DNA of 64,000 nt from Cloeon dipterum (Eukaryota > Arthropoda > Insecta > Ephemeroptera > Baetidae), in the NCBI RefSeq assembly GCF_949628265.1, contig NC_088786.1, positions 26,185,681 through 26,249,680 on the forward strand, in the 5' to 3' direction. Position numbers and translations under genes: made by a program. This document shows, one piece after another, positions 1 through 64,000 of the stretch (position 1 is its first letter; each line of letters begins with the position of its first letter). The notes under the pieces were generated by a model. That model did not search any database. It was not told the origin of the DNA and worked only from the letters and a program-made list of their open reading frames with translations.

Positions 1-490
1 CGTTCACCAGGCGTTTTTGCAATCAACGTACGGGCGCGCGCGTGTTATTCGCAATCCTCAGCTGCAGTGGAGGTGAAAGTAAAAAGAGTGGGAATGGCGA
101 GCAAACCAAGAGCTTATTACATTATTCCATTTATCCTCGAGTGTCTTTATTGAAATGCAACAAGTCGTCCCCGTCCAGTCTTGATCATTCGAGTGTCGAA
201 ATCGGTTGAAACAACTCCTCTTGTCGTTGTGCACTTACCTGCCTACCTTCGTCAGCCTTGAATCATCCTTCCAGCTGGCGAGCACGATTGCCTGTCGATA
301 AGCAATTACACAAAACAATAATTGTTCATATTTTTTTATATTGTGCTACGTATCAAGAACGTTGACTCTCACATTGAGATTAACGATGCAGGGTGCTTGT
401 CTGCCTTCAGAGTGTTTGTAAACTCAGTGCTAGCAGCCTCAGGATGTTTTTGTCGCAAGAAAACCCTCTGAAATTGTCCCTGTATTTCAG
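1..490. other. window edge, no coding exon supported (probable Atg18 5' UTR/intron 1)
   Basis: This stretch precedes the first recognisable Atg18 exon, which opens with a consensus acceptor (tgtatttcag) ending at 490. Family members have a short N-terminal exon before this point. I could not find a start codon plus donor here in the right phase that gives family-like residues. It is therefore most likely intron 1 and 5' UTR, with the first coding exon upstream of the window or too diverged to see. A GC-rich patch (cgggcgcgcgcg) lies near 30-43. Confidence 0.4.
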
Positions 491-3400
491 GTCGCTGGCC
501 GTTGGCTCTAAAACAGGCTATAAGTTATTCACCCTATCTGCAGTAGACAATCTAGTCAAGATCTACGAAAATGGTGAGATTTTAAGATACAATAATATTA
601 AACAACATTGTTATCTATGTTTTTCGATGAAAAGAAAACGTCATTGTATTAAACGTCGATTCCTTAATTCTGAGTCACTCTCAGTCAAACCACTGTTTGA
701 AGGAATTTTGAATTTGACAATTTTTTATTTTATTCAACTGGAAAAATTGAATTTCCCTGGCCGTGGCATTAGAAAGTTCAGCTGCAGTCAATGCCACAAT
801 CTGTAAACTACGCAGTAGTGTTCCCATGCTGCTACTGCGACCTACACACACGCTGGCCGCGTTTTTAATTTCATCACAGACAGAAGTGTGCTAATGATTA
901 TATCTCCGTAGAATCGGAAGATATTTGCCTGGTGGAACGGCTGTTCAACAGTAGCCTGGTAGCAGTTGTCAGCCTCTCGTCGCCCCGAAAACTGAAGGTA
1001 TGCCACTTCAAGAAGGGCACCGAGATCTGCAACTACAGCTACTCAAACACCATCCTCGCTATCAAGCTCAACAGAAAGGTGAGGAGACAACTTATGTTTT
1101 GAACAATTATTATCAAGGGATAAGTTGCGTTGGTGTAGTTCCCTTGATTCCATTTGAAAATTGTTGCCTCTCAAGGGTTACATCATTCTTATCATTTGCA
1201 TTACATTTCCTGATCCTGACACGTCATGTATTCAAAACTAACATTATTTGGAAAAACTAAATAAATTCCCAACTTCCAATAATTGCAGACCTAAATTAAT
1301 TTTTAAATATAACTTGCCTTTAGCAACAGACAAACGTTAAATTATCCAAACTGGTTATTCCTTTAAGTTATCTGCTGACATATATTCCACTTAATAAGAC
1401 ATTAAATACAATGCAAGCGCTTTGTTAAATATTTACGTCATGGCCATATTTCGTCTGACGTTTGAGGACTCTTCATGCAAATGACAATAGGAGAGAGCGT
1501 CATGCATGCATATGAAAGAGCACTACATGTGATCAATGATCTTGTTTTTTAACCTGTCACACCGTTTTGCTCAATTTCAGCGTCTGGTGGTATGTCTGGA
1601 GGATTCACTATATGTCCACAACATCCAGGATATGCGTGTCTTGCACAACATCAGAGACACGCCCTCAAACCCCATGGGGCTTTGCACGCTTTGCAACGGA
1701 GAGTCCAGCTACCTGGCGTATCCCGGCTCGAGCACTATTGGCGAGGTTCAGGTGTTTGATGCCCTCAACCTGGTATGTGTACCGTTGATTTATAATTTGA
1801 AAATACTAAACTTCAAGACAAGTTCTTGACTTGAATCTATGGTATTTTGGCGTAAATTTGATGCAAGGGAACGAGCCTCACGCATTGTGCCCTCTGTGTT
1901 GTCCAGAGCGCGAAGATTATGATATCAGCACACGAGTCTCCCTTGGCGGCGATGGCTTTTAACTATACGGGTCAGCAGCTGGCTACTGCCTCGGAAAGAG
2001 GCACTGTCATCCGGGTGTTCAATGTCGCCGACGGAAGCAGACTCTGGGAGTTCAGGCGTGGCGTCAAGAGATGCGTGGCCATCTCCAGCCTGGCGTTCAG
2101 CCCTGATGCAATGTTTCTCTGCTGCTCTAGTAATACCGAAACGGTGCATGTTTTCCGCTTAGACCAACCTGACAGCCCCAGGCAAAGGTATATTACAAGC
2201 GCCTTCATTTGCGGTTAAGCCTCAAGTATGCCTGTAGCGGTTTTGCAACACTTTTTTTCTAGTCTCTGTATTGTTTGATTACTGCGTGGATTTCATTACT
2301 TTCTGACCAACCAACCATGGATTGGATTTGATTAGATAGGTTTTTATTGATTTGTATTGCTCGAAATATCAGAAATTTGTATTTCAGTAAAAGGATTGTG
2401 GTGGTATCATTATTAATATCTCTGCTTTTGATAAATTTATTTGAAACAAAGTTAAAGTTTGAGTAAACAAGCTTTTGTGTTACATTATTCTTGCATACAA
2501 AAGCTATACAAACCCAGAAACCCCGTTCTACCGTGGGCACAATTCAAAGAATGTGCTAGTGTAGCAAGAAACTACCAACATTGAATTTCTATGATTTCAA
2601 ATGATAACTATATGAACCTTTTCGCGCGAAATCCAATAAGGACGTTATCAATAAAAATGAATATTGCTAACCAGTTTGTTTTCGATCACATAGCCAACAA
2701 AACTTACCACAACCCGCTGAAACTGGTGCTGGCTGGATGGAATACTTATCAATGGCTGTGTCAAAATCTGCAAATCTTCTACCCGCCAGGATGACAGACG
2801 TGTTCTCTCAAGGAAGGGCTTTTGCCACTGCCCACCTGCCTTTCCAAGGTGTACGCAGTGTTTGCTGTGTAGTTAGGTAACGTGGCGCGTGTCAATGATT
2901 TCATTGAGGAAACTGACCATTGCACTATCCTTTTACAGCATTCAGAAGGTGCCAAGGTTGTTGGTCGCATCCGCGGATGGCTACTTGTACGTCTACGAAA
3001 TCAACACTGCCGAGGGTGGTGATTGTGTTCTCCTCAGACAGCACAAGTAAGGAAAACAATGAAACCATTGTTTTATTCATGTTAACGCATGTCTTTCTCT
3101 TGAGAATGAAATGCATTGCTGAAGATGCACTGACTCAATTATAAGTTTTAGAATCGATGATAGTATGGAATTAAATTATCTAAATCTAGATGGTAATTAA
3201 TTGCCATAAAATGCTTGCCTAATATGCAAGTGCCTATTTTAATGAGTCACAATAAAATTTCTAAAGATTTGTTGCTAGAACTAAACCACATTTGTAGCTA
3301 TTAGATGGTTTAATTTCTTTTTTAAGTGTTTTGCAGTAGAAATAATAGAGCAGTAGTTTGTTTTGAAGTAGAAGTAGTTTTATTAGATGATGCCACTTCT

Positions 3401-5088
3401 TACCGTCATTTCTGTGTCAGACACCATTTTAAAAGATATCTTTGCTATTTATACCCCCTCTTCGAGAATTGGATGATAGTTATTATAGTCTTCAAACAAT
3501 ATGCTAGCATTATTTTAAATTCGTGAAATTAACACTTGTCAAATTTTTGAAGTATTGTAAAATTTGCAAAGCTTTTTTAGCACATGCGAAAGAGTATTCC
3601 AAGCGAATCAAATTTTACGCGTTGATAATCCTTGTTCATTCGTCATCAGACGTTGCAAGATGAAAAATAAATCAAGTTTTATCTTGATAGGCTGGACGGC
3701 AAAGAGACTGAAGGGTGCCCACCAAAGGCTCTTTCGGGCGACGTTGTCGACAAGCCATCAAGTTCGCTTGCCATGCCTAAGCCAGAAGGTAAGATTTTGA
3801 CGTTAAGCTTAGCATGGTGTGTGATGATTCCTCTGCAGAGGATGTGGTGTTGAACTTGTTTGCACCGCTCCTCAAACAATTCCTTGCCGACAAAGAAATG
3901 GCCAATGTCTCGTATGGTGATTCGACTCCATGTCGTCTCCTGAGTCACGCCAGACAATCTGCACACCAACTGAGAAATGATTTTCACTCTTGTCTGTTCA
4001 CACTGTTTTTGAAAATTAGCCTTTCCTCCGTGTCTAAACCAACTGACCCTCAGTTGGTTGCCGAATTAATTTTGACTCTTGAAATTTGTGCCCCCGCAGC
4101 AGGCGCCATTAGTAGCTACGCTGGAATTTTGAAGGGCAGTGGCAGCGCCGACGTCATGTCAGGTACTACTGGCCCTCCTTTAAATACCAAATGACAGGCA
4201 GCGTTTTGTTGTGTGGGCGCGAGGTTGTGACCTGACTTGAAATTTCTGAAGTCCAGATCAGTTTTCGCACTTCCAAATTTGGATCAGAACCTTAGTTTGA
4301 TTGGGAATAAGTAAATTGTACTAACGATCCTTGTGTTATTGTGCAATGGCTTTTCTTATTTATATATTTCAATTAAATTTTCTTCAATTATTGTTTTTTG
4401 AAATTTTTATCAGCCTTGAAGGACTCAGCGATAACGATATTATTTGAGCAATGGGGTTAACAACAATAAGTAAATGGTAATTTAAACTGTTTAATTGGAT
4501 TGTTATTAAATTAACTGTAAAAATCTTGCACAGGATATTGTAATACACCCCGAACAATTTGCGCTTTAGATATGTCAGGTTTGAGTTACCTACGACTGCG
4601 GGTCAGATACTTAATTTCTAGTCAGGCTACCACATTGCGTCGGCACAACAGTAACGTTGGCTTCTGCTGTTTTCATCAATCGAAATACAGTTAAATCTAA
4701 ACAATATTTGCTCATACCGATCATTTTTGTGATCCAACACTCCCGTTCCCCCCATGAATTGAGAAATCATTTTGATCAAACGTACTCTTTGATTATTCAC
4801 TAAATCACCTGTAGAACACAAGGTATGTATGAAAGATGTCATATTTGTGGTGTTGGGATTTCATTTTTGTTTGAAACCTCTGGCAAGGTCAAATGAATCC
4901 TTCCCCTATTCTTTGGCAAAATGCTGATCGCCTTGAACCCAGTGGTTAGTAACTCGTTTGCGATTGTTGTGTCACTAGATTCGGACAAACTTCGTGAAAT
5001 GAAGTTTGCTACAGAGCTGCCTCCCGAGGGACCGCTTCAATTGGACGATGACAGCGAATTCCCACCAGTTACCCAGAAAACGGAGTGA
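491..5088 (+). CDS. Atg18: Atg18/WIPI2 autophagy PROPPIN (5' partial)
   Basis: WD-repeat beta-propeller protein that binds PI3P/PI(3,5)P2 on the phagophore and helps recruit the Atg8-lipidation machinery. Exons joined in phase: 491-573, 912-1078, 1581-1772, 1907-2187, 2694-2876, 2939-3046, 3691-3788, 4100-4162, 4979-5088. They give 427 residues plus a missing N-terminal exon (human WIPI2 is about 450). The family signature is visible: SLAVGSK near the start, [20 protein letters not shown], and the phosphoinositide-binding FRRG at 2051-2062 within [10 protein letters not shown]. Also seen are [32 protein letters not shown], and an acidic C-terminus (LDDDSEFPP) matching the WIPI2 tail. The 3788-4979 joins are supported by phase and tail similarity and are the least certain. 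The 4100 acceptor is a CAGCAG tandem. Confidence 0.93.
2051..2062 (+). other. FRRG phosphoinositide-binding motif codons of Atg18
   Basis: Codons for Phe-Arg-Arg-Gly lie inside the fourth recognised exon. In the PROPPIN family the two arginines contact PI3P and PI(3,5)P2. Retention of both suggests a membrane-binding-competent protein. Confidence 0.9.
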
Positions 5089-6279
5089 TGCCGAGCTCCT
5101 TTTGAGTGTACAGACTTGGTTTGCTTTGCTGACAGCAATGACTTTCATTATGTAATGCAACCATTTTTCGTCGCTAAGGACTGTAAAGTTATTTTTTATA
5201 CACAAACACACTCCCAATAGCGCCAAGCTGGCTGAGAAATTTCAATGAGTGACGTACCATCTTCTTTCAAGGCCAACGATGAACCTACAGCTGACGCACT
5301 CACTCGTTTTTGTCAATACAAAGTTTGTGGTCAGTTTCAAGACTTTCCTCTATAGCTATTAAGTTGTAAGTTTAAGAATTCAAGTAAAAGCGTTCTGTGA
5401 AAATATAAAAACGTCATAAAAACGTTAAAATCCCAAAAAATGAGAAAAAATATATATCATTAAGTAAGAGTAATTTTCAAATCTCCTTTTGGTTTGTTTT
5501 GGGATTATTTTTTGTATCAGCACACATTTTGATTGAACTAAAGAGTACAAGAAATTGGTGTCATTGTGTACATAATCAAATTACTACTGTAGCAATCTGA
5601 TGTTGGACAATATTAGTAGTGATTTAATTTATTTGTCGCCATATGAGCACTACTCAGCAAATTTTCATAGTAATTTTAATCACAGATGCGTATAATGCTC
5701 CCGTTATGAAAGTGCTTAATTTATTAAGTGTGCCGATTACTTCATTAAGTTGCTATTTGTCATAACACGTTGCTGAGGGCATGTGTATTCAAAAGTCTGA
5801 CGATTTTGTCTTGCGCTGAATATCTAAAGAAGGCTTCATAACGCAAGTTATTGGTATTTTCTAAGTCTTTCCAGCAAATCAAGTATCTCTGGTTTGCGTC
5901 TGAACTAAAATGTTGCTTGAGGATCACAAATGTTTCAATAAAAGTTAAGTGACATGAATGCAGAATTTGGTTTGTATAATTACTGTAGCACTGCGGCAAT
6001 AATGGAGTGGAATGGTGCCTTTGATGGAGTGCCCTTGAAATAGCAGATTCAAAATTTGTGCTACGTCTTAGCATAACACATACAGAACGATGATTATTGC
6101 AAGATATGTAAGCCAAGCCGTTGCGCTTTGTTGAGCGCATGATTTGCGTGCAAGTTGCAATGTGAGAGTCCGAGCGATGTTCAGGGGTCGAGCACGGACT
6201 GAAGCGCCTACGTTTACCTCCCTTTGCATTGCAATTATGAGTCGATTTGGAAGGATTGCGAAAGCTTTCCGACTCGCTT

Positions 6280-6315
6280 GTTTGCACCTTTCCAGCATGC
6301 GTGAATTAATTTTAT
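6280..6315 (+). repeat. dispersed short repeat, copy 1
   Basis: The core gtttgcacctttccag followed by catgcgtgaattaatttta recurs with a few changes at 62175-62209 in an SS18 intron and, more diverged, at 52701-52724 in an EDC4 intron. All three copies are in the same orientation. It may be the conserved piece of a decayed transposable element. No terminal inverted repeats were found by eye. Confidence 0.55.
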
Positions 6316-6837
6316 TTTGACCTAGTGTGAGAATAAACAAATATACAATTACAATGGACGGATTCTAGCAATAAACGGCCCCGGTGCGGGGGGAAGTAAC
6401 ACAAGCACGTCCATATCTGGACTGGACTCTAATGAGGCCTGCGCGGTCATGTTATTCATTCGCGATGTTAATGGGACGAGACAAGAGATGAACCAATATT
6501 AATACAAAAAAATGAATTAAATTTAATTGGTTAAGCAATGAAAGCACTTAAAATTTATGGTGTTATTATTCTCATGTTTGTTATATGTTACTCAAGTTTT
6601 TTTTTTTTAATTTCACGTTGGATAAACCGAGATAATAATTTAAGTAATATAAGATTTAGCAACATCTATAATTTTTTAAAGCTACTCTACAAATCCACTT
6701 TGGAACCATCATTGTAAAACGCTAATTCATTTCTCAAAGATCAATGGTAGAACTATTTAAGGCTACTATAAGCACTTTTCAATAACTGCGCGCTTTTAAA
6801 TGCCCTTCTTGGTTTCATATCAGTGATTTTATAATCG

Positions 6838-6843
6838 TTTATT
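6838..6843 (-). other. putative poly(A) signal for BTF3
   Basis: AATAAA on the minus strand (tttatt on plus), about 310 nt beyond the BTF3 stop codon. The position is plausible; use is not shown by sequence alone. Confidence 0.35.
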
Positions 6844-7150
6844 AACAAACAGAACACAAGAAGTGTTAGTCAACTCGAGTGAAGGTCAGAAATATATAAA
6901 CCAAATGAGGTAGAGTCTAATAGTTCATACAAATCAAAGGCTGATTTGTGGAAACGTTTAATTTTTAACATTATTACACCAACACAGAAGAGTTACAACA
7001 GCTGCGAAAATTAATGGTGTCGAAAAAAATCAAAAGTACTGCTGCTGAAAATAAAGAGGCACTAGGAATGTCCAAAGATATTCCTTCCTGAAGTGTGTTC
7101 CTCAAGCGGTTTCTTATCTTTTGCAACAGTCAGTTTGGAGATGGATTCTC

Positions 7151-7736
7151 TTAATCCTGTAAGCGAAAAAATATCATTAGACCAAGAAAAATCCTGTTGT
7201 AAAATGAGAAATTTGAAACTTGACACGTGCAAAAAGAAAAAGAGTTGACACCATACCGATTTTTTGGCAGATGGGGCTTCTCCTTTACTGGCTTCATCAA
7301 AGTTTGACTTCAACTCCGGCACAAAGTCATCATCTTCACCTTCAGCGGGGCGACTTTGGTTTGCGCGCTGAGCGTTAATGGACGTGGCTAGACGTCTCAA
7401 CTGACTCATACTGTCAGGGCCAAGCTGGCTGAAAATGCCTGGCAGCATGTCCGTGATTTGCCTTTCGTCGGCGCGTCCAGTGATAGCGAATGTGTTTGCG
7501 CCACCAGCAGCCTGCGTTTTGGGGTTGTTAAAGTGCAGAACCGTGCCATCGTCCTTGAACATGTTAACTTCCTCGATGCCAGGGATGGGGTTCACGTTGA
7601 GCTTCTTCAAACAGCTCTGCAATTTCTTATCGTCGGTCTCAGCAGTGGCGTGGACAACCTTCTTCTTGCGGCGAGGGGTGCCCTTTCCGCCTATGCGCAC
7701 CTGCGCCTGTAGCTTCCTCAGCTTTTCCTCATTCAT
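7151..7736 (-). CDS. BTF3: BTF3 / nascent polypeptide-associated complex subunit beta
   Basis: Beta subunit of the ribosome-bound NAC heterodimer, which shields nascent chains and prevents mistargeting to the ER; the Drosophila homologue is bicaudal. Exons on the minus strand are 7736-7257 and 7156-7151, giving 161 residues, the usual length of the short BTF3 form. The start [20 protein letters not shown] is the family N-terminus, including the basic RRKKK ribosome-binding stretch. It is followed by the NAC domain ([41 protein letters not shown]) and an acidic tail ending in FDEAS. An upstream in-frame ATG at 7754 lies beyond an acceptor (cccacag) ending at 7741, so it is intronic and a 5' UTR intron is implied. 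The last exon adds only Asp plus stop (GATTAA). Confidence 0.95.
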
Positions 7737-7742
7737 GGTACT

Positions 7743-8538
7743 GTGGGAAAGCAAGAATTGTTAATATGTGATGGGAGACAGGTTGGCGTTTTGGGCGCGA
7801 TTCGCCCAAAACAAGGAAGTGAACGCTCAATGTCACGCACGGAGGCAGGTGCGCCGCAAGGGCGGCCCGAATTCGTACTTCAAACGAGAAACGACTCGTT
7901 TTTCGACGTGATAACTTACTTAAAGTGTACTTTGTTTAATAAGGATTGCGTAGATTAAAGATTCGGCGACTCGCGCGGAGGGTTTAAGCGATATTTAGCT
8001 GCGAAACCGGCTAATTACGGACTGCAGTTTGTCTATCACCCATGAGGCGAAAGAAGGAACAGCCAAAAAATGACTGTCGGGAAGCGGGAAGAGGGAAGGT
8101 GGAGGCGCGAATGTTCAAACTTTAAATAATAACATTCTCCAATTCGATTCAAATTCTGCAAGTAATACTGAAACCTTATAGATGGCACTGTTTGACGAGA
8201 CGTTTTATCAGTAAAGGATTATGGATGACATTACGAGATTTGAACACTAAATTTTATTTTCATCAATTGTTTCGATTTTCTTTGTTGTTTGTATCTACAA
8301 AATTTCTCATTTATGCGAAAGTTTTAAAAGTTCTTTTGTTATTAAGCCCTAAAATCTGAAAGATAACTGTTTTACATTTAAGATCGTCGACTCCTTAGTG
8401 CACAACCTTATTTTGCAGTTAATGCTAGCAGTACTGCTGGCGGTGTTGTTGATGTAATTTCGTATAAACCGTACAGCTGGTAGAGAATGAAGAACGTTTG
8501 AGACTGCTTTCGACAAACCTGCAAATCACACGTTTAAA
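7743..8538. promoter_or_regulatory. divergent promoter region between BTF3 and NPL4
   Basis: About 800 bp separate the BTF3 start codon (minus) from the NPL4 start codon (plus). The region must hold both 5' UTRs, at least one BTF3 UTR intron and both promoters. It is locally GC-richer at 7790-7880 and 7960-8110. I could not place a TATA box or initiator with confidence. Confidence 0.45.
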
Positions 8539-11500
8539 ATGGGCTCCAAAGATTTAGTGAGTATTTTTCTTCTTCACAGAATTACGATAAATCTAACAGA
8601 ATCAATAAAAGCTCATATTTTTGTCACTTGAAGCAATGAGCACAATCTTGAAGTGGCGTTAAACGAGCAACTTTTTGCCTTGTCATGCATTAATAAAACA
8701 AAAATATAATATTATTTCTGATAATTATGTAAAAATATTATTTATGCCTAGGTTATCCGGGTGCGTTCTTCGGAGAAGATGCACAGATTTACATTCAGCA
8801 ATCAATCAGCTTCCACCATTGATCTTCTGAAAAAAGTAAAAGAAATTCTTTTGCGCTCACTTCTCTGACTCATTATCTGATAATCTTGTAGGTTTGCGAA
8901 GAATTAAAGGACACGCCTGAGAATTATTCTATGCATTTGGATCAAAAGCCTAGCAGCCCAGCCGTGCCGGTTTCCCAGAGGAATCTTTTGAACAAGTTTC
9001 CAAATGGGCAAATATTTTATCTAGTTCGCTCTCCCCACGCATCGGTTATTGAGCCTGAGGAGCCGATGCAGACTGAAGAGGCCAACAAAGAGCTGGCAAT
9101 GGATGCTGTCGACGTGCAGCTCTTTGCTGATAAAGGAAAAATAGAGCGAGGAAGGGATGAAAAGCTGTGCAGACACGGACCGAATGGCCGTTGCATCCAC
9201 TGCTCACCCCTTGAGCCGTACGACGAAGCCTATTTAAAAGAGCATAACATCAAGCACTTGTCCTTTCACTCTTATTTAAAGAAAATGTCATCGTCAGCTA
9301 GTGGGTAAGGTTTAAATAATTCAAAGGGCAAGTTTTTAAAATTTGTATTTAAAGACTGGATCCAAGTTGATTGTTAATTATTTTTCGCATTCTTCTATCA
9401 TTCACTTCCTGTTACCAAATATTACAAGGATGTATGCACTTGAATTTGTCCAGACTTTTGCAATTATTTCAGCATAATGTCATAATATGAATTAAATATT
9501 ATTCTCAAACATGAAATTTCAACAAATTGATAAACAATTTTGGGTACTTCCTCCAAACTCCTCGCTATAGCATTTCTTAACTTAAATAATCTTTTGTATT
9601 GTGACAGTCAATTTAATGAATCCTTAAGCTCAAATACCTAACCTGTCAATGAGAAACGCTCCAGTGCAGATCAATTGAGCTCATTCAAAAGTATTAATGA
9701 AAACTTACATAATTCATTTAGTACTCTATAATGACAATGATTGAAAATCTGATACTTGTATTTAAAAAAGAATACATCAGGCAGCTAACAAAATTGCTCT
9801 TTTAACAGCTCAAAATTTGTTGGAATGGAGGATCTCATCTGCAAGATAAAACCTGGATGCAAAGATCACTTGCCTTGGCCCAAAGGAATTTGCTCCAAAT
9901 GCCAGCCAAGTGCTATTACCCTCAATCGACAGGTAGACCTTCAATTTTGCCTAAAAGTGAAGTTCAAACTGAATCCTCCCAATTTAGTCCTATCGGCACG
10001 TCGACAATGTGATGTTTGAGAACCCAAGGCTTGTGGAGCGCTTTCTGAACTTTTGGCGCTCGACTGGCTATCAGCGCATCGGTTTCCTATACGGCCGCTA
10101 CGAGTCTCATGCGGACGTGCCTCTTGGCATCAGGGCCACAGTAGCTGCTATTTACGAACCGCCTCAGGTGACAATTTGGCAACTGTCATTGGGAAAGGGA
10201 TAAATTGTATGTTTTTGTAGGAAAACTCGAGGGATCTTGTCAAGCTCCTGCCAGATGAGCGCCAAGAGATAGTGGACAGTTTAGCTCAAGCTCTTGGTCT
10301 CAGGAGGGTGGGCTGGATCTTCACAGACTTGGTGGTCGACGACCCAAAACAGGGAACTGTAAGTACACCTGGGTTTCTTTTTCATTCTTGGTGTTGCAAA
10401 AACTTGTTTTACCAATTTTCAACGCGTGAGTTAGGGCAACATACACGTATGCATACCAAATTAAATCAAATTTGAAGACCCATGATAGTGGTGGCGACTC
10501 TTTATATATTTGATGCCAAAGAAAGCATAAAATCAGCATTGATTCTGTTTTAAGTCCTTAACCATTAATTGCGTAAATTCAAAATGTAAAAAATTTATGA
10601 TCCAGAATGACAGAATCATTGAGAAAACATTGAGAGAATTCTTGGGAGAGCACTCAATGTTGCATCAATGTTTTTTTGTTTATTCCACAGGTTAAAAATT
10701 TGCGAGGAATCGAGAGCCACTTTCTATCTGCGCAAGAGTGCATCACGGCTGGCCACTTCCAGAACCGACACCCCAACTTCATCCACAAGTCGCAGTTTGG
10801 CTCAAAGTTTGTGACCGTGTGCGTGACTGGCGATAAGAACAATCAGGTGCACATGGAGGGCTACAGCGTGTCAAATCAGTGCATGGCGCTCGTCAGGGAC
10901 AACTGCCTGGTGCCGACCAAGGACGCGTCCGAGCTGGGCTACATCAAGAACTCGACCAACGAGCAATACGTGCCAGACGTCTTTTACAAAGTTAGAAACG
11001 TTCATTTACGCAACAGATGAGACCTCCATTGTTGATTTGATCAAAACTCTTCTAGATAGTTTATGAATTAATTTTTCAGAACAGTTTGAGATAAAATCAA
11101 TTTGTGGATGGTAAAAATTATCTCTCAAAGCTTGTAGAAATTTTTAGTTTTCAAATAATGTCAGTCTGCAGACAATGGTTTTTTTAGAGCTCCCTATAAT
11201 GAGTTCATTCACTTTTTTAGATTTCAACCAGCCTTCGATTATTTTTGTTATGTAACATCCCATCCTCCATTTTTTTCAGGTGACTGATGAATATGGTAAT
11301 GAAGTGCAAAGGCTAGCCAGACCTCTACCTGTCGAGTACTTGCTGGTGGACGTACCAGCCTCCACTCCTCTCAGCCCGCAATTCACCTTTTTGGCAAACC
11401 AGTCCGTGCACAACAGAACTCATTTTCCAATAGAGAATAGGTATAACATTTGACTGGTGTTTTAGTAGGATTTTGATCCTAAATATTGACATTGCAGGCT

Positions 11501-12448
11501 CGTGGATAATCAAATCCAAGACTTCAACGCCCTCACTACGTATTACCAGCAGTTCAACCTGCTGAATGGTGGCAGCAACACTGCTGAAATGGCACGAAAG
11601 TTCCTCGAGGCCGTGTCTGATTTTCATGTTCTCTTCTACATTGCTACCATGGAAATGCTGCCTTTGAAGGTAGACAACATCCTTGAAATTTTGAAAATCC
11701 AATAATGCAAATCGATTTCCATTGTAATTAACTTGATAAACTTATTTGATTTAGAGCCGTTTTGACACAGTTGAAAAATCGCGGATTTCTAGTATTTTTC
11801 CTGCTCACTAATTGTTTTTTCATTTCAACTGGTTTGTGCTTGAATTAGGCACTTTTTCAAGAAAATATTTCAGGATTGGCTTTAACCACGAATTTAGTGT
11901 CACGTTACAAAGAAACAAATCCACACTCTGCCTCAGGTTAAGGCGTTTCACTATGCACATGATAATTGTTAAATCTATTTGCTTTTTTACTTAACTTACA
12001 AATATCATGCCATTGTAAAACTACATATACGTTAATGCACATATTATACTAACGTTTCTTAAAAACAAAGCAATGTCATCAATTCAATGAATTATGCCTC
12101 CGTTCCTGAGTGTACCAAATTAATTAACAAATTGATATTTTGTCAAATTACTAATTTGCAAATAAATGTTTTCAGGGCCACATGGCTCCTCTTCTGGAAG
12201 CAGTAAAGTCGGAGGACGCAGAGGCTGCTTGGACGTGGTCGCGAACGTCACAGTGGACGACTGTGGAGCAGTTGATGCTCGCCGCCGCAGGCTCGGACAT
12301 GTCGGCGAGGAGCAGTTTCTTGCCGATGAACGAGGCGCCACCGCAGATCCCGCCGTTGCCCTCCGCTGCGCCGTGGGTGTGCAACTACTGCACATTTGAA
12401 AACCAGGCTCAACACTCGAGCTGCGAAATGTGCAACTTGCCTCGGTAG
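8539..12448 (+). CDS. Npl4: NPL4, p97/VCP cofactor (nuclear protein localization 4)
   Basis: With UFD1 it recruits ubiquitylated substrates to the p97/VCP unfoldase in ER-associated and nuclear degradation. Exons: 8539-8556, 8752-8835, 8892-9304, 9809-9932, 9988-10167, 10221-10358, 10691-10990, 11280-11440, 11498-11669, 12176-12448. All phases agree, giving 620 residues (human 608). Domains: an N-terminal ubiquitin-like UBX-type fold (about 5-80). A zinc region with [12 protein letters not shown], then CKIKPGC and CSKC followed by [10 protein letters not shown]. The MPN-like NPL4 domain (about 215-520, with FGSKFVT-type, [12 protein letters not shown]-like and QYVPDVFYK motifs). A C-terminal NZF finger (WVCNYCTF, then CEMCNLPR). 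The first coding exon contributes only six residues (MGSKDL). NUDC lies tail-to-tail 257 bp downstream. Confidence 0.96.
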
Positions 12449-12645
12449 ACTCATTTTCATCTTTTCTCATCACAATTTACTGAGCTTTGATTTCGGTTGC
12501 TGCTGTTAATTTTTTGCTGTTTGGACCGAAAATTATTTGTACATGGAAAGAACAGAATGAAAATTTGCTACTGACACCAAACGACGTTTCATTTCTGACT
12601 AAAAATTCCGTTTTTTTTTTAATTAACGTTGTCATTTCAGCATCT

Positions 12646-12651
12646 TTTATT
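12646..12651 (-). other. putative poly(A) signal for NUDC
   Basis: AATAAA on the minus strand, 55 nt past the NUDC stop codon. This would put the NUDC 3' end within about 200 bp of the NPL4 stop codon, so the convergent transcripts are close or overlapping. Confidence 0.4.
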
Positions 12652-12705
12652 TCCAATTCTTACATCATGAAGTAAATGCGTAAATATTGCAAATGAGAAA
12701 CTTCA

Positions 12706-15700
12706 TTAGTTGAATTTGCATTTGGAGAAATCCATCTCTGGGTGCTGCTCCATGAATCTGAAAATAAAAAAGTGATTGGATACAATTATCGGCCTTTTTT
12801 ACAACATTAAAGAGCCTTACTTCTTCAGCATGTCTTGCTTCTTTTGGTCCTCAGATGTGGGCAAGCCAAGCTCCTTTTGTCTCTGGTCGTACATCATTTT
12901 TTCGACCAGTCCACGAGTTTCCCCATCCAGGTCGGACAGCTTCGAAGGTTCAGGGTTGATCTTTTGAGTGTTGATCTCTTCGTGCGTTGTGATCAGTCGG
13001 TTCCACCAGTTCATCTGGTTGACCTGTGGGAGGATTGACCATCAAAACTTGCACAATGCAATTATCGCGTTCTTTAATTGATCTAGATCACGAGATTCGT
13101 TGAAATCTAGGCTAAGAGTCATTTTCTCTCTCGGAGGACCCCACCTTTTCAAGGTTGATGAGCAGTGAGCGTCCGGCGTCAAGAGTCCAAGTGCTTTCAT
13201 CCACCTTGATCTCGTGGGGCAGAGGACCGTCGATGATGGCGTCCCGGCCCTTGATGCCGCAGCGCAAGTGAGTTTTCCTAATGTCGATGAAGAGGTCGCG
13301 CGACTTGAGTGGCGTCTTGCCTAGGTCCACCCGCACCTACAAACGTAAACAATACAATATAAATAAACAATTGGCCAACTGCTTTAATTTTCGGCCTTGG
13401 CCGCACATTTCAAGCGTAAAAGAATTGAGTCTGATGGCTCTGATGCACAAACAAACGGAAGGTTACCCTGAAGTTCATTTAAGAGTGCCAAACTTTCAGA
13501 GGAACTGTCTCCGAAATTAAAAAAAAAACACATTTCTGTCAAGTTATTTCACAGTATCAAGTATAAGTTAAAACTAAATTTTAAATTAATCTGCTAGAAA
13601 TAGTACATATTGAGGCCTATAACAAATTAATTTTGTTTCAATTCAAAAATATTAAACATACCGACGAATCATTATGACGGATAAATGAGACAGTTCATTG
13701 GAACTCCCATGTGGCAATTTTATGGAAAAGGGAAATTAATTACTTAAACCGTAAAGCAAATTCCTTAAATTCCACTGCATATATATAATAAGGAAAAACA
13801 TGCCTCTTTCGTTCAGTACCCATTTATACTTTTAGCAAATAATGTGGTCAGACTGCATTTTCTCTCAAGTCAATCGCTTGTTAGTCTCCCAAACATGACT
13901 TGATTACTTAATTCAAATTAGCTAAAATGTATTTAAGTATGGGCAAGGTTAACGGCATTCTCCAGAGAGCGTCTGGTTAATTTATTCGATTTATTCAAGT
14001 TAAAAAAGAATAATTGTTCAAATACTCAGTGTATCACAAACATTCCTTGAGCAAAATAAATTATACAACGACTCATCCCAAAAGCGGAAAATAAATAATG
14101 GGTGGCTTGCAAGGAAACTCTTAGGGTTCGACGTTTTAGTTTTTGGTGAAACCTTTGAATACGAAACCAACCAAATAAAGCAAACCAGATATCATGATGC
14201 TCATAAAAAATATCAAAAAATTGTTTCACGCAAAAAAGTATCTGGATCCACATTTTGAACCTGTTTAGTGGAAAAGAACAACAACAGATGGAAGGAGTTG
14301 CTGTAATTAATTCTTAGTATTGTTGTGAGTCGTCGGAACAAAATAGGGAATTTCACTGGCATGTGCGTATGTTTTATGAGTATTTTTTACAAGATGCTTT
14401 CTGGAGATTTTAACCGTCGTCGTCGCCGCCGCCGGTTCACCTTGCACAGCTGACGTCAAGATCTTTGAACTCTAGACTGGAATCTCCCGGGCAGCGTAGC
14501 GAAGACGCGAACCTGGTGCGTAATCTCAGGTGCCGACGCTGGCTGGTACAATACCGCCAGAAACGCGCGGCAGGGATTTTCGTCCAAGTGACTACAAACA
14601 ACACCACCTTGACCGCACTGCAAAAGAAAGTCGCACACTTTTCCTTCCTTAATAGTTGCGCAACAATTGAGCAGGTGGTAATATGTACTTTTGTGGTCCA
14701 TCAAAATTTATGAGGAAAAACTAATCTTTGTCTCAGAACGAGTAGAAATGTGGAAATCTTTTTATATTTCAATACTCTCTCGATCAGAAAATTATTCAAA
14801 TGTGATATATTAATGTTTAAACAGGAAGTGGAGACTCTTAATTACAGATTTCCAAACTATACATTAACATTAATCAACTTTTGCGCGATTGGTTCGATAT
14901 ATTTCAAACGAGACACCCAGTAAAAAATACTTTAAGGTTTTTTGCTCTGTCGAGAAAATGACTTCAGACATCATATGCATAGAGTATGGCTATAGCGTCG
15001 ATTATGCGAGCGGAATCGGTTTATAAAGGCAACAAGGTCGCCGAAGGTCGGCAAAGGTTGTTTCGGCTGCCAATTGTAAAAAGTGCTCTGGCGAAGAGCG
15101 CGAAACGTTTGCTGCCTTCATCGAATTGGAATGTGACGGAAATGGATAGAGAAATGTTGCGTCATCATGCTCATCAATGAAATCCTAAATGGTTCGTTTT
15201 TGTTCATTCCATTCAATCGTTTTTGATTCCAACTCTTTGTTCACGCGCACTTCTCTTTGCAGCAACATAAATTTCCATTTCTAAAAATTGTGTGTTACGC
15301 GAGATAATGAGAAGCAAGTATTTTCCAAATAAGCATTTCTCGCGAAGGAGTTGCTTCAGAAATTTTGAAACGGCCAAAAGGCGGGTTATATTCCTCTAAC
15401 AACAATGGCGTCAAAGCGTGCGTGAACTCAGCGGGGTCTTTTGAAAACGCCTGCAGTGCAACATAATTTAATTTTGTGACATTTGGTGTCAAGAGACAGA
15501 TGATCAATAGAAAAGACTATCGTCGAGACGAGATGATGTGCTAACGCTCCCAAAATATTTATTCTGGCGCCTGCATTGTGAGAGAAAGAGGCTGCCGTGC
15601 GCGCACTTTCTCCGCTCGGTTGCGCTTCTTCGTCGCATTCAGAACGAACTGCAAATGAAAATAGTTCTCTGGACAGTGACCAGTCAATGACCACCAAGGC

Positions 15701-18700
15701 CGTGCATTCGACACAGCTTGCTTTGGGCACGCACTCGTCTCGGGAAGCGTGAAGCCTGTTTTTATCTCTTTTAATTCCCGGCAATCGCCTCATCTGCCTA
15801 TTATTATGCAAAGCCACAAAGAGTTGCAATTTAGCGTGCATAACACACGATTACCCCATTATCTCGCAATACGGTCAAGTATGAAACATTCAGAAAGTGC
15901 TTGAGTTCATTTCGTATAGTTCAATTAAAAAACGCAGAGCTATTATCACGTTTCTGTAGTTAAACTGCCAGCGGACTCGGTGTAGCTGTCAAACCGTCCT
16001 GCAACTAAATAGCCTTATCTAATTATGGGTGTAGTTTATAATTAAATTCAGCGAGACTGGTACCAAGAGAACAAAGTAAAGCGATATTTGCTTATTTCAC
16101 ATTCCGTGAAACGCTTGTTGCGATGGATTGTACTGAGACAGATTTTCGACAGTATAGTAGTCGTGAAAAAGCAATAGAGCAAAAGGCATGGATCACTTGG
16201 TAATTTCGGCTAAATCAACGAATTTCACACTAGCTGACGGTATATACTGTCATGTCAAAATATACAGGACATTTTTTGAGCACAATGAAATATTTACTTC
16301 GTGATTTAATTTAAACAATATGGTGTGCATTGTGCATTGGATCCTTTTTGTCAAGCCTGATCGAATGAGCACCAAATTTAAGGGCTTCAGGCAAGATCGA
16401 TTATTTTTTAAGGTAATTGTTTGGAATTTTTGGACGTTGTTTGTTGCATCTGAAACAATTTTCCCTCAAAAGTAGTCCCGAGGCCGCGAACTTCTGTGCG
16501 AGCATTTTAGTTTTACAGTTCGACTGCAAATCCGACGTTCTAAAAACCAGAATTTATAAAAAATGCACACCGTGAGACTCATCTTGACCTTCCCTAATGA
16601 ACTGGAGGGCCTAGGAGCTGCTCATTTTCGTTGATTTTGCTTGAAATGAGCAAAGCTGTACCATTTAATTAAAACCACGTGAGAATTTTCTACTGAAAAG
16701 CTTTTGGCGCCTTTTGATTGAATGTCCAATACCAGAGATGGCAGCAAATATAAAGACATGCATTTTCTATGCAAACAGAAATTTCCGGGTTTTAAGTGAA
16801 GTAATCATACATGGGGCGTGAAAATCAGATTTACACGTAGAGAGAGAATTAGTTCCAAGCGAACGCCTGTGAAAAACAATTACAGAGAGAGATAAATATG
16901 TAAGTTTGAAGGTCTTTTGCTCTCTCATCTTCCCTTTTGAACTGCCGCGTGGTCTGAAAAAACTTTTTTTTTCTGTGTGAGAAGTTTTGCAGCCAAATCT
17001 GAATGCAGAGAGGATAAAACGTTTGCACGATCTGCAACGGTGAACACGGATGCTTCAGTCTGACAAATTGAGTTGTCTTACAAAACATATATTCCCTAAT
17101 TCGCACCAAAATGCGATGCACGATCGCCTCTGGCATCAGCTCGAGTTTTTTGCACCAAAGATGAGTCAGTTTTTGGCATACCAACTTGTTGGAATGCAAA
17201 TGAGCCGGCTTCTACTACATGACAAGAATTAAGATAAAATCGAATCAAGACCATCAGTGAAAGATCTATTAGCAAATTTAGAATAAAGAAGCGAATACTC
17301 CAAATTATGGTTAACTATCTTTTTGATTTTAAAGCATTTTTTATAACAGAATTTTTAAGTCTAGCCGATTCAGAGCAAAATTATGATCTGCAATTTATCT
17401 CTGCAATGATGAGACGATTTTTCAAGATCATTGTGAAATAATTGCCTATTAAGCGCAAGTTTTCAAGTTAATTTTCAAATAAATTGCTTGATGAATGGTT
17501 TTAAGGTGAGAAAATTAACACAGGAGAAACGAAACTTTTAAAGTGCGAAACAATTGATTTAAACAATGACAAAAATTTTGCAAATTTTACAAATTAATAT
17601 TTGCATTGAAAATTAATTACGGTAAAAATAATTATTTTTCATGTGTTAAAGGAATTCCCTCTTTCTTGCGTTCAGTATAAAATAGCAATAATTTAATTCT
17701 TCTCGATGATTTTTATCATTACACGGAAATGAAAGTGGTAGATATTGCCAACGCAAGTTCACGATTCACGACCAAGACAAACAAAATTGTGTATCAAAAA
17801 TTAATCCACGAAAGAAATGACAATGAACTTTATTCGCCAGTAATATGCATCAATTGTTAGGAAAATTCGAGAAGACCTTACATAAAAAGTTAAGACAAAG
17901 ATGGTGTCAAATATTTTGATATTAATTATGTTAGGACGGAAGGTTTCAGATGAGACGGTTAACACAAAAACACACACCTTGAACCTTAAAAAGCTGGCGG
18001 ATCGGAGTTCAAGGGCGCATCACGGAAGCGCTGTTGGATGATAAAAGGTGAATGGATTCACAATGGCAAAAAATGGGACTTTCCGTATGTAGTGACATCA
18101 GCAAGAACGAGATCATTTCATGCTTGTATTGTTGTTAACGGATCCGCGCGGCAGTGACGCAACGAAAGTGGCGAGCACAACCTGATCTGCTCCATCAGCG
18201 AAAAGAATAATGAACCGACCGCCCACAGGTTTTGACCAACACGGATTACGGATCTCGAGGGCGCCGGATGAAAATAGGGAACAGCAAGAATACGGACATC
18301 CTTAATTGGCAAGTTGGGTTCAAATTCAAACAAAAGAATAAGCTGCAAATAAATGGTTAATAAAGTGACATTTTAAAAATCTTCAGGCCAACGTGGTTTT
18401 AAATTATATTCTGAATTTAAGAATTCTATGCAAACAAATTTTAAACAGGTATTTTTTCAGAATTTAAAATTTATGATTTTTAGTATTTTTTAAATGTTGA
18501 TAATTATTTACGCTTGATTAATCTTGCAATTTGATATAAATTAATGTATCACTGTCAAAGTCACTGTTGTATCAAAGAACAGAACATCTGAAGTCATATT
18601 TCATGATACATTTAATTATGTCGTGTAATTTTAAAATTACGCACTTCTTTGTATATTTTTGCCATGATATAGGGCTTCAGAAGTTGAGTGTCGGAAAAAT

Positions 18701-21700
18701 AAATTGAAGATCTCTTGGCAATATTAATTCAACAATTTTTACAGTTTTTTGCTTTATTACCTCAAAACGTATTCGGTTGAAGCAATTACGTTTCTTTCCG
18801 ATGGCTAATTTTAGCCACGTTTGATCCGTTTCATTGGTTGTCTGATTCAGTATTCGGTTGAAATCTAACAAATGGCTTCTAAAAATATGAAATTGTTACG
18901 AGATTATTCGCGAAAACGCAACCGCTCTCGAGATGATGGATGACAAGCGAAACGGAAGCAGCGGAGCAGCCTTGCCTTTTGTGACCGTCGACGGCACGGC
19001 GGCACGTAATCAAATTAAGAAGGAAGTAAAAACGAGAGCAATTGTGTTGTCTTCAATGATAAGAACATGAGACTCTTTCAATTGCAGTACTGAGCAATTT
19101 TTCCTTTCCAGGTGGACACTTTCAAGGTAGGCTTTTCCGCACGTTTCGTGTCGTGACTAAAAGTATAAGGCCCATGCGAGCGCGTGCATTGTTGCCCGTC
19201 TAGGACCGTGATCGACTGCGAGCGTTTTGTTTTGTAATGCAATCGAGCCATTATTTGAGTGATACATGCGACCTTTGTTGTATCAAATGGCGTCGCAATT
19301 GTACAAATTCCTTTGCGGTTGGTCATTTTAGAGGAAATGCAGACAGGGTCTTAGCTGACTTGTTTCTCACATGCTTTTAATACGTTAATTTGTGTATGAC
19401 TAATTGTGAGAATAAACATACATTCATAATAAATGACCAGAAGCAGAAAATTTAATGGATGTTGGGACTTGCAAGAGAATTTAAAAATACAGAGGGGAGT
19501 AAGAAGTAATTGGGATGAATCAAAGAGGTGAATTTGTCTATCAAGGGGCCTGAAAAACTCGATGGTCCATTTGAAAAATGTAATTGGAATAAAAATATGA
19601 TTCCAAACCGTGATTTAATTTTGTTGTCTTTATATTTATGATGTAATAATCTATTTTTAAGAAATGTGATGGTAGTTAAAAATAGCTTTTCGGCATCATT
19701 CATCAAACAGCAGGCATATTTTTTAACCTTTAGCGCTGGATGAAGTAATCCGTCTATGAATCATTTGCAAGTGAAATCATGATTCTGCAGTTAACGATTC
19801 TCAGGTAGGCGCCAGGCGGCGTGTTTGTTAATTGAGGCAAAAACACGAATTCTTTCTTTGTACGCGTGTGCATTAAGCGAGAATCAGCGACCTTCCATCT
19901 CTGGCGGATTCTTTGCCGCCTGATTGTGAGTCACATTTTACTGAACATAATGAACAAGCCATTGTGCCCAGCGTCTTCCTTGTTTGTCAACCTACGGCCT
20001 GCGATGGTTGACTTTGCTCTTTTTATGCGCGTGGGCAAATTAAAAATCGATTTGACAAAAATGCCGTAGTTGATGAACCCGTTCGCGCGAGTGCTCATCG
20101 TTCTCAAGGTGAATGCGGCGCCGGCAAAACAAGCAAAACAACTAGGAGTGTCGCACACCGCACGCGGGTATTTTTATGTCAATTTTCTCTCCAATTTACT
20201 TCGCCTTGACCCCTGGGGGCAATCGAGTCTCAATATTGCCTTTTGACTTTATTACCACAAGAGGAGTAGCGAATTCAGTAGTTTAAAACAGCATCACGCC
20301 ACCGATTTCCGCATTCCGGCCATTCTCACCGTCGCGCAAATCGAATCGTCGTTAAGGTCGAAAAATGTTTAACGAAGGGGCTGCGTCTTGCAGCTCAAAA
20401 GACTCGAATTTGCACATTTAACGCATCAGTTAAATATCAACTTGTGTGTGCAGGTTGCCATACTGGCGAAATTTACGAAGGCTGTTTAAACACAAGAAGC
20501 GCACTGCAATAAGCGTTTAATTTTTCCTGTAAATTGCAGATCTGCTGATTGTAGGGAACTATAAAATAAATAATAAAAGTTATTACAAGCTGTACCAATA
20601 AATTGACGCTTTATAAATTTCAAGGTTTGTTAAGTCACATCATTGATTTTCCAAAACATGTTTTTGCAATGTATTTTCGCTTCAAAATCGTAAAAACATA
20701 TTAGTAATTGCTTAATGTATCCTGGTTGTTAAATTGAATTCAGAAAACGGTAAACGCATGTCCTGTTGAATTGAATAAATATTTGTTATAACATTTACTT
20801 AAGAAAATAGCTCAATCTCGTAGCAGTTCTGAATTTTATCTGGCTCGCAGATTATTAATCACTTAATTTCATTTTTTAATCTGTTTTTTGTCAATATTAA
20901 AAAGTAATTCAATGCGAAAAATACATTTGTTGGAAACAATAATTAATTCTGATCGACTGATCAAATCTTTTAAGGTCCACGAAAATCTTACGTCAAGTTC
21001 TGATGCACTATTATGTTTCACATCACACTATTTATTCTCCATAGATTATTCCCATGAAAATATGTGTACTACATTCCTAGCACCACCCACATTTCCAATG
21101 TTTTGATTTCACCAACTCTCGAGTGAAAAAAACATTTACATTTAGCAACGAATGTTCAGGTAGTGCACGGCACGTGAAACCAATCACGTATGACTGTTGA
21201 CGGCATTGCAGCGATAACTTTTAAAGTAAACGGTTGAATTCACAGCTCACTGTTAATACGTATGGTTAATGTGTAACGCCATGTTTGTTTAAATTTTTTT
21301 ATTAAATTCAAAATATATCTAAATAAGTATTTATTTATTTACGATCCTGAAGAATCCTAACGAGGTAATTTTTCATGTTGAATTGAAATGCTGGATTTTT
21401 TCCTTGAACCCTACATCTTAATTACGCTCTTTACCCGAAAATTTAAATGAATTATTTGTATTATTTATTGCACAAAATGTTAAAATGCTGCAAATTTAGA
21501 GGGCAAATTATCTAATAGTGCTTTTCATTTAAGTTTATTTAATTGCATTCTATATTTAATTTCACCGTTTTTTTAAAATTAGTAAGCAATTATATCCGAT
21601 ATGAGATTAAAATTGATCAAAAGAATTATCAATCATTATGCTTTGGAGGAGTATTTGTGAGAATATAATTATAATGCTCAAAATATATTAAGTTTATTAA

Positions 21701-24700
21701 TATCCTGGTCGCATCGAAGAATGCTTTTTCGTCAACTGCTGCTTTTTTTAAATTGTGATATCAATCTCTGAGGAAGGCTTACAAAGCGACGATCCTCGCA
21801 GAAAGATGTGGCCCGGGCGTGGGCTCACCTCGGAAAAGCCCGCGCCCACCGTTGCACTCGCATATTCTCTCGACACGAGCAGAATTGCTAATGCTGCCAG
21901 CATTACCGCCAGCTGTTCAGACACGAAAAGTCATAAAAAGGGAACGCGTGCAACTACAATGCGGCGCGTCCAGAAAGAAGAGCGGTGAATAAACAGCAAT
22001 TTGCCACTGAAACAATAACACACAGCAGCATACCGCAAAGGGCATTCCTATTGCCTCACCGGCGATGAACGGCCTTCTCAAAAACGGGGAAAATTCAAGT
22101 GCGCCCGCCTGACGCACGCAAATTGTAGAGAACGAAGGACGCTTTCCTGTAAAACTATACGCATTATTTTCCCGAAAAAAATTGTGGTGGCAGTCGTATT
22201 ATAATTCCATACATTAAATGCAAGTTGCAGCCTGTTAGATAACTTTTTGCAACACACATAGCCGAGTGATCTTGAACAGCTATAGTACGAGCGGGTGACT
22301 TTGGTAACGCATCAGATGATACGAGTGTTTACGTTGAGTCGGCGTTTGCGTGCACCTGCTCCTTGCAATTTGATCTAATGGTTTTTAAATTGGTAGCGCG
22401 CAATTTTCTCCCAGCAGCAAAAGCAAGGCGAACTTTGCAAGGCGATCGTTTGCTGAAACAGCCAATTTGATTTTGAGAAGACGAACGACGAATTACCGCC
22501 TGTTTAGCATTCGGTTTTGGACAAGATAAATTTCTTTTCGTTTGATTATCAAGATCTAGGCTGAAATTTATTCTTTTCAGGAAGAGATGGTTGCATGTTG
22601 GTTTTCGCTTGCGGGCAATATTGTTTCCATCAAGTTTGCATTGAAAAAATGCATACTAATCATTTCCTCGAACCTGAGAAAGATGAAAAATAGTATTGAA
22701 ATGAATCACAGCTCATTGCAATTCAAAGTTGCGGTTCTTAATACGTTAGTTTATGATCTGGAACTGACGATTACTTCGTGCCCTACTTTTCTAACAAGAT
22801 ATTCGATTTTTATAAACGATTGAAATCAAAAACCCGTGAAGGGAGTTGCGGCGCTTGTTGCGTGATGCATCCTTGGCTCCATCGCTTTATCGACATTGAA
22901 TTTTTCGTTATCAGAGGAGCAGAAATAATTTAATTGTTTGTGGAATTAATTGTATCTTAAACTGATTTTTGTTGCATTGATTTTTTAGAGCGTATTCTCT
23001 TGAAGGTGCGAGTTTATTTAGTAAGCCAATTTAAATTTCAATCTCCACTCAATAAATTTTATCAGAGATGGCACGATCTTTTTTCCAGTTTTGCGTGGGT
23101 TTATAGAAGAGTCACTATCTACAATCAGGCGTTTGTGTTGAGGAAGTCTTGGATTTACACAATAGGCTACTCAAGCTGAATTGCTTTGACGTTAAACGCG
23201 GTCAATTTCATAGCAAGCACCAATTATTTTGCCTACTGTTTCCAGATTCACTTTATAAAATGGGCCCTTATCTTAGGAGGCATATCAACTTTAAAAAAGG
23301 TTTAATTGGCTGTGGTTTATAACGACGGAAACTTTATTAAAGATATCTGCAGCTTTTCAGAGAGTGCAATCCAATTTGTAAAAAATGATAAATGAATCCA
23401 TTGTTAAGTAACTTGTGTTTCATATAGCTGTGCACCGAAAATTTTATTTGTGTACGTTAACTAGAAAAATTGGTTCGAGAAGCTGCAAAATAAGTTAGCA
23501 AGATGATAAACTTCATATTTTTTCATAAATTTAACTGAAGTTTTCCTCTTTCATATTTTCTCATATATGAGAACGAAAGTTTAAATGTTATCCCTCGCGT
23601 CAGAACAAAGTTTATAAACAAAACATATGCGATCTCCATGAATTCTCAAGTTTCAAATCTCCCAGTTAGCTCACTCTTTTCCCAGAAGATCAGAGGGAAC
23701 AAAATCAACCTTCTTGTCTACGAATCCACCACAGAGCTTGAGCGATTTCTAGACGATCAGCGAAGGTTGCATAATATTTCCGCGAGCAAAGAAGACTGGG
23801 AAACACTGGCAGGCAGTTGCGAGTTTTGAGCAAATCTGTGCTACTTTGCACTGGATGCATCGGCGAGGTGAAAACGAAAGTGAGAGCCATTGAAAGCGAG
23901 TGTTGAGCGCGCGCCAGCAGCGTCCAAGTTTAAGGTTAAAAGTGACGTGCCGGTCTAGCCATCCATCGGGGGGCCCACGTGACGCCTGACGTAACCTGGT
24001 GGGTACCCTGCTCAGGTCGGGCGAGCGAACAGGCAGTCGTTGCACAGGCACCGAACACACCGGACAGACCTCGCCGTCGAGGTAGTGGCCGGCTCTACCA
24101 GCTCGCGCTCGACGCGAAAGAGAAAGAAAGACACCAGATTCGAATTCAGCCGGACAGACCGTTGTCGTCAACAATGGTAGTGGCCGAAAAATCAGCAGCC
24201 AACCCCAAAGCGAGCAACACAATGCTCTGGGTGCAGACCTCCCCGCTGCAAGTGCAGTGTGAAGTGCATGTGAGTTATTATTTTTGTTTACTCTCAAATT
24301 TGTCGAATATGCAATCCTTTCATGGCATAGTCAATTTTTTCTGAATAATAATAATAAATAAATCAAAGCAATCTGTAATTACACATAATTTTTATTTTAT
24401 TTTAACATATCACTTCAAAAAAAGCAGAATTGGTTCAAAATATCCGAGCGGATTTTCAAAAACAAATCAATTGAGATAGAAATAATTAAATTTCAATAAA
24501 TCATGAACTGAGTTTTCAATTATAATACTTTAATTGCGTTTATTTTAACCAACTATTTGATACTTGAGTGTGCGACAGCTAAAATAGAAAATGAAAGGAC
24601 GAAAAACACGCTAATTTACATAGCGATAATCCTAATCAGTGAGTACATGTAATTAGGACAATAGCGTGTGCAATGGCACGAAGAGGTGCTGGTAAATTAA

Positions 24701-27700
24701 GCACACCTTGCTCTTCTTTCCTCTCCACGAGCGGCGCACGTTTCTGCCCGGCCAGTTGCATCACGCAATTAATTCAGTGGCCGTGCAGAGGCACACACTT
24801 GACCATTTAATTAATCAGCAACGAAGCTGAAAACAATGAGCACTGCAGCGTAAGGCCGCATCAACAGGTGCGATTCATTTTGGTTTCATTGTGAGGCACT
24901 TAACAATCAATAAAGTTAATCTTCATTAGCACGAGCAAGTATTGATGCATCGATATGAATTCATTCAATTGAATTTAATTTGGAATAAATGGCTCTTCTT
25001 TTCTATTATAGTGTGCATGTTACAGGGCAACGCAGGAGTCAAACCTACTTTTCAAACTTCTGCGTAACCACTTGCTAATGATGCTAAATATATACATTGT
25101 ATTTCACGAGGAGCAAATTTTGCAAGCATGTGAGCAGGCTGGCAAAAAATAACATTTACCTTTTCCATTCGCACGTTTATTTGCAAACCAAAGAGCGGCG
25201 TTTCCACTCCGCAAGCCAAACTGTCCCTTACAAAGCGACAGGCTCTCTTCCGTGGCTGATTTTGGGCCAAAATATTTAGAGTTTTCAGAAAGCAAATAAT
25301 ATTTGCATCTCGGCAATAAGGAAGCCGCACAGCGAGAATATTAAAATGAGACGGGGCGTTCGCGGCACATTGGGCGGCTGATGAAACACGCAAATCGAAG
25401 TTAGTATTGAAATGCACGCCTCTCAATGTCAAGGTTCACACACTCAAACACTCCCTGTTGGCTTGCGACTCGATTGGCTAGGTAAACACTCGCTCGCCAA
25501 AAGCAAACTAAGTGCACGTTCGCGCGTACGTGCCCAAAATTTTCACTTGCGGCTTCTTTTTGTAAATATACTCGCCATGCAAATGCGGAATTTTAAGTAA
25601 GTTTGCTCTCGTCTCGATTCAAGGCAGACAATCGGTCTCCGGAATGAGAGTGCAGAATTTACTCTGGCTGTAAAAAAATGTGTTAGCATTTTAGCATATT
25701 GATCATAATTATAAATTCGTAATGTCAACAATGACATAGGTTTCAGCTGGCTCAGTTTACAGAATGAATCAGTTATCTCCATCATGAAAACATTAAATCG
25801 ATTGTGAGCCTTTAATTTGAAACAAGCTTGCTTCATTATAGAAATATAAAAAATATGATAGAGGTTTTGAAAGTAAAAATATGCACCGCCTTCTATAAAT
25901 AAAAACACCATTGAACTATTGTACATTGATACAAATGGTGAACGAATTCCAGGAGCAGAGAATAAATAATTTCGCATCCGCCTTAGTGGGGAAGAAAATC
26001 GCGCACTCATTGATCCGCCTTCCGATAATGAGAAGCGGCGTGCAACAAACGGTCTCGTGGTGAATCACACCGCTCGGCACGCATCGCCGAAAGAAAAAAA
26101 AAATAAATAGCGTTCGCTTGCAATTAAACTCACACATCCGCGAGCAGTGTGCGATTTGCAAACCGGCAACGGAAAGACAAGCGCGAGTCTGTTGCCTTGT
26201 TACAAATTAAGTTTGTCTCACACAGGGGAAAAGTTTCCTGGTGCCAAAAGCTTCTCTTGATTCAATATTAATTGCTTTGCTTTGCGACATAATCACATAG
26301 CCGAGAGCGAAGATAATTTTTGTGCTTTAAAATCCTTGTAAGTATGGTATGAACGGAGTTTTAATCCACTTTCGATTCAGAAAATTTTGCAATAAATATT
26401 TGTCTTTGCAAAGCTAATTTGATTTTATCACAACACAAATGACCGACAGTGTAATGGTGAAAAGACTTGTTACCTTGAAAAGATAATGTGCATCAATTTT
26501 ATGATTAGCAGAGCTGACATGCAATCTTTTCTTATTTCAACTATACTAATGGACTTTTTTAGGAAGTGTAAATAATTGCTGGCAATTACGATTTTAACAC
26601 GTTGTAAAAACACCATCCAACCAAATAAAAGAAAAAAAAACGCCATAAAATGTTGTATGCAAAGTCGCGGAAGCAAAAAGAACCGAATGAATGTAAATTC
26701 CTCCACGCCTGATGTGCTATTTGGGAGAAAAGAACCGCCAAGTCCTTATTGCAGCACACTATCCGCACTTTTTTTCTTTCTCGCTCGCTCATTCAACGCG
26801 GACTAGCTCCATTAAGTCTGTGCCTTCACACTATCCTGTAGAAAGTGAACGCAAGGCGAGAGTCGGTGGAGCAAGGAAAATGCTCTAGACGCGTTGCGTG
26901 TCGCTCACCAGCCGATAACAATAATAATATGCACTCAATCGTCGTTTTTCTCCGTCAACATGCGTCCAATCAGTGGCGATGATTGACGCGCTTGGTCACG
27001 GCGTTGTGATTTTCAGCTGATTTGCCGAGCAGATAGCGCAAAGCACCGTCGCGATGCCATCAGCGTACGACCTTTGCTGTTTTGAAATCGGAGAATTGCT
27101 GCTGCTGTTCACCGAGAGAATTACAATAAAAACGCAAGCAATTCCAGATCTGGTTCGTCCGTATACTCGCATTCATCAAAAGGTCATGACTGGCTGCTGA
27201 TCCTCTAGGAGGTTCTTGCTCCTTACGCAGTTCCAACTATAGCTCTGTTTCAAACTTCTAGCGTATATTTAAGTTTTATTTTTTCAAAATTTATGAACAA
27301 AATGAAACATTTCAACAACAGCCAAAATGTCTTGAGTATTTTCTTCTTCCTCGATAAACTTTATTCGATCTGCTCGGTTATCCGTATTAAAATCACTTAA
27401 TTATCCTCTATTATGTTCTTTCATCCTATCGCTGCGGTTTCAAGCTTTTAAAACATTTCTCGGCCTTCAAGGCTGCATTTCATTTTCGTTTTTCAAGCAA
27501 CTTGTGCAACGTTAAATTCATCCCCTGGTGACCCAGAAAGGCAGTCAGTCACACACAATGCGTCCGTCTACTCGATAAATCTGCAGCGGCGCTTGAATAA
27601 ATCACAGCGAGGTTTCCCATTCTCAACTCGCTGGAGCAGTAGAGGCTCAGCCAGCGGGTTAAGAACAATGATAAATCTGTCCTAATTAATCGAGCATGTA

Positions 27701-30700
27701 ATTCTAAATTAAAATGCGCTACTCAAACTAAAGTGCCAGTTGGCCGGCCGGCCGGCTAGCTACTACTTTGTTGAGCAATCGCAAAACTACGGCCACTGCT
27801 GTCAAGTTGAGTGGTTAATTGTGAGCTTTTGTTGAACCATCACTAGACCAGTATGAATCGAGCGTTATTATATTAAAGAAAATCTCAAAAGATGTTATAT
27901 TTCATAAAAAAATTATTCATCTGGTTTGCCAACATCGTTAACTCGAGCGTGCGAAAAGATAGAAAACAAGCGTGCCTTTGTCTTGAGTGAGAAAATAATC
28001 TAAGAACCTTGATATTACTGGAATTTTCTCACAGGAGCGCCAATTTATTCAAAACTGATGCAAAACCTGCGTTTAAACAAAGTAAAACTCTTTTAAAAAC
28101 TTTTTGATTTGTCACACCGTGTCACTTTTCGACAATATGCGTGAAAAAAATCGGCAAGAGAGTAAAACCAGGAAATCAAGTTATATTGCATTTTTTGCGC
28201 TTGATGAGCATAAAGCATAATTTTTTCTAGTGTGCGCCAGGCGGAAAACAAACAAAAAAACAAATTTCTCGAGAGAATCTTGAGACTGCGCGAAGCGAAT
28301 GAATTGAAACTGCAAGCGAGCAAACATAAGCACGGCTAATCTGCACTTGATTCAATTACGAGCAAAATGCCACTCGAATTTTCTACAGAATCGAGACCTT
28401 CAGTCTGCACGAGGCCTTAGGGAGCGCATTATCTGCAAAGAATTGTGCTCACATCCATAATTACGCGAGTCATGCTTGGACGTCCCGATTTTTTTCAGAG
28501 ATCAGACATGTCGGAAGTGCAAATTCGAGTAGTACAAAGTGTGCGGCCGAGATGATTAACGATTGCACAAAGGAAGCAGCTAATTACCACTAAATACGCT
28601 TTTATTCAAGACGGCCAGACTTGATTTCAATTCGCACACCTCTAAAGTGGGAGTAATTAAATAAACCGGCAGTCAGTCAGAGTCGGTCGTGACTTGTGAA
28701 TGATGTGCTAGTGAGTTTAACGTGGGGTGCGAGTTTAATTGAATTTTATTCACTGCGAAGCCTTGAAAGCATATTATTAACCAGCCTATTCAAGTAACCA
28801 ATGTTCAATTTTATATGCTAAATTGTTACAAAACCTGCTGGAAATTTTAAAGACTAAAGAAAAATATTTTTTTTGCAATTCAAATAAATTGGAAACAAAC
28901 ACACCAGGAAGAAAAATTAATCATAATTTATTGCTGCTTTTAATGTAAATCGAATACATCAAACTCGCCGAAAAAGACTTTATACCCCTCGTGATTAACG
29001 ATGTGTTAGTACTAACAGGCAAAATCGTGTCTTAATAAAGACCAACAATAAACGCGTGTTTGATCGGCTCATTTGAAGAATGGCACGATATCAATTGCAT
29101 TCCGCATAAACCGAAGAAAAATCAGCGCCGCACTTGCGTCACTGAACCTGAATCTGGCTCGCGGACTGACAATGAAATGCTCCACTCACGCGATCGAGGA
29201 GCGCGCTCGCTTTGTGAGAATCTCAGGCTCGCACATCCTGATCGCGCACAGACGCTGCAATTTACCCAATTTACGAGCGAAAATGCACGCGGACGAGAAG
29301 ACACCGTTTTATTGGTTTGCTGACATTGAGCAAGCCGGCAGCCGAAAACAAAACTCGTCTATTTTTAAATGTGCCGCCGGCGGATCACGACTTGGAATTT
29401 TTGCATCTTTCCAGACTAAATTGAGCCGACGTGAATGCATCGTCTGTGCGCTAACACCCACGCCGTCTGGTCTCAGTACAGGAAACCCCCCGCAGTTTTG
29501 CCTTTTTGATTACAGAACAGCGAAATCTAACTCCAGGGAAATTTCTGTTTTAAGGAGCATCTGCAGAAAATTCTTAAATTGCAATGCGCTAAATAAATTA
29601 ATAAAAATTGGGCTTGCATGAGCTAGCAACCAATGCCACATTTTTTAGCTCGTAATACGAATTTTGACCATCTTTTCTATAATGAGGTACCAATATAGTT
29701 TTTTCTCTTCTTGAGTAGACGGCAAACATAACTATTTTTAATTGCGTTGTATTAGGGAAAGGTTTTCATTATTTAGATTTTTTTTGAACAATATAAAATT
29801 AAAAAAAGGTTTTCTCCAACATAACTTGAATCCGCATGTGGTATATATTTTATGCAAATTAATTTTATTCAAAGGCCATTTGCGGCTTTTTAGATACAGA
29901 AGCTGCCTGACACGAAGTTGGGATTCCACGCGTCCGTCATCCGCGGTTTACAACGACCGCGTGCACAAAGCACAAGTTTCAATTAGCAATAATAAACAGC
30001 CGAGTTTGTGTGCTATAAATAACACAGAAAACGAGAAAAGCTATTTCTGTTTAAGATTGCGATATGATACATTGAGCTTTTTTCAATGTCAAAAGGAGAT
30101 GTCATTATTATTCCGGATTTGAGACAAAAGATGGTTCAAATTTTGTCAGGCTGAAATATTTCTCTTCTTGCGCTTCGTTAGTGCACGCGTCGAGTGAATC
30201 CGGCACCAGATTTTGCGGCTGCATCACGCTCGACTGGGGCTGAAACCTATACAGACTCGGGTCTGAAGAAAATCGCGTTGCTCATATTCAATCCTTGTTC
30301 GGCAGCCACTTGTTCACCTTGCCAGAGTGCCAGCCGATAGAAATTCGGCCGTTCAGGGGAACTACACGGGTGTGGCAGTAGTCGTGCATTCCGGCGCACT
30401 TGCATCCATTTGAGGCGCAGATCTTTAATGTTGGGCGAGAGAGACAGACGCCCTCGGGCGCGATTTTCGCGCGAGCACATCCTCATTCCTCACAAAAACT
30501 TGTTTGTTTAAATTCGGCATTTTCTCGAACGACAACTCCCATGCGCCACACAAACTTTTTGGACCAAAGCCTGAATCCGATAGCTGTTTTGAAACCCGAC
30601 GCTCGCGCAGGTGCGGCTTAGCATGCAACAGATCCGTCTCTCTAATGACCGTGAATTGTTTCGTTCGCGGATCTAGTGCACATTAGTGCACGGTGTCGTA

Positions 30701-33700
30701 TTAGTGGAAACACACATTGCGGTGACGGTTATGCCAGTTTATTGTCATCGCAGTCGCTCATTTCCTGATTAACGAGTTACTACACGTTAATCCAGTGGGT
30801 ATTGTCAAGCAGAGAAAAATTGCAAACTTGATGCAAATAATATGAAAATCGTGGGACGAAAAATCTGCTTCCAACTTACATATTTGCCAATATCATAAAT
30901 GGTCTTGGGGCAATTAACACTTACATGCAAACAAACGACTGAAGCAAAGTACATTCACATTTCAACAAGCAACGAAATTTTATTTCATTTTTTGTTTCTA
31001 GGAGAAGGGCACCGAATGGTACTACATTCCACGTCCATCTCTGTCTTCGCGGGCATCGAGTCGTCGCGATTCCGAGGACAACTCGGACAAACATAGCTGG
31101 AGCAACACTTCCAGGCACTCTAGTCTCGGCTACTCGACGCACCCGGGGGTACATGGCAACGGCGGCGCCTCCTCGTCTTCCACCTCGTCAGCCAGTTCGC
31201 AGGTGATTTAACATTTTTTGAACACATCAAGAGCGGATTTGCAGCAAGGACACCAGCTTTTGATCTCAATTTAAAGGCCCCGATCACCGTGGCACTTGTA
31301 CTATACGAATTTGTATATAATGGACACTCAGATCGTGCGATTCCGCGTCCTTTAAATCATACTACTTGTCTCACACAATGCAAGGAAATCGCTGCCGGTG
31401 ACTTGATGGTAATTAGCTCTCGGAGATTATCTCACTCGCCGCTGGTGTAGCAATGCAAAAATTATTTTCACGCCTTTGTAGTTTCATTTTCATTACTGTA
31501 AATGACTGGCGCATGTAAAACTGAAACCATGTTGTGTTTCGTTCCTTGCAATAAATTTCGAGCTAAAAGGTGAGAGGACAGCATATTTACGATCGCGGAA
31601 AAACATTGTTTTGTCCTTACGACCTTTCAAAGGGCGGTGGGTACAATATTCCTCTTACAGTCATGATATCAATGTATTAAAAACGGTTGCCAGTTCCATT
31701 TTTGGTGAAGATAAGTGAACAAGATTCAAGCACTAATGGTTTTTAATTGCGATGCGAAGGTCAAGTGCGTTAAGCACCAATTTAGCTGTACGAATTTTTG
31801 CACTTTTGAGCTGACAGATCCGGTTCATCACAAGTTTTTACGACCCTTCATTTATACTTTCTGCGGCACCACGTTTTCCAAATTTTCATGCAAATTCCTC
31901 TTGATTCACTAAGCATAATTATGATCAGAGTTTAATTTTAAATGGCGTATTATGTTACAGCTAAGCGGCAACAGCGGTCATCCCTTAGTAACTGCGCCCA
32001 CGTGGCTGCCCCCTCATCCCCCAGCACTGATCGTCAAGGACGAAATTCACAAGCAGGTGAGACCACGTCCTTTGCAAAAGCGAATCATCACGCCCTGGCT
32101 ACGACAATAATTGACATCTTTATGGCTTGTTTTCCTTCCACGCGGCAATTAGCGAGAAGCACAACAGTGCAACTGATGCATTTGTTCGTTACCAAGGCCA
32201 ATTTTAATTTTGGCTTCCGAATAAATACTTTTCGGCTAACACCTGTCAATGCCGGTAAAAAAACGTCCCGCCTATTAAGCAACCGCTTAGAGGTTGAGAA
32301 ACAAAATTATCAACTCTTAAAACCTAACTTTTATGTTTGATAAATTGCTAAAAATTTGGATTTTGTTGCAGGACGTGGAATCAGGTGGCGAAATCGGAAC
32401 CATCAGCAAAAGATGCGATGGCGACAGTATTTCGTTGGCCTCCTCAACGCACTTCACCATGATCGGGGGTGTCAGCGTCAAGGGGCGAAGAAGAAGCCGC
32501 TGCTGCAGCCAATCTCATCGCATCACTGTTCTCGTTCTTACCATGAGTTTCATTTTCCTACTAGGCATCACTATCGCATGCATCCTTATGGAAAGTGAGT
32601 ATCATGAATTTATTTTTTTTTTAAATTCGTTAGTGCCTCAACTTGACCTAATATGGCTTGGATTTGTTAGCGTCTATGTTAGTGATGAAAAGAATCGGTA
32701 TTAAACTTGACCCAGCTCATATTTTGGTTCAGCTACAAAAACGTTTTTAGATTTCTGGTGTTTCACGGAAATTGTGAAATATTCGTTTAAAAGCATGTTT
32801 AAATCATGATTAAACAGCCTTTAGCAGCAATAACATGTACAAGACGTCTTCTTGACAGTTCAATTGCAAGAGGAATAATATAAAATAAAAAGTTCATCAG
32901 TTGGACGCTTGAGCTCATTGTAAGTGGTATGCCATAAATAAAAAACAGCGGCACGCCAATTTTTTCTCACATTCACACCCAGCTCAAGGCAAACCTCACA
33001 TCTTGTGAGTCAATTTACATAAATTATTTATCCATTTGGACCACGTGCAGCACATAATGAAAAATGCAATTTTGAACGGTGTCGCTTATTTTGACATTTT
33101 TGTTTCAGTGCGAGTTAAGGAATACAACGCGCGGTGATATGATTCCGAGTGGCTGTTTGGACAAAGAGTGCTGTGGAGTTTAAGCTCGATATTCTGAGTG
33201 CTAAAGCTATAATGCTGCTTCAACTGAAATGTGCTGTAATATTTATTTTGAATTGATACTGTTAAGATAATTTATATAAAATAATAGATGCGACTGCAAA
33301 ATTAAAAATAATGCATTGTATTCAAATCAATTTAAATCTTTTGTTCTCATTTTTAAACCCTCGTACGACTGTGCAATACCAAAAAAAAATTATTTATCTT
33401 GGTAAGTTATATTTATTAAAAAAAATATAAAAGACTTACATTTCATTGATTTAAAATTATCTAGGTGGACTTGTAAAAATTTGCAAAAGCAGTCGGACCA
33501 ACTCAGCTTTTGATTGCCCCTTTCTGCGCTCTTTCATCGTGTTTCACAACTTATTCTTTTGGTAAAATCATAATGCGTAAAAAATTATCTACGTTCCCCC
33601 TCTCTTTAGGACCATGCTTTCCTCAAAAATGCAACTTGGTGCATTGAAATATTCACAATCCCTTTTACAACGACCTTGCAGCATGCAGGTAAAAAACAGA

Positions 33701-36700
33701 GCTCCGCCGCCGCGGGAGGCAAATTTGGAAAAAATTAGTCCAATAAAAGAGGTCAACCTTAAAATGAACTGGCAGAGCATGATTTGCCACAAGAAAAAAT
33801 ATTTTTGTTGATCCTAAGCTGGATCAAGGACAGCTGAGCCCGTGCGTTAGCTGACAAATTCATAGGCGCGCCGGTCGACCTATTGAAATGGTTTCTGATG
33901 AAAGGACGAGGAAGTGATGCGACTGGTTTGAACCAGGCACAGAGAAATTAATTAATTAGGAGAAAAAGCCAGCGCTCTCGACCTAAGGCTATGACATACC
34001 CTGGGTTGCTTCACTCGACACGCCGACCTTGGGGCGGCCGCACGAGGAAAACACCAGGTAGGTATAATTTGGGTCCATCCTACGCGGCCTTCAGTGACCG
34101 ACGACGCCGCCGGACCGGCCGGGGGTCACCCAACACCCATAGCACCAACTGCATTCCGCGGTCGAGACCGAGCAAAGCTGCGCGCCGTGTCGCCCACAAC
34201 AATAAGACACGAGATTTATTAATATGCGTCGAGCGTCACGCCAAAGCATTAGAGTGACCCCTGTTCATTGTGCGTTCAAGAGCCAAAAACTTCGTGACAC
34301 GCATTAATTTAATCAATAAAGGGTTTCACGGAGGACATATCCGCAAAATTGAATCATATGTTGAATAAAATTTAAAATTATTACATGGTTAAACTTTGCG
34401 CGGTAAATAATTCAGAATGGTCAGCTGATAGTGGAATATTGAGAGGGTTAAATAATACATTCTGGTATTTTACAGCGACTGTTTAAGCCCCGCAGGCCAT
34501 ATATGCAGCACTTTACCACTTTACCTATAAAACAAAATTCAAAACCAAAGTTTTAGCTGCAGAAAATTCTGAACCAGCAATCGTTAAAAACCACAGGCAA
34601 AACTCAATGCTGAGCAAAATTTATAAGAGGAGCCTTGTAACAAAATCTTGTCAACCCCACCACTCACCGTTCCCGTGATTCGTTGATTTTAAATTTCAAA
34701 AATTTCCTGCGTTTAATATATTTAAATTTTTTTTAAAAATATAACCATTGTTACTGCATACTTAGTCAGCGCTATGGACAAATTTTCTACAACATTTTAG
34801 GAGATTTCGCAACATTGGTCTGAGTATATAGTTTGCCTTATTACTTAAAAATAAATCCTGCATTTATTTAAATATTGAAAGTTCCTTGTAAAACCTATTT
34901 TGATGTTGCGATAAAAAATATATTGCTGCTTTATGAGTTCTCTTAAGCCCCCAGCAGAATGTTTTTACTCTTCAATGTTATGAACAGTTCTCACAATAAT
35001 TAACTCCAATATCCATAATTAAAATCCAATTTGCGGCTAGCAGAGTTATCATTACCGCACTAATTCCATTTTCCCATAACCTTACCTCAGTAGTAATTTT
35101 TTGACTAGAGTTTAAGTTCTCGCGAAAGTAAGAAAACTTAATCATATTCATTATTGTTTGTGCATCATATGTGTAATAAGTTATAGAAAGGGCTGTACTC
35201 ACCTCTATCTCCTGAAGGGTCTGCGTCCAGGAAAAGTTTTCAAAGTCAAAACCATTGCCTGCGTTAGGCACCAATTTGCCCTTGTCTTTGTCCTGCTCTT
35301 CGTCATCACTCTTTGACTCTTCTTCTTTCTTGACATCATCTTTGGGCGCTTCTTTCTTCTGCTTTTCCTGAACAAAAAAGAGCTATTTGTAACAGCACAC
35401 CATGCAGAGGTTTCAATGGTCGATGAGTTTGCCGTGCATGCAAAATTGCAGAGGAAGATTACAAAAATGCAGGATGTTTTGAAATCAGATGCTGAATAGA
35501 ATTCACGCGGTTCATTTCAGAATAACGCTTTGCAATACCTATTTTCCTTGCAGTCAAATCAAGAAAGTAAAAATGCAACTAAAAAAGCCCTATACGCTCA
35601 GCTAGAGAATGTGGCATTAGTAAGTGAATTAAAACCTGCTCGATTTCCTTCTGAATTCTCTCAGCCTCTTCATCAGTTAGCTCTGTGACAGTGGCACCCT
35701 TCTTTGATTCTTCTTCTTCCTCCTCCTTCTTCTTTTTGGCTCTTTCATGGCGCTTTCTCTCTTCCTCAGCAATTTCTGCCTTCTTCTTCCTTCTCTGCTC
35801 CTCTGCACCCTTGGCATGTTTATTAAATGCGTCTAGCACCATCTAGAGGAGCGAACACAATTTTGCTTTTTCACGGGGACTCAAATAAAATCTAGAAGTT
35901 TCTTAAGTGCTTCAGAGCTGATTTTTCTTTAATCAAAAGAGAGTACGAACCTGTTCTGCCTGCCCATCTGGGGCTCCTGTGTAAAAGTCCGTCTTGCGCA
36001 ACAGGAAACCAAAGACAGTGTCCAACATCTAGCAATGCAAAATAGATTTTAGAAGTATGTAAAAGATGAACAAATATTGAAGTTATTATTTCATAAAAAA
36101 TATATAAAATTGAAACAATTCCCAAACTGGAAGTGTAAATTTTCTACTGGTTTGTATTGTACGCGGTCACGATACAAGAAATTTAAAAATTTGTGCAAGG
36201 AGAACAATCACAGAATCAATTCGAGCACACTGGTTTGGCTAATCCCAAGCCTCGTCTGCAAACATGTCTAATTAAATACTAAACCCACCAGTCACCCGGC
36301 ACATGTGCACACAGACTGACGAGCGTGACTTATTCACACCCTCTATCGATAGACTCTGTTTTTGTTTCCTCTAAAAAATATTTTAAAATTTCTTTTCAAC
36401 CCATGCAAAGAATTTTTGGGACGTCTTCCCGGCCCTGGTCGCCTGTGTAAGTACATATGTATATTTTGGACTTTCAACATCTTATTATGTACATGCATAA
36501 TTTTGTATATTCTAGCTTGCTCAAATCTTTGAAGTTCGTCATGATCCGAAGGTGTAACATTGTTTCCAAAATATGGACAAACTCTTTAACTTTTAGCATT
36601 TAAATTAATCCTTAAAACTATCTTTTCAAAAACTGACTATTTCCAAAATTTATCACTCCTAGAGAAAACAAAGAAGAAGCCGGATGAAGTTTGTAATACC

Positions 36701-36774
36701 TCTGGAACTCCTCCTTCCATTTGTTGTGCCATAGAAAAGAGCAGAGCATCGAAATTTTCTTGGTTTGCACTCAT
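12706..36774 (-). CDS. nudC: NUDC (nuclear migration protein nudC), CS-domain co-chaperone
   Basis: Dynein-associated Hsp90 co-chaperone needed for nuclear migration and mitosis. Minus-strand exons: 36774-36700, 36028-35951, 35842-35636, 35367-35203, 13336-13145, 13023-12821, 12757-12706. Phases agree and give 323 residues (human 331). Seen in order: an N-terminal NudC helix region ([26 protein letters not shown]). A Lys/Glu-rich coiled coil (about 60-145). The CS domain (about 160-245; [48 protein letters not shown]). The conserved C-terminus ([52 protein letters not shown]). Intron 4 (13337-35202) spans 21,866 bp and splits the CS domain coding sequence. It encloses an antisense gene. Intron 3 consists mostly of copied GET1 sequence. 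Confidence 0.95.
21815..21847. other. GC-rich inverted repeat (11-bp stem)
   Basis: gggcgtgggct and agcccgcgccc pair over 11 positions (one G-T pair) around an 11-nt loop. It lies in the NUDC giant intron within AT-rich surroundings. It may be a structured RNA element or chance. Confidence 0.35.
23960..24000 (+). promoter_or_regulatory. E-box and CRE-like sites before the nested gene
   Basis: CACGTG (23976-23981, inside GCCCACGTGAC) and TGACGTAA (23987-23994) lie about 180-200 bp before the nested gene start codon, in a GC-rich island within an AT-rich intron. These are classic bHLH and CREB/ATF core sites. Their placement suggests a promoter for the nested gene; binding is inferred only. 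Confidence 0.4.
24174..33137 (+). CDS. unrecognised single-pass, tail-anchored-like membrane protein nested in NUDC intron
   Basis: I do not recognise this gene. Exons joined in phase: 24174-24269, 31002-31202, 31961-32056, 32372-32594, 33109-33137. All have consensus splice sites and encode 214 residues. The start is the first ATG in its open frame (context acaATGg). Residues 1-130 are hydrophilic: [20 protein letters not shown] (about 37-56), then a Ser/Gly-rich low-complexity stretch (about 75-105) and a Pro-rich segment (TWLPPHPP). A basic, cysteine-containing juxtamembrane stretch (RRRSRCCSQ, 170-178) precedes a single hydrophobic helix (about 182-204). Only ten residues ([10 protein letters not shown]) follow. 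The positive-inside rule predicts a cytosolic N-terminus, i.e. tail-anchored topology; the paired cysteines could be palmitoylated. It is transcribed opposite to NUDC, whose intron 4 contains it entirely. Intron 1 spans 6.7 kb, so further alternative exons are possible. Confidence 0.72.
24270..31001. other. intron 1 of the nested gene, no supported gene
   Basis: 6.7 kb of AT-rich sequence with no recognisable exon. A short GGCC tandem (about 27742-27755) and several open frames without family motifs (for example 25543-26010 minus, 29073-29621 plus) are present. It also belongs to NUDC intron 4 on the other strand. Confidence 0.5.
33138..35202. other. NUDC intron 4 between nested gene and NUDC exon 4
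   Basis: Contains the 3' UTR of the nested gene, then AT-rich sequence interrupted by a GC-rich island at about 33985-34200. That island has a consensus donor (CCAG|gtaggt, GT at 34058). No protein family is recognisable in it. A small perfect hairpin (gatcc-taagct-ggatc) lies near 33811-33826. Confidence 0.4.
35411..35634 (+). pseudogene. truncated copy of GET1 exon 2-intron 2-exon 3
   Basis: Closely resembles GET1 at about 37347-37574, including part of exon 2, the intron and exon 3. It is a DNA-level duplication, not a processed copy. Shared runs include atggtcgatgagtttgcc, aaaattgcagaggaagatta, tattttccttgcag and the exon 3 donor gtaagtgaa. It is broken: the exon 2 donor (gctg|gtaaat) reads gatgctgaat and runs into a stop, and exon 3 has an inserted base. 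It fills most of NUDC intron 3 (35368-35635, opposite strand) and ends within about 2 nt of NUDC exon 3. Confidence 0.92.
36344..36351. promoter_or_regulatory. TATCGATA palindrome (DRE-like)
   Basis: A perfect TATCGATA lies in NUDC intron 1, about 350 nt downstream of the end of exon 1. In Drosophila this is the core of the DNA-replication-related element bound by DREF/BEAF-32 in housekeeping promoters. A single 8-mer could occur by chance. Confidence 0.25.
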
Positions 36775-37120
36775 TTTGCTTGAATGATTTCAAAAACTGG
36801 TTGAACTTTGCGCTAAATTGTTGTTTTGGTTTGAGAACCAAAAGATCGGAATGTCAACGTGATTCAGCGCAGGGCGGCCAGGACGCATTCATTTGTTTTA
36901 TTTGTTTGCCGCCTACAGCTGGATTTGAGGGCGGGTACCAGTTTGTTATCAAGCAGTCAGTAGTTGTTGCGCTTTAAACTCAAGTTGCAGGAGAACAAAA
37001 CATTAAATCCAGTCAAATTACATTATCATAGATCAAGGACTTTTATAAAGTTATATGTATGTATTAATAGTAAGCCTATTTGATGAGTTATTCAACCTGC
37101 TACTTGTATAATTGAAAAAA
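36775..37120. promoter_or_regulatory. bidirectional promoter region of NUDC and GET1
   Basis: Only 346 bp separate the two divergent start codons, so both 5' UTRs and both promoters must lie here. No TATA box is evident at a convincing position on either strand. Confidence 0.5.
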
Positions 37121-37803
37121 ATGGACAGCTATTTTCTGCTTGTTCGCCTGATTATCTTTAGTCTCTGCAGTGCGTTTTTGCCCGCTCTGATAAAATGGGT
37201 ATGCTATAATATCTAATATAACTTTCTGCAAATCGCTATTCAACGCTGAAAATAATTTCAGGTCGTTGACACAAGGCAAAGAAAATCAGAGATAGAAAAG
37301 CAACTGCTAGCCGAGCTGAAATCAATGAAGATGGAATTAATGGGAATTTCCATGGTCGATGAGTTTGCCCGGCATGCAAAATTGCAGAGGAAGATTACAA
37401 AAATGCAGGATGATTTGAAATCAGCTGGTAAATAGCATTCACACAGTTCATATCAGAATTATGTTATGTAATACCACCTATTTTCCTTGCAGCCAACTCA
37501 AGAATGTTAAATGCAACTAAAAATAAGGCCCTATACACTCAGCTAGTGAACGCGGCACTAGTAAGTGAAGTAAATTCGTCTGATGATAGTTTTTATAATA
37601 GCTTTAAATTGCAGGGATTGTATTTGATTTACTTGGTTTGGAACTACAGATATGTGCCTGTTTTAACACTATCAGAGGGCTGGCTTTACCCTATTGATGG
37701 TCTCCTCAGCTGGCCAACAGGTGAAAAAGGTGCAATTTCAGTTGCAGCTTGGCTTGCTTTGTCCAGGACAAGTATAAAAGTTTTCTCCAGTATGAAGGCT
37801 TAA
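37121..37803 (+). CDS. GET1: GET1/WRB, tail-anchored protein insertion receptor
   Basis: ER-membrane receptor subunit (WRB in vertebrates) that docks the TRC40/GET3-tail-anchored protein complex and, with CAML/GET2, inserts the substrate. Exons 37121-37198, 37262-37427, 37493-37560, 37615-37803 join in phase to 166 residues (human 174). Seen: a first transmembrane helix (about 4-24), then a charged coiled coil (about 27-90). The coiled coil carries the family signature [20 protein letters not shown], the GET3-binding claw. A second helix (GLYLIYLVWNYRYVPV), the loop EGWLYPIDGLLSWPTG and a third helix (about 145-160) follow. Exon 2 to exon 3 is the source of the broken copy at 35411-35634. LANCL ends tail-to-tail 253 bp downstream. 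Confidence 0.94.
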
Positions 37804-37809
37804 AATAAA
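37804..37809 (+). other. putative poly(A) signal abutting the GET1 stop codon
   Basis: AATAAA follows directly on the TAA stop codon. If used, the 3' UTR would be only about 20-30 nt. Confidence 0.4.
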
Positions 37810-37854
37810 GGAATACACATTCATAAAACTAATTTTTTAATATCCCTAAATCCA

Positions 37855-37860
37855 TTTATT
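37855..37860 (-). other. putative poly(A) signal for LANCL
   Basis: AATAAA on the minus strand about 197 nt past the LANCL stop codon. It lies 46 bp from the GET1 signal on the other strand, so the two genes would terminate almost face to face. Confidence 0.4.
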
Positions 37861-38056
37861 TTGTTATTTGATAACAATGGTATCGAGATTTGAGACTCTC
37901 AGTCTTGACAAGAAGTACAATCACCCAAGAAAGTAAAAATATCCATACTTTGTTCTGGTTACATTATAAAACCTTAATGTGTTATTGTTATAATCATATC
38001 TCTTAAGATGGAAAGTTTGGCAAGGTTATTGCTGAAAATAAGCCATGTAAAATGAA

Positions 38057-39937
38057 TTAGAATATATCAGAGAATGGGAATGAAGCTGTGTCTGGATAAG
38101 CGAGATCATTCAAGAAGCAGCATGTTCCGGCTAGTCCTTCATACAGGCTGAATGGGCAATCTGGCTTCAACAAATATGGCTTGAACTCTTCAGAATCGAT
38201 GAATCTGGCAAATGCATGAGCCCGCTGCAAGTAGTGTTGCTCTCCTGTCAGACGGAACAGAAGCAAAAAGACATAGCCACTACCAGCTACGCCATGGCAA
38301 ATTCCTACAAACCAAATACATAAATTATCAAAATTATTAAACAAGATTTGAAACTTACCAGGCCCCTTAGTGAGCAAGCCTTTGTTCCATGTGACTTCAG
38401 CACACTTAACGCATGATTGCAGGTATTTCTCATCATTCCAAGTTTGATAGGCTTTGGCCATTAGGTAGACAACACCTAGACATTTCCAGTAATGAGTTAG
38501 GAAATAAATAATATTGTCCGGTTTTGATTACTCTCTGAAAGGTAACGGGTATTTTAATCAAAATTTGAGAGCGCAGTTGTTTGTCTTACAAATAGATTCC
38601 AATTTGATAAAAAAAATCAAATATATGATTTTGGGGTTTACAAAGGCTTATCCAAATTAAGACAGAGGTCTCAGCCAGCCAATCTATGCCACACTAGCCG
38701 GCTAATTTAAGATCACGTAATCAGCCCGCCCAATACCAAAGAAAAAAAATATTCTCTTGGCCTAAAGTGTCAGTAAGCACTATCAAACTTCACTATTAAA
38801 ATTGTATCAACCGCACCAACCGCTCGAAAAAAAATGCTCAGCCGCCGAGCTGAAATTTCGTTTGAGCAAGGCAGCCAGCCGCTGTCTCAAAATTAAACAG
38901 CTGAGACCTACAGTTAAAATATTTTGAACTCGCATACCTGGAGCGCCATGGCACCAATGGACCAGTTCATCAGACTCGGATCTAGAAGCAGCTCCGGTTT
39001 CTGATTGGTCACAGGGAAAATTTCCAGAAGGAGTTTGCAGAGAAAGAAGATAGTCGACGCTGGCTTGGATATCTTTTTCGACTGAAGGGTCACTGCTGCT
39101 GATGAAGCTTGGGACGCTCAGCAGGGCTTGCAGAATAGTGCACAAGCCATGTGCTGCGCCTAATTAACTTAATTAATAATTGACTTTAAACAATGCTTGA
39201 GTCAACTTGCCAAAATACTCGGTGTTGTAGTAAGCAAACATCAGTGGGCAAGGGCTGCGATGATGGCGTGCATAGTGTCGACCAGACTCGACAATGGTGG
39301 TGCACACGGCCATCAGGTCTTTGTCAGCGATCACAGGTTTCTGCAGAGCTTTCCGGAGCCACAGTACACCCATAAGGTAACCAGCTCTGCCGACAAAGAG
39401 CTCATCACTTCCGCAGGTCAGGAAATTCGTCTTTTTGCAATTTGCCAATCCCTGGGCATAGTCCCTCAGGAAACCTTCATCTGAAAAGGGGAGTTTTTCA
39501 GTAAAGAAATATAACACTAGAAAACTAAACTGTAAAATGTTTATTTTAAATTCAAGTCTGAGAATTTTACCATTGTACATTGCGGCAGCAACAGCATTGA
39601 TTCCTGCATTTCCAAGAATGAACGCTGTGTCGTCCTTTGAACTGCCATCTTTGTTTCGGATCGCCCCAAGCGCAGCTGCCAGATATTCCTTGCCTTTGGT
39701 AACCAGGGCTTCCCTGCTGTCTTGAAAAAGCGGCGACTTGCTGAGGTGATAACAGAGATAGCCTATCCCTGCTATGCCAACATAGATACCGCCCTCCGTG
39801 TCCTTTGGGTCCGGCGGTTGTTTCTGGATGATAGCTTCATATTTCTCAATGACACTGCACTTGAGCAAGCTGCGGTTCAGCACGCTGTCCTCCCCAATTG
39901 GAATATTGTTTGGCAAATACCGTGATTGGGAACTCAT
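38057..39937 (-). CDS. LANCL: LanC-like protein (LANCL family)
   Basis: Eukaryotic LanC-like zinc protein. Mammalian LANCLs bind glutathione and add it to dehydrated Ser/Thr in damaged proteins. Minus-strand exons: 39937-39571, 39480-39211, 39159-38938, 38475-38359, 38304-38057. Phases agree and give 407 residues (human LANCL1 399). The seven-helix-repeat toroid signatures are visible: GGIYVGIAGIGYL, GNAGINAVAAAMY, GRAGYLMGVLWLRKA, YFGAAHGL, HWCHGAPG, ICHGVAGSGYVFL and SLYEGLAGTCCFLNDL. The three zinc ligands expected from LANCL1 are present as Cys282 (WCHG) and Cys328-His329 (ICHG). The exon 2/exon 3 intron begins with GC (GC-AG). Which paralogue (LANCL1, 2 or 3) it represents cannot be settled by eye. 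The FLASH-like gene ends 168 bp upstream on the same strand. Confidence 0.95.
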
Positions 39938-40105
39938 ACTAACGTCTTCTATAACTGAAGGAGACTAAAAGCCGCGCTATCTCTAGAGCTGACAAGGAAA
40001 ATAACCAAAATATCGCCACACCCTCTTGGCAAACAAATAAGGAAATCGCGCTAAAATTCAAAAGTTCTTGATACGTTTCTGCCGCAAGGTTTAATTTTAA
40101 AATTG

Positions 40106-43100
40106 TCAATCAGAACAAACTTCTCCATCTTCATGATCTATACTAGCGTCAGTTCTGTTTGAATGTCCAGCAGCTCTTCTCTTTTCAGAGTGTAATTCAA
40201 GTCTTGAATTAGCAACTGCCCCTCGACTGTCCAATGAATCCCTGCTTGTATTATGTTCCAATCGGATTTCTCGATATCCACTTTGAATCTGGGACTTCTG
40301 ATTTCTCCCATCAGGATTAGGCAACATTTGAGACCTAAAATATTTTATATTGAAATCGCAATATAATGGAATACGTTTGAAAACGATAATTTTTTACTGA
40401 AAAGTTCTTCAAAATACCTGGTTTCTAAATTATCGGTGCGACATGGTCTTCCAGGAGAAAAATCTCTGCGTCTGTATTTTTCTTCAGGTCTCCTTTCACT
40501 GAATTTCCAAGAGCTACCTGCAGCCCTTGGCGACGGCGACCGAGAGTCTTTGATGTACCTCCGATTTTCCTCCCTTGGTTGATGAGAGCTTGCATATTCC
40601 TGATGCCTCCTGCTTTCATAAGGCGAAATAGACCTTTGATTTGGAGAAGTCTTTCTGTAGTAAGGTCCTGGAGACCTTCGACTAGATGAAAAATATCCTG
40701 CTAGCTCTGGAGAACGACTCCTTCTATAAGTAAAATAATAAATATGTGAACACTTAATTAATTAACAAAATAACTATTTTGAAAAAACGTTTGTGGATTT
40801 GATAGTTGAATTTCTTTGGTCAAATCACCTCCTTTGTCTGTAGTCTCTGTCATCAGGTAGTCTTCTCCTGTCCCTATATTCAGGTGATCTTGCTCTATCT
40901 TCAAAATATTTCCTTCTTTCACTGTCGTTGGGGGACCTGCGTCGCTCACGGTCTTCAAGTTCCCACTTTCTTTCCCGCTCCCTCCTTGATTCCCTCTCCA
41001 CAGACCTCCTTCGCTCCCTCTCAGGTGATCTTCTCCTGTCCCTTTCGAGAGGCCTCCTTCGGTCTTCAGGAGTTCGCCTCCTGATTCTTTCAGGTGACGC
41101 CATTCTCAAAGTTTCTGGAGATTTCCTATGGTCAACATTTAATACTTTGAGGTGCCTTTCAGGCGATTTACGCCCCTTCTTCGAGCTGCTGCTAGGTCTC
41201 TCCTGCTCGGGTTTCGCTTTAACCCCCAATTGAGTCTGCTTTTCCTGTTTCATAACGGGCGAATAAACTCCCAGGTCTTTCCGCATTTCCTCTGACACGT
41301 CTATGTCTAACTGGTCGTCGCGTTCTTTGCATGGTGAGTCGCCAAACATTTCGGACATGATGAAGTTAAGCTTCTTCATTTTTGAGCTTGGTGTAAGACA
41401 TTTCAACGATACAGACAACTTTTCTAGATGAGGTTTCATTGCATTGGGAGTGGAAGTGGTCATGGATGGCTGATAAGAAACAAACGGCGAAGGTGATCTG
41501 GACATTTCCGATCCAGAGGTGTAGTGGAGGTGGAAGTCCTGAGAGGTGCCGCTGTCATTGGATTTCCGCCCAGTGCTTGGGAGTGAAGCAGGTGCAAACT
41601 CTATTTGGTGCTTAGGAGTTGCCATACTTATTACAGGCGACATATTTGACATTGAAGGAACCAACTCCCTTTCTTTAGGTTTAGCTGTTTTCTTTTTCAA
41701 TCTTGGAGGGGTTAGTTTCTTGGATTTAGGCACTTCATTCGATTTTTGCTCAGGTGAATTGGGCATTTTGACTGGTGAGATAATTGAAGACAGGTGATTT
41801 TCCAAGGCTGCTTGAAGAGGGACGCAAACCATTTTCTTAGGTGGCTCATCTACACTTGTATCATTATTCTCTTCAGTACTTGTGGTTCCAGCTGATCCAC
41901 ACTTTATCTTCAGTACCCTTTTCCTTTTGAAAGGAAATCTGGAAGCTGGAGTCACTGCTTTAGGCGTTTCACTCGCGGCACTCAAGCGAGACATATCAAT
42001 CATGAGCCGAGTTGAATTGGCAGAGGTAATTGAGGAATTGAATGAATGGTTTGGTGACTGTGGCTTTGTAAGTGCAAACGTGGTTGTGGCACTTGGCGAT
42101 TCTGGTGTAACGTTTTCTTGAGGAGGGCCTGTGCAGACTGGAGTTGCATGCAAAGGGCTTAGTAGATTTGGCACTATATTCTTTAGAGGGGTGGGCATAA
42201 TACTGTTGACGGCTTCATTCAGCTCTTTCCGCGCACTGTCATCACTGGTAGCACTAGTAACAGGCGAGATTTCAATCTGTGGAAAAATTTGGTTCGGCAA
42301 GTGCTTGCCCGGCGTTTGAGGGGGACCAGCAAACTCAGGGGAAAGAGACTTTTCTGTGCTGCTAAAAACTTCAGGCTGTGGTTTTGACAACATTTCAGAC
42401 AAACGCCCGTCTAGGAGAAATTTTCCTGGTGTTACAGGATTCTCATTGGGAGACAAAACTGGCACAGCAGCTTTCTTTTTCTTCTTTTTGTCAGGCAAGT
42501 TCATTCTTTCTTTTCCAGACTCCAGAAAAGATTTGAAAAGGTCACCGTGCTGGGAGTCACCATCTGAATCATAATAACTACTGTTTACCCTTGGTGAAAG
42601 CTTTTTTATTTCCTTGGCGAGAGAAATCGGTGAACTGCCTTCTACTTCTTTGTGGATACGCTCAGCTCTCAAAATCCTTGACTCATTCGAGTTTTCTTTT
42701 GTTGAAGAAGCGTGCGATTCAAGTGAAGTGTCAGAATGTCGCTCCACAGTTTCTTGTTTCTCCAAGTTCTCGACATTCTCAGATGGCTGTATCTTTCTCG
42801 AGTCATTTGGAGAAACATCAACATCACAAGATTTGTTAAGTACCAGCACTTGAGATTTAGTTTCTGTTGACGGTTCAGCAGTTCTGTCACTTTCACGCGT
42901 TCCCAAATTTTCCACTTTTTCTGGAGGACTGCACTGTTGAACTTTTTTAGAAGCACTTTCAGCAATGGGTGCATCCCTATGAGCCACTAGCACTTGAGGT
43001 TTTTCCACTGGCTGTTCGGATTTATTCGATTTATTTGCAGTCTCACATGGTCTAGGTGAGGAATGACTCTCACTCTCCTTTCTCTTAGAAGCCATCCTAG

Positions 43101-44520
43101 TAGATCTCCTCCTTTCACCTTTAGGTACCGAAGTAGCACTGGCAGCAGGTTTCTTACGCACTTCAGAAGAATCATTTTTTGAAGCACGTGATTTGTTACT
43201 CCCTGACGTTTTCCTACTCCTTACACGTGCACTTGAGCGCGATGGCCTCTTTTCTTCAAGTTTTTGTGAAGGTCTCTCACTTATCTTTATGACTGTTGAT
43301 ATTTTGTCAGCTGTAATGGATGCTGCCTCTGCTACCTTTGATTGCTGCGATCTGGATCTAGACATATCTTCGTTTTGGGTTTGACTGCTGCTCAATCTTA
43401 CATAATCACCTCTTCTAAACAAGATTGAATCTCTCCTGTGAAACAGTTCGTTAATTTTTCTCAAGTTTATAGAAACACAACAACTTACTCCCTAGTAAGA
43501 TTAGCAAGCTCGTTTTTATTAAAATCAAGCTCGGCAACAGCTGTTGCATAGAGAACAGAAATATTTCTATTCAGAGAAGCTTCCCTTTTGGAAAGCTTTT
43601 TGTTTTCTGTCTTGAGTAACGTATTTTCGATTTCAAGCTCCTCAACCCTTTTCTTCAAATCCGAGTTTTCTAATTCCAACTAAAACAGAGACAAACGCCG
43701 TTAAATATAATAATGGTGGCTGACATAGAAAACGATTCAGGTTGCCTTCCTTACAAAAATGATGTAGTTCATATTTTTTGGGGAGTCAGTACAAATGTAA
43801 ATAAAATTTCAATTATTATTGTGCATTTTTTTAAACTGGATCAATACAGGGCAACATTTGAAAATTATTTGATTTGTTGGATACAGTCAGATGCAGCAGT
43901 TGATCGTTGAAAAATTTGTTATATAATTTGTAATAAAAAAATTTCTACAGTCAATATTCAAAATTTCTCCAAATTAAAATTTACAGTGCTTTCTTGGCAG
44001 ATTTCGATTCCTCTCGTTGAGATATATCCAACGGTGTTCTACTATATTATGCCACATTTTGGGGAAACTTTGTTGTGAAATAAAATTAGATTTAAAGTAA
44101 ACACCCAAGGAGACAGTCCACACCATTTGAAAAGGATTACTAACTTTGCAGCCACTTTTCTAAAAAATTTAGTGCTAAAGGTCCATAATTAGGGCTTCAA
44201 CTAAATCCTATAGCAACAAGGATTTTCCAGGTTTAGCAGTACATTTTTTCAATTCTCTTTAACTATACATATCATACAATATTATGGTAGATTCATATTT
44301 GCACCAAAGTAAAGATGCAACTAAATTTGGTGCGAATAGGATGAAGAGAACCCTCTGCGTTCTCACCTAATTCGAAATTGGTCTAAACTGTACCTGCATG
44401 TTTATGTATGTTATGTACAACTAACTACTAACAACTAGTGATGTTACATACCTCTTTTATATTCCGTTCAGATCGAAAATCATCTAAGTTTGCATAAATA
44501 TCAATCTCTTCGTCGGCCAT
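40106..44520 (-). CDS. FLASH/CASP8AP2-like nuclear protein
   Basis: Minus-strand exons 44520-44452, 43679-43489, 43435-40829, 40723-40418, 40334-40106 join in phase to 1133 residues. N-terminus: EIDIYANLDDF resembles the FLASH LDIYAGLD element. A leucine-rich coiled coil (about 24-86) ends NISVLYATAVAELDFNKNEL, aligning with the FLASH [20 protein letters not shown] region used for dimerisation and Lsm11 binding in histone pre-mRNA processing. The centre is Ser/Pro/Lys-rich and disordered with many SP/TP sites. Residues about 840-956 are an Arg/Glu/Asp mixed-charge tract with SPER repeats, typical of nuclear-speckle proteins. RS-like motifs continue to the acidic end (HEDGEVCSD). I see no C-terminal SANT-like domain as in vertebrate FLASH. 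The alternative is another RS-rich nuclear protein; identity rests on the N-terminal 90 residues. Head-to-head with MED27. Confidence 0.7.
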
Positions 44521-44988
44521 TGCTCCTGTCAACCTAAAACGACAACATTAATGTGGGATTTCTGAAATCGAATATTTAGTATGCATATAGAAACACTGCC
44601 TCGCTGCTTAGATTTTATGATTTAACTTACATCTCTGCGTTGAGAAGCGGGCACTCGGCTGTCAACACATCTGATTTATACCAATTTGACCGTAGCGATG
44701 GTAGCGATAAACCATTTTCATCCGCAGTAATCTTTCACTTTCTTTCCTCTTCAAAGTGGCCCATTCCACGTTGTGTTTACATTCTCGTTTGGCGCGAATT
44801 ATATTACACAACATGGTTTAAAGGATTCAACTGTGGGGGCGCAAAGATCGCTTTAGAGGACCAGTCAGACCAGTGTGGTTGGGTGGGTGTTTCACAAAAC
44901 AAAACCTAAAACCTTCTAAGCTTCATTATATGTATCTATATTTTTAGTGTTCTACAAAGTTCAAACTGTTTGCTGCTGAAAAGCGAAA
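44521..44988. promoter_or_regulatory. bidirectional promoter region of FLASH-like gene and MED27
   Basis: 468 bp between divergent start codons. A repeated gtagcgat motif (gtagcgatggtagcgata, about 44692-44709) is visible; function unknown. An open frame on plus at 44640-44909 shows no family similarity and probably lies in the MED27 5' UTR or promoter. Confidence 0.45.
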
Positions 44989-46225
44989 ATGAACGTGGAG
45001 CTTGACGCGTTAAATGAGGCACTGAAGGCAGTGAGTTCCCTCAGGTCATGCGTGGGCAACTTTTTCTTGTCTTTGAGTCAAGGAGTGCGTTCAGAACATG
45101 GCGAGGATCACAGAGAAACAAAATACATTCTTGAGCTTCAAGATCTCGTTGCAGAGATCAGTAGCAACATGAGGTAAATGTTCGTTTCGTTTTATACGCA
45201 ATATGAAAGTTGAAATCTCTTTGGAAATTGATTCAGGAAAGTAGAACAGACTTGCTCTAACATTCCGCTACCGCCTGACGGACAGATTAATTTGGGTAAC
45301 ACAGCTCATTTGGCCCACGAAACTACACAAGATCGACAGGCATTATACAGTGAGCTTGTCGGAAGCTACAAATGGACTGATAAGGTGGACCAATACTCAG
45401 CTCCCGGCGTGTACCATAACTGAAAAAAAATTGAAATTTCAGCTCCATGAAATATCCAACATCACGTTTGGCTTTTTGGCACAAAACGTGATGAAGAGGT
45501 CGTACAACTCTTACTTGAACTCTTCAGGAATGAACGCAAAGAGAAGGCGATTAACACCAAGCTGCCATAATATGTCTATTAGGTATGCATAGTTAATTTT
45601 TTTAAACAGCAACCATTTAATGGAGATTTTGATTACAGTTCAGTGGAAGGCGTAATTACAGCAATAGACAGACAGTACCAGGATATGAATGTGAATGTGT
45701 ACAGGCCTCATCCCTCTAATTGCCACAATTTGCAGGTAACTTGGGTGATGCTGTAGATGCAATAATATCTAATGATCTAAAAACCCCATATAGATACAGG
45801 TCTCCCTTGGTAGAATTTTGCGTGCAGTAATTTCATTCAGGGGCATGATGATTGAGTGGGTCAAGGTCAAAGCGTACAATGAAGAGTTCCAAACAGACAG
45901 TGGCCAACTTGGCCAACTTGACCTGTGGACCAACTCACGCCACCATGTTTTCCGAAAAATCACTGAAAATGCCAATGCTGCAATGCTGCACTTTTACTCT
46001 CCCACTCTGCCAGACTTAGCTGTACGGTCATTCATGGTGAGCTCTGCTATAAGATTGGTTTGGGCTAGAATTGAATTTTTGTCTTTTTAGACTTGGCTCC
46101 ACAGCTTCAGATCTTTGTTTACTGATACTTGTCGGAGGTGCGGCAATCACCTTCTCTGCGCTATGCCACCTACTTGGAGAGACTTCAGAACACTTGAAGC
46201 ATTTCATGAAGATTGCAAGCCCTGA
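44989..46225 (+). CDS. MED27: Mediator complex subunit 27
   Basis: Subunit of the Mediator head/tail interface that links activators to RNA polymerase II. Exons 44989-45173, 45237-45384, 45443-45582, 45639-45735, 45794-46036, 46091-46225 join in phase to 315 residues (human 311). Family features: an N-terminal helical region (LNEALKAVSSLRSCVGNFF), INLG followed by a TYKW-like SYKWTDK, and the central segment with ITAIDRQYQDMNV. Then VSLGRILRAVISFRGMMIEW, LDLWTNSRHHVFRKITENA, DLAVRSFM, and the C-terminal zinc-finger-like block CRRCGNHLL, PPTWRDFRTLEAFHEDC. Two AGs six bases apart at the exon 5 acceptor (45793 and 45799) could give proteins differing by two residues. A likely poly(A) signal lies at 46324. 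Confidence 0.95.
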
Positions 46226-47551
46226 AACACAGCGGAAGCTATTACTCATTAAAACAAAAAATATGTACTATTACCTGGTGTGACCATTAAGTTCTTAAAA
46301 TACAAAGATTTTGAAAGTATTGAAATAAAGCAAAATTTCATTTTCAAACATTTTAAAGTAGCCCACTCAATTTTCAATTGATGTAGCCTAGACACCTGCA
46401 CAATTAATGAGAAGGACAAAAATGAAATATATTGGACTAACATAATATTTATTCCCAGCTGGTAACATTATTAAGACACAAAATCGTTCAGTTATTGAGT
46501 AAAGAAAATAAGTTTTCAAACAAATTCTTGAAGATCCCGACTCGAAGCTAAATTTGCACACTAAGATAATAAAAATTATAGTTAAAGATATTAAAAAAGC
46601 CAGAACTCGGCAGTATGCATGCTGGACAATATGTTCCATACCTTAACCTTGCAAATAATCAAGGGCCGCAGGTATCTGCAGGTTATAAAAACTATATATT
46701 GTATTGATTTTTTTTTTATTTAATTTCCGATGATATTTTATTTAATTATCGTGATGAGTCACAAAAGCTATATGTAGAGGAACATAATTATTTTATTCCA
46801 TAAACAAAGCTCATATTTGACTTTCCGGAAATTTCATGCGTTGTTTAATATTTTAGTAAATCATCTGTCATCGTACTTGTGTTCCCTTAATCGATCAATA
46901 TTTATTACGATGTTTTAAGGGTCAATAATTCGTTTCCATTAAGCTTTTTTGCGTGACATTATAAGATAATTTATAAGATATATATCAGAATTTAAACACT
47001 TTTTTTATATATTTACTCTGAAATTCCTAAACTTAAAAAGTGTTTAATGTTTAAATTATATAAAATTAAAATAGTGTTTGTATATTTCTATATTTTTTCA
47101 ACGTAATACTTCAGTTAAAATTTAAAGGTGTGAAAGATTTGGATTTTGTTTTTATTTTTGGTGTAAAAGTGCGCATAAATTTCTCAAGTCTATTATATAA
47201 TAACAAAAGTCGTGTGGGAGAAATATATAAATATTTATATAATATGAAAAAATCAGAATAATTATTTAAAAGGGGCATTTTCTTATTTTTCCTAATTTTT
47301 AATGAAAAATATCTTGTAAGTGCTAGTGGGATAGATTCATATTCAAGTTAATGATGATGATTTGATTATATGAGGGATAAATAAATTCTTGGACCAGCCT
47401 GGGCTAGAAAATAGAAAATTCAAGTTAGTTCCCGGGCAAATTTATGCAATTTTGTTGCGCCAGCGCCACCACAATTACAAAGAGTGAAGCACCGCTTCAC
47501 AAGCCTCTCCTCTTGATTCCAAGGTTGATGAGAGGCCTGTTAGCGAAAGCG
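46226..47551. other. AT-rich intergenic spacer
   Basis: MED27 3' UTR, then about 1.1 kb of very AT-rich sequence without any gene. A less AT-rich patch at 47445-47560 probably contains the EDC4 5' UTR. Confidence 0.55.
46324..46329 (+). other. putative poly(A) signal for MED27
   Basis: AATAAA 98 nt after the MED27 stop codon. Confidence 0.5.
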
Positions 47552-49348
47552 ATGGGGTGAGAGCATTTCGGCGCTGAGATTATTTACAAATTAAGCTTTT
47601 GTTATTAACAAATAATGCAAAGCTAATAATTTGAACTACCGATAAGCGATCCTGTGTTTTTATTTCTGTGGTGAATTTAGAGCATTGGCGTATTCACGCT
47701 CCAATGTTTTTAGCACCGGTGTCTGCTAGCTCTCAAGGCGTGTCGCACCGGCTTTAACACAACATTCTCAAAATTTTTCTTCGTTTTGTTATTCAACTTA
47801 TGTTGTGAGCTCTTTTAAAACGTGGCATTAATTCTGTTTCTTAGGGAGAAAGAGGAATTTATCGTTAGCACTTCGTCCACAGCCAAGGAGAAGATGCTGA
47901 TGAACTGCACTCAAAATGTGTAAGTTCAGCATTATGTTTGAAGCCTGTCAACAGACACTGCATAAAATGTATCTGTCGCTTTCGTTTTCTAGAAAATTCA
48001 TCGCAGAAGCAGCTGAAAGCCACGAGCTATGCTGCACAGACGTGAGGGTGGTGTGCGGACAGGGATTCCACACGCAGGGGTCGTCAAAATTGACTTACAA
48101 GAATATTGTTGATTTTAATTGGGAGTCCCGCTATTGCACTGGTCAAATGATCGCTGTCCACTGCCTAGGAAGATATTTTGCCTACGGCGTGATCGGTATA
48201 GCAAATAAATTCTTTAGCCTTTATTTTGCATAGCTACCTTATCAGTTTCAAACATTTCAGCCATCAAAGGAGATAACAACGGTGTTCTTCGCGTAGTGAG
48301 CGAATCATCGGGCAAGAGAGGCTTAATTCGCGGACTGAAGGGGATTGTCCAGGACCTGGCTTTTTCTCATCTCAGGGAAGAGGTCATTTTAGCATCTGTC
48401 GACACTCAAGGATCGCTTTTCGTTCACGCCATAGAGGAAGGCACTTCAGATTTGGCGTGTGTTGATTTAAAATAAAAAAGAAGATTAACTGTAACTAATT
48501 ATAATCTTTTAACGCTTTTTAAGGTGTCAGTTGCTTCTTCATGTTGACAAAGTTTGTATCGCAAGCAACATTGTTCACCGAGTGGTCTGGTGTCCTTACA
48601 TTCCGGATGGAACAGTGGACAAAGAGGTCGCTGAACTGCTTGTCCTCACCAGTGGGCAGAAGGCTGAAATGTGGTGTGTGCCCATGGTCACTGCAAAATA
48701 CAGTGCTGGACCGTTGAAACCAGAGAACGTCACCGATGGAGTCTTGAGAGTTCCTGATTTTGAGCACACCATCACTGATGCTGCCTTCAGTCCAGACGGT
48801 ACGGCGATTGCCATTGCCACGGCAGGAGGACTTGTCAGTTTTTTCCAGGTTGATTTTCCAATTTCTACAACACTATCTTGAGTGCTGAAATTTTGGATCT
48901 ACTTTAGGTGTACATGCACAATAAAGCGCCACCTCGGTGCTTGCATTCGTGGACTCCGCACAACGACCAGCCTCTCTCCACTCTGCTGTTCTTAGACAAT
49001 CATCAAGAACACTCACCAGAGTAATATTTAAGTCACTAATAAGATGTTACATAATAATTTCTTTTTTAATTTATTTAGGATACAGTTTTGGAAATGGGCC
49101 CTCACCGGTGCCAGGGACAACACTGAAATTAAACTTTGGGCATGCGAAACATGGGCTTGTCTTCAGACAATTAATTTTGAGTTGGGCCCAAATCTCAGTG
49201 CACCTTCTACCAGCAAGTTGGTCCTCAAAGCAGCCATTGACTTGTCTTCCAAGTACTTAGTACTTTCTGACATCAACAGCAGGGTAAGTTGCCCTGCTGA
49301 TCCGTAATAAACCAAAATTTGAATCTAAGTTATTTTCTGCAATCTTTC

Positions 49349-49424
<76 letters not shown>

Positions 49425-52400
49425 TATAATATATATTCATTGTTTTTATTGCAGATGCTCTATGTGCTCCAAATTCAAACAGACCACAGTCCAGCTCATG
49501 TTTCACTAGTGTCAGGATTCAAATTGCACCACCCAGCAATCAGTTTTGCAATTGTAGATGCGGGAATCAAAACCAGAAGAAGAATTCTAGGCCGTGAAGA
49601 CATTCATTCTAGCCAAGGTTCGCGCTTAAAACATCCCAGCAATAACCAAATCACTCACCAAGTGTTTCAGATGACGAAGATGACGACGACGAAGACGATG
49701 TGTTAAAGGCTACCTCTTGTGTTGTATTGAAAAAGTACATCGTCGGACCCAAGTCTCTGCAAGAGTGTGAACTTGTGTTTGAGCCTATTGCTGAGCCACC
49801 TACTATTTCTACCGAAACTCTTGGTATAAGTTTGCCTTGGTTGACCATGCAAGTTTTATCTCTGCTTCCTTACAGACTTCCCTAGCGAAATGCCAAGTGA
49901 TATTTGCGAGAAAACAATGATAGCAGCCTCCAGCGAAGGTTCAGTCAACACTTCAATTGCTGACGCGCTGAATACCAGTGCAGCTAGTATTCAGAGTTCC
50001 AGTAGCTTGAACTTGATGACTCCTGAGGCATTCACCTCACCCAAAACGAGGCAAGAAGAAAGCCCATCAGCGGCTTCAACGATCAGCACTGGAAGCAATA
50101 AGAAGGCGCTGTCAACTCCTCCACCGATCACATCGTCATCAGATGTTGCTGCTATTCTCACCGTAATTCGTTATCTAAATTTAATTTGCATCCATTTATC
50201 TGTTTTTACAGAAATTGGGTCAGATGTCTGTGGATGAGAAAAACCTGAACGTGGAAGAATCTCTCAACACTCGAGGAAGGGATGCCGGTTTGGCCAGTGG
50301 AGGTAGCAGCCCTAGTCGAGAGGTTCAACAAATCTTGTCTCAAGAGAAGGATGGTGAGAAGTTTACTTTATAGTATATTTTATAAATAAAATGTATAATT
50401 TTTATACCAAATTTACTAGATTTCTATTATCTTTAGAGAAAGTGCTCTCAGTACTTACATCAACTTATTTGAAATTTTCAATTCAAGTCAGGTTTAAATA
50501 ATTTTTACGAAAGCAGGTACACTTACTGACATCATTATCAAAATTTAACACCATGTGCTTTGGGATATTAAATATATTTAAATGAAAATGTTGTAGGAAG
50601 CCTTAGTGATGATTTTTATGAAGCTAAAGAGGATCAGCATGATACAAGCATGGATGACATGTAAGAAAGCATTTAATTTTAATTTTATTGTGTAAATTGC
50701 AAATATGTACTCTTTTATGGATTTTCATTTATTCTCATATTATGTGCAAGTAACATCGATTTGATGTAAATTGCAGAAATATTGAGGGGAAAGAGGAACC
50801 AATTGCTGAAAAAGACAGCTATGATTGGCCTCAAATACCTCCAATACCTGAGATGCCTCCTAATTTACAAGAAATCAATACAGAAGTGCCAAGCATAGAC
50901 AAAATGTAAGAATTTATAGCACTAAAGAATTTTTCTAACTAGGCATGGAATTTTTCTAGTGAAATGCCTACAATTCCGAGTGTACCCAACTTGATGCCGT
51001 CACCTCCGACCGTTTCGCCCTTGACAATTGCTTCCGCACCAGTCATCAAAGCTGAAGTGCTTGAAGCCGATATTGACTACAACAAGGAGGTTCTTGAAGA
51101 ATTGCGATCAATGCAGAGATGCATGCAAGCGCTCACCACCATCATTGAGGAACAGCAAGTGCAGATCAAAGATCTGCAAACGCAGGTTCTCAGGACAGTT
51201 CCTAGGAAAGATGTGTTGGAAAATGCTGCCACAGTCGCTCTTGAAAAAGCCCTTTCACGGCAGTTGAGTCGCCAATCCCAAGGGATTGAGAGCCAGATCA
51301 AACAGAAGCTGACTGAAATGGAAAATTCTTTGGTCAACTCATTCTCTAAGTCTATTGATGTGCATGTGTACAACAAGATGCAGATGGTGTTCGAAACAGA
51401 GTTCCAGAAGATGATCAAGCCAAGTGAGAATCTGTGGTTAATAATGAAAATAAATACTTACGAATTCTTCAGGCGTGATCAGTAACATGGAGCACATCAA
51501 AGGGTTAGTGCACACGGACATTGCTCACAGGATGCAAGCTGCTGAAAAGGCCTTGAATGAGTACATTGGCAAACTTGTCCACAGCAAGGTATGTGCGCAA
51601 TTTAAATTGGACATGAACAAATGATTCTCTTTGAAAACGAAATTTTTCAACAAAACCTAAAATCAGCCGCATAGAACTTATAAATTAACCAAATTATTCA
51701 TCTTGCAGCAACTTCATGACCAACTCGCCGCCACTGTGACAGCTTCTCTCCAGATGAGCATGGCTTCATGTTTCAAAGACGTGCTTCTGGCCACCGTTGT
51801 GCCAACATTTGAAAAAACCTGCAAGACGTTGTTTGCTCAACTTAACGAAGCGTTCTCGCGAGGAACCTCTGAACGTATGTGTTTTCCTAGGAAAATTAAT
51901 GATCAGTCAGGTTTTTATTTTAATGCAGATTTGGCTGCTGTTGAGGCACAACTTGAGAAGCAGCGTATGCGGAATCACGAGAAGTCCCGCGAGACGAATT
52001 CACAAATAGCTGCTCTTGGAGAGTCTGTTCGTTTAGGAAATGACACAACTGCCGCGATGGTGAGAACAGAGTTGCACACGGCCTTATCAAACATCACAAT
52101 GAAGTAAGTCACATGACATACATGATTTTTAATATCCCACAGCGATAAAATTGTATCCTGAGTCTTTTATAAATAGTACTAAAATTTTAAATGTAACCTT
52201 TTCGTGATGGTTATAATGCGCATACTATGTGAACTGGTGGCTCACATTTGAATTGATGCTTGTACCTGCAATGCGAGAATGAGTGTTTGCGTTCAGGGTG
52301 GCATTTGATTACCACCAGGTTTTTTTCACCACTCGTTTTTAACGGTTTTTCCCCTGGGGAAATCTTAAATTTGCGGTCGAAATGGTCAATATTTTCTCTG

Positions 52401-53881
52401 CTATGCAGATTTTATATTTTAAACTCATTTGCTGCCTCAATTTCGCAATAATATTATTTCTGACAGTTTTCCAAGTCAAGGTCATGAGCAAATAATTAGA
52501 AAATTATTGAAAACTGAGGTGCAAATATTGCCTGCTATAAACTGGTAAAAATTGAAAAACCGTTTTTTACCTCTGCATTGCATTTTAAAAAAGCGGGGTT
52601 TTTGCAACCCAGAATGCGTTTGACATGAGTGCCGGCTAGAGTGCGACATATGATTTGTTCTTATTGCCATTCCCTTATGATAGGTTGCCAATTACTGGAC
52701 TGCACTATTCCAGCATGTGTGAATCAAGAAAGTGCGCTTGACTTTTTGTCAGCTGATTGCTTTCTGTCTTAAAGAAACTGTCCCAGCAATTAAGTTTAGG
52801 TCATGCGATACTGCGATTTAAGTTCTCATTATATTTTCAACTGCCCATGGTCTTGTAATACAATTGTGATGTATTTATTTAGTTGAGTTCTTGTTGCAAT
52901 ATTTTTTAAATTTATAATGAAGCATGCTGACGAAAGGTTAAGCCGCCTCTTTGGCTAATGTTGATTGCTTTTCTTACGATATCCGCCATTCAGTCTGCAG
53001 GAATCTGTCATTCGAGCTGCTCGAGAAGCCGTCAATGAGTCTGTGGGCAGAGCCATGCGTGAACATTCCTCCACCATCACCTCACGCCCCGACACCCCTC
53101 AAACCAGAAGCGACCCCCAGGCTCAGCTCACTGCCATACTGACACTCGTCCAACAGGGTCAGCTGAACAGTGCTTTCCAGCAGGCGCTGTCAGCCTCTGA
53201 TCTGCAGTTGGTGGTCAAGCTGTGCGAGAGAGTCAACCCACAGCATGTTTTCTGTTTGAACCCCTGTCCTCTGCAACAAAATGTCCTGCTCTCCCTCATT
53301 CAGCAGCTGTCGGCTGACCTTACCACCAGCACCGATTTGAAAGTCAGGTATGCAGCATGCTTTAAAATGCCTATCAAACAATTTTAGTCGTTCAACTTCC
53401 AATATAATTTGACCTCTCAGAATGTGTAAAAAATGCGACAAAAACGAACCTATAGATGTTTAACAACTAGAATTTTATTCTTCACTTTTAAAAAAATTTT
53501 AATAATGGACAAACCAAGATTATCCATTAAATTAGCAAGAATGATTCGAATTTTGAGCTACTATCTGCCTTCCCTTGCAATTTTTTTAATCGGTTTTCAT
53601 TTTACGAGTTTTAGGTAGAATATATATATTTTTTCACATCCAAACTACCAACGCAACAAGAGTATTTCTGAATTAATCTTTGTTTTAGGTATTTGGAAGA
53701 GGCTGTGGTGAACTTGGTGCCAGACAGCACTGATACAAAGCAGTATGTGCCCAATATAGTGGTTTCCTTGCAAAAACAGCTGAACAACTTCATCTCCATG
53801 CATCCCAACGAAAAGGTGGTGCGATCAATGAAAATGCTTCTGCTAGCCACACAAGCGTTGGTTCCCACCAATAAGTATTGA
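47552..53881 (+). CDS. Edc4: EDC4/Ge-1, enhancer of mRNA decapping 4
   Basis: P-body scaffold that bridges DCP1 and DCP2 for decapping. Nineteen exons join in phase (1175 residues; human 1401): 47552-47556, 47845-47919, 47993-48195, 48261-48456, 48524-48848, 48908-49020, 49079-49283, 49455-49617, 49671-49823, 49876-50162, 50212-50353, 50597-50660, 50777-50905, 50960-51423, 51473-51588, 51709-51874, 51929-52103, 52994-53347, 53689-53881. The N-terminal WD40 region (about 30-430) shows VVWCPYIPDG, AAFSPDGTAIAIAT, PPRCLHSWTPHND and IQFWKWALTGARDN. An acidic patch and a Ser/Pro-rich linker (NLMTPEAFTSP) follow. Coiled coils span about 710-990. The C-terminal helical domain is LQESVIRAAREAV, QQGQLNSAFQQALSASDL, CPLQQNVLLSLIQQLSADL and YLEEAVVNLV. 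The start exon (ATGGG) rests on phase and splice fit only; the first 30 residues are tentative. Confidence 0.94.
49351..49437. repeat. (AT)n microsatellite
   Basis: About 85 bp of almost pure AT dinucleotide, slightly interrupted near its right end, inside the EDC4 intron between exons 7 and 8, just upstream of the acceptor ending at 49454. Likely length-polymorphic. Confidence 0.97.
52104..52993. other. EDC4 intron 17, largest of the gene
   Basis: An 890-nt intron, longer than most in this gene, containing copy 3 of the dispersed repeat. No coding signal is seen. Confidence 0.5.
52701..52724 (+). repeat. dispersed short repeat, copy 3 (diverged)
   Basis: tgcactattccagcatgtgt then gaat, compared with tgcacctttccagcatgcgt then gaat in copy 1. 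It is the most diverged of the three copies and could still be chance. Confidence 0.35.
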
Positions 53882-54606
53882 AGTGACTGTTTGAATGATC
53901 GGTACGTGTTGACTGACTCATGGATTGATTTCCTTGTAAAGTTTGTAAGGTGCTACTTGGTTAGGAAAAATAATTTAAGGTTCATTCGACTTTCCACCAC
54001 CTATGTACCTTTGAATTCTCAAATTAAAACCTAAGTTTGCAAATTAAATAGGCCTTTTTGCGTGCATTTCTTTTATTAACATTTAATACGTTGCCTTTTG
54101 ATGTTTTACAAACAGTGACACGGGAAGTTGGTGAGTTCCAGTGATTTGCACACTTTAGGATAAGACTTTTGAGACATTAGTTTTTACTACTGTGTTAAGA
54201 TAACCTCCATAGCTTTCGCTTTGCAAAAAATATATTCGCTTTCCAAGCATGAAACAAAATTTAAAAATTCATAAATATAAGAAAATGCAACAATGTAAAG
54301 ACAACAAGAGGGCGTACTCCTGTAGTACTGCACAAAGTCATAGTGTGCAGTCGTCTCCACATCATCCCAAGAAATATAAAGTTAATTTGTACCTCTAATC
54401 ATTGTTATTTCTGCCTTATATTGTCGACATAGACTAAATAATTTCATTACCAAATATTCAATCGCACTTCTCCACATCCAAACATTTCATTCTATACATG
54501 ATGATAATTGCAAAAACGTTTAACTCAGACACGCACGTTTAAAAGATATTATTTTGTATGTATAATTATATATATATATGACAAATTTATGAAAAATCGT
54601 TGAGGA
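53882..54606. other. spacer between convergent EDC4 and PCIF1
   Basis: About 725 bp holding both 3' UTRs. No gene seen. A short TA run lies near 54568-54580. Confidence 0.5.
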
Positions 54607-57600
54607 TCACTTTGAATCAGGGGGCAAAACCTGTCCATTGCTCAGCGGGTGGTCGACTACAACAGGCAGATGCGTCAGTGGGATGATGGGCACGGGAAGG
54701 GTTGGCGTCATTGGAACACTATGGTGGTGACTGCTGCCTAAGCCTGGCCGAGTGGGCGACAACAGTTCCTGCTCAAAAAACAAAGTAAGCGCCGCTCTCA
54801 GCACTGGTATCTGACAACAAACCTTTCTCTCTCGGTCAGAGTGGCGCCCCGGGCGAAACGCCTCTAGAAGTTGTTCCACTCTCTCTTCGGTCGGTCCCCA
54901 TTTCTGGAAGCCAGATTCGTTTTGAAGCCACACCAGCACCAGGGCGTGCGAGCTTTTGATGATTGCCTCACTCCTGCAAGAGCTGTTTTGTGACCGCGTA
55001 CTTAGTTGGTGTAATTGATGCAGTACCTTTGTATGCAGTGCTGAAGACCGTGAATAGCTTCATGTTCAAAAGCAGGCACAACAATTTGTCTTCTTCCAAA
55101 TCTTGACTTGTTGAGGGCCTCAAGGGCCGACGTTGGAGCTGGTGCTTGCGAATCAGGACCAGCAGGGGCGCTCACCTCTCTGCGCTCAGGAAGTGCCACA
55201 ATAAACGACAAAGGTTCCGGCGAGCCAGCAAGAAGTCTTTCAATGTGGCCTAGGGAAGCAAGCAGAAGCTCCTCGCAGGCTGGTGCGTTCACTTCAAAAG
55301 ACCCGCTTACTGGCCAAAACTCAAGAAAAGGACTGAAAGATGACATCGCATATTTAAATTAATAGGCCTAACGTGGATGGTGGGCACCTACCCTCTAGAG
55401 CCGAAAAAACCATCGGTGTCAGCGAATGGAGAGCAATACTGCCTGAAATAGCAATTCACAGGGGATGCAAAGCACTCAAACGTGACGCCGAAGCAGCTTT
55501 GCATGCACTCAAAGACCGCGGTTGGCAAAGAAGAGTGACTCGAGTTGGCTCCACCTCCCCCAGGAAGATTTTCGCCCATGAAGGATGAGTACCTCTTCAG
55601 TAAACACCACACTCTCGGCAGGAACATTTCATATTTCTTATCGTCGTAACAACTGTGCTTGTAAAGTAACTCCTGAAAGTGATACTCAGCAATAGCAACG
55701 TGACATTCCCAGGCACAGACGAGTCTTACCAATTTTTGAAGGTGCATGATGTTTATGGAAACTCCATCTCCTTTCCACCTCAATACAGCTTGTTCAGCTC
55801 TGTCGGGCAGGTACTCGATTGCCGGAAGTCGTGCACCTGGACTAGCCAGCTGCACAGGGTAGCACCACACCTTCCTCCGCATGTGGGCTGGTGGAAGTGG
55901 CGGAACCTCAGGTACTGTCCGGGCAAAGGATCATACACAAATCGCCAAAATTAATGCTTGTAAAACTAACTCAGCACATTGTTGGCTTTCAATAGTTCCT
56001 CATTCTTTTCGCGCACCTTGCGCGCGTAATCACAAGACAGAGTGTATATTTTCAGGCATATTCCTTCTACAGAACGTTTCACTGCCTCGGCCAAGTGTGG
56101 TTGGCATTGGGACTGCAAGTTCAAAAATTACTGTCAATTCCTGCGAATATTAGCTTAACACACCTTCAAGTGCGAGAGCCGCTCCTGGAAATCGTCGTAA
56201 GTGGCTCCTATGGTTTTGCGCAGCCAGTTAAATGTTTCCTCCACGTTCCACTTCACTATCTTCCTGCTCTCAGGCGACACGGTCCGCGACTCTATCAGCT
56301 TTTTGGCAGCTTCAGCATATTTGGATAATTGTTTCCTCGCATCGCCTGTGAATTTAGGCTTGACCAGACGTATTGGAATATCGTCCATGATGGCGGCAAA
56401 CATTGCTGGGGAAACCTCGGGCGCGCACCTGCTGGGTAGCAGCGTGTCCGTTCCGGTATCAACAGTTTTCCTCTCCATCAGCCAGCGATTGAACGACTCT
56501 CTAGGCGCATCGATAGCTGTAATTTGTGATTTATTTAATAGCAATTGACAAATGAGCAGCGCAGACAGTTCTAACCTTCTCTCGAGTGACAAAGATCTTG
56601 GTAGCTTTGTCTCAGTTTTGCCACAAAATTCGCCCTCATCGCTTCCGTCTCAGGGTGTGGTTGAGGCAACTCGGACAAAGATCGTTCCAAAATGATCACA
56701 TTTGTACTGACTTCCAAATCCCACGGACCGCTACAAATAGTGAAATAGCAACTAGATGAGCAAAAGATGGCTCAAATTAGGATAGACTTACGTCAATATA
56801 ATTCTCTTCGCTTGCGGATTCGCTTCCTCAGATGCTCTTCGTTTGGTGCCAGACGATATGCCGAGAGGATCTGTGATGGGGTCAAACCTCTGCTGAGGGT
56901 GAGGCGGCGGCGGTGGGGGCTTCAGGACCGGCGTCTCCCAAAGCGATTCATTGGTTAGCTTATTCCAGAAATAGGGCCTGTTTTCCCTTTTGCTCCAGCA
57001 CTGTCGCCAGCCAATGTTCATAAGCTCTGGTGTCAGGGGAGCCAAAATCGGTTCACCAATTGGGGCGCTACCCTCCTGAAAAACCCAAAACTATAGCTGG
57101 TATTAAATTTCAATCCAGGTAATTATGCTGGCAAATTAAAATGCTTTGTCTGAACTATTATTACAAAATTTTTAACAACGATTTTTAAGAACAGTTTGAA
57201 ATACTGAACAGTAATATACCGTACGTAAATATCTATAACTCTAAGCTGACATTTATCAAGAAGGAATGAATAATTTATTAAAAGCAATTATGCGTGCAAC
57301 ACTAAGCCTACAATCGTCTGTATAAATTTTTACAATTCTTTGCTGCTTCTCTTAAACTTATTCTTTTTGTTGAAAATTTCAAAATATGATACATCGTTCA
57401 CCACCAAGAGAAATATAATGTATCTAGATTAAATTTCTAATTAAGTCTTGTGACAACAACTATTTTCCTCCTCAACCTTCGCGCATTCTTACAGGCAAAG
57501 CGTGTTTTCCCCCCAATAAGAGCTTGGAAAATAAAACCATACCCCTTGAACTTGTCCTGGCATCAGAGGCATTGGCTCCGCAGTTGGTATCATGGGGGTT

Positions 57601-57851
57601 GGCCTGATGGGACAGGGAGCGACGAGCCCTGCAGGTGTGTGAGGCATATTATGCTCCATAATTGGTAGGTGTCCCGGGTGTCCTGGCGGTATCGCACCTG
57701 GATGCATCAAATGTGGTGGCGGGGGTGGCATTTGATGCATATGGTGCATAGGGGTGGGCGCACCCATGGGCGGCATGATTGGCACCATTGAGGACGTATC
57801 CCAGTGTGGTTCCCCCATGGGCCCGTGTTTTTCGGGCTTCACTTCATTCAT
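54607..57851 (-). CDS. Pcif1: PCIF1 homologue, phospho-CTD-interacting factor with degenerate methyltransferase motif
   Basis: In vertebrates PCIF1/CAPAM binds Ser5-phosphorylated Pol II CTD by a WW domain and N6-methylates cap-adjacent 2'-O-methyladenosine. Minus-strand exons: 57851-57543, 57075-56792, 56730-56576, 56516-56164, 56112-55971, 55914-55392, 55332-55027, 54973-54607 (812 residues). An optional 54-nt intron (54822-54769) would reduce this to 794. Seen: a Met/Pro/His-rich N-terminus (1-103) and a WW domain (about 123-154, [19 protein letters not shown]). The PCIF1 helical and methyltransferase domains follow: [74 protein letters not shown] and GSFEV. The catalytic NPPF is replaced by Asn-Ala-Pro-Ala (residues 604-607). 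The start ATG lies just inside an exon whose acceptor ends at 57856, so there is a 5' UTR intron. Confidence 0.95.
55278..55289 (-). other. degenerate catalytic motif (NAPA instead of NPPF) in PCIF1
   Basis: Codons AAC GCA CCA GCC follow those for GSFEV, exactly where human PCIF1 has Asn553-Pro-Pro-Phe556. In N6-adenine methyltransferases the [DN]PP[YFW] motif contacts the target adenine. Loss of the first Pro and of the aromatic residue predicts loss of catalysis. Confidence 0.9.
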
Positions 57852-58786
57852 AGTTCTGAAACAACCATAAATTGCGCTTAAGCAAGGGGTGGTGCAAAAT
57901 AGCGCCAAACTGCAGTAACTGCTTTTGGAGTAGAAAACAAGTCTAATTACCGATGACAATTGGTAAAATTAGTTTTGCGTGAATCCAGGCAACAGAAATA
58001 AAAGTTGTGAGGTGAAAATTCAATTTATAGCGAAGATCTTTAGAATAAATGCTATCTGTGCATAATCTGTTGACAGTGAACGCCAAGGCACGTGAAATTT
58101 GAAAATGGATTTATCGCGCCGTAAGCCAGTTTATGGACTGGAATTTTTACACTGCCAGTACATCGTCCATACCTGAAACTTCCTGACGAGTTTTCATGGG
58201 TTGAGATTCAGGTTTTACCTGGTTCATTCATGAATTTCGAGAGACAAAAAAGTAGAGTCCCTTCTCGCTGACGCCATTTGCCTCAGCTGAAGTTAGTCAC
58301 GTGATCAGTTTCGACTATTTTTCTAGCGTTCCCTCCCATTTACAGTGATGCCGCTCATTGAAGCCGCTGCAGCAATAACACTGCATTAAACTTAATCAGT
58401 TTGTTTGATTCCCTGATTGTTTTGATTTTATTGTGATTTTTTAAAGCAAAACAAAATAACTGGTACAAATGCTTGGTGATCTGTTAGCTATTTGCACCAA
58501 CTTTTAAATGTAAATATTCCGCTCCGGCAACGTTGTTCCTTTAAGTTAGTGCGTCTGCCTTGCTTTTGTAGCCGATATCAGACTCAGACAGGCACACAAG
58601 CAGAAGCAGACGCATTAAATCGTCTTTTCAGCGGTGTGCCGTGCACGGAAGTTTATAGTTAAATTATTATCAGAACTTAACACATTTCTGAGTCGAGGTT
58701 TGGATTTTCTGCACTTATCCCCACGGCTAGTTTGACCAAGTCATTTTAATTTCGCTATCGAAGCGTTTTTTAAGCGATTTAGCACA
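57852..58786. promoter_or_regulatory. divergent promoter region of PCIF1 and SS18
   Basis: 935 bp between start codons, including at least one PCIF1 5' UTR exon/intron boundary (acceptor ending at 57856) and the SS18 5' UTR. A CACGTGA E-box lies at about 58299-58305 (gtcacgtgatc) and an ACGTG at 58090. No TATA box is evident. Confidence 0.4.
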
Positions 58787-61700
58787 ATGTCAGTGGCCTA
58801 TGTGCAGCGAAACCGGCCTCAGCCAAGCACCCAACAAATACAGAAGGTGAGAGAGAGTGGAGAATAATTTTTTAAACCAAGCTCATCTCCTATTTTGTTG
58901 TTAGTTGTTGGACGAAAATAGTCAATTGATCCAGACGATTCAGGAATACCAAAACAAAGGAAAAGGGCAAGAATGCATGCAGTAAGTTCAGTCCTCACGG
59001 CATTATCAGTGATAAAATTGATTTTTTTTTCATAATTAAATGTACTTTATAGATTTCAACAGATGCTACACCGAAATCTCGTGTATCTAGCCTCCATGGC
59101 AGATTCCAATCAAAACATACACACTCTTCTGCCGGTGAGTTCTCAATCTTTTAGCTGTCAAAGGATTCCATTCAAATACATTTGCTTTACAATTTATTAT
59201 TCATATTCATTGGTCAGGCTCCTGGAACAATGGCATCAAGTGGACAAGCACCACCAAATCAGCAACCTGGTGGTCCTCCTGACATGAATGCTTCATACAA
59301 TGGGCCGCAGCAGGGTCCCCAGCATGGACCTCATGGACAGAATCCCCAACAGGGGCCTCCCACACCGCAGCCAGGTGGCTACCGCGGACCGCCGCCTCCC
59401 CAGCAGCAACCAATGCCTCCTAATCAACCCCAACAAAGTAAAGAACATAATAAAGGTTTTACAATCATATAACCTGATATAATATGTGTTTAGGACCAGG
59501 CCCAGGACAGCCCTACAGACCTGGTCCTCAAGGTTATCCTCCTCAACCTCCACATCAGTATGGTCCGCAGTATGGTCCTCAACCAGGAGCTCAGGTGGAT
59601 ATTACTTGCATTCACCATTGCACTAATTCTTACAAACTCACTTTCAAAACGTTTAAAAAGAATTGACCTTTCAAGAGGGTTGGTGGTTGGGTTAGAGTGA
59701 AAATTCCAGCTTCGCTGCCCTTGTGACGTAGAGGAAAGGTTCTAATGGGGTTTTTATGTTAAACGCATTTAGAATAGGGTGTAAGAAATTGATTTAACTG
59801 AAGTATTGCCATGACAAAATTTTGCGCAAATTCCGAAACAAGTCTGTTTTTTGATCAGATAACCACAAAGTGCGTTTAAGATGGATTTGTGTAAGGGTTT
59901 AAAGAAATAATCTACTTTCATAAGACGTATGTGTTAGACGTTATAACTCGGCGTCTATAAATGTACAGTATTAAGCCCAGCAGCTGAAAGCTGATGAAAT
60001 ATATCTAACATTTTCAACACAATATCCATTTTGCTGCACATTATTTGACATTTTTTTTTTTTTGGAAATTTACACTAAAAAGTTAGCTTGAGTTTCCCTA
60101 AAATTTTAGCAGCTGGGAACATTCTTTCAGGGTTGCGAAAAGGAGATGGGCCTTTGGCATCTCCTGAAAATATCACAACTTCCCCACTTGCTATTATTGT
60201 GTTGAATGCAACTTCCCAAGAGCTTGCTGGGAAAACAAAATACTGTATTTTATATTTTATTAACTCAGACTTGTTTCTTGAATTTAAAAAACTTCCAAAT
60301 TTTGAACTTTCAATATTTCCCCTGCCTGTTCAATGAACATTTTGTTTGATTTTATTGAAAGTTTTTTATAAATACCTTGAACTCAAGAGTTTTCCCAATT
60401 GATGTTCCCATTCATTGTTCACAGAACTATCCCCCAAATCAGCAAGGCCCTCCAGGAAACTACCCTCCGCCATCTCAGCAGCAGATGCCTCCATCTCAGC
60501 CACATCCCCAAGGTCCTCCTCAGTCGCACAATCAAATGCCAACCCCCTCACAAGCACCTCCTCAGCCCAATCCTCAACATTCTGGTGGTCCTCCAAGCCA
60601 GCCATCTACCCCCCAGCCTAGTGGTCCGTCAGCCACTCCCCCACAGCAAAATCAGCCACCCCAACAACAGCAGCAGCAGCAGCAACAACAACAACAACCA
60701 CAGCAGCAGCAACAACAACAACAACAGCCTTCCCAACAGCAGCAGCAGCAGCAACCCCCTCAGCAACCGCAACCACCCCAATCACAACAGCAGCAGCAGC
60801 AACAACCCCCGCATCAGCAGCCTCCGCCTCAGCAGCAGTCGCAACCTTCAGGCCCGCCCCAGCAAAATTATCCTCCTTCAGGCGGTCCTCCGGCCTCGCA
60901 AGGACCGCCAGGTCCACAGAATTACCAGGGTGGTCCTCCACCTTCAAATTACGGTCCTCCCCCTCCTAACCAGGGCGGCTCGCCGTACCCGCCTGGCGCC
61001 GGACCGTATGGTGGGGGCGGCGGCCCAGGCCAACCCCGCTATGAGCAAAACCCATCTCAGACGCCACCGTCGTCCAACACTCCGCCCACCGGCCAGTACC
61101 CGCCTCCTCCACAGGGACCCGCGGGGCAGCAGCCACAGCAGGCACCACCTCCTCAGCCACCGCAGCAGCAACAGCAGCAGCAGCCGTACACACCGACCAC
61201 CTCGCAGGGCCCGGGCTACCCGCCCCCATCGCAAGGACCGCCTCCCTCCCAGGCTGGCCCTGCAGGCAGTCAGGCGCCAGGCAGCCCTGCCCCATACCAG
61301 CAAGGGCCGCCCCCGCAGGCGCAGCCCTACCCACCTTACGGTGGCCAGAGCCCATATCACGGCTACCAAGGCTACCAGGGTCAAGGTGGCTACGGATACC
61401 AGCAAGGCCAGTATCCGCAGGGACAGTACCCGCCATATCCACCGAACGCAAACGCTGCGGGATACAACCAACCCCCGCAGCAACCAGGTTCGCACACCTT
61501 CCTCGTTGATTCCTAGAAATCTGATTATTTTAATTCTACATTTTAGGAAGTGAAAGATATTGAATTATTGATGTGGTAATTATTTTTGTTTCAAACATGA
61601 TTGCACAGGGGTTTTCCAAACAATAGCACTGCTTTAGTTTTCATTTCACATTTTTGCACTGCTGGAAAATTTTCCCTCAACTGGCAGGGATCATTGGCAG

Positions 61701-63033
61701 CATCATGATGGAAATATCTGCTCTCCTGCCATTTGTTTTGAGTTTGAATATTGTGGCTTGTTAGATATCAAATGGGTGCTCACTAGCCTCTGCATGCAGG
61801 GCCGATTTTTTGTTCAGTGGTTCATTTTTTAAATTATATATTCTCATGTTTATTTTATCTTAAGGTAGAGTATTAATAAGTAAAAAGTCATTAACAGATT
61901 ACAAGATGTAATAAAAAATGCAAAATTGAAAAATGGTTGCCAGAATTTGGGGGCCAAGAATTTTAGGTAGGACTGTGTTCTTGCTTTCACAAATGATATT
62001 GATGTGAGGGTGTTTCATTTTGCATAAAACAATACACCCTCATAAATCCAACCTTATTCAGATATTTCAGGCGTTATTTTCACCACTGGTTTTGCAATTG
62101 ATTACGAGTTGATTTTACCAATTTCTTGCAGATATTAGAGGATTTCTTTCGACAGTCACACTCTCTACTTGCTAGTTTGCACCTTTCCAGAATGCGTGAA
62201 TGAATTTTACGAGACGAGTGACTAGCGTTTCATTAAAATACATCGATGCTAAAATTCCAATTATGCCATAGTTGGTGAAAAAATTCTGCTGTGTACTTTT
62301 TCTGCTCTCGATTTCGGTATACTTTTGTATCCATCCTTAACGCTTGTCAAGGTCATACGCAAAGAACTAACAAACTATTTTGTGCAAAAATTGCAAGTAA
62401 GAAATTGGTAAAAATTGATTTAAAAAAGAAATTAGTCCAATGCATTATTTTTTATTTGTTTGGTTTCTTGCAACCCTGATTAGAGGCCATTGTTAAAATT
62501 ATTTCATTTGTGATTACTTGTTTTGGAGAAATTTTCTGAATTGAGTCTTATTGTTATCAAATTGGTTTGAAATTGGCTTTTTCGCGACAGTTGAATGCTT
62601 TTGTTTGAAGTGTTCGCATAATTAGTGAAATAAGTACGGTTGACTTAAGGACGCGCGTTGAATTGCAGGTCAAAGTTACGCTCCTCCCAGCAACGGTCCA
62701 CCACAACAGGGCACACCGAATCAGCCGCCATCGTCGCAAGCCCCAGGAGCAACCCCTTACGCACCACCGCCTGCCAACCAGCCATACGCCCCACCCGCCC
62801 AAGGCGGGCCTGCAGGCTACGGACCTCCACAGGGTCCGGGACAGTACTCGCAGTACGGCCAGCCACCCCAGGGATATCCCCCGCAGGGACCTCCTCCGGC
62901 AGGCTACCCACCGCAGCAGTACAGCCGACCTCCTCCTGGGGGCCCGCAACAGCCGCCCCCGGCGGGAGCACCACCCCAGGGACAGTATTACGATCAAACT
63001 AGGTTCCAGGGCTACCAGCCACCTCCTCAGTAA
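58787..63033 (+). CDS. SS18: SS18/SYT-type SWI/SNF (BAF) subunit
   Basis: Transcriptional co-activator subunit of BAF chromatin remodellers. Exons 58787-58846, 58905-58981, 59053-59134, 59218-59437, 59494-59594, 60425-61487, 62669-63033 join in phase to 655 residues (human SS18 about 418). The N-terminal SNH domain (about 1-75), which contacts BRG1/BRM, is well conserved: QIQKLLDENSQLIQTIQEYQ, NKGKGQEC, QQMLHRNLVYLASMADSNQN. The rest is a long Gln/Pro/Gly/Tyr-rich (QPGY-type) low-complexity region of the prion-like kind. It is longer than in vertebrates because of polyglutamine runs in exon 6 (about residues 255-325) and GPPPQ/GYPPQ repeats. It ends YYDQTRFQGYQPPPQ. Opposite-strand and +1-frame open reading frames over exon 6 are composition artefacts. 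Insects usually have one SS18/CREST gene, so SS18 versus SS18L1 is not distinguished. Confidence 0.93.
59595..60424. other. SS18 intron 5
   Basis: 830 nt of AT-rich sequence without coding signal; the acceptor is gttcacag at its end. Confidence 0.5.
60661..60840 (+). repeat. CAG/CAA polyglutamine tract in SS18 exon 6
   Basis: Mixed CAG and CAA codons interrupted by Pro, encoding several runs of 7-13 glutamines. The CAA interruptions should dampen repeat instability. In the other two frames and on the opposite strand this produces long spurious Ser/Asn-, Ala- and Val-rich frames. Confidence 0.95.
61488..62668. other. SS18 intron 6
   Basis: 1.18 kb AT-rich intron carrying copy 2 of the dispersed repeat. 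No coding signal. Confidence 0.5.
62175..62209 (+). repeat. dispersed short repeat, copy 2
   Basis: gtttgcacctttccag then aatgcgtgaatgaatttta differs from copy 1 (6280-6315) at only a few positions. Similarity appears to fade within about 10 nt on the left and soon after the right end. Confidence 0.55.
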
Positions 63034-64000
63034 GGACGCTTGCTTGCGGTTGACGACGCTGAACATTCCGAATGTAGCTTTTCGTTTTAGTGGTGATATA
63101 TTTTTGTGTTGTACATTACTAAAATTTCTTAAATGCACATGACAGACAAAGTAACTTTTGTTTCACAATGTTAATTGCGTCGCTCTTTGTTTTACCTTCC
63201 TTTTTTTCGTGTAGATAATTAATAACACTGCTTTTATTTTTAAAGCAACTTAAATTGATACAATATTATGTGTTGACTCTATTTTTTTATCCTTTGACCT
63301 CTCAGTCTTAAACCGGGAATGAACTTAATTGCTTGTAACTTTGCTGTGAGCTCCCACTGCACAACTGGAAAGAAAACAGTGCTCATGCTGCAAAGATGCC
63401 CAGCTCATTCTAGGGCCAGAAGGTTTTGAACCTATTAGACACGTCTCATTGACAGTAAAAGGATTCTTACCATGCTAAAATAAACAGTTCCAGTGATTTT
63501 GAGAGCTATTAGCCACAAGCTTTCGAGATGACAATTTCTGATATATGTAGTCAATCAACATTCGTCAAGTCAACTGATAATCAGTTAATCAGAAGATGTT
63601 TCAAAGTTCATGACTTAGTAGTAAGTGTGATTTTATTATTGTGACTCAGAGAGATTTTCAAGACAGAATAGTCTTGGCGTACTTATATCTTGTATGTCTG
63701 GTGCAGGTACGGTTTTCCTGGCACTTAATCCTCAACGATTGATATTATGTGCCCAGTAGTTAGGCTGCGTCAAGTTTAGAATTCAGCTGTATTTTGTAAT
63801 CAATAAATGCATCTTTGTTGTATTGATGTAAATCTCAGAAATTTTTGTGAAACATTTTTGATTGAAACAAAACCTCAGGTCTTTTAGATAGAATATATAT
63901 TAATTTTATTTTACAAACATGGATAACATATTATTCAACTACACAAAATTATACTCAGACCTCAAAATCAAAGTAGCCTCAGAATTCGAATTTATTTTCG
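63034..64000 (+). other. SS18 3' UTR and window end
   Basis: About 770 nt of 3' UTR to a candidate poly(A) signal at 63802, then AT-rich sequence. No further gene is supported. Confidence 0.5.
63802..63807 (+). other. putative poly(A) signal for SS18
   Basis: AATAAA followed by a T/G-rich stretch (tctttgttgtattgatgt), the usual arrangement of a cleavage and polyadenylation site. Confidence 0.55.

Follow-up and report, generated by a model that had tools for sequence, protein, structure and literature searches.

Most of the third intron of the NUDC gene of the mayfly Cloeon dipterum is a decayed copy of part of the gene next door, GET1. The most probable history, to which we give a probability of roughly two in three (0.68), is that the GET1 segment replaced part of, or inserted into, a NUDC intron 3 that already existed. 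Both genes lie in the window, by which is meant the whole stretch of DNA that was analysed (64,000 nt of contig NC_088786.1), and all positions are those of the window (Table 1). When the region 35300-35700 was compared with the window by blastn, the copy and its source aligned plus/plus, with 195 of 229 columns identical; 27 are mismatched and 7 contain gaps (253 bits, E 1e-69). An earlier note on this DNA had claimed that 35411-35634 copies GET1 37347-37574 and had called for an alignment or dot plot; the blastn comparison gave significant identity, and the claim proved correct to within a base. The match is 85% identical, sharp and limited to one segment. Aligning NUDC intron 3 with GET1 37000-37850 gave a local score of 288; the highest score among 500 Markov-shuffled versions of the intron was 31, and this rules out chance similarity as the source of the main match.

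Table 1. Positions in the window of the NUDC and GET1 features discussed in the text.
Feature	Position	Strand	Basis
NUDC exon 4	35203-35367	-	frame, Pfam
NUDC intron 3 (268 nt, phase 0, GT...AG; predicted)	35368-35635	-	frame, junctions, alignment to human NudC
3′ splice-site region of NUDC intron 3 (43 nt; candidate remnant of an older intron)	35368-35410	-	no second genomic match
Diverged, defective GET1 copy (part of exon 2, intron 2, exon 3, 14 nt of intron 3)	35411-35633	+	blastn and alignment
Donor GT of NUDC intron 3, immediately outside the copy	35634-35635	-	junction and donor analysis
NUDC exon 3	35636-35842	-	frame, Pfam
GET1 gene (four coding exons, intact 166-aa frame)	37121-37803	+	frame analysis, Pfam
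Source segment in GET1	37347-37574	+	blastn and alignment

GET1 is intact, and its protein matches Pfam CHD5 (PF04420, presumably the GET1/WRB family) over residues 6-152 (E 3.6e-29). Because this match spans the copied exons, GET1 is the source. The copy takes in the 3′ half of GET1 exon 2, the whole of intron 2, the whole of exon 3 and the start of intron 3. Aligned segment by segment, it holds 81 of the 166 nt of exon 2 (37347-37427) with 5 mismatches, all 65 nt of intron 2 (37428-37492) with 11 mismatches and 3 gap columns, all 68 nt of exon 3 (37493-37560) with 10 mismatches and 4 gap columns, and intron 3 at 37561-37575 with 2 mismatches, one of which is the extra last base (the per-segment alignment extends one base beyond the blastn match, to 37575). 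Since GET1 intron 2 was retained, the copying took place at the level of DNA and not of RNA; a retrocopy, which would be without introns, is ruled out. The copy and its source are 1.94 kb apart and in direct orientation; the copy is sense with respect to GET1 and antisense with respect to NUDC, and the longest exact run between copy and source, 41 nt in exon 2, gives 21 common 21-mers.

The GET1 segment matches at least two places in the 190-Mb assembly (the source and the copy), and among the matches listed for a 1.1-kb query spanning the GET1 gene there are only GET1 itself and the copy in the NUDC intron. Comparing the window with itself (word 11, dust on, E 1e-5) returned a sole other pair, of 43 bp. 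The suggestion that the duplication was local and unprocessed is borne out by the direct orientation, the distance of 1.94 kb, the retained GET1 intron and the two copies found, and it can safely be said that a local unprocessed gene-fragment duplication forms most of a neighbouring gene's intron. The copy is a real and tidy piece of local DNA copying; that the intron itself is new does not yet follow from it. The start codons of NUDC and GET1 are divergent and 346 bp apart (36775-37120), which suggests that the stretch between them is a shared promoter region.

The first four NUDC exons, on the minus strand, measure 75, 78, 207 and 165 nt, and introns 1-4 are all in phase 0. The predicted splice borders of intron 3 are CAG/GTTTTA ... 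GTTCAG/GAAAAG. They are supported by the predicted join of exons 3 and 4, which aligns without gaps to human NudC (PDB 7ndx_B, E 0.0021, query 49-74, junction at 69/70, with EIDQ/KK as the point aligned). Pfam finds CS (E 2.2e-16) and Nudc_N (E 1.7e-13) in the protein, both above the cut-off; NuDC (E 2.7e-6), with 28.2 bits, narrowly misses its own threshold of 30.2. The copy fills 223 of the 268 nt of the intron (83%) and stops 2 nt short of exon 3, in agreement with an earlier estimate of about 84% and about 2 nt; the source of 83% of NUDC intron 3 is certain. If the intron were retained, a premature stop would follow at codon 19.

Several other observations concern NUDC more widely. Intron 4 is 21,866 nt long (13337-35202, minus), compared with 671, 108 and 268 nt for introns 1, 2 and 3, and the C-terminal exons lie at about 13336-12709. 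A paralogue with an N-terminal NudC domain on contig C3, which we take to be NUDCD3-like, has no stretch alignable in the region of NUDC intron 3; a third, weaker Nudc_N match lies on contig C5. None of the 75 IMG/VR pattern matches encodes a relative. A 25-base TTAGG array had no match, and for COX1 there was just a weak fragment. The literature yielded no usable published map of NUDC exons and introns, and the available portions of PMC4578845 and PMC9881147 give no intron positions.

As a gene the copy is non-functional: it is partial, the GT of the GET1 intron-2 donor is lost, and exon 3 is frameshifted, with a 1-nt insertion and a 3-nt deletion. Mismatches amount to 5 of 81 ungapped columns in exon 2, 11 of 62 in intron 2 and 10 of 65 in exon 3. 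Eleven of the 15 mismatches in exons sit at codon positions 1 or 2 (exon 2, 4 of 5; exon 3, 7 of 10), where an unconstrained copy would be expected to have about two thirds of them; this pattern, together with the lost donor and the frameshift, therefore points to a copy that drifts while GET1 is constrained. The exon-2 part is less diverged than intron 2 and exon 3 taken together (5/81 versus 21/127 ungapped columns, Fisher p 0.03), and there is no significant difference between all exonic columns (15/146) and intron 2 (11/62; p 0.17). If intron 2 is presumed free of constraint in both GET1 and the copy, its Jukes-Cantor distance of 0.20 corresponds to about 0.1 per lineage. Neutral rates in insects are a few per 10^9 per year, and the copy would then be, very roughly, tens of millions of years old; it should be common to related species.

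How ordinary such a duplication is in this genome was gauged from 20 ten-kb stretches of contigs C1 and C3 (200 kb). Direct repeats of at least 100 bp were present in three of the 20 (one pair in L011, 12 in L019 and one in L020), and L009, L021 and L023 held inverted repeats only. The four repeat pieces that were searched (one each from L011 and L020 and two from L019) had at least 40, 23, 146 and 47 matches in the genome; the remaining L019 pairs, which mostly overlap or adjoin the searched pieces, lay outside the search. No low-copy local direct duplication was shown among the 200 kb sampled. On this small sample, set beside a window selected for having one, a two-copy local gene-fragment duplication is not routine in the genome. 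The window also holds, by Pfam, a NAC domain gene (presumably BTF3-like), a LANC-like gene and a PCIF1 WW-domain family gene, at 7062-7760, 39173-39964 and 55388-55930 (minus). An 888-aa open frame at 40825-43491 (minus), rich by eye in Ser, Pro and charged residues, has no Pfam match at E 0.001.

The part of the intron that bears most directly on its age is the 43 nt on the acceptor side. This stretch has what is by eye a pyrimidine-rich tract followed by AG and ends in CTCTTTTTTGTTCAG/G. No second match in the genome was found for 35350-35420, nor for a 32-mer from the 43-nt region with up to 3 mismatches allowed. Its similarity to window 30001-42000 is not significant (27 of 60 shuffles reach the score). 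When it was compared with both strands of GET1 and of the copy under three scoring schemes, the real score was reached by 218 to 964 of 1000 shuffles of the Markov kind and by 113 to 925 of 1000 of the mononucleotide kind; among 177 other pieces of the NUDC introns, used as a control, 54 did as well against the copy and 61 against GET1. A GET1 origin of the 43 nt is thus unsupported by the shuffles and by the 177 control pieces. Two short likenesses can be pointed to: an exact 8-nt direct repeat, TGCAGAGG, at 35403-35410 (touching the left edge of the copy) and 35447-35454 (inside it), and an 11 of 13 match between 35374-35386 in the 43 nt and 35581-35593 in the copy. The 8-nt repeat may be chance, or it may be a trace of the joining event. 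Such short look-alikes are no better than chance, but on their account a GET1 origin of the 43 nt retains a small chance; in that case the entire intron would derive from GET1, which would favour gain. With its pyrimidine tract and AG, and with neither significant GET1 similarity nor a second genomic match, the 43-nt stretch fits a surviving piece of an older intron.

At the other end of the intron the donor lies at the duplication junction, as the earlier note had it, with the GT outside the copy and everything from +3 onward inside. None of the positions +3 to +6 (TTTA) agrees with the U1 consensus (0 of 4), which makes the intronic part of this donor the poorest match of the eight NUDC and GET1 donors scored (the last NUDC intron left out). 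Over all nine donor positions intron 3 scores 5 of 9, tied with NUDC introns 1 and 5 and GET1 intron 1. A weak +3 to +6 is just what would be expected if those positions were overwritten by the copy. The weak donor was accordingly rejected as proof of gain: overwriting explains it equally well, and the nine-position score is shared with three other introns.

Taken together, these features would fit the following course of events. About 228 bp of GET1 would have been copied at the DNA level, in direct orientation and across 1.94 kb, into an existing NUDC intron 3. The copy would have overwritten the intron from +3, so that of the old sequence there remained the GT on the donor side and, on the acceptor side, about 43 nt that include the branch, pyrimidine and AG region. 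The event itself was likely one of two kinds: a double-strand break was repaired by template switching to the neighbouring gene, or 35634-37574 was duplicated in tandem and most of the left copy was then deleted. Afterwards the copy would have drifted as a dead antisense fragment that is removed with the intron. At the junction the base equivalent to GET1 37574 is joined directly to NUDC 35634, and template switching and duplication with deletion both yield this 37574/35634 junction. The flanks of the insert have no direct repeat longer than 6 nt in common (only two common 6-mers, not at the ends) and show no visible target-site duplication. The only inverted repeat of at least 8 nt in 35340-35670 has its arms at 35498 and 35652, away from the ends of the insert. 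If the insertion fell at random within an intron, an end point precisely 2 nt from the exon is a coincidence; gain makes it less of one. That no more than 45 nt of the supposed old intron survive also counts against replacement.

Several other histories were considered for the copy. Misjoining of GET1 reads into NUDC during assembly has next to no probability: the 27 mismatches and 7 gap columns are spread over all segments, and they also rule out an assembly duplicate. Elements of the Helitron or Pack type capture unspliced gene fragments, and one of these might have carried the GET1 piece into the intron. This is very improbable, given that further copies were not found in the genome, that the source is adjacent and that the insert has neither a direct repeat of more than 6 nt between its flanks nor an inverted repeat at its ends; transposon capture was rejected on the missing copies and end repeats. 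It is just as hard to credit that the copy was kept for a function, with 223 nt of antisense GET1 in the NUDC pre-mRNA allowing cross-regulation through double-stranded or small RNAs. The 41-nt exact run with its 21 common 21-mers would suit such a role, and so would the lower divergence of the exon-2 part noted above (p 0.03). However, constraint on GET1 alone predicts lower divergence in exons, the comparison of all exonic columns with intron 2 is not significant (p 0.17), the predicted structure of the intron is ordinary (z 1.37; 190 of 200 shuffled sequences fold equally well or better) and the antisense stretch sits in an intron expected to be short-lived.

The more serious rival is true intron gain. 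Here exons 3 and 4 would once have been one exon, a GET1 fragment and about 45 nt of filler would have entered at CAG/GA, and the inserted sequence would have been spliced from the start or soon after. A site of the form CAG/G is a typical proto-splice context, and gain would make sense of a copy that fills so much of the intron and comes within 2 nt of the exon. At most positions, however, old introns are commoner than new ones, and NUDC introns 1-4 are alike in phase, so that intron 3 is not conspicuous among them. In the available part of PMC2809761, new Drosophila introns have weaker splice sites at both ends and give a premature stop if retained. The weak intronic donor and the stop at codon 19 resemble these introns, but only the donor looks weak here, and over nine positions it is tied with three others. 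The flanks also have nothing longer than the two 6-mers in common, although this mark is not decisive, since repeats of at least 5 bp flank gained and conserved Drosophila introns similarly (19/77 and 26/100, as given in the portion of PMC3296678 at hand). What weighs most is the 43 nt with a good-looking acceptor and no identified source: gain must add this filler and have it supply a good 3′ splice site by chance, while replacement gets it free. The earlier note had proposed creation or wholesale replacement of the intron; replacement fits better, and creation is left unsupported by a 43-nt stretch that has neither significant GET1 similarity nor a second match. An outright birth of intron 3, through a break-repair insertion that took the adjacent divergent gene as its template, is therefore rather unlikely. 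If it were true, this would be a new intron with a known parental sequence 1.9 kb away, and few gained introns have a traceable source; the origin of intron sequence is a long-standing question. Relatives without the intron would make this a clear-cut instance of an intron born from the gene next door. Relatives with an unrelated intron would mean that the body was swapped while the 3′ splice site was kept and the donor cut back to its GT.

Among known routes to new introns, tandem genomic duplication of a segment with AGGT (PMC3443670, as far as its available text goes) has a local direct duplication in common with NUDC intron 3. It differs in that here the segment comes from another gene, GET1, and not from NUDC coding sequence, and in that the splice sites are not duplicated AGGT, both of them lying outside the copy. 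Intron gain by break repair, as the accessible parts of the literature describe it, is alike in an intron body from identifiable DNA, a weak donor and a premature stop if retained. It has repeats at the intron ends and an insert equal to the intron; NUDC intron 3 is without direct end repeats, and its insert accounts for 223 of 268 nt, with 43 nt unexplained. For template switching, the comparisons are alternative end joining and, reportedly, MMBIR. In the accessible text of PMC2895639, Drosophila end joining by pol theta produces insertions templated on flanking DNA, as short, imperfect repeats of 5-8 nt. The inserted sequence likewise comes from DNA near the break, whereas NUDC intron 3 has an insert of 223 nt from a source at a distance of 1.9 kb, and the event is old, with a mechanism read back from its product. 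An ordinary unprocessed pseudogene fragment is likewise unspliced, decayed and local; the GET1 copy differs from it in making up most of a neighbouring gene's intron.
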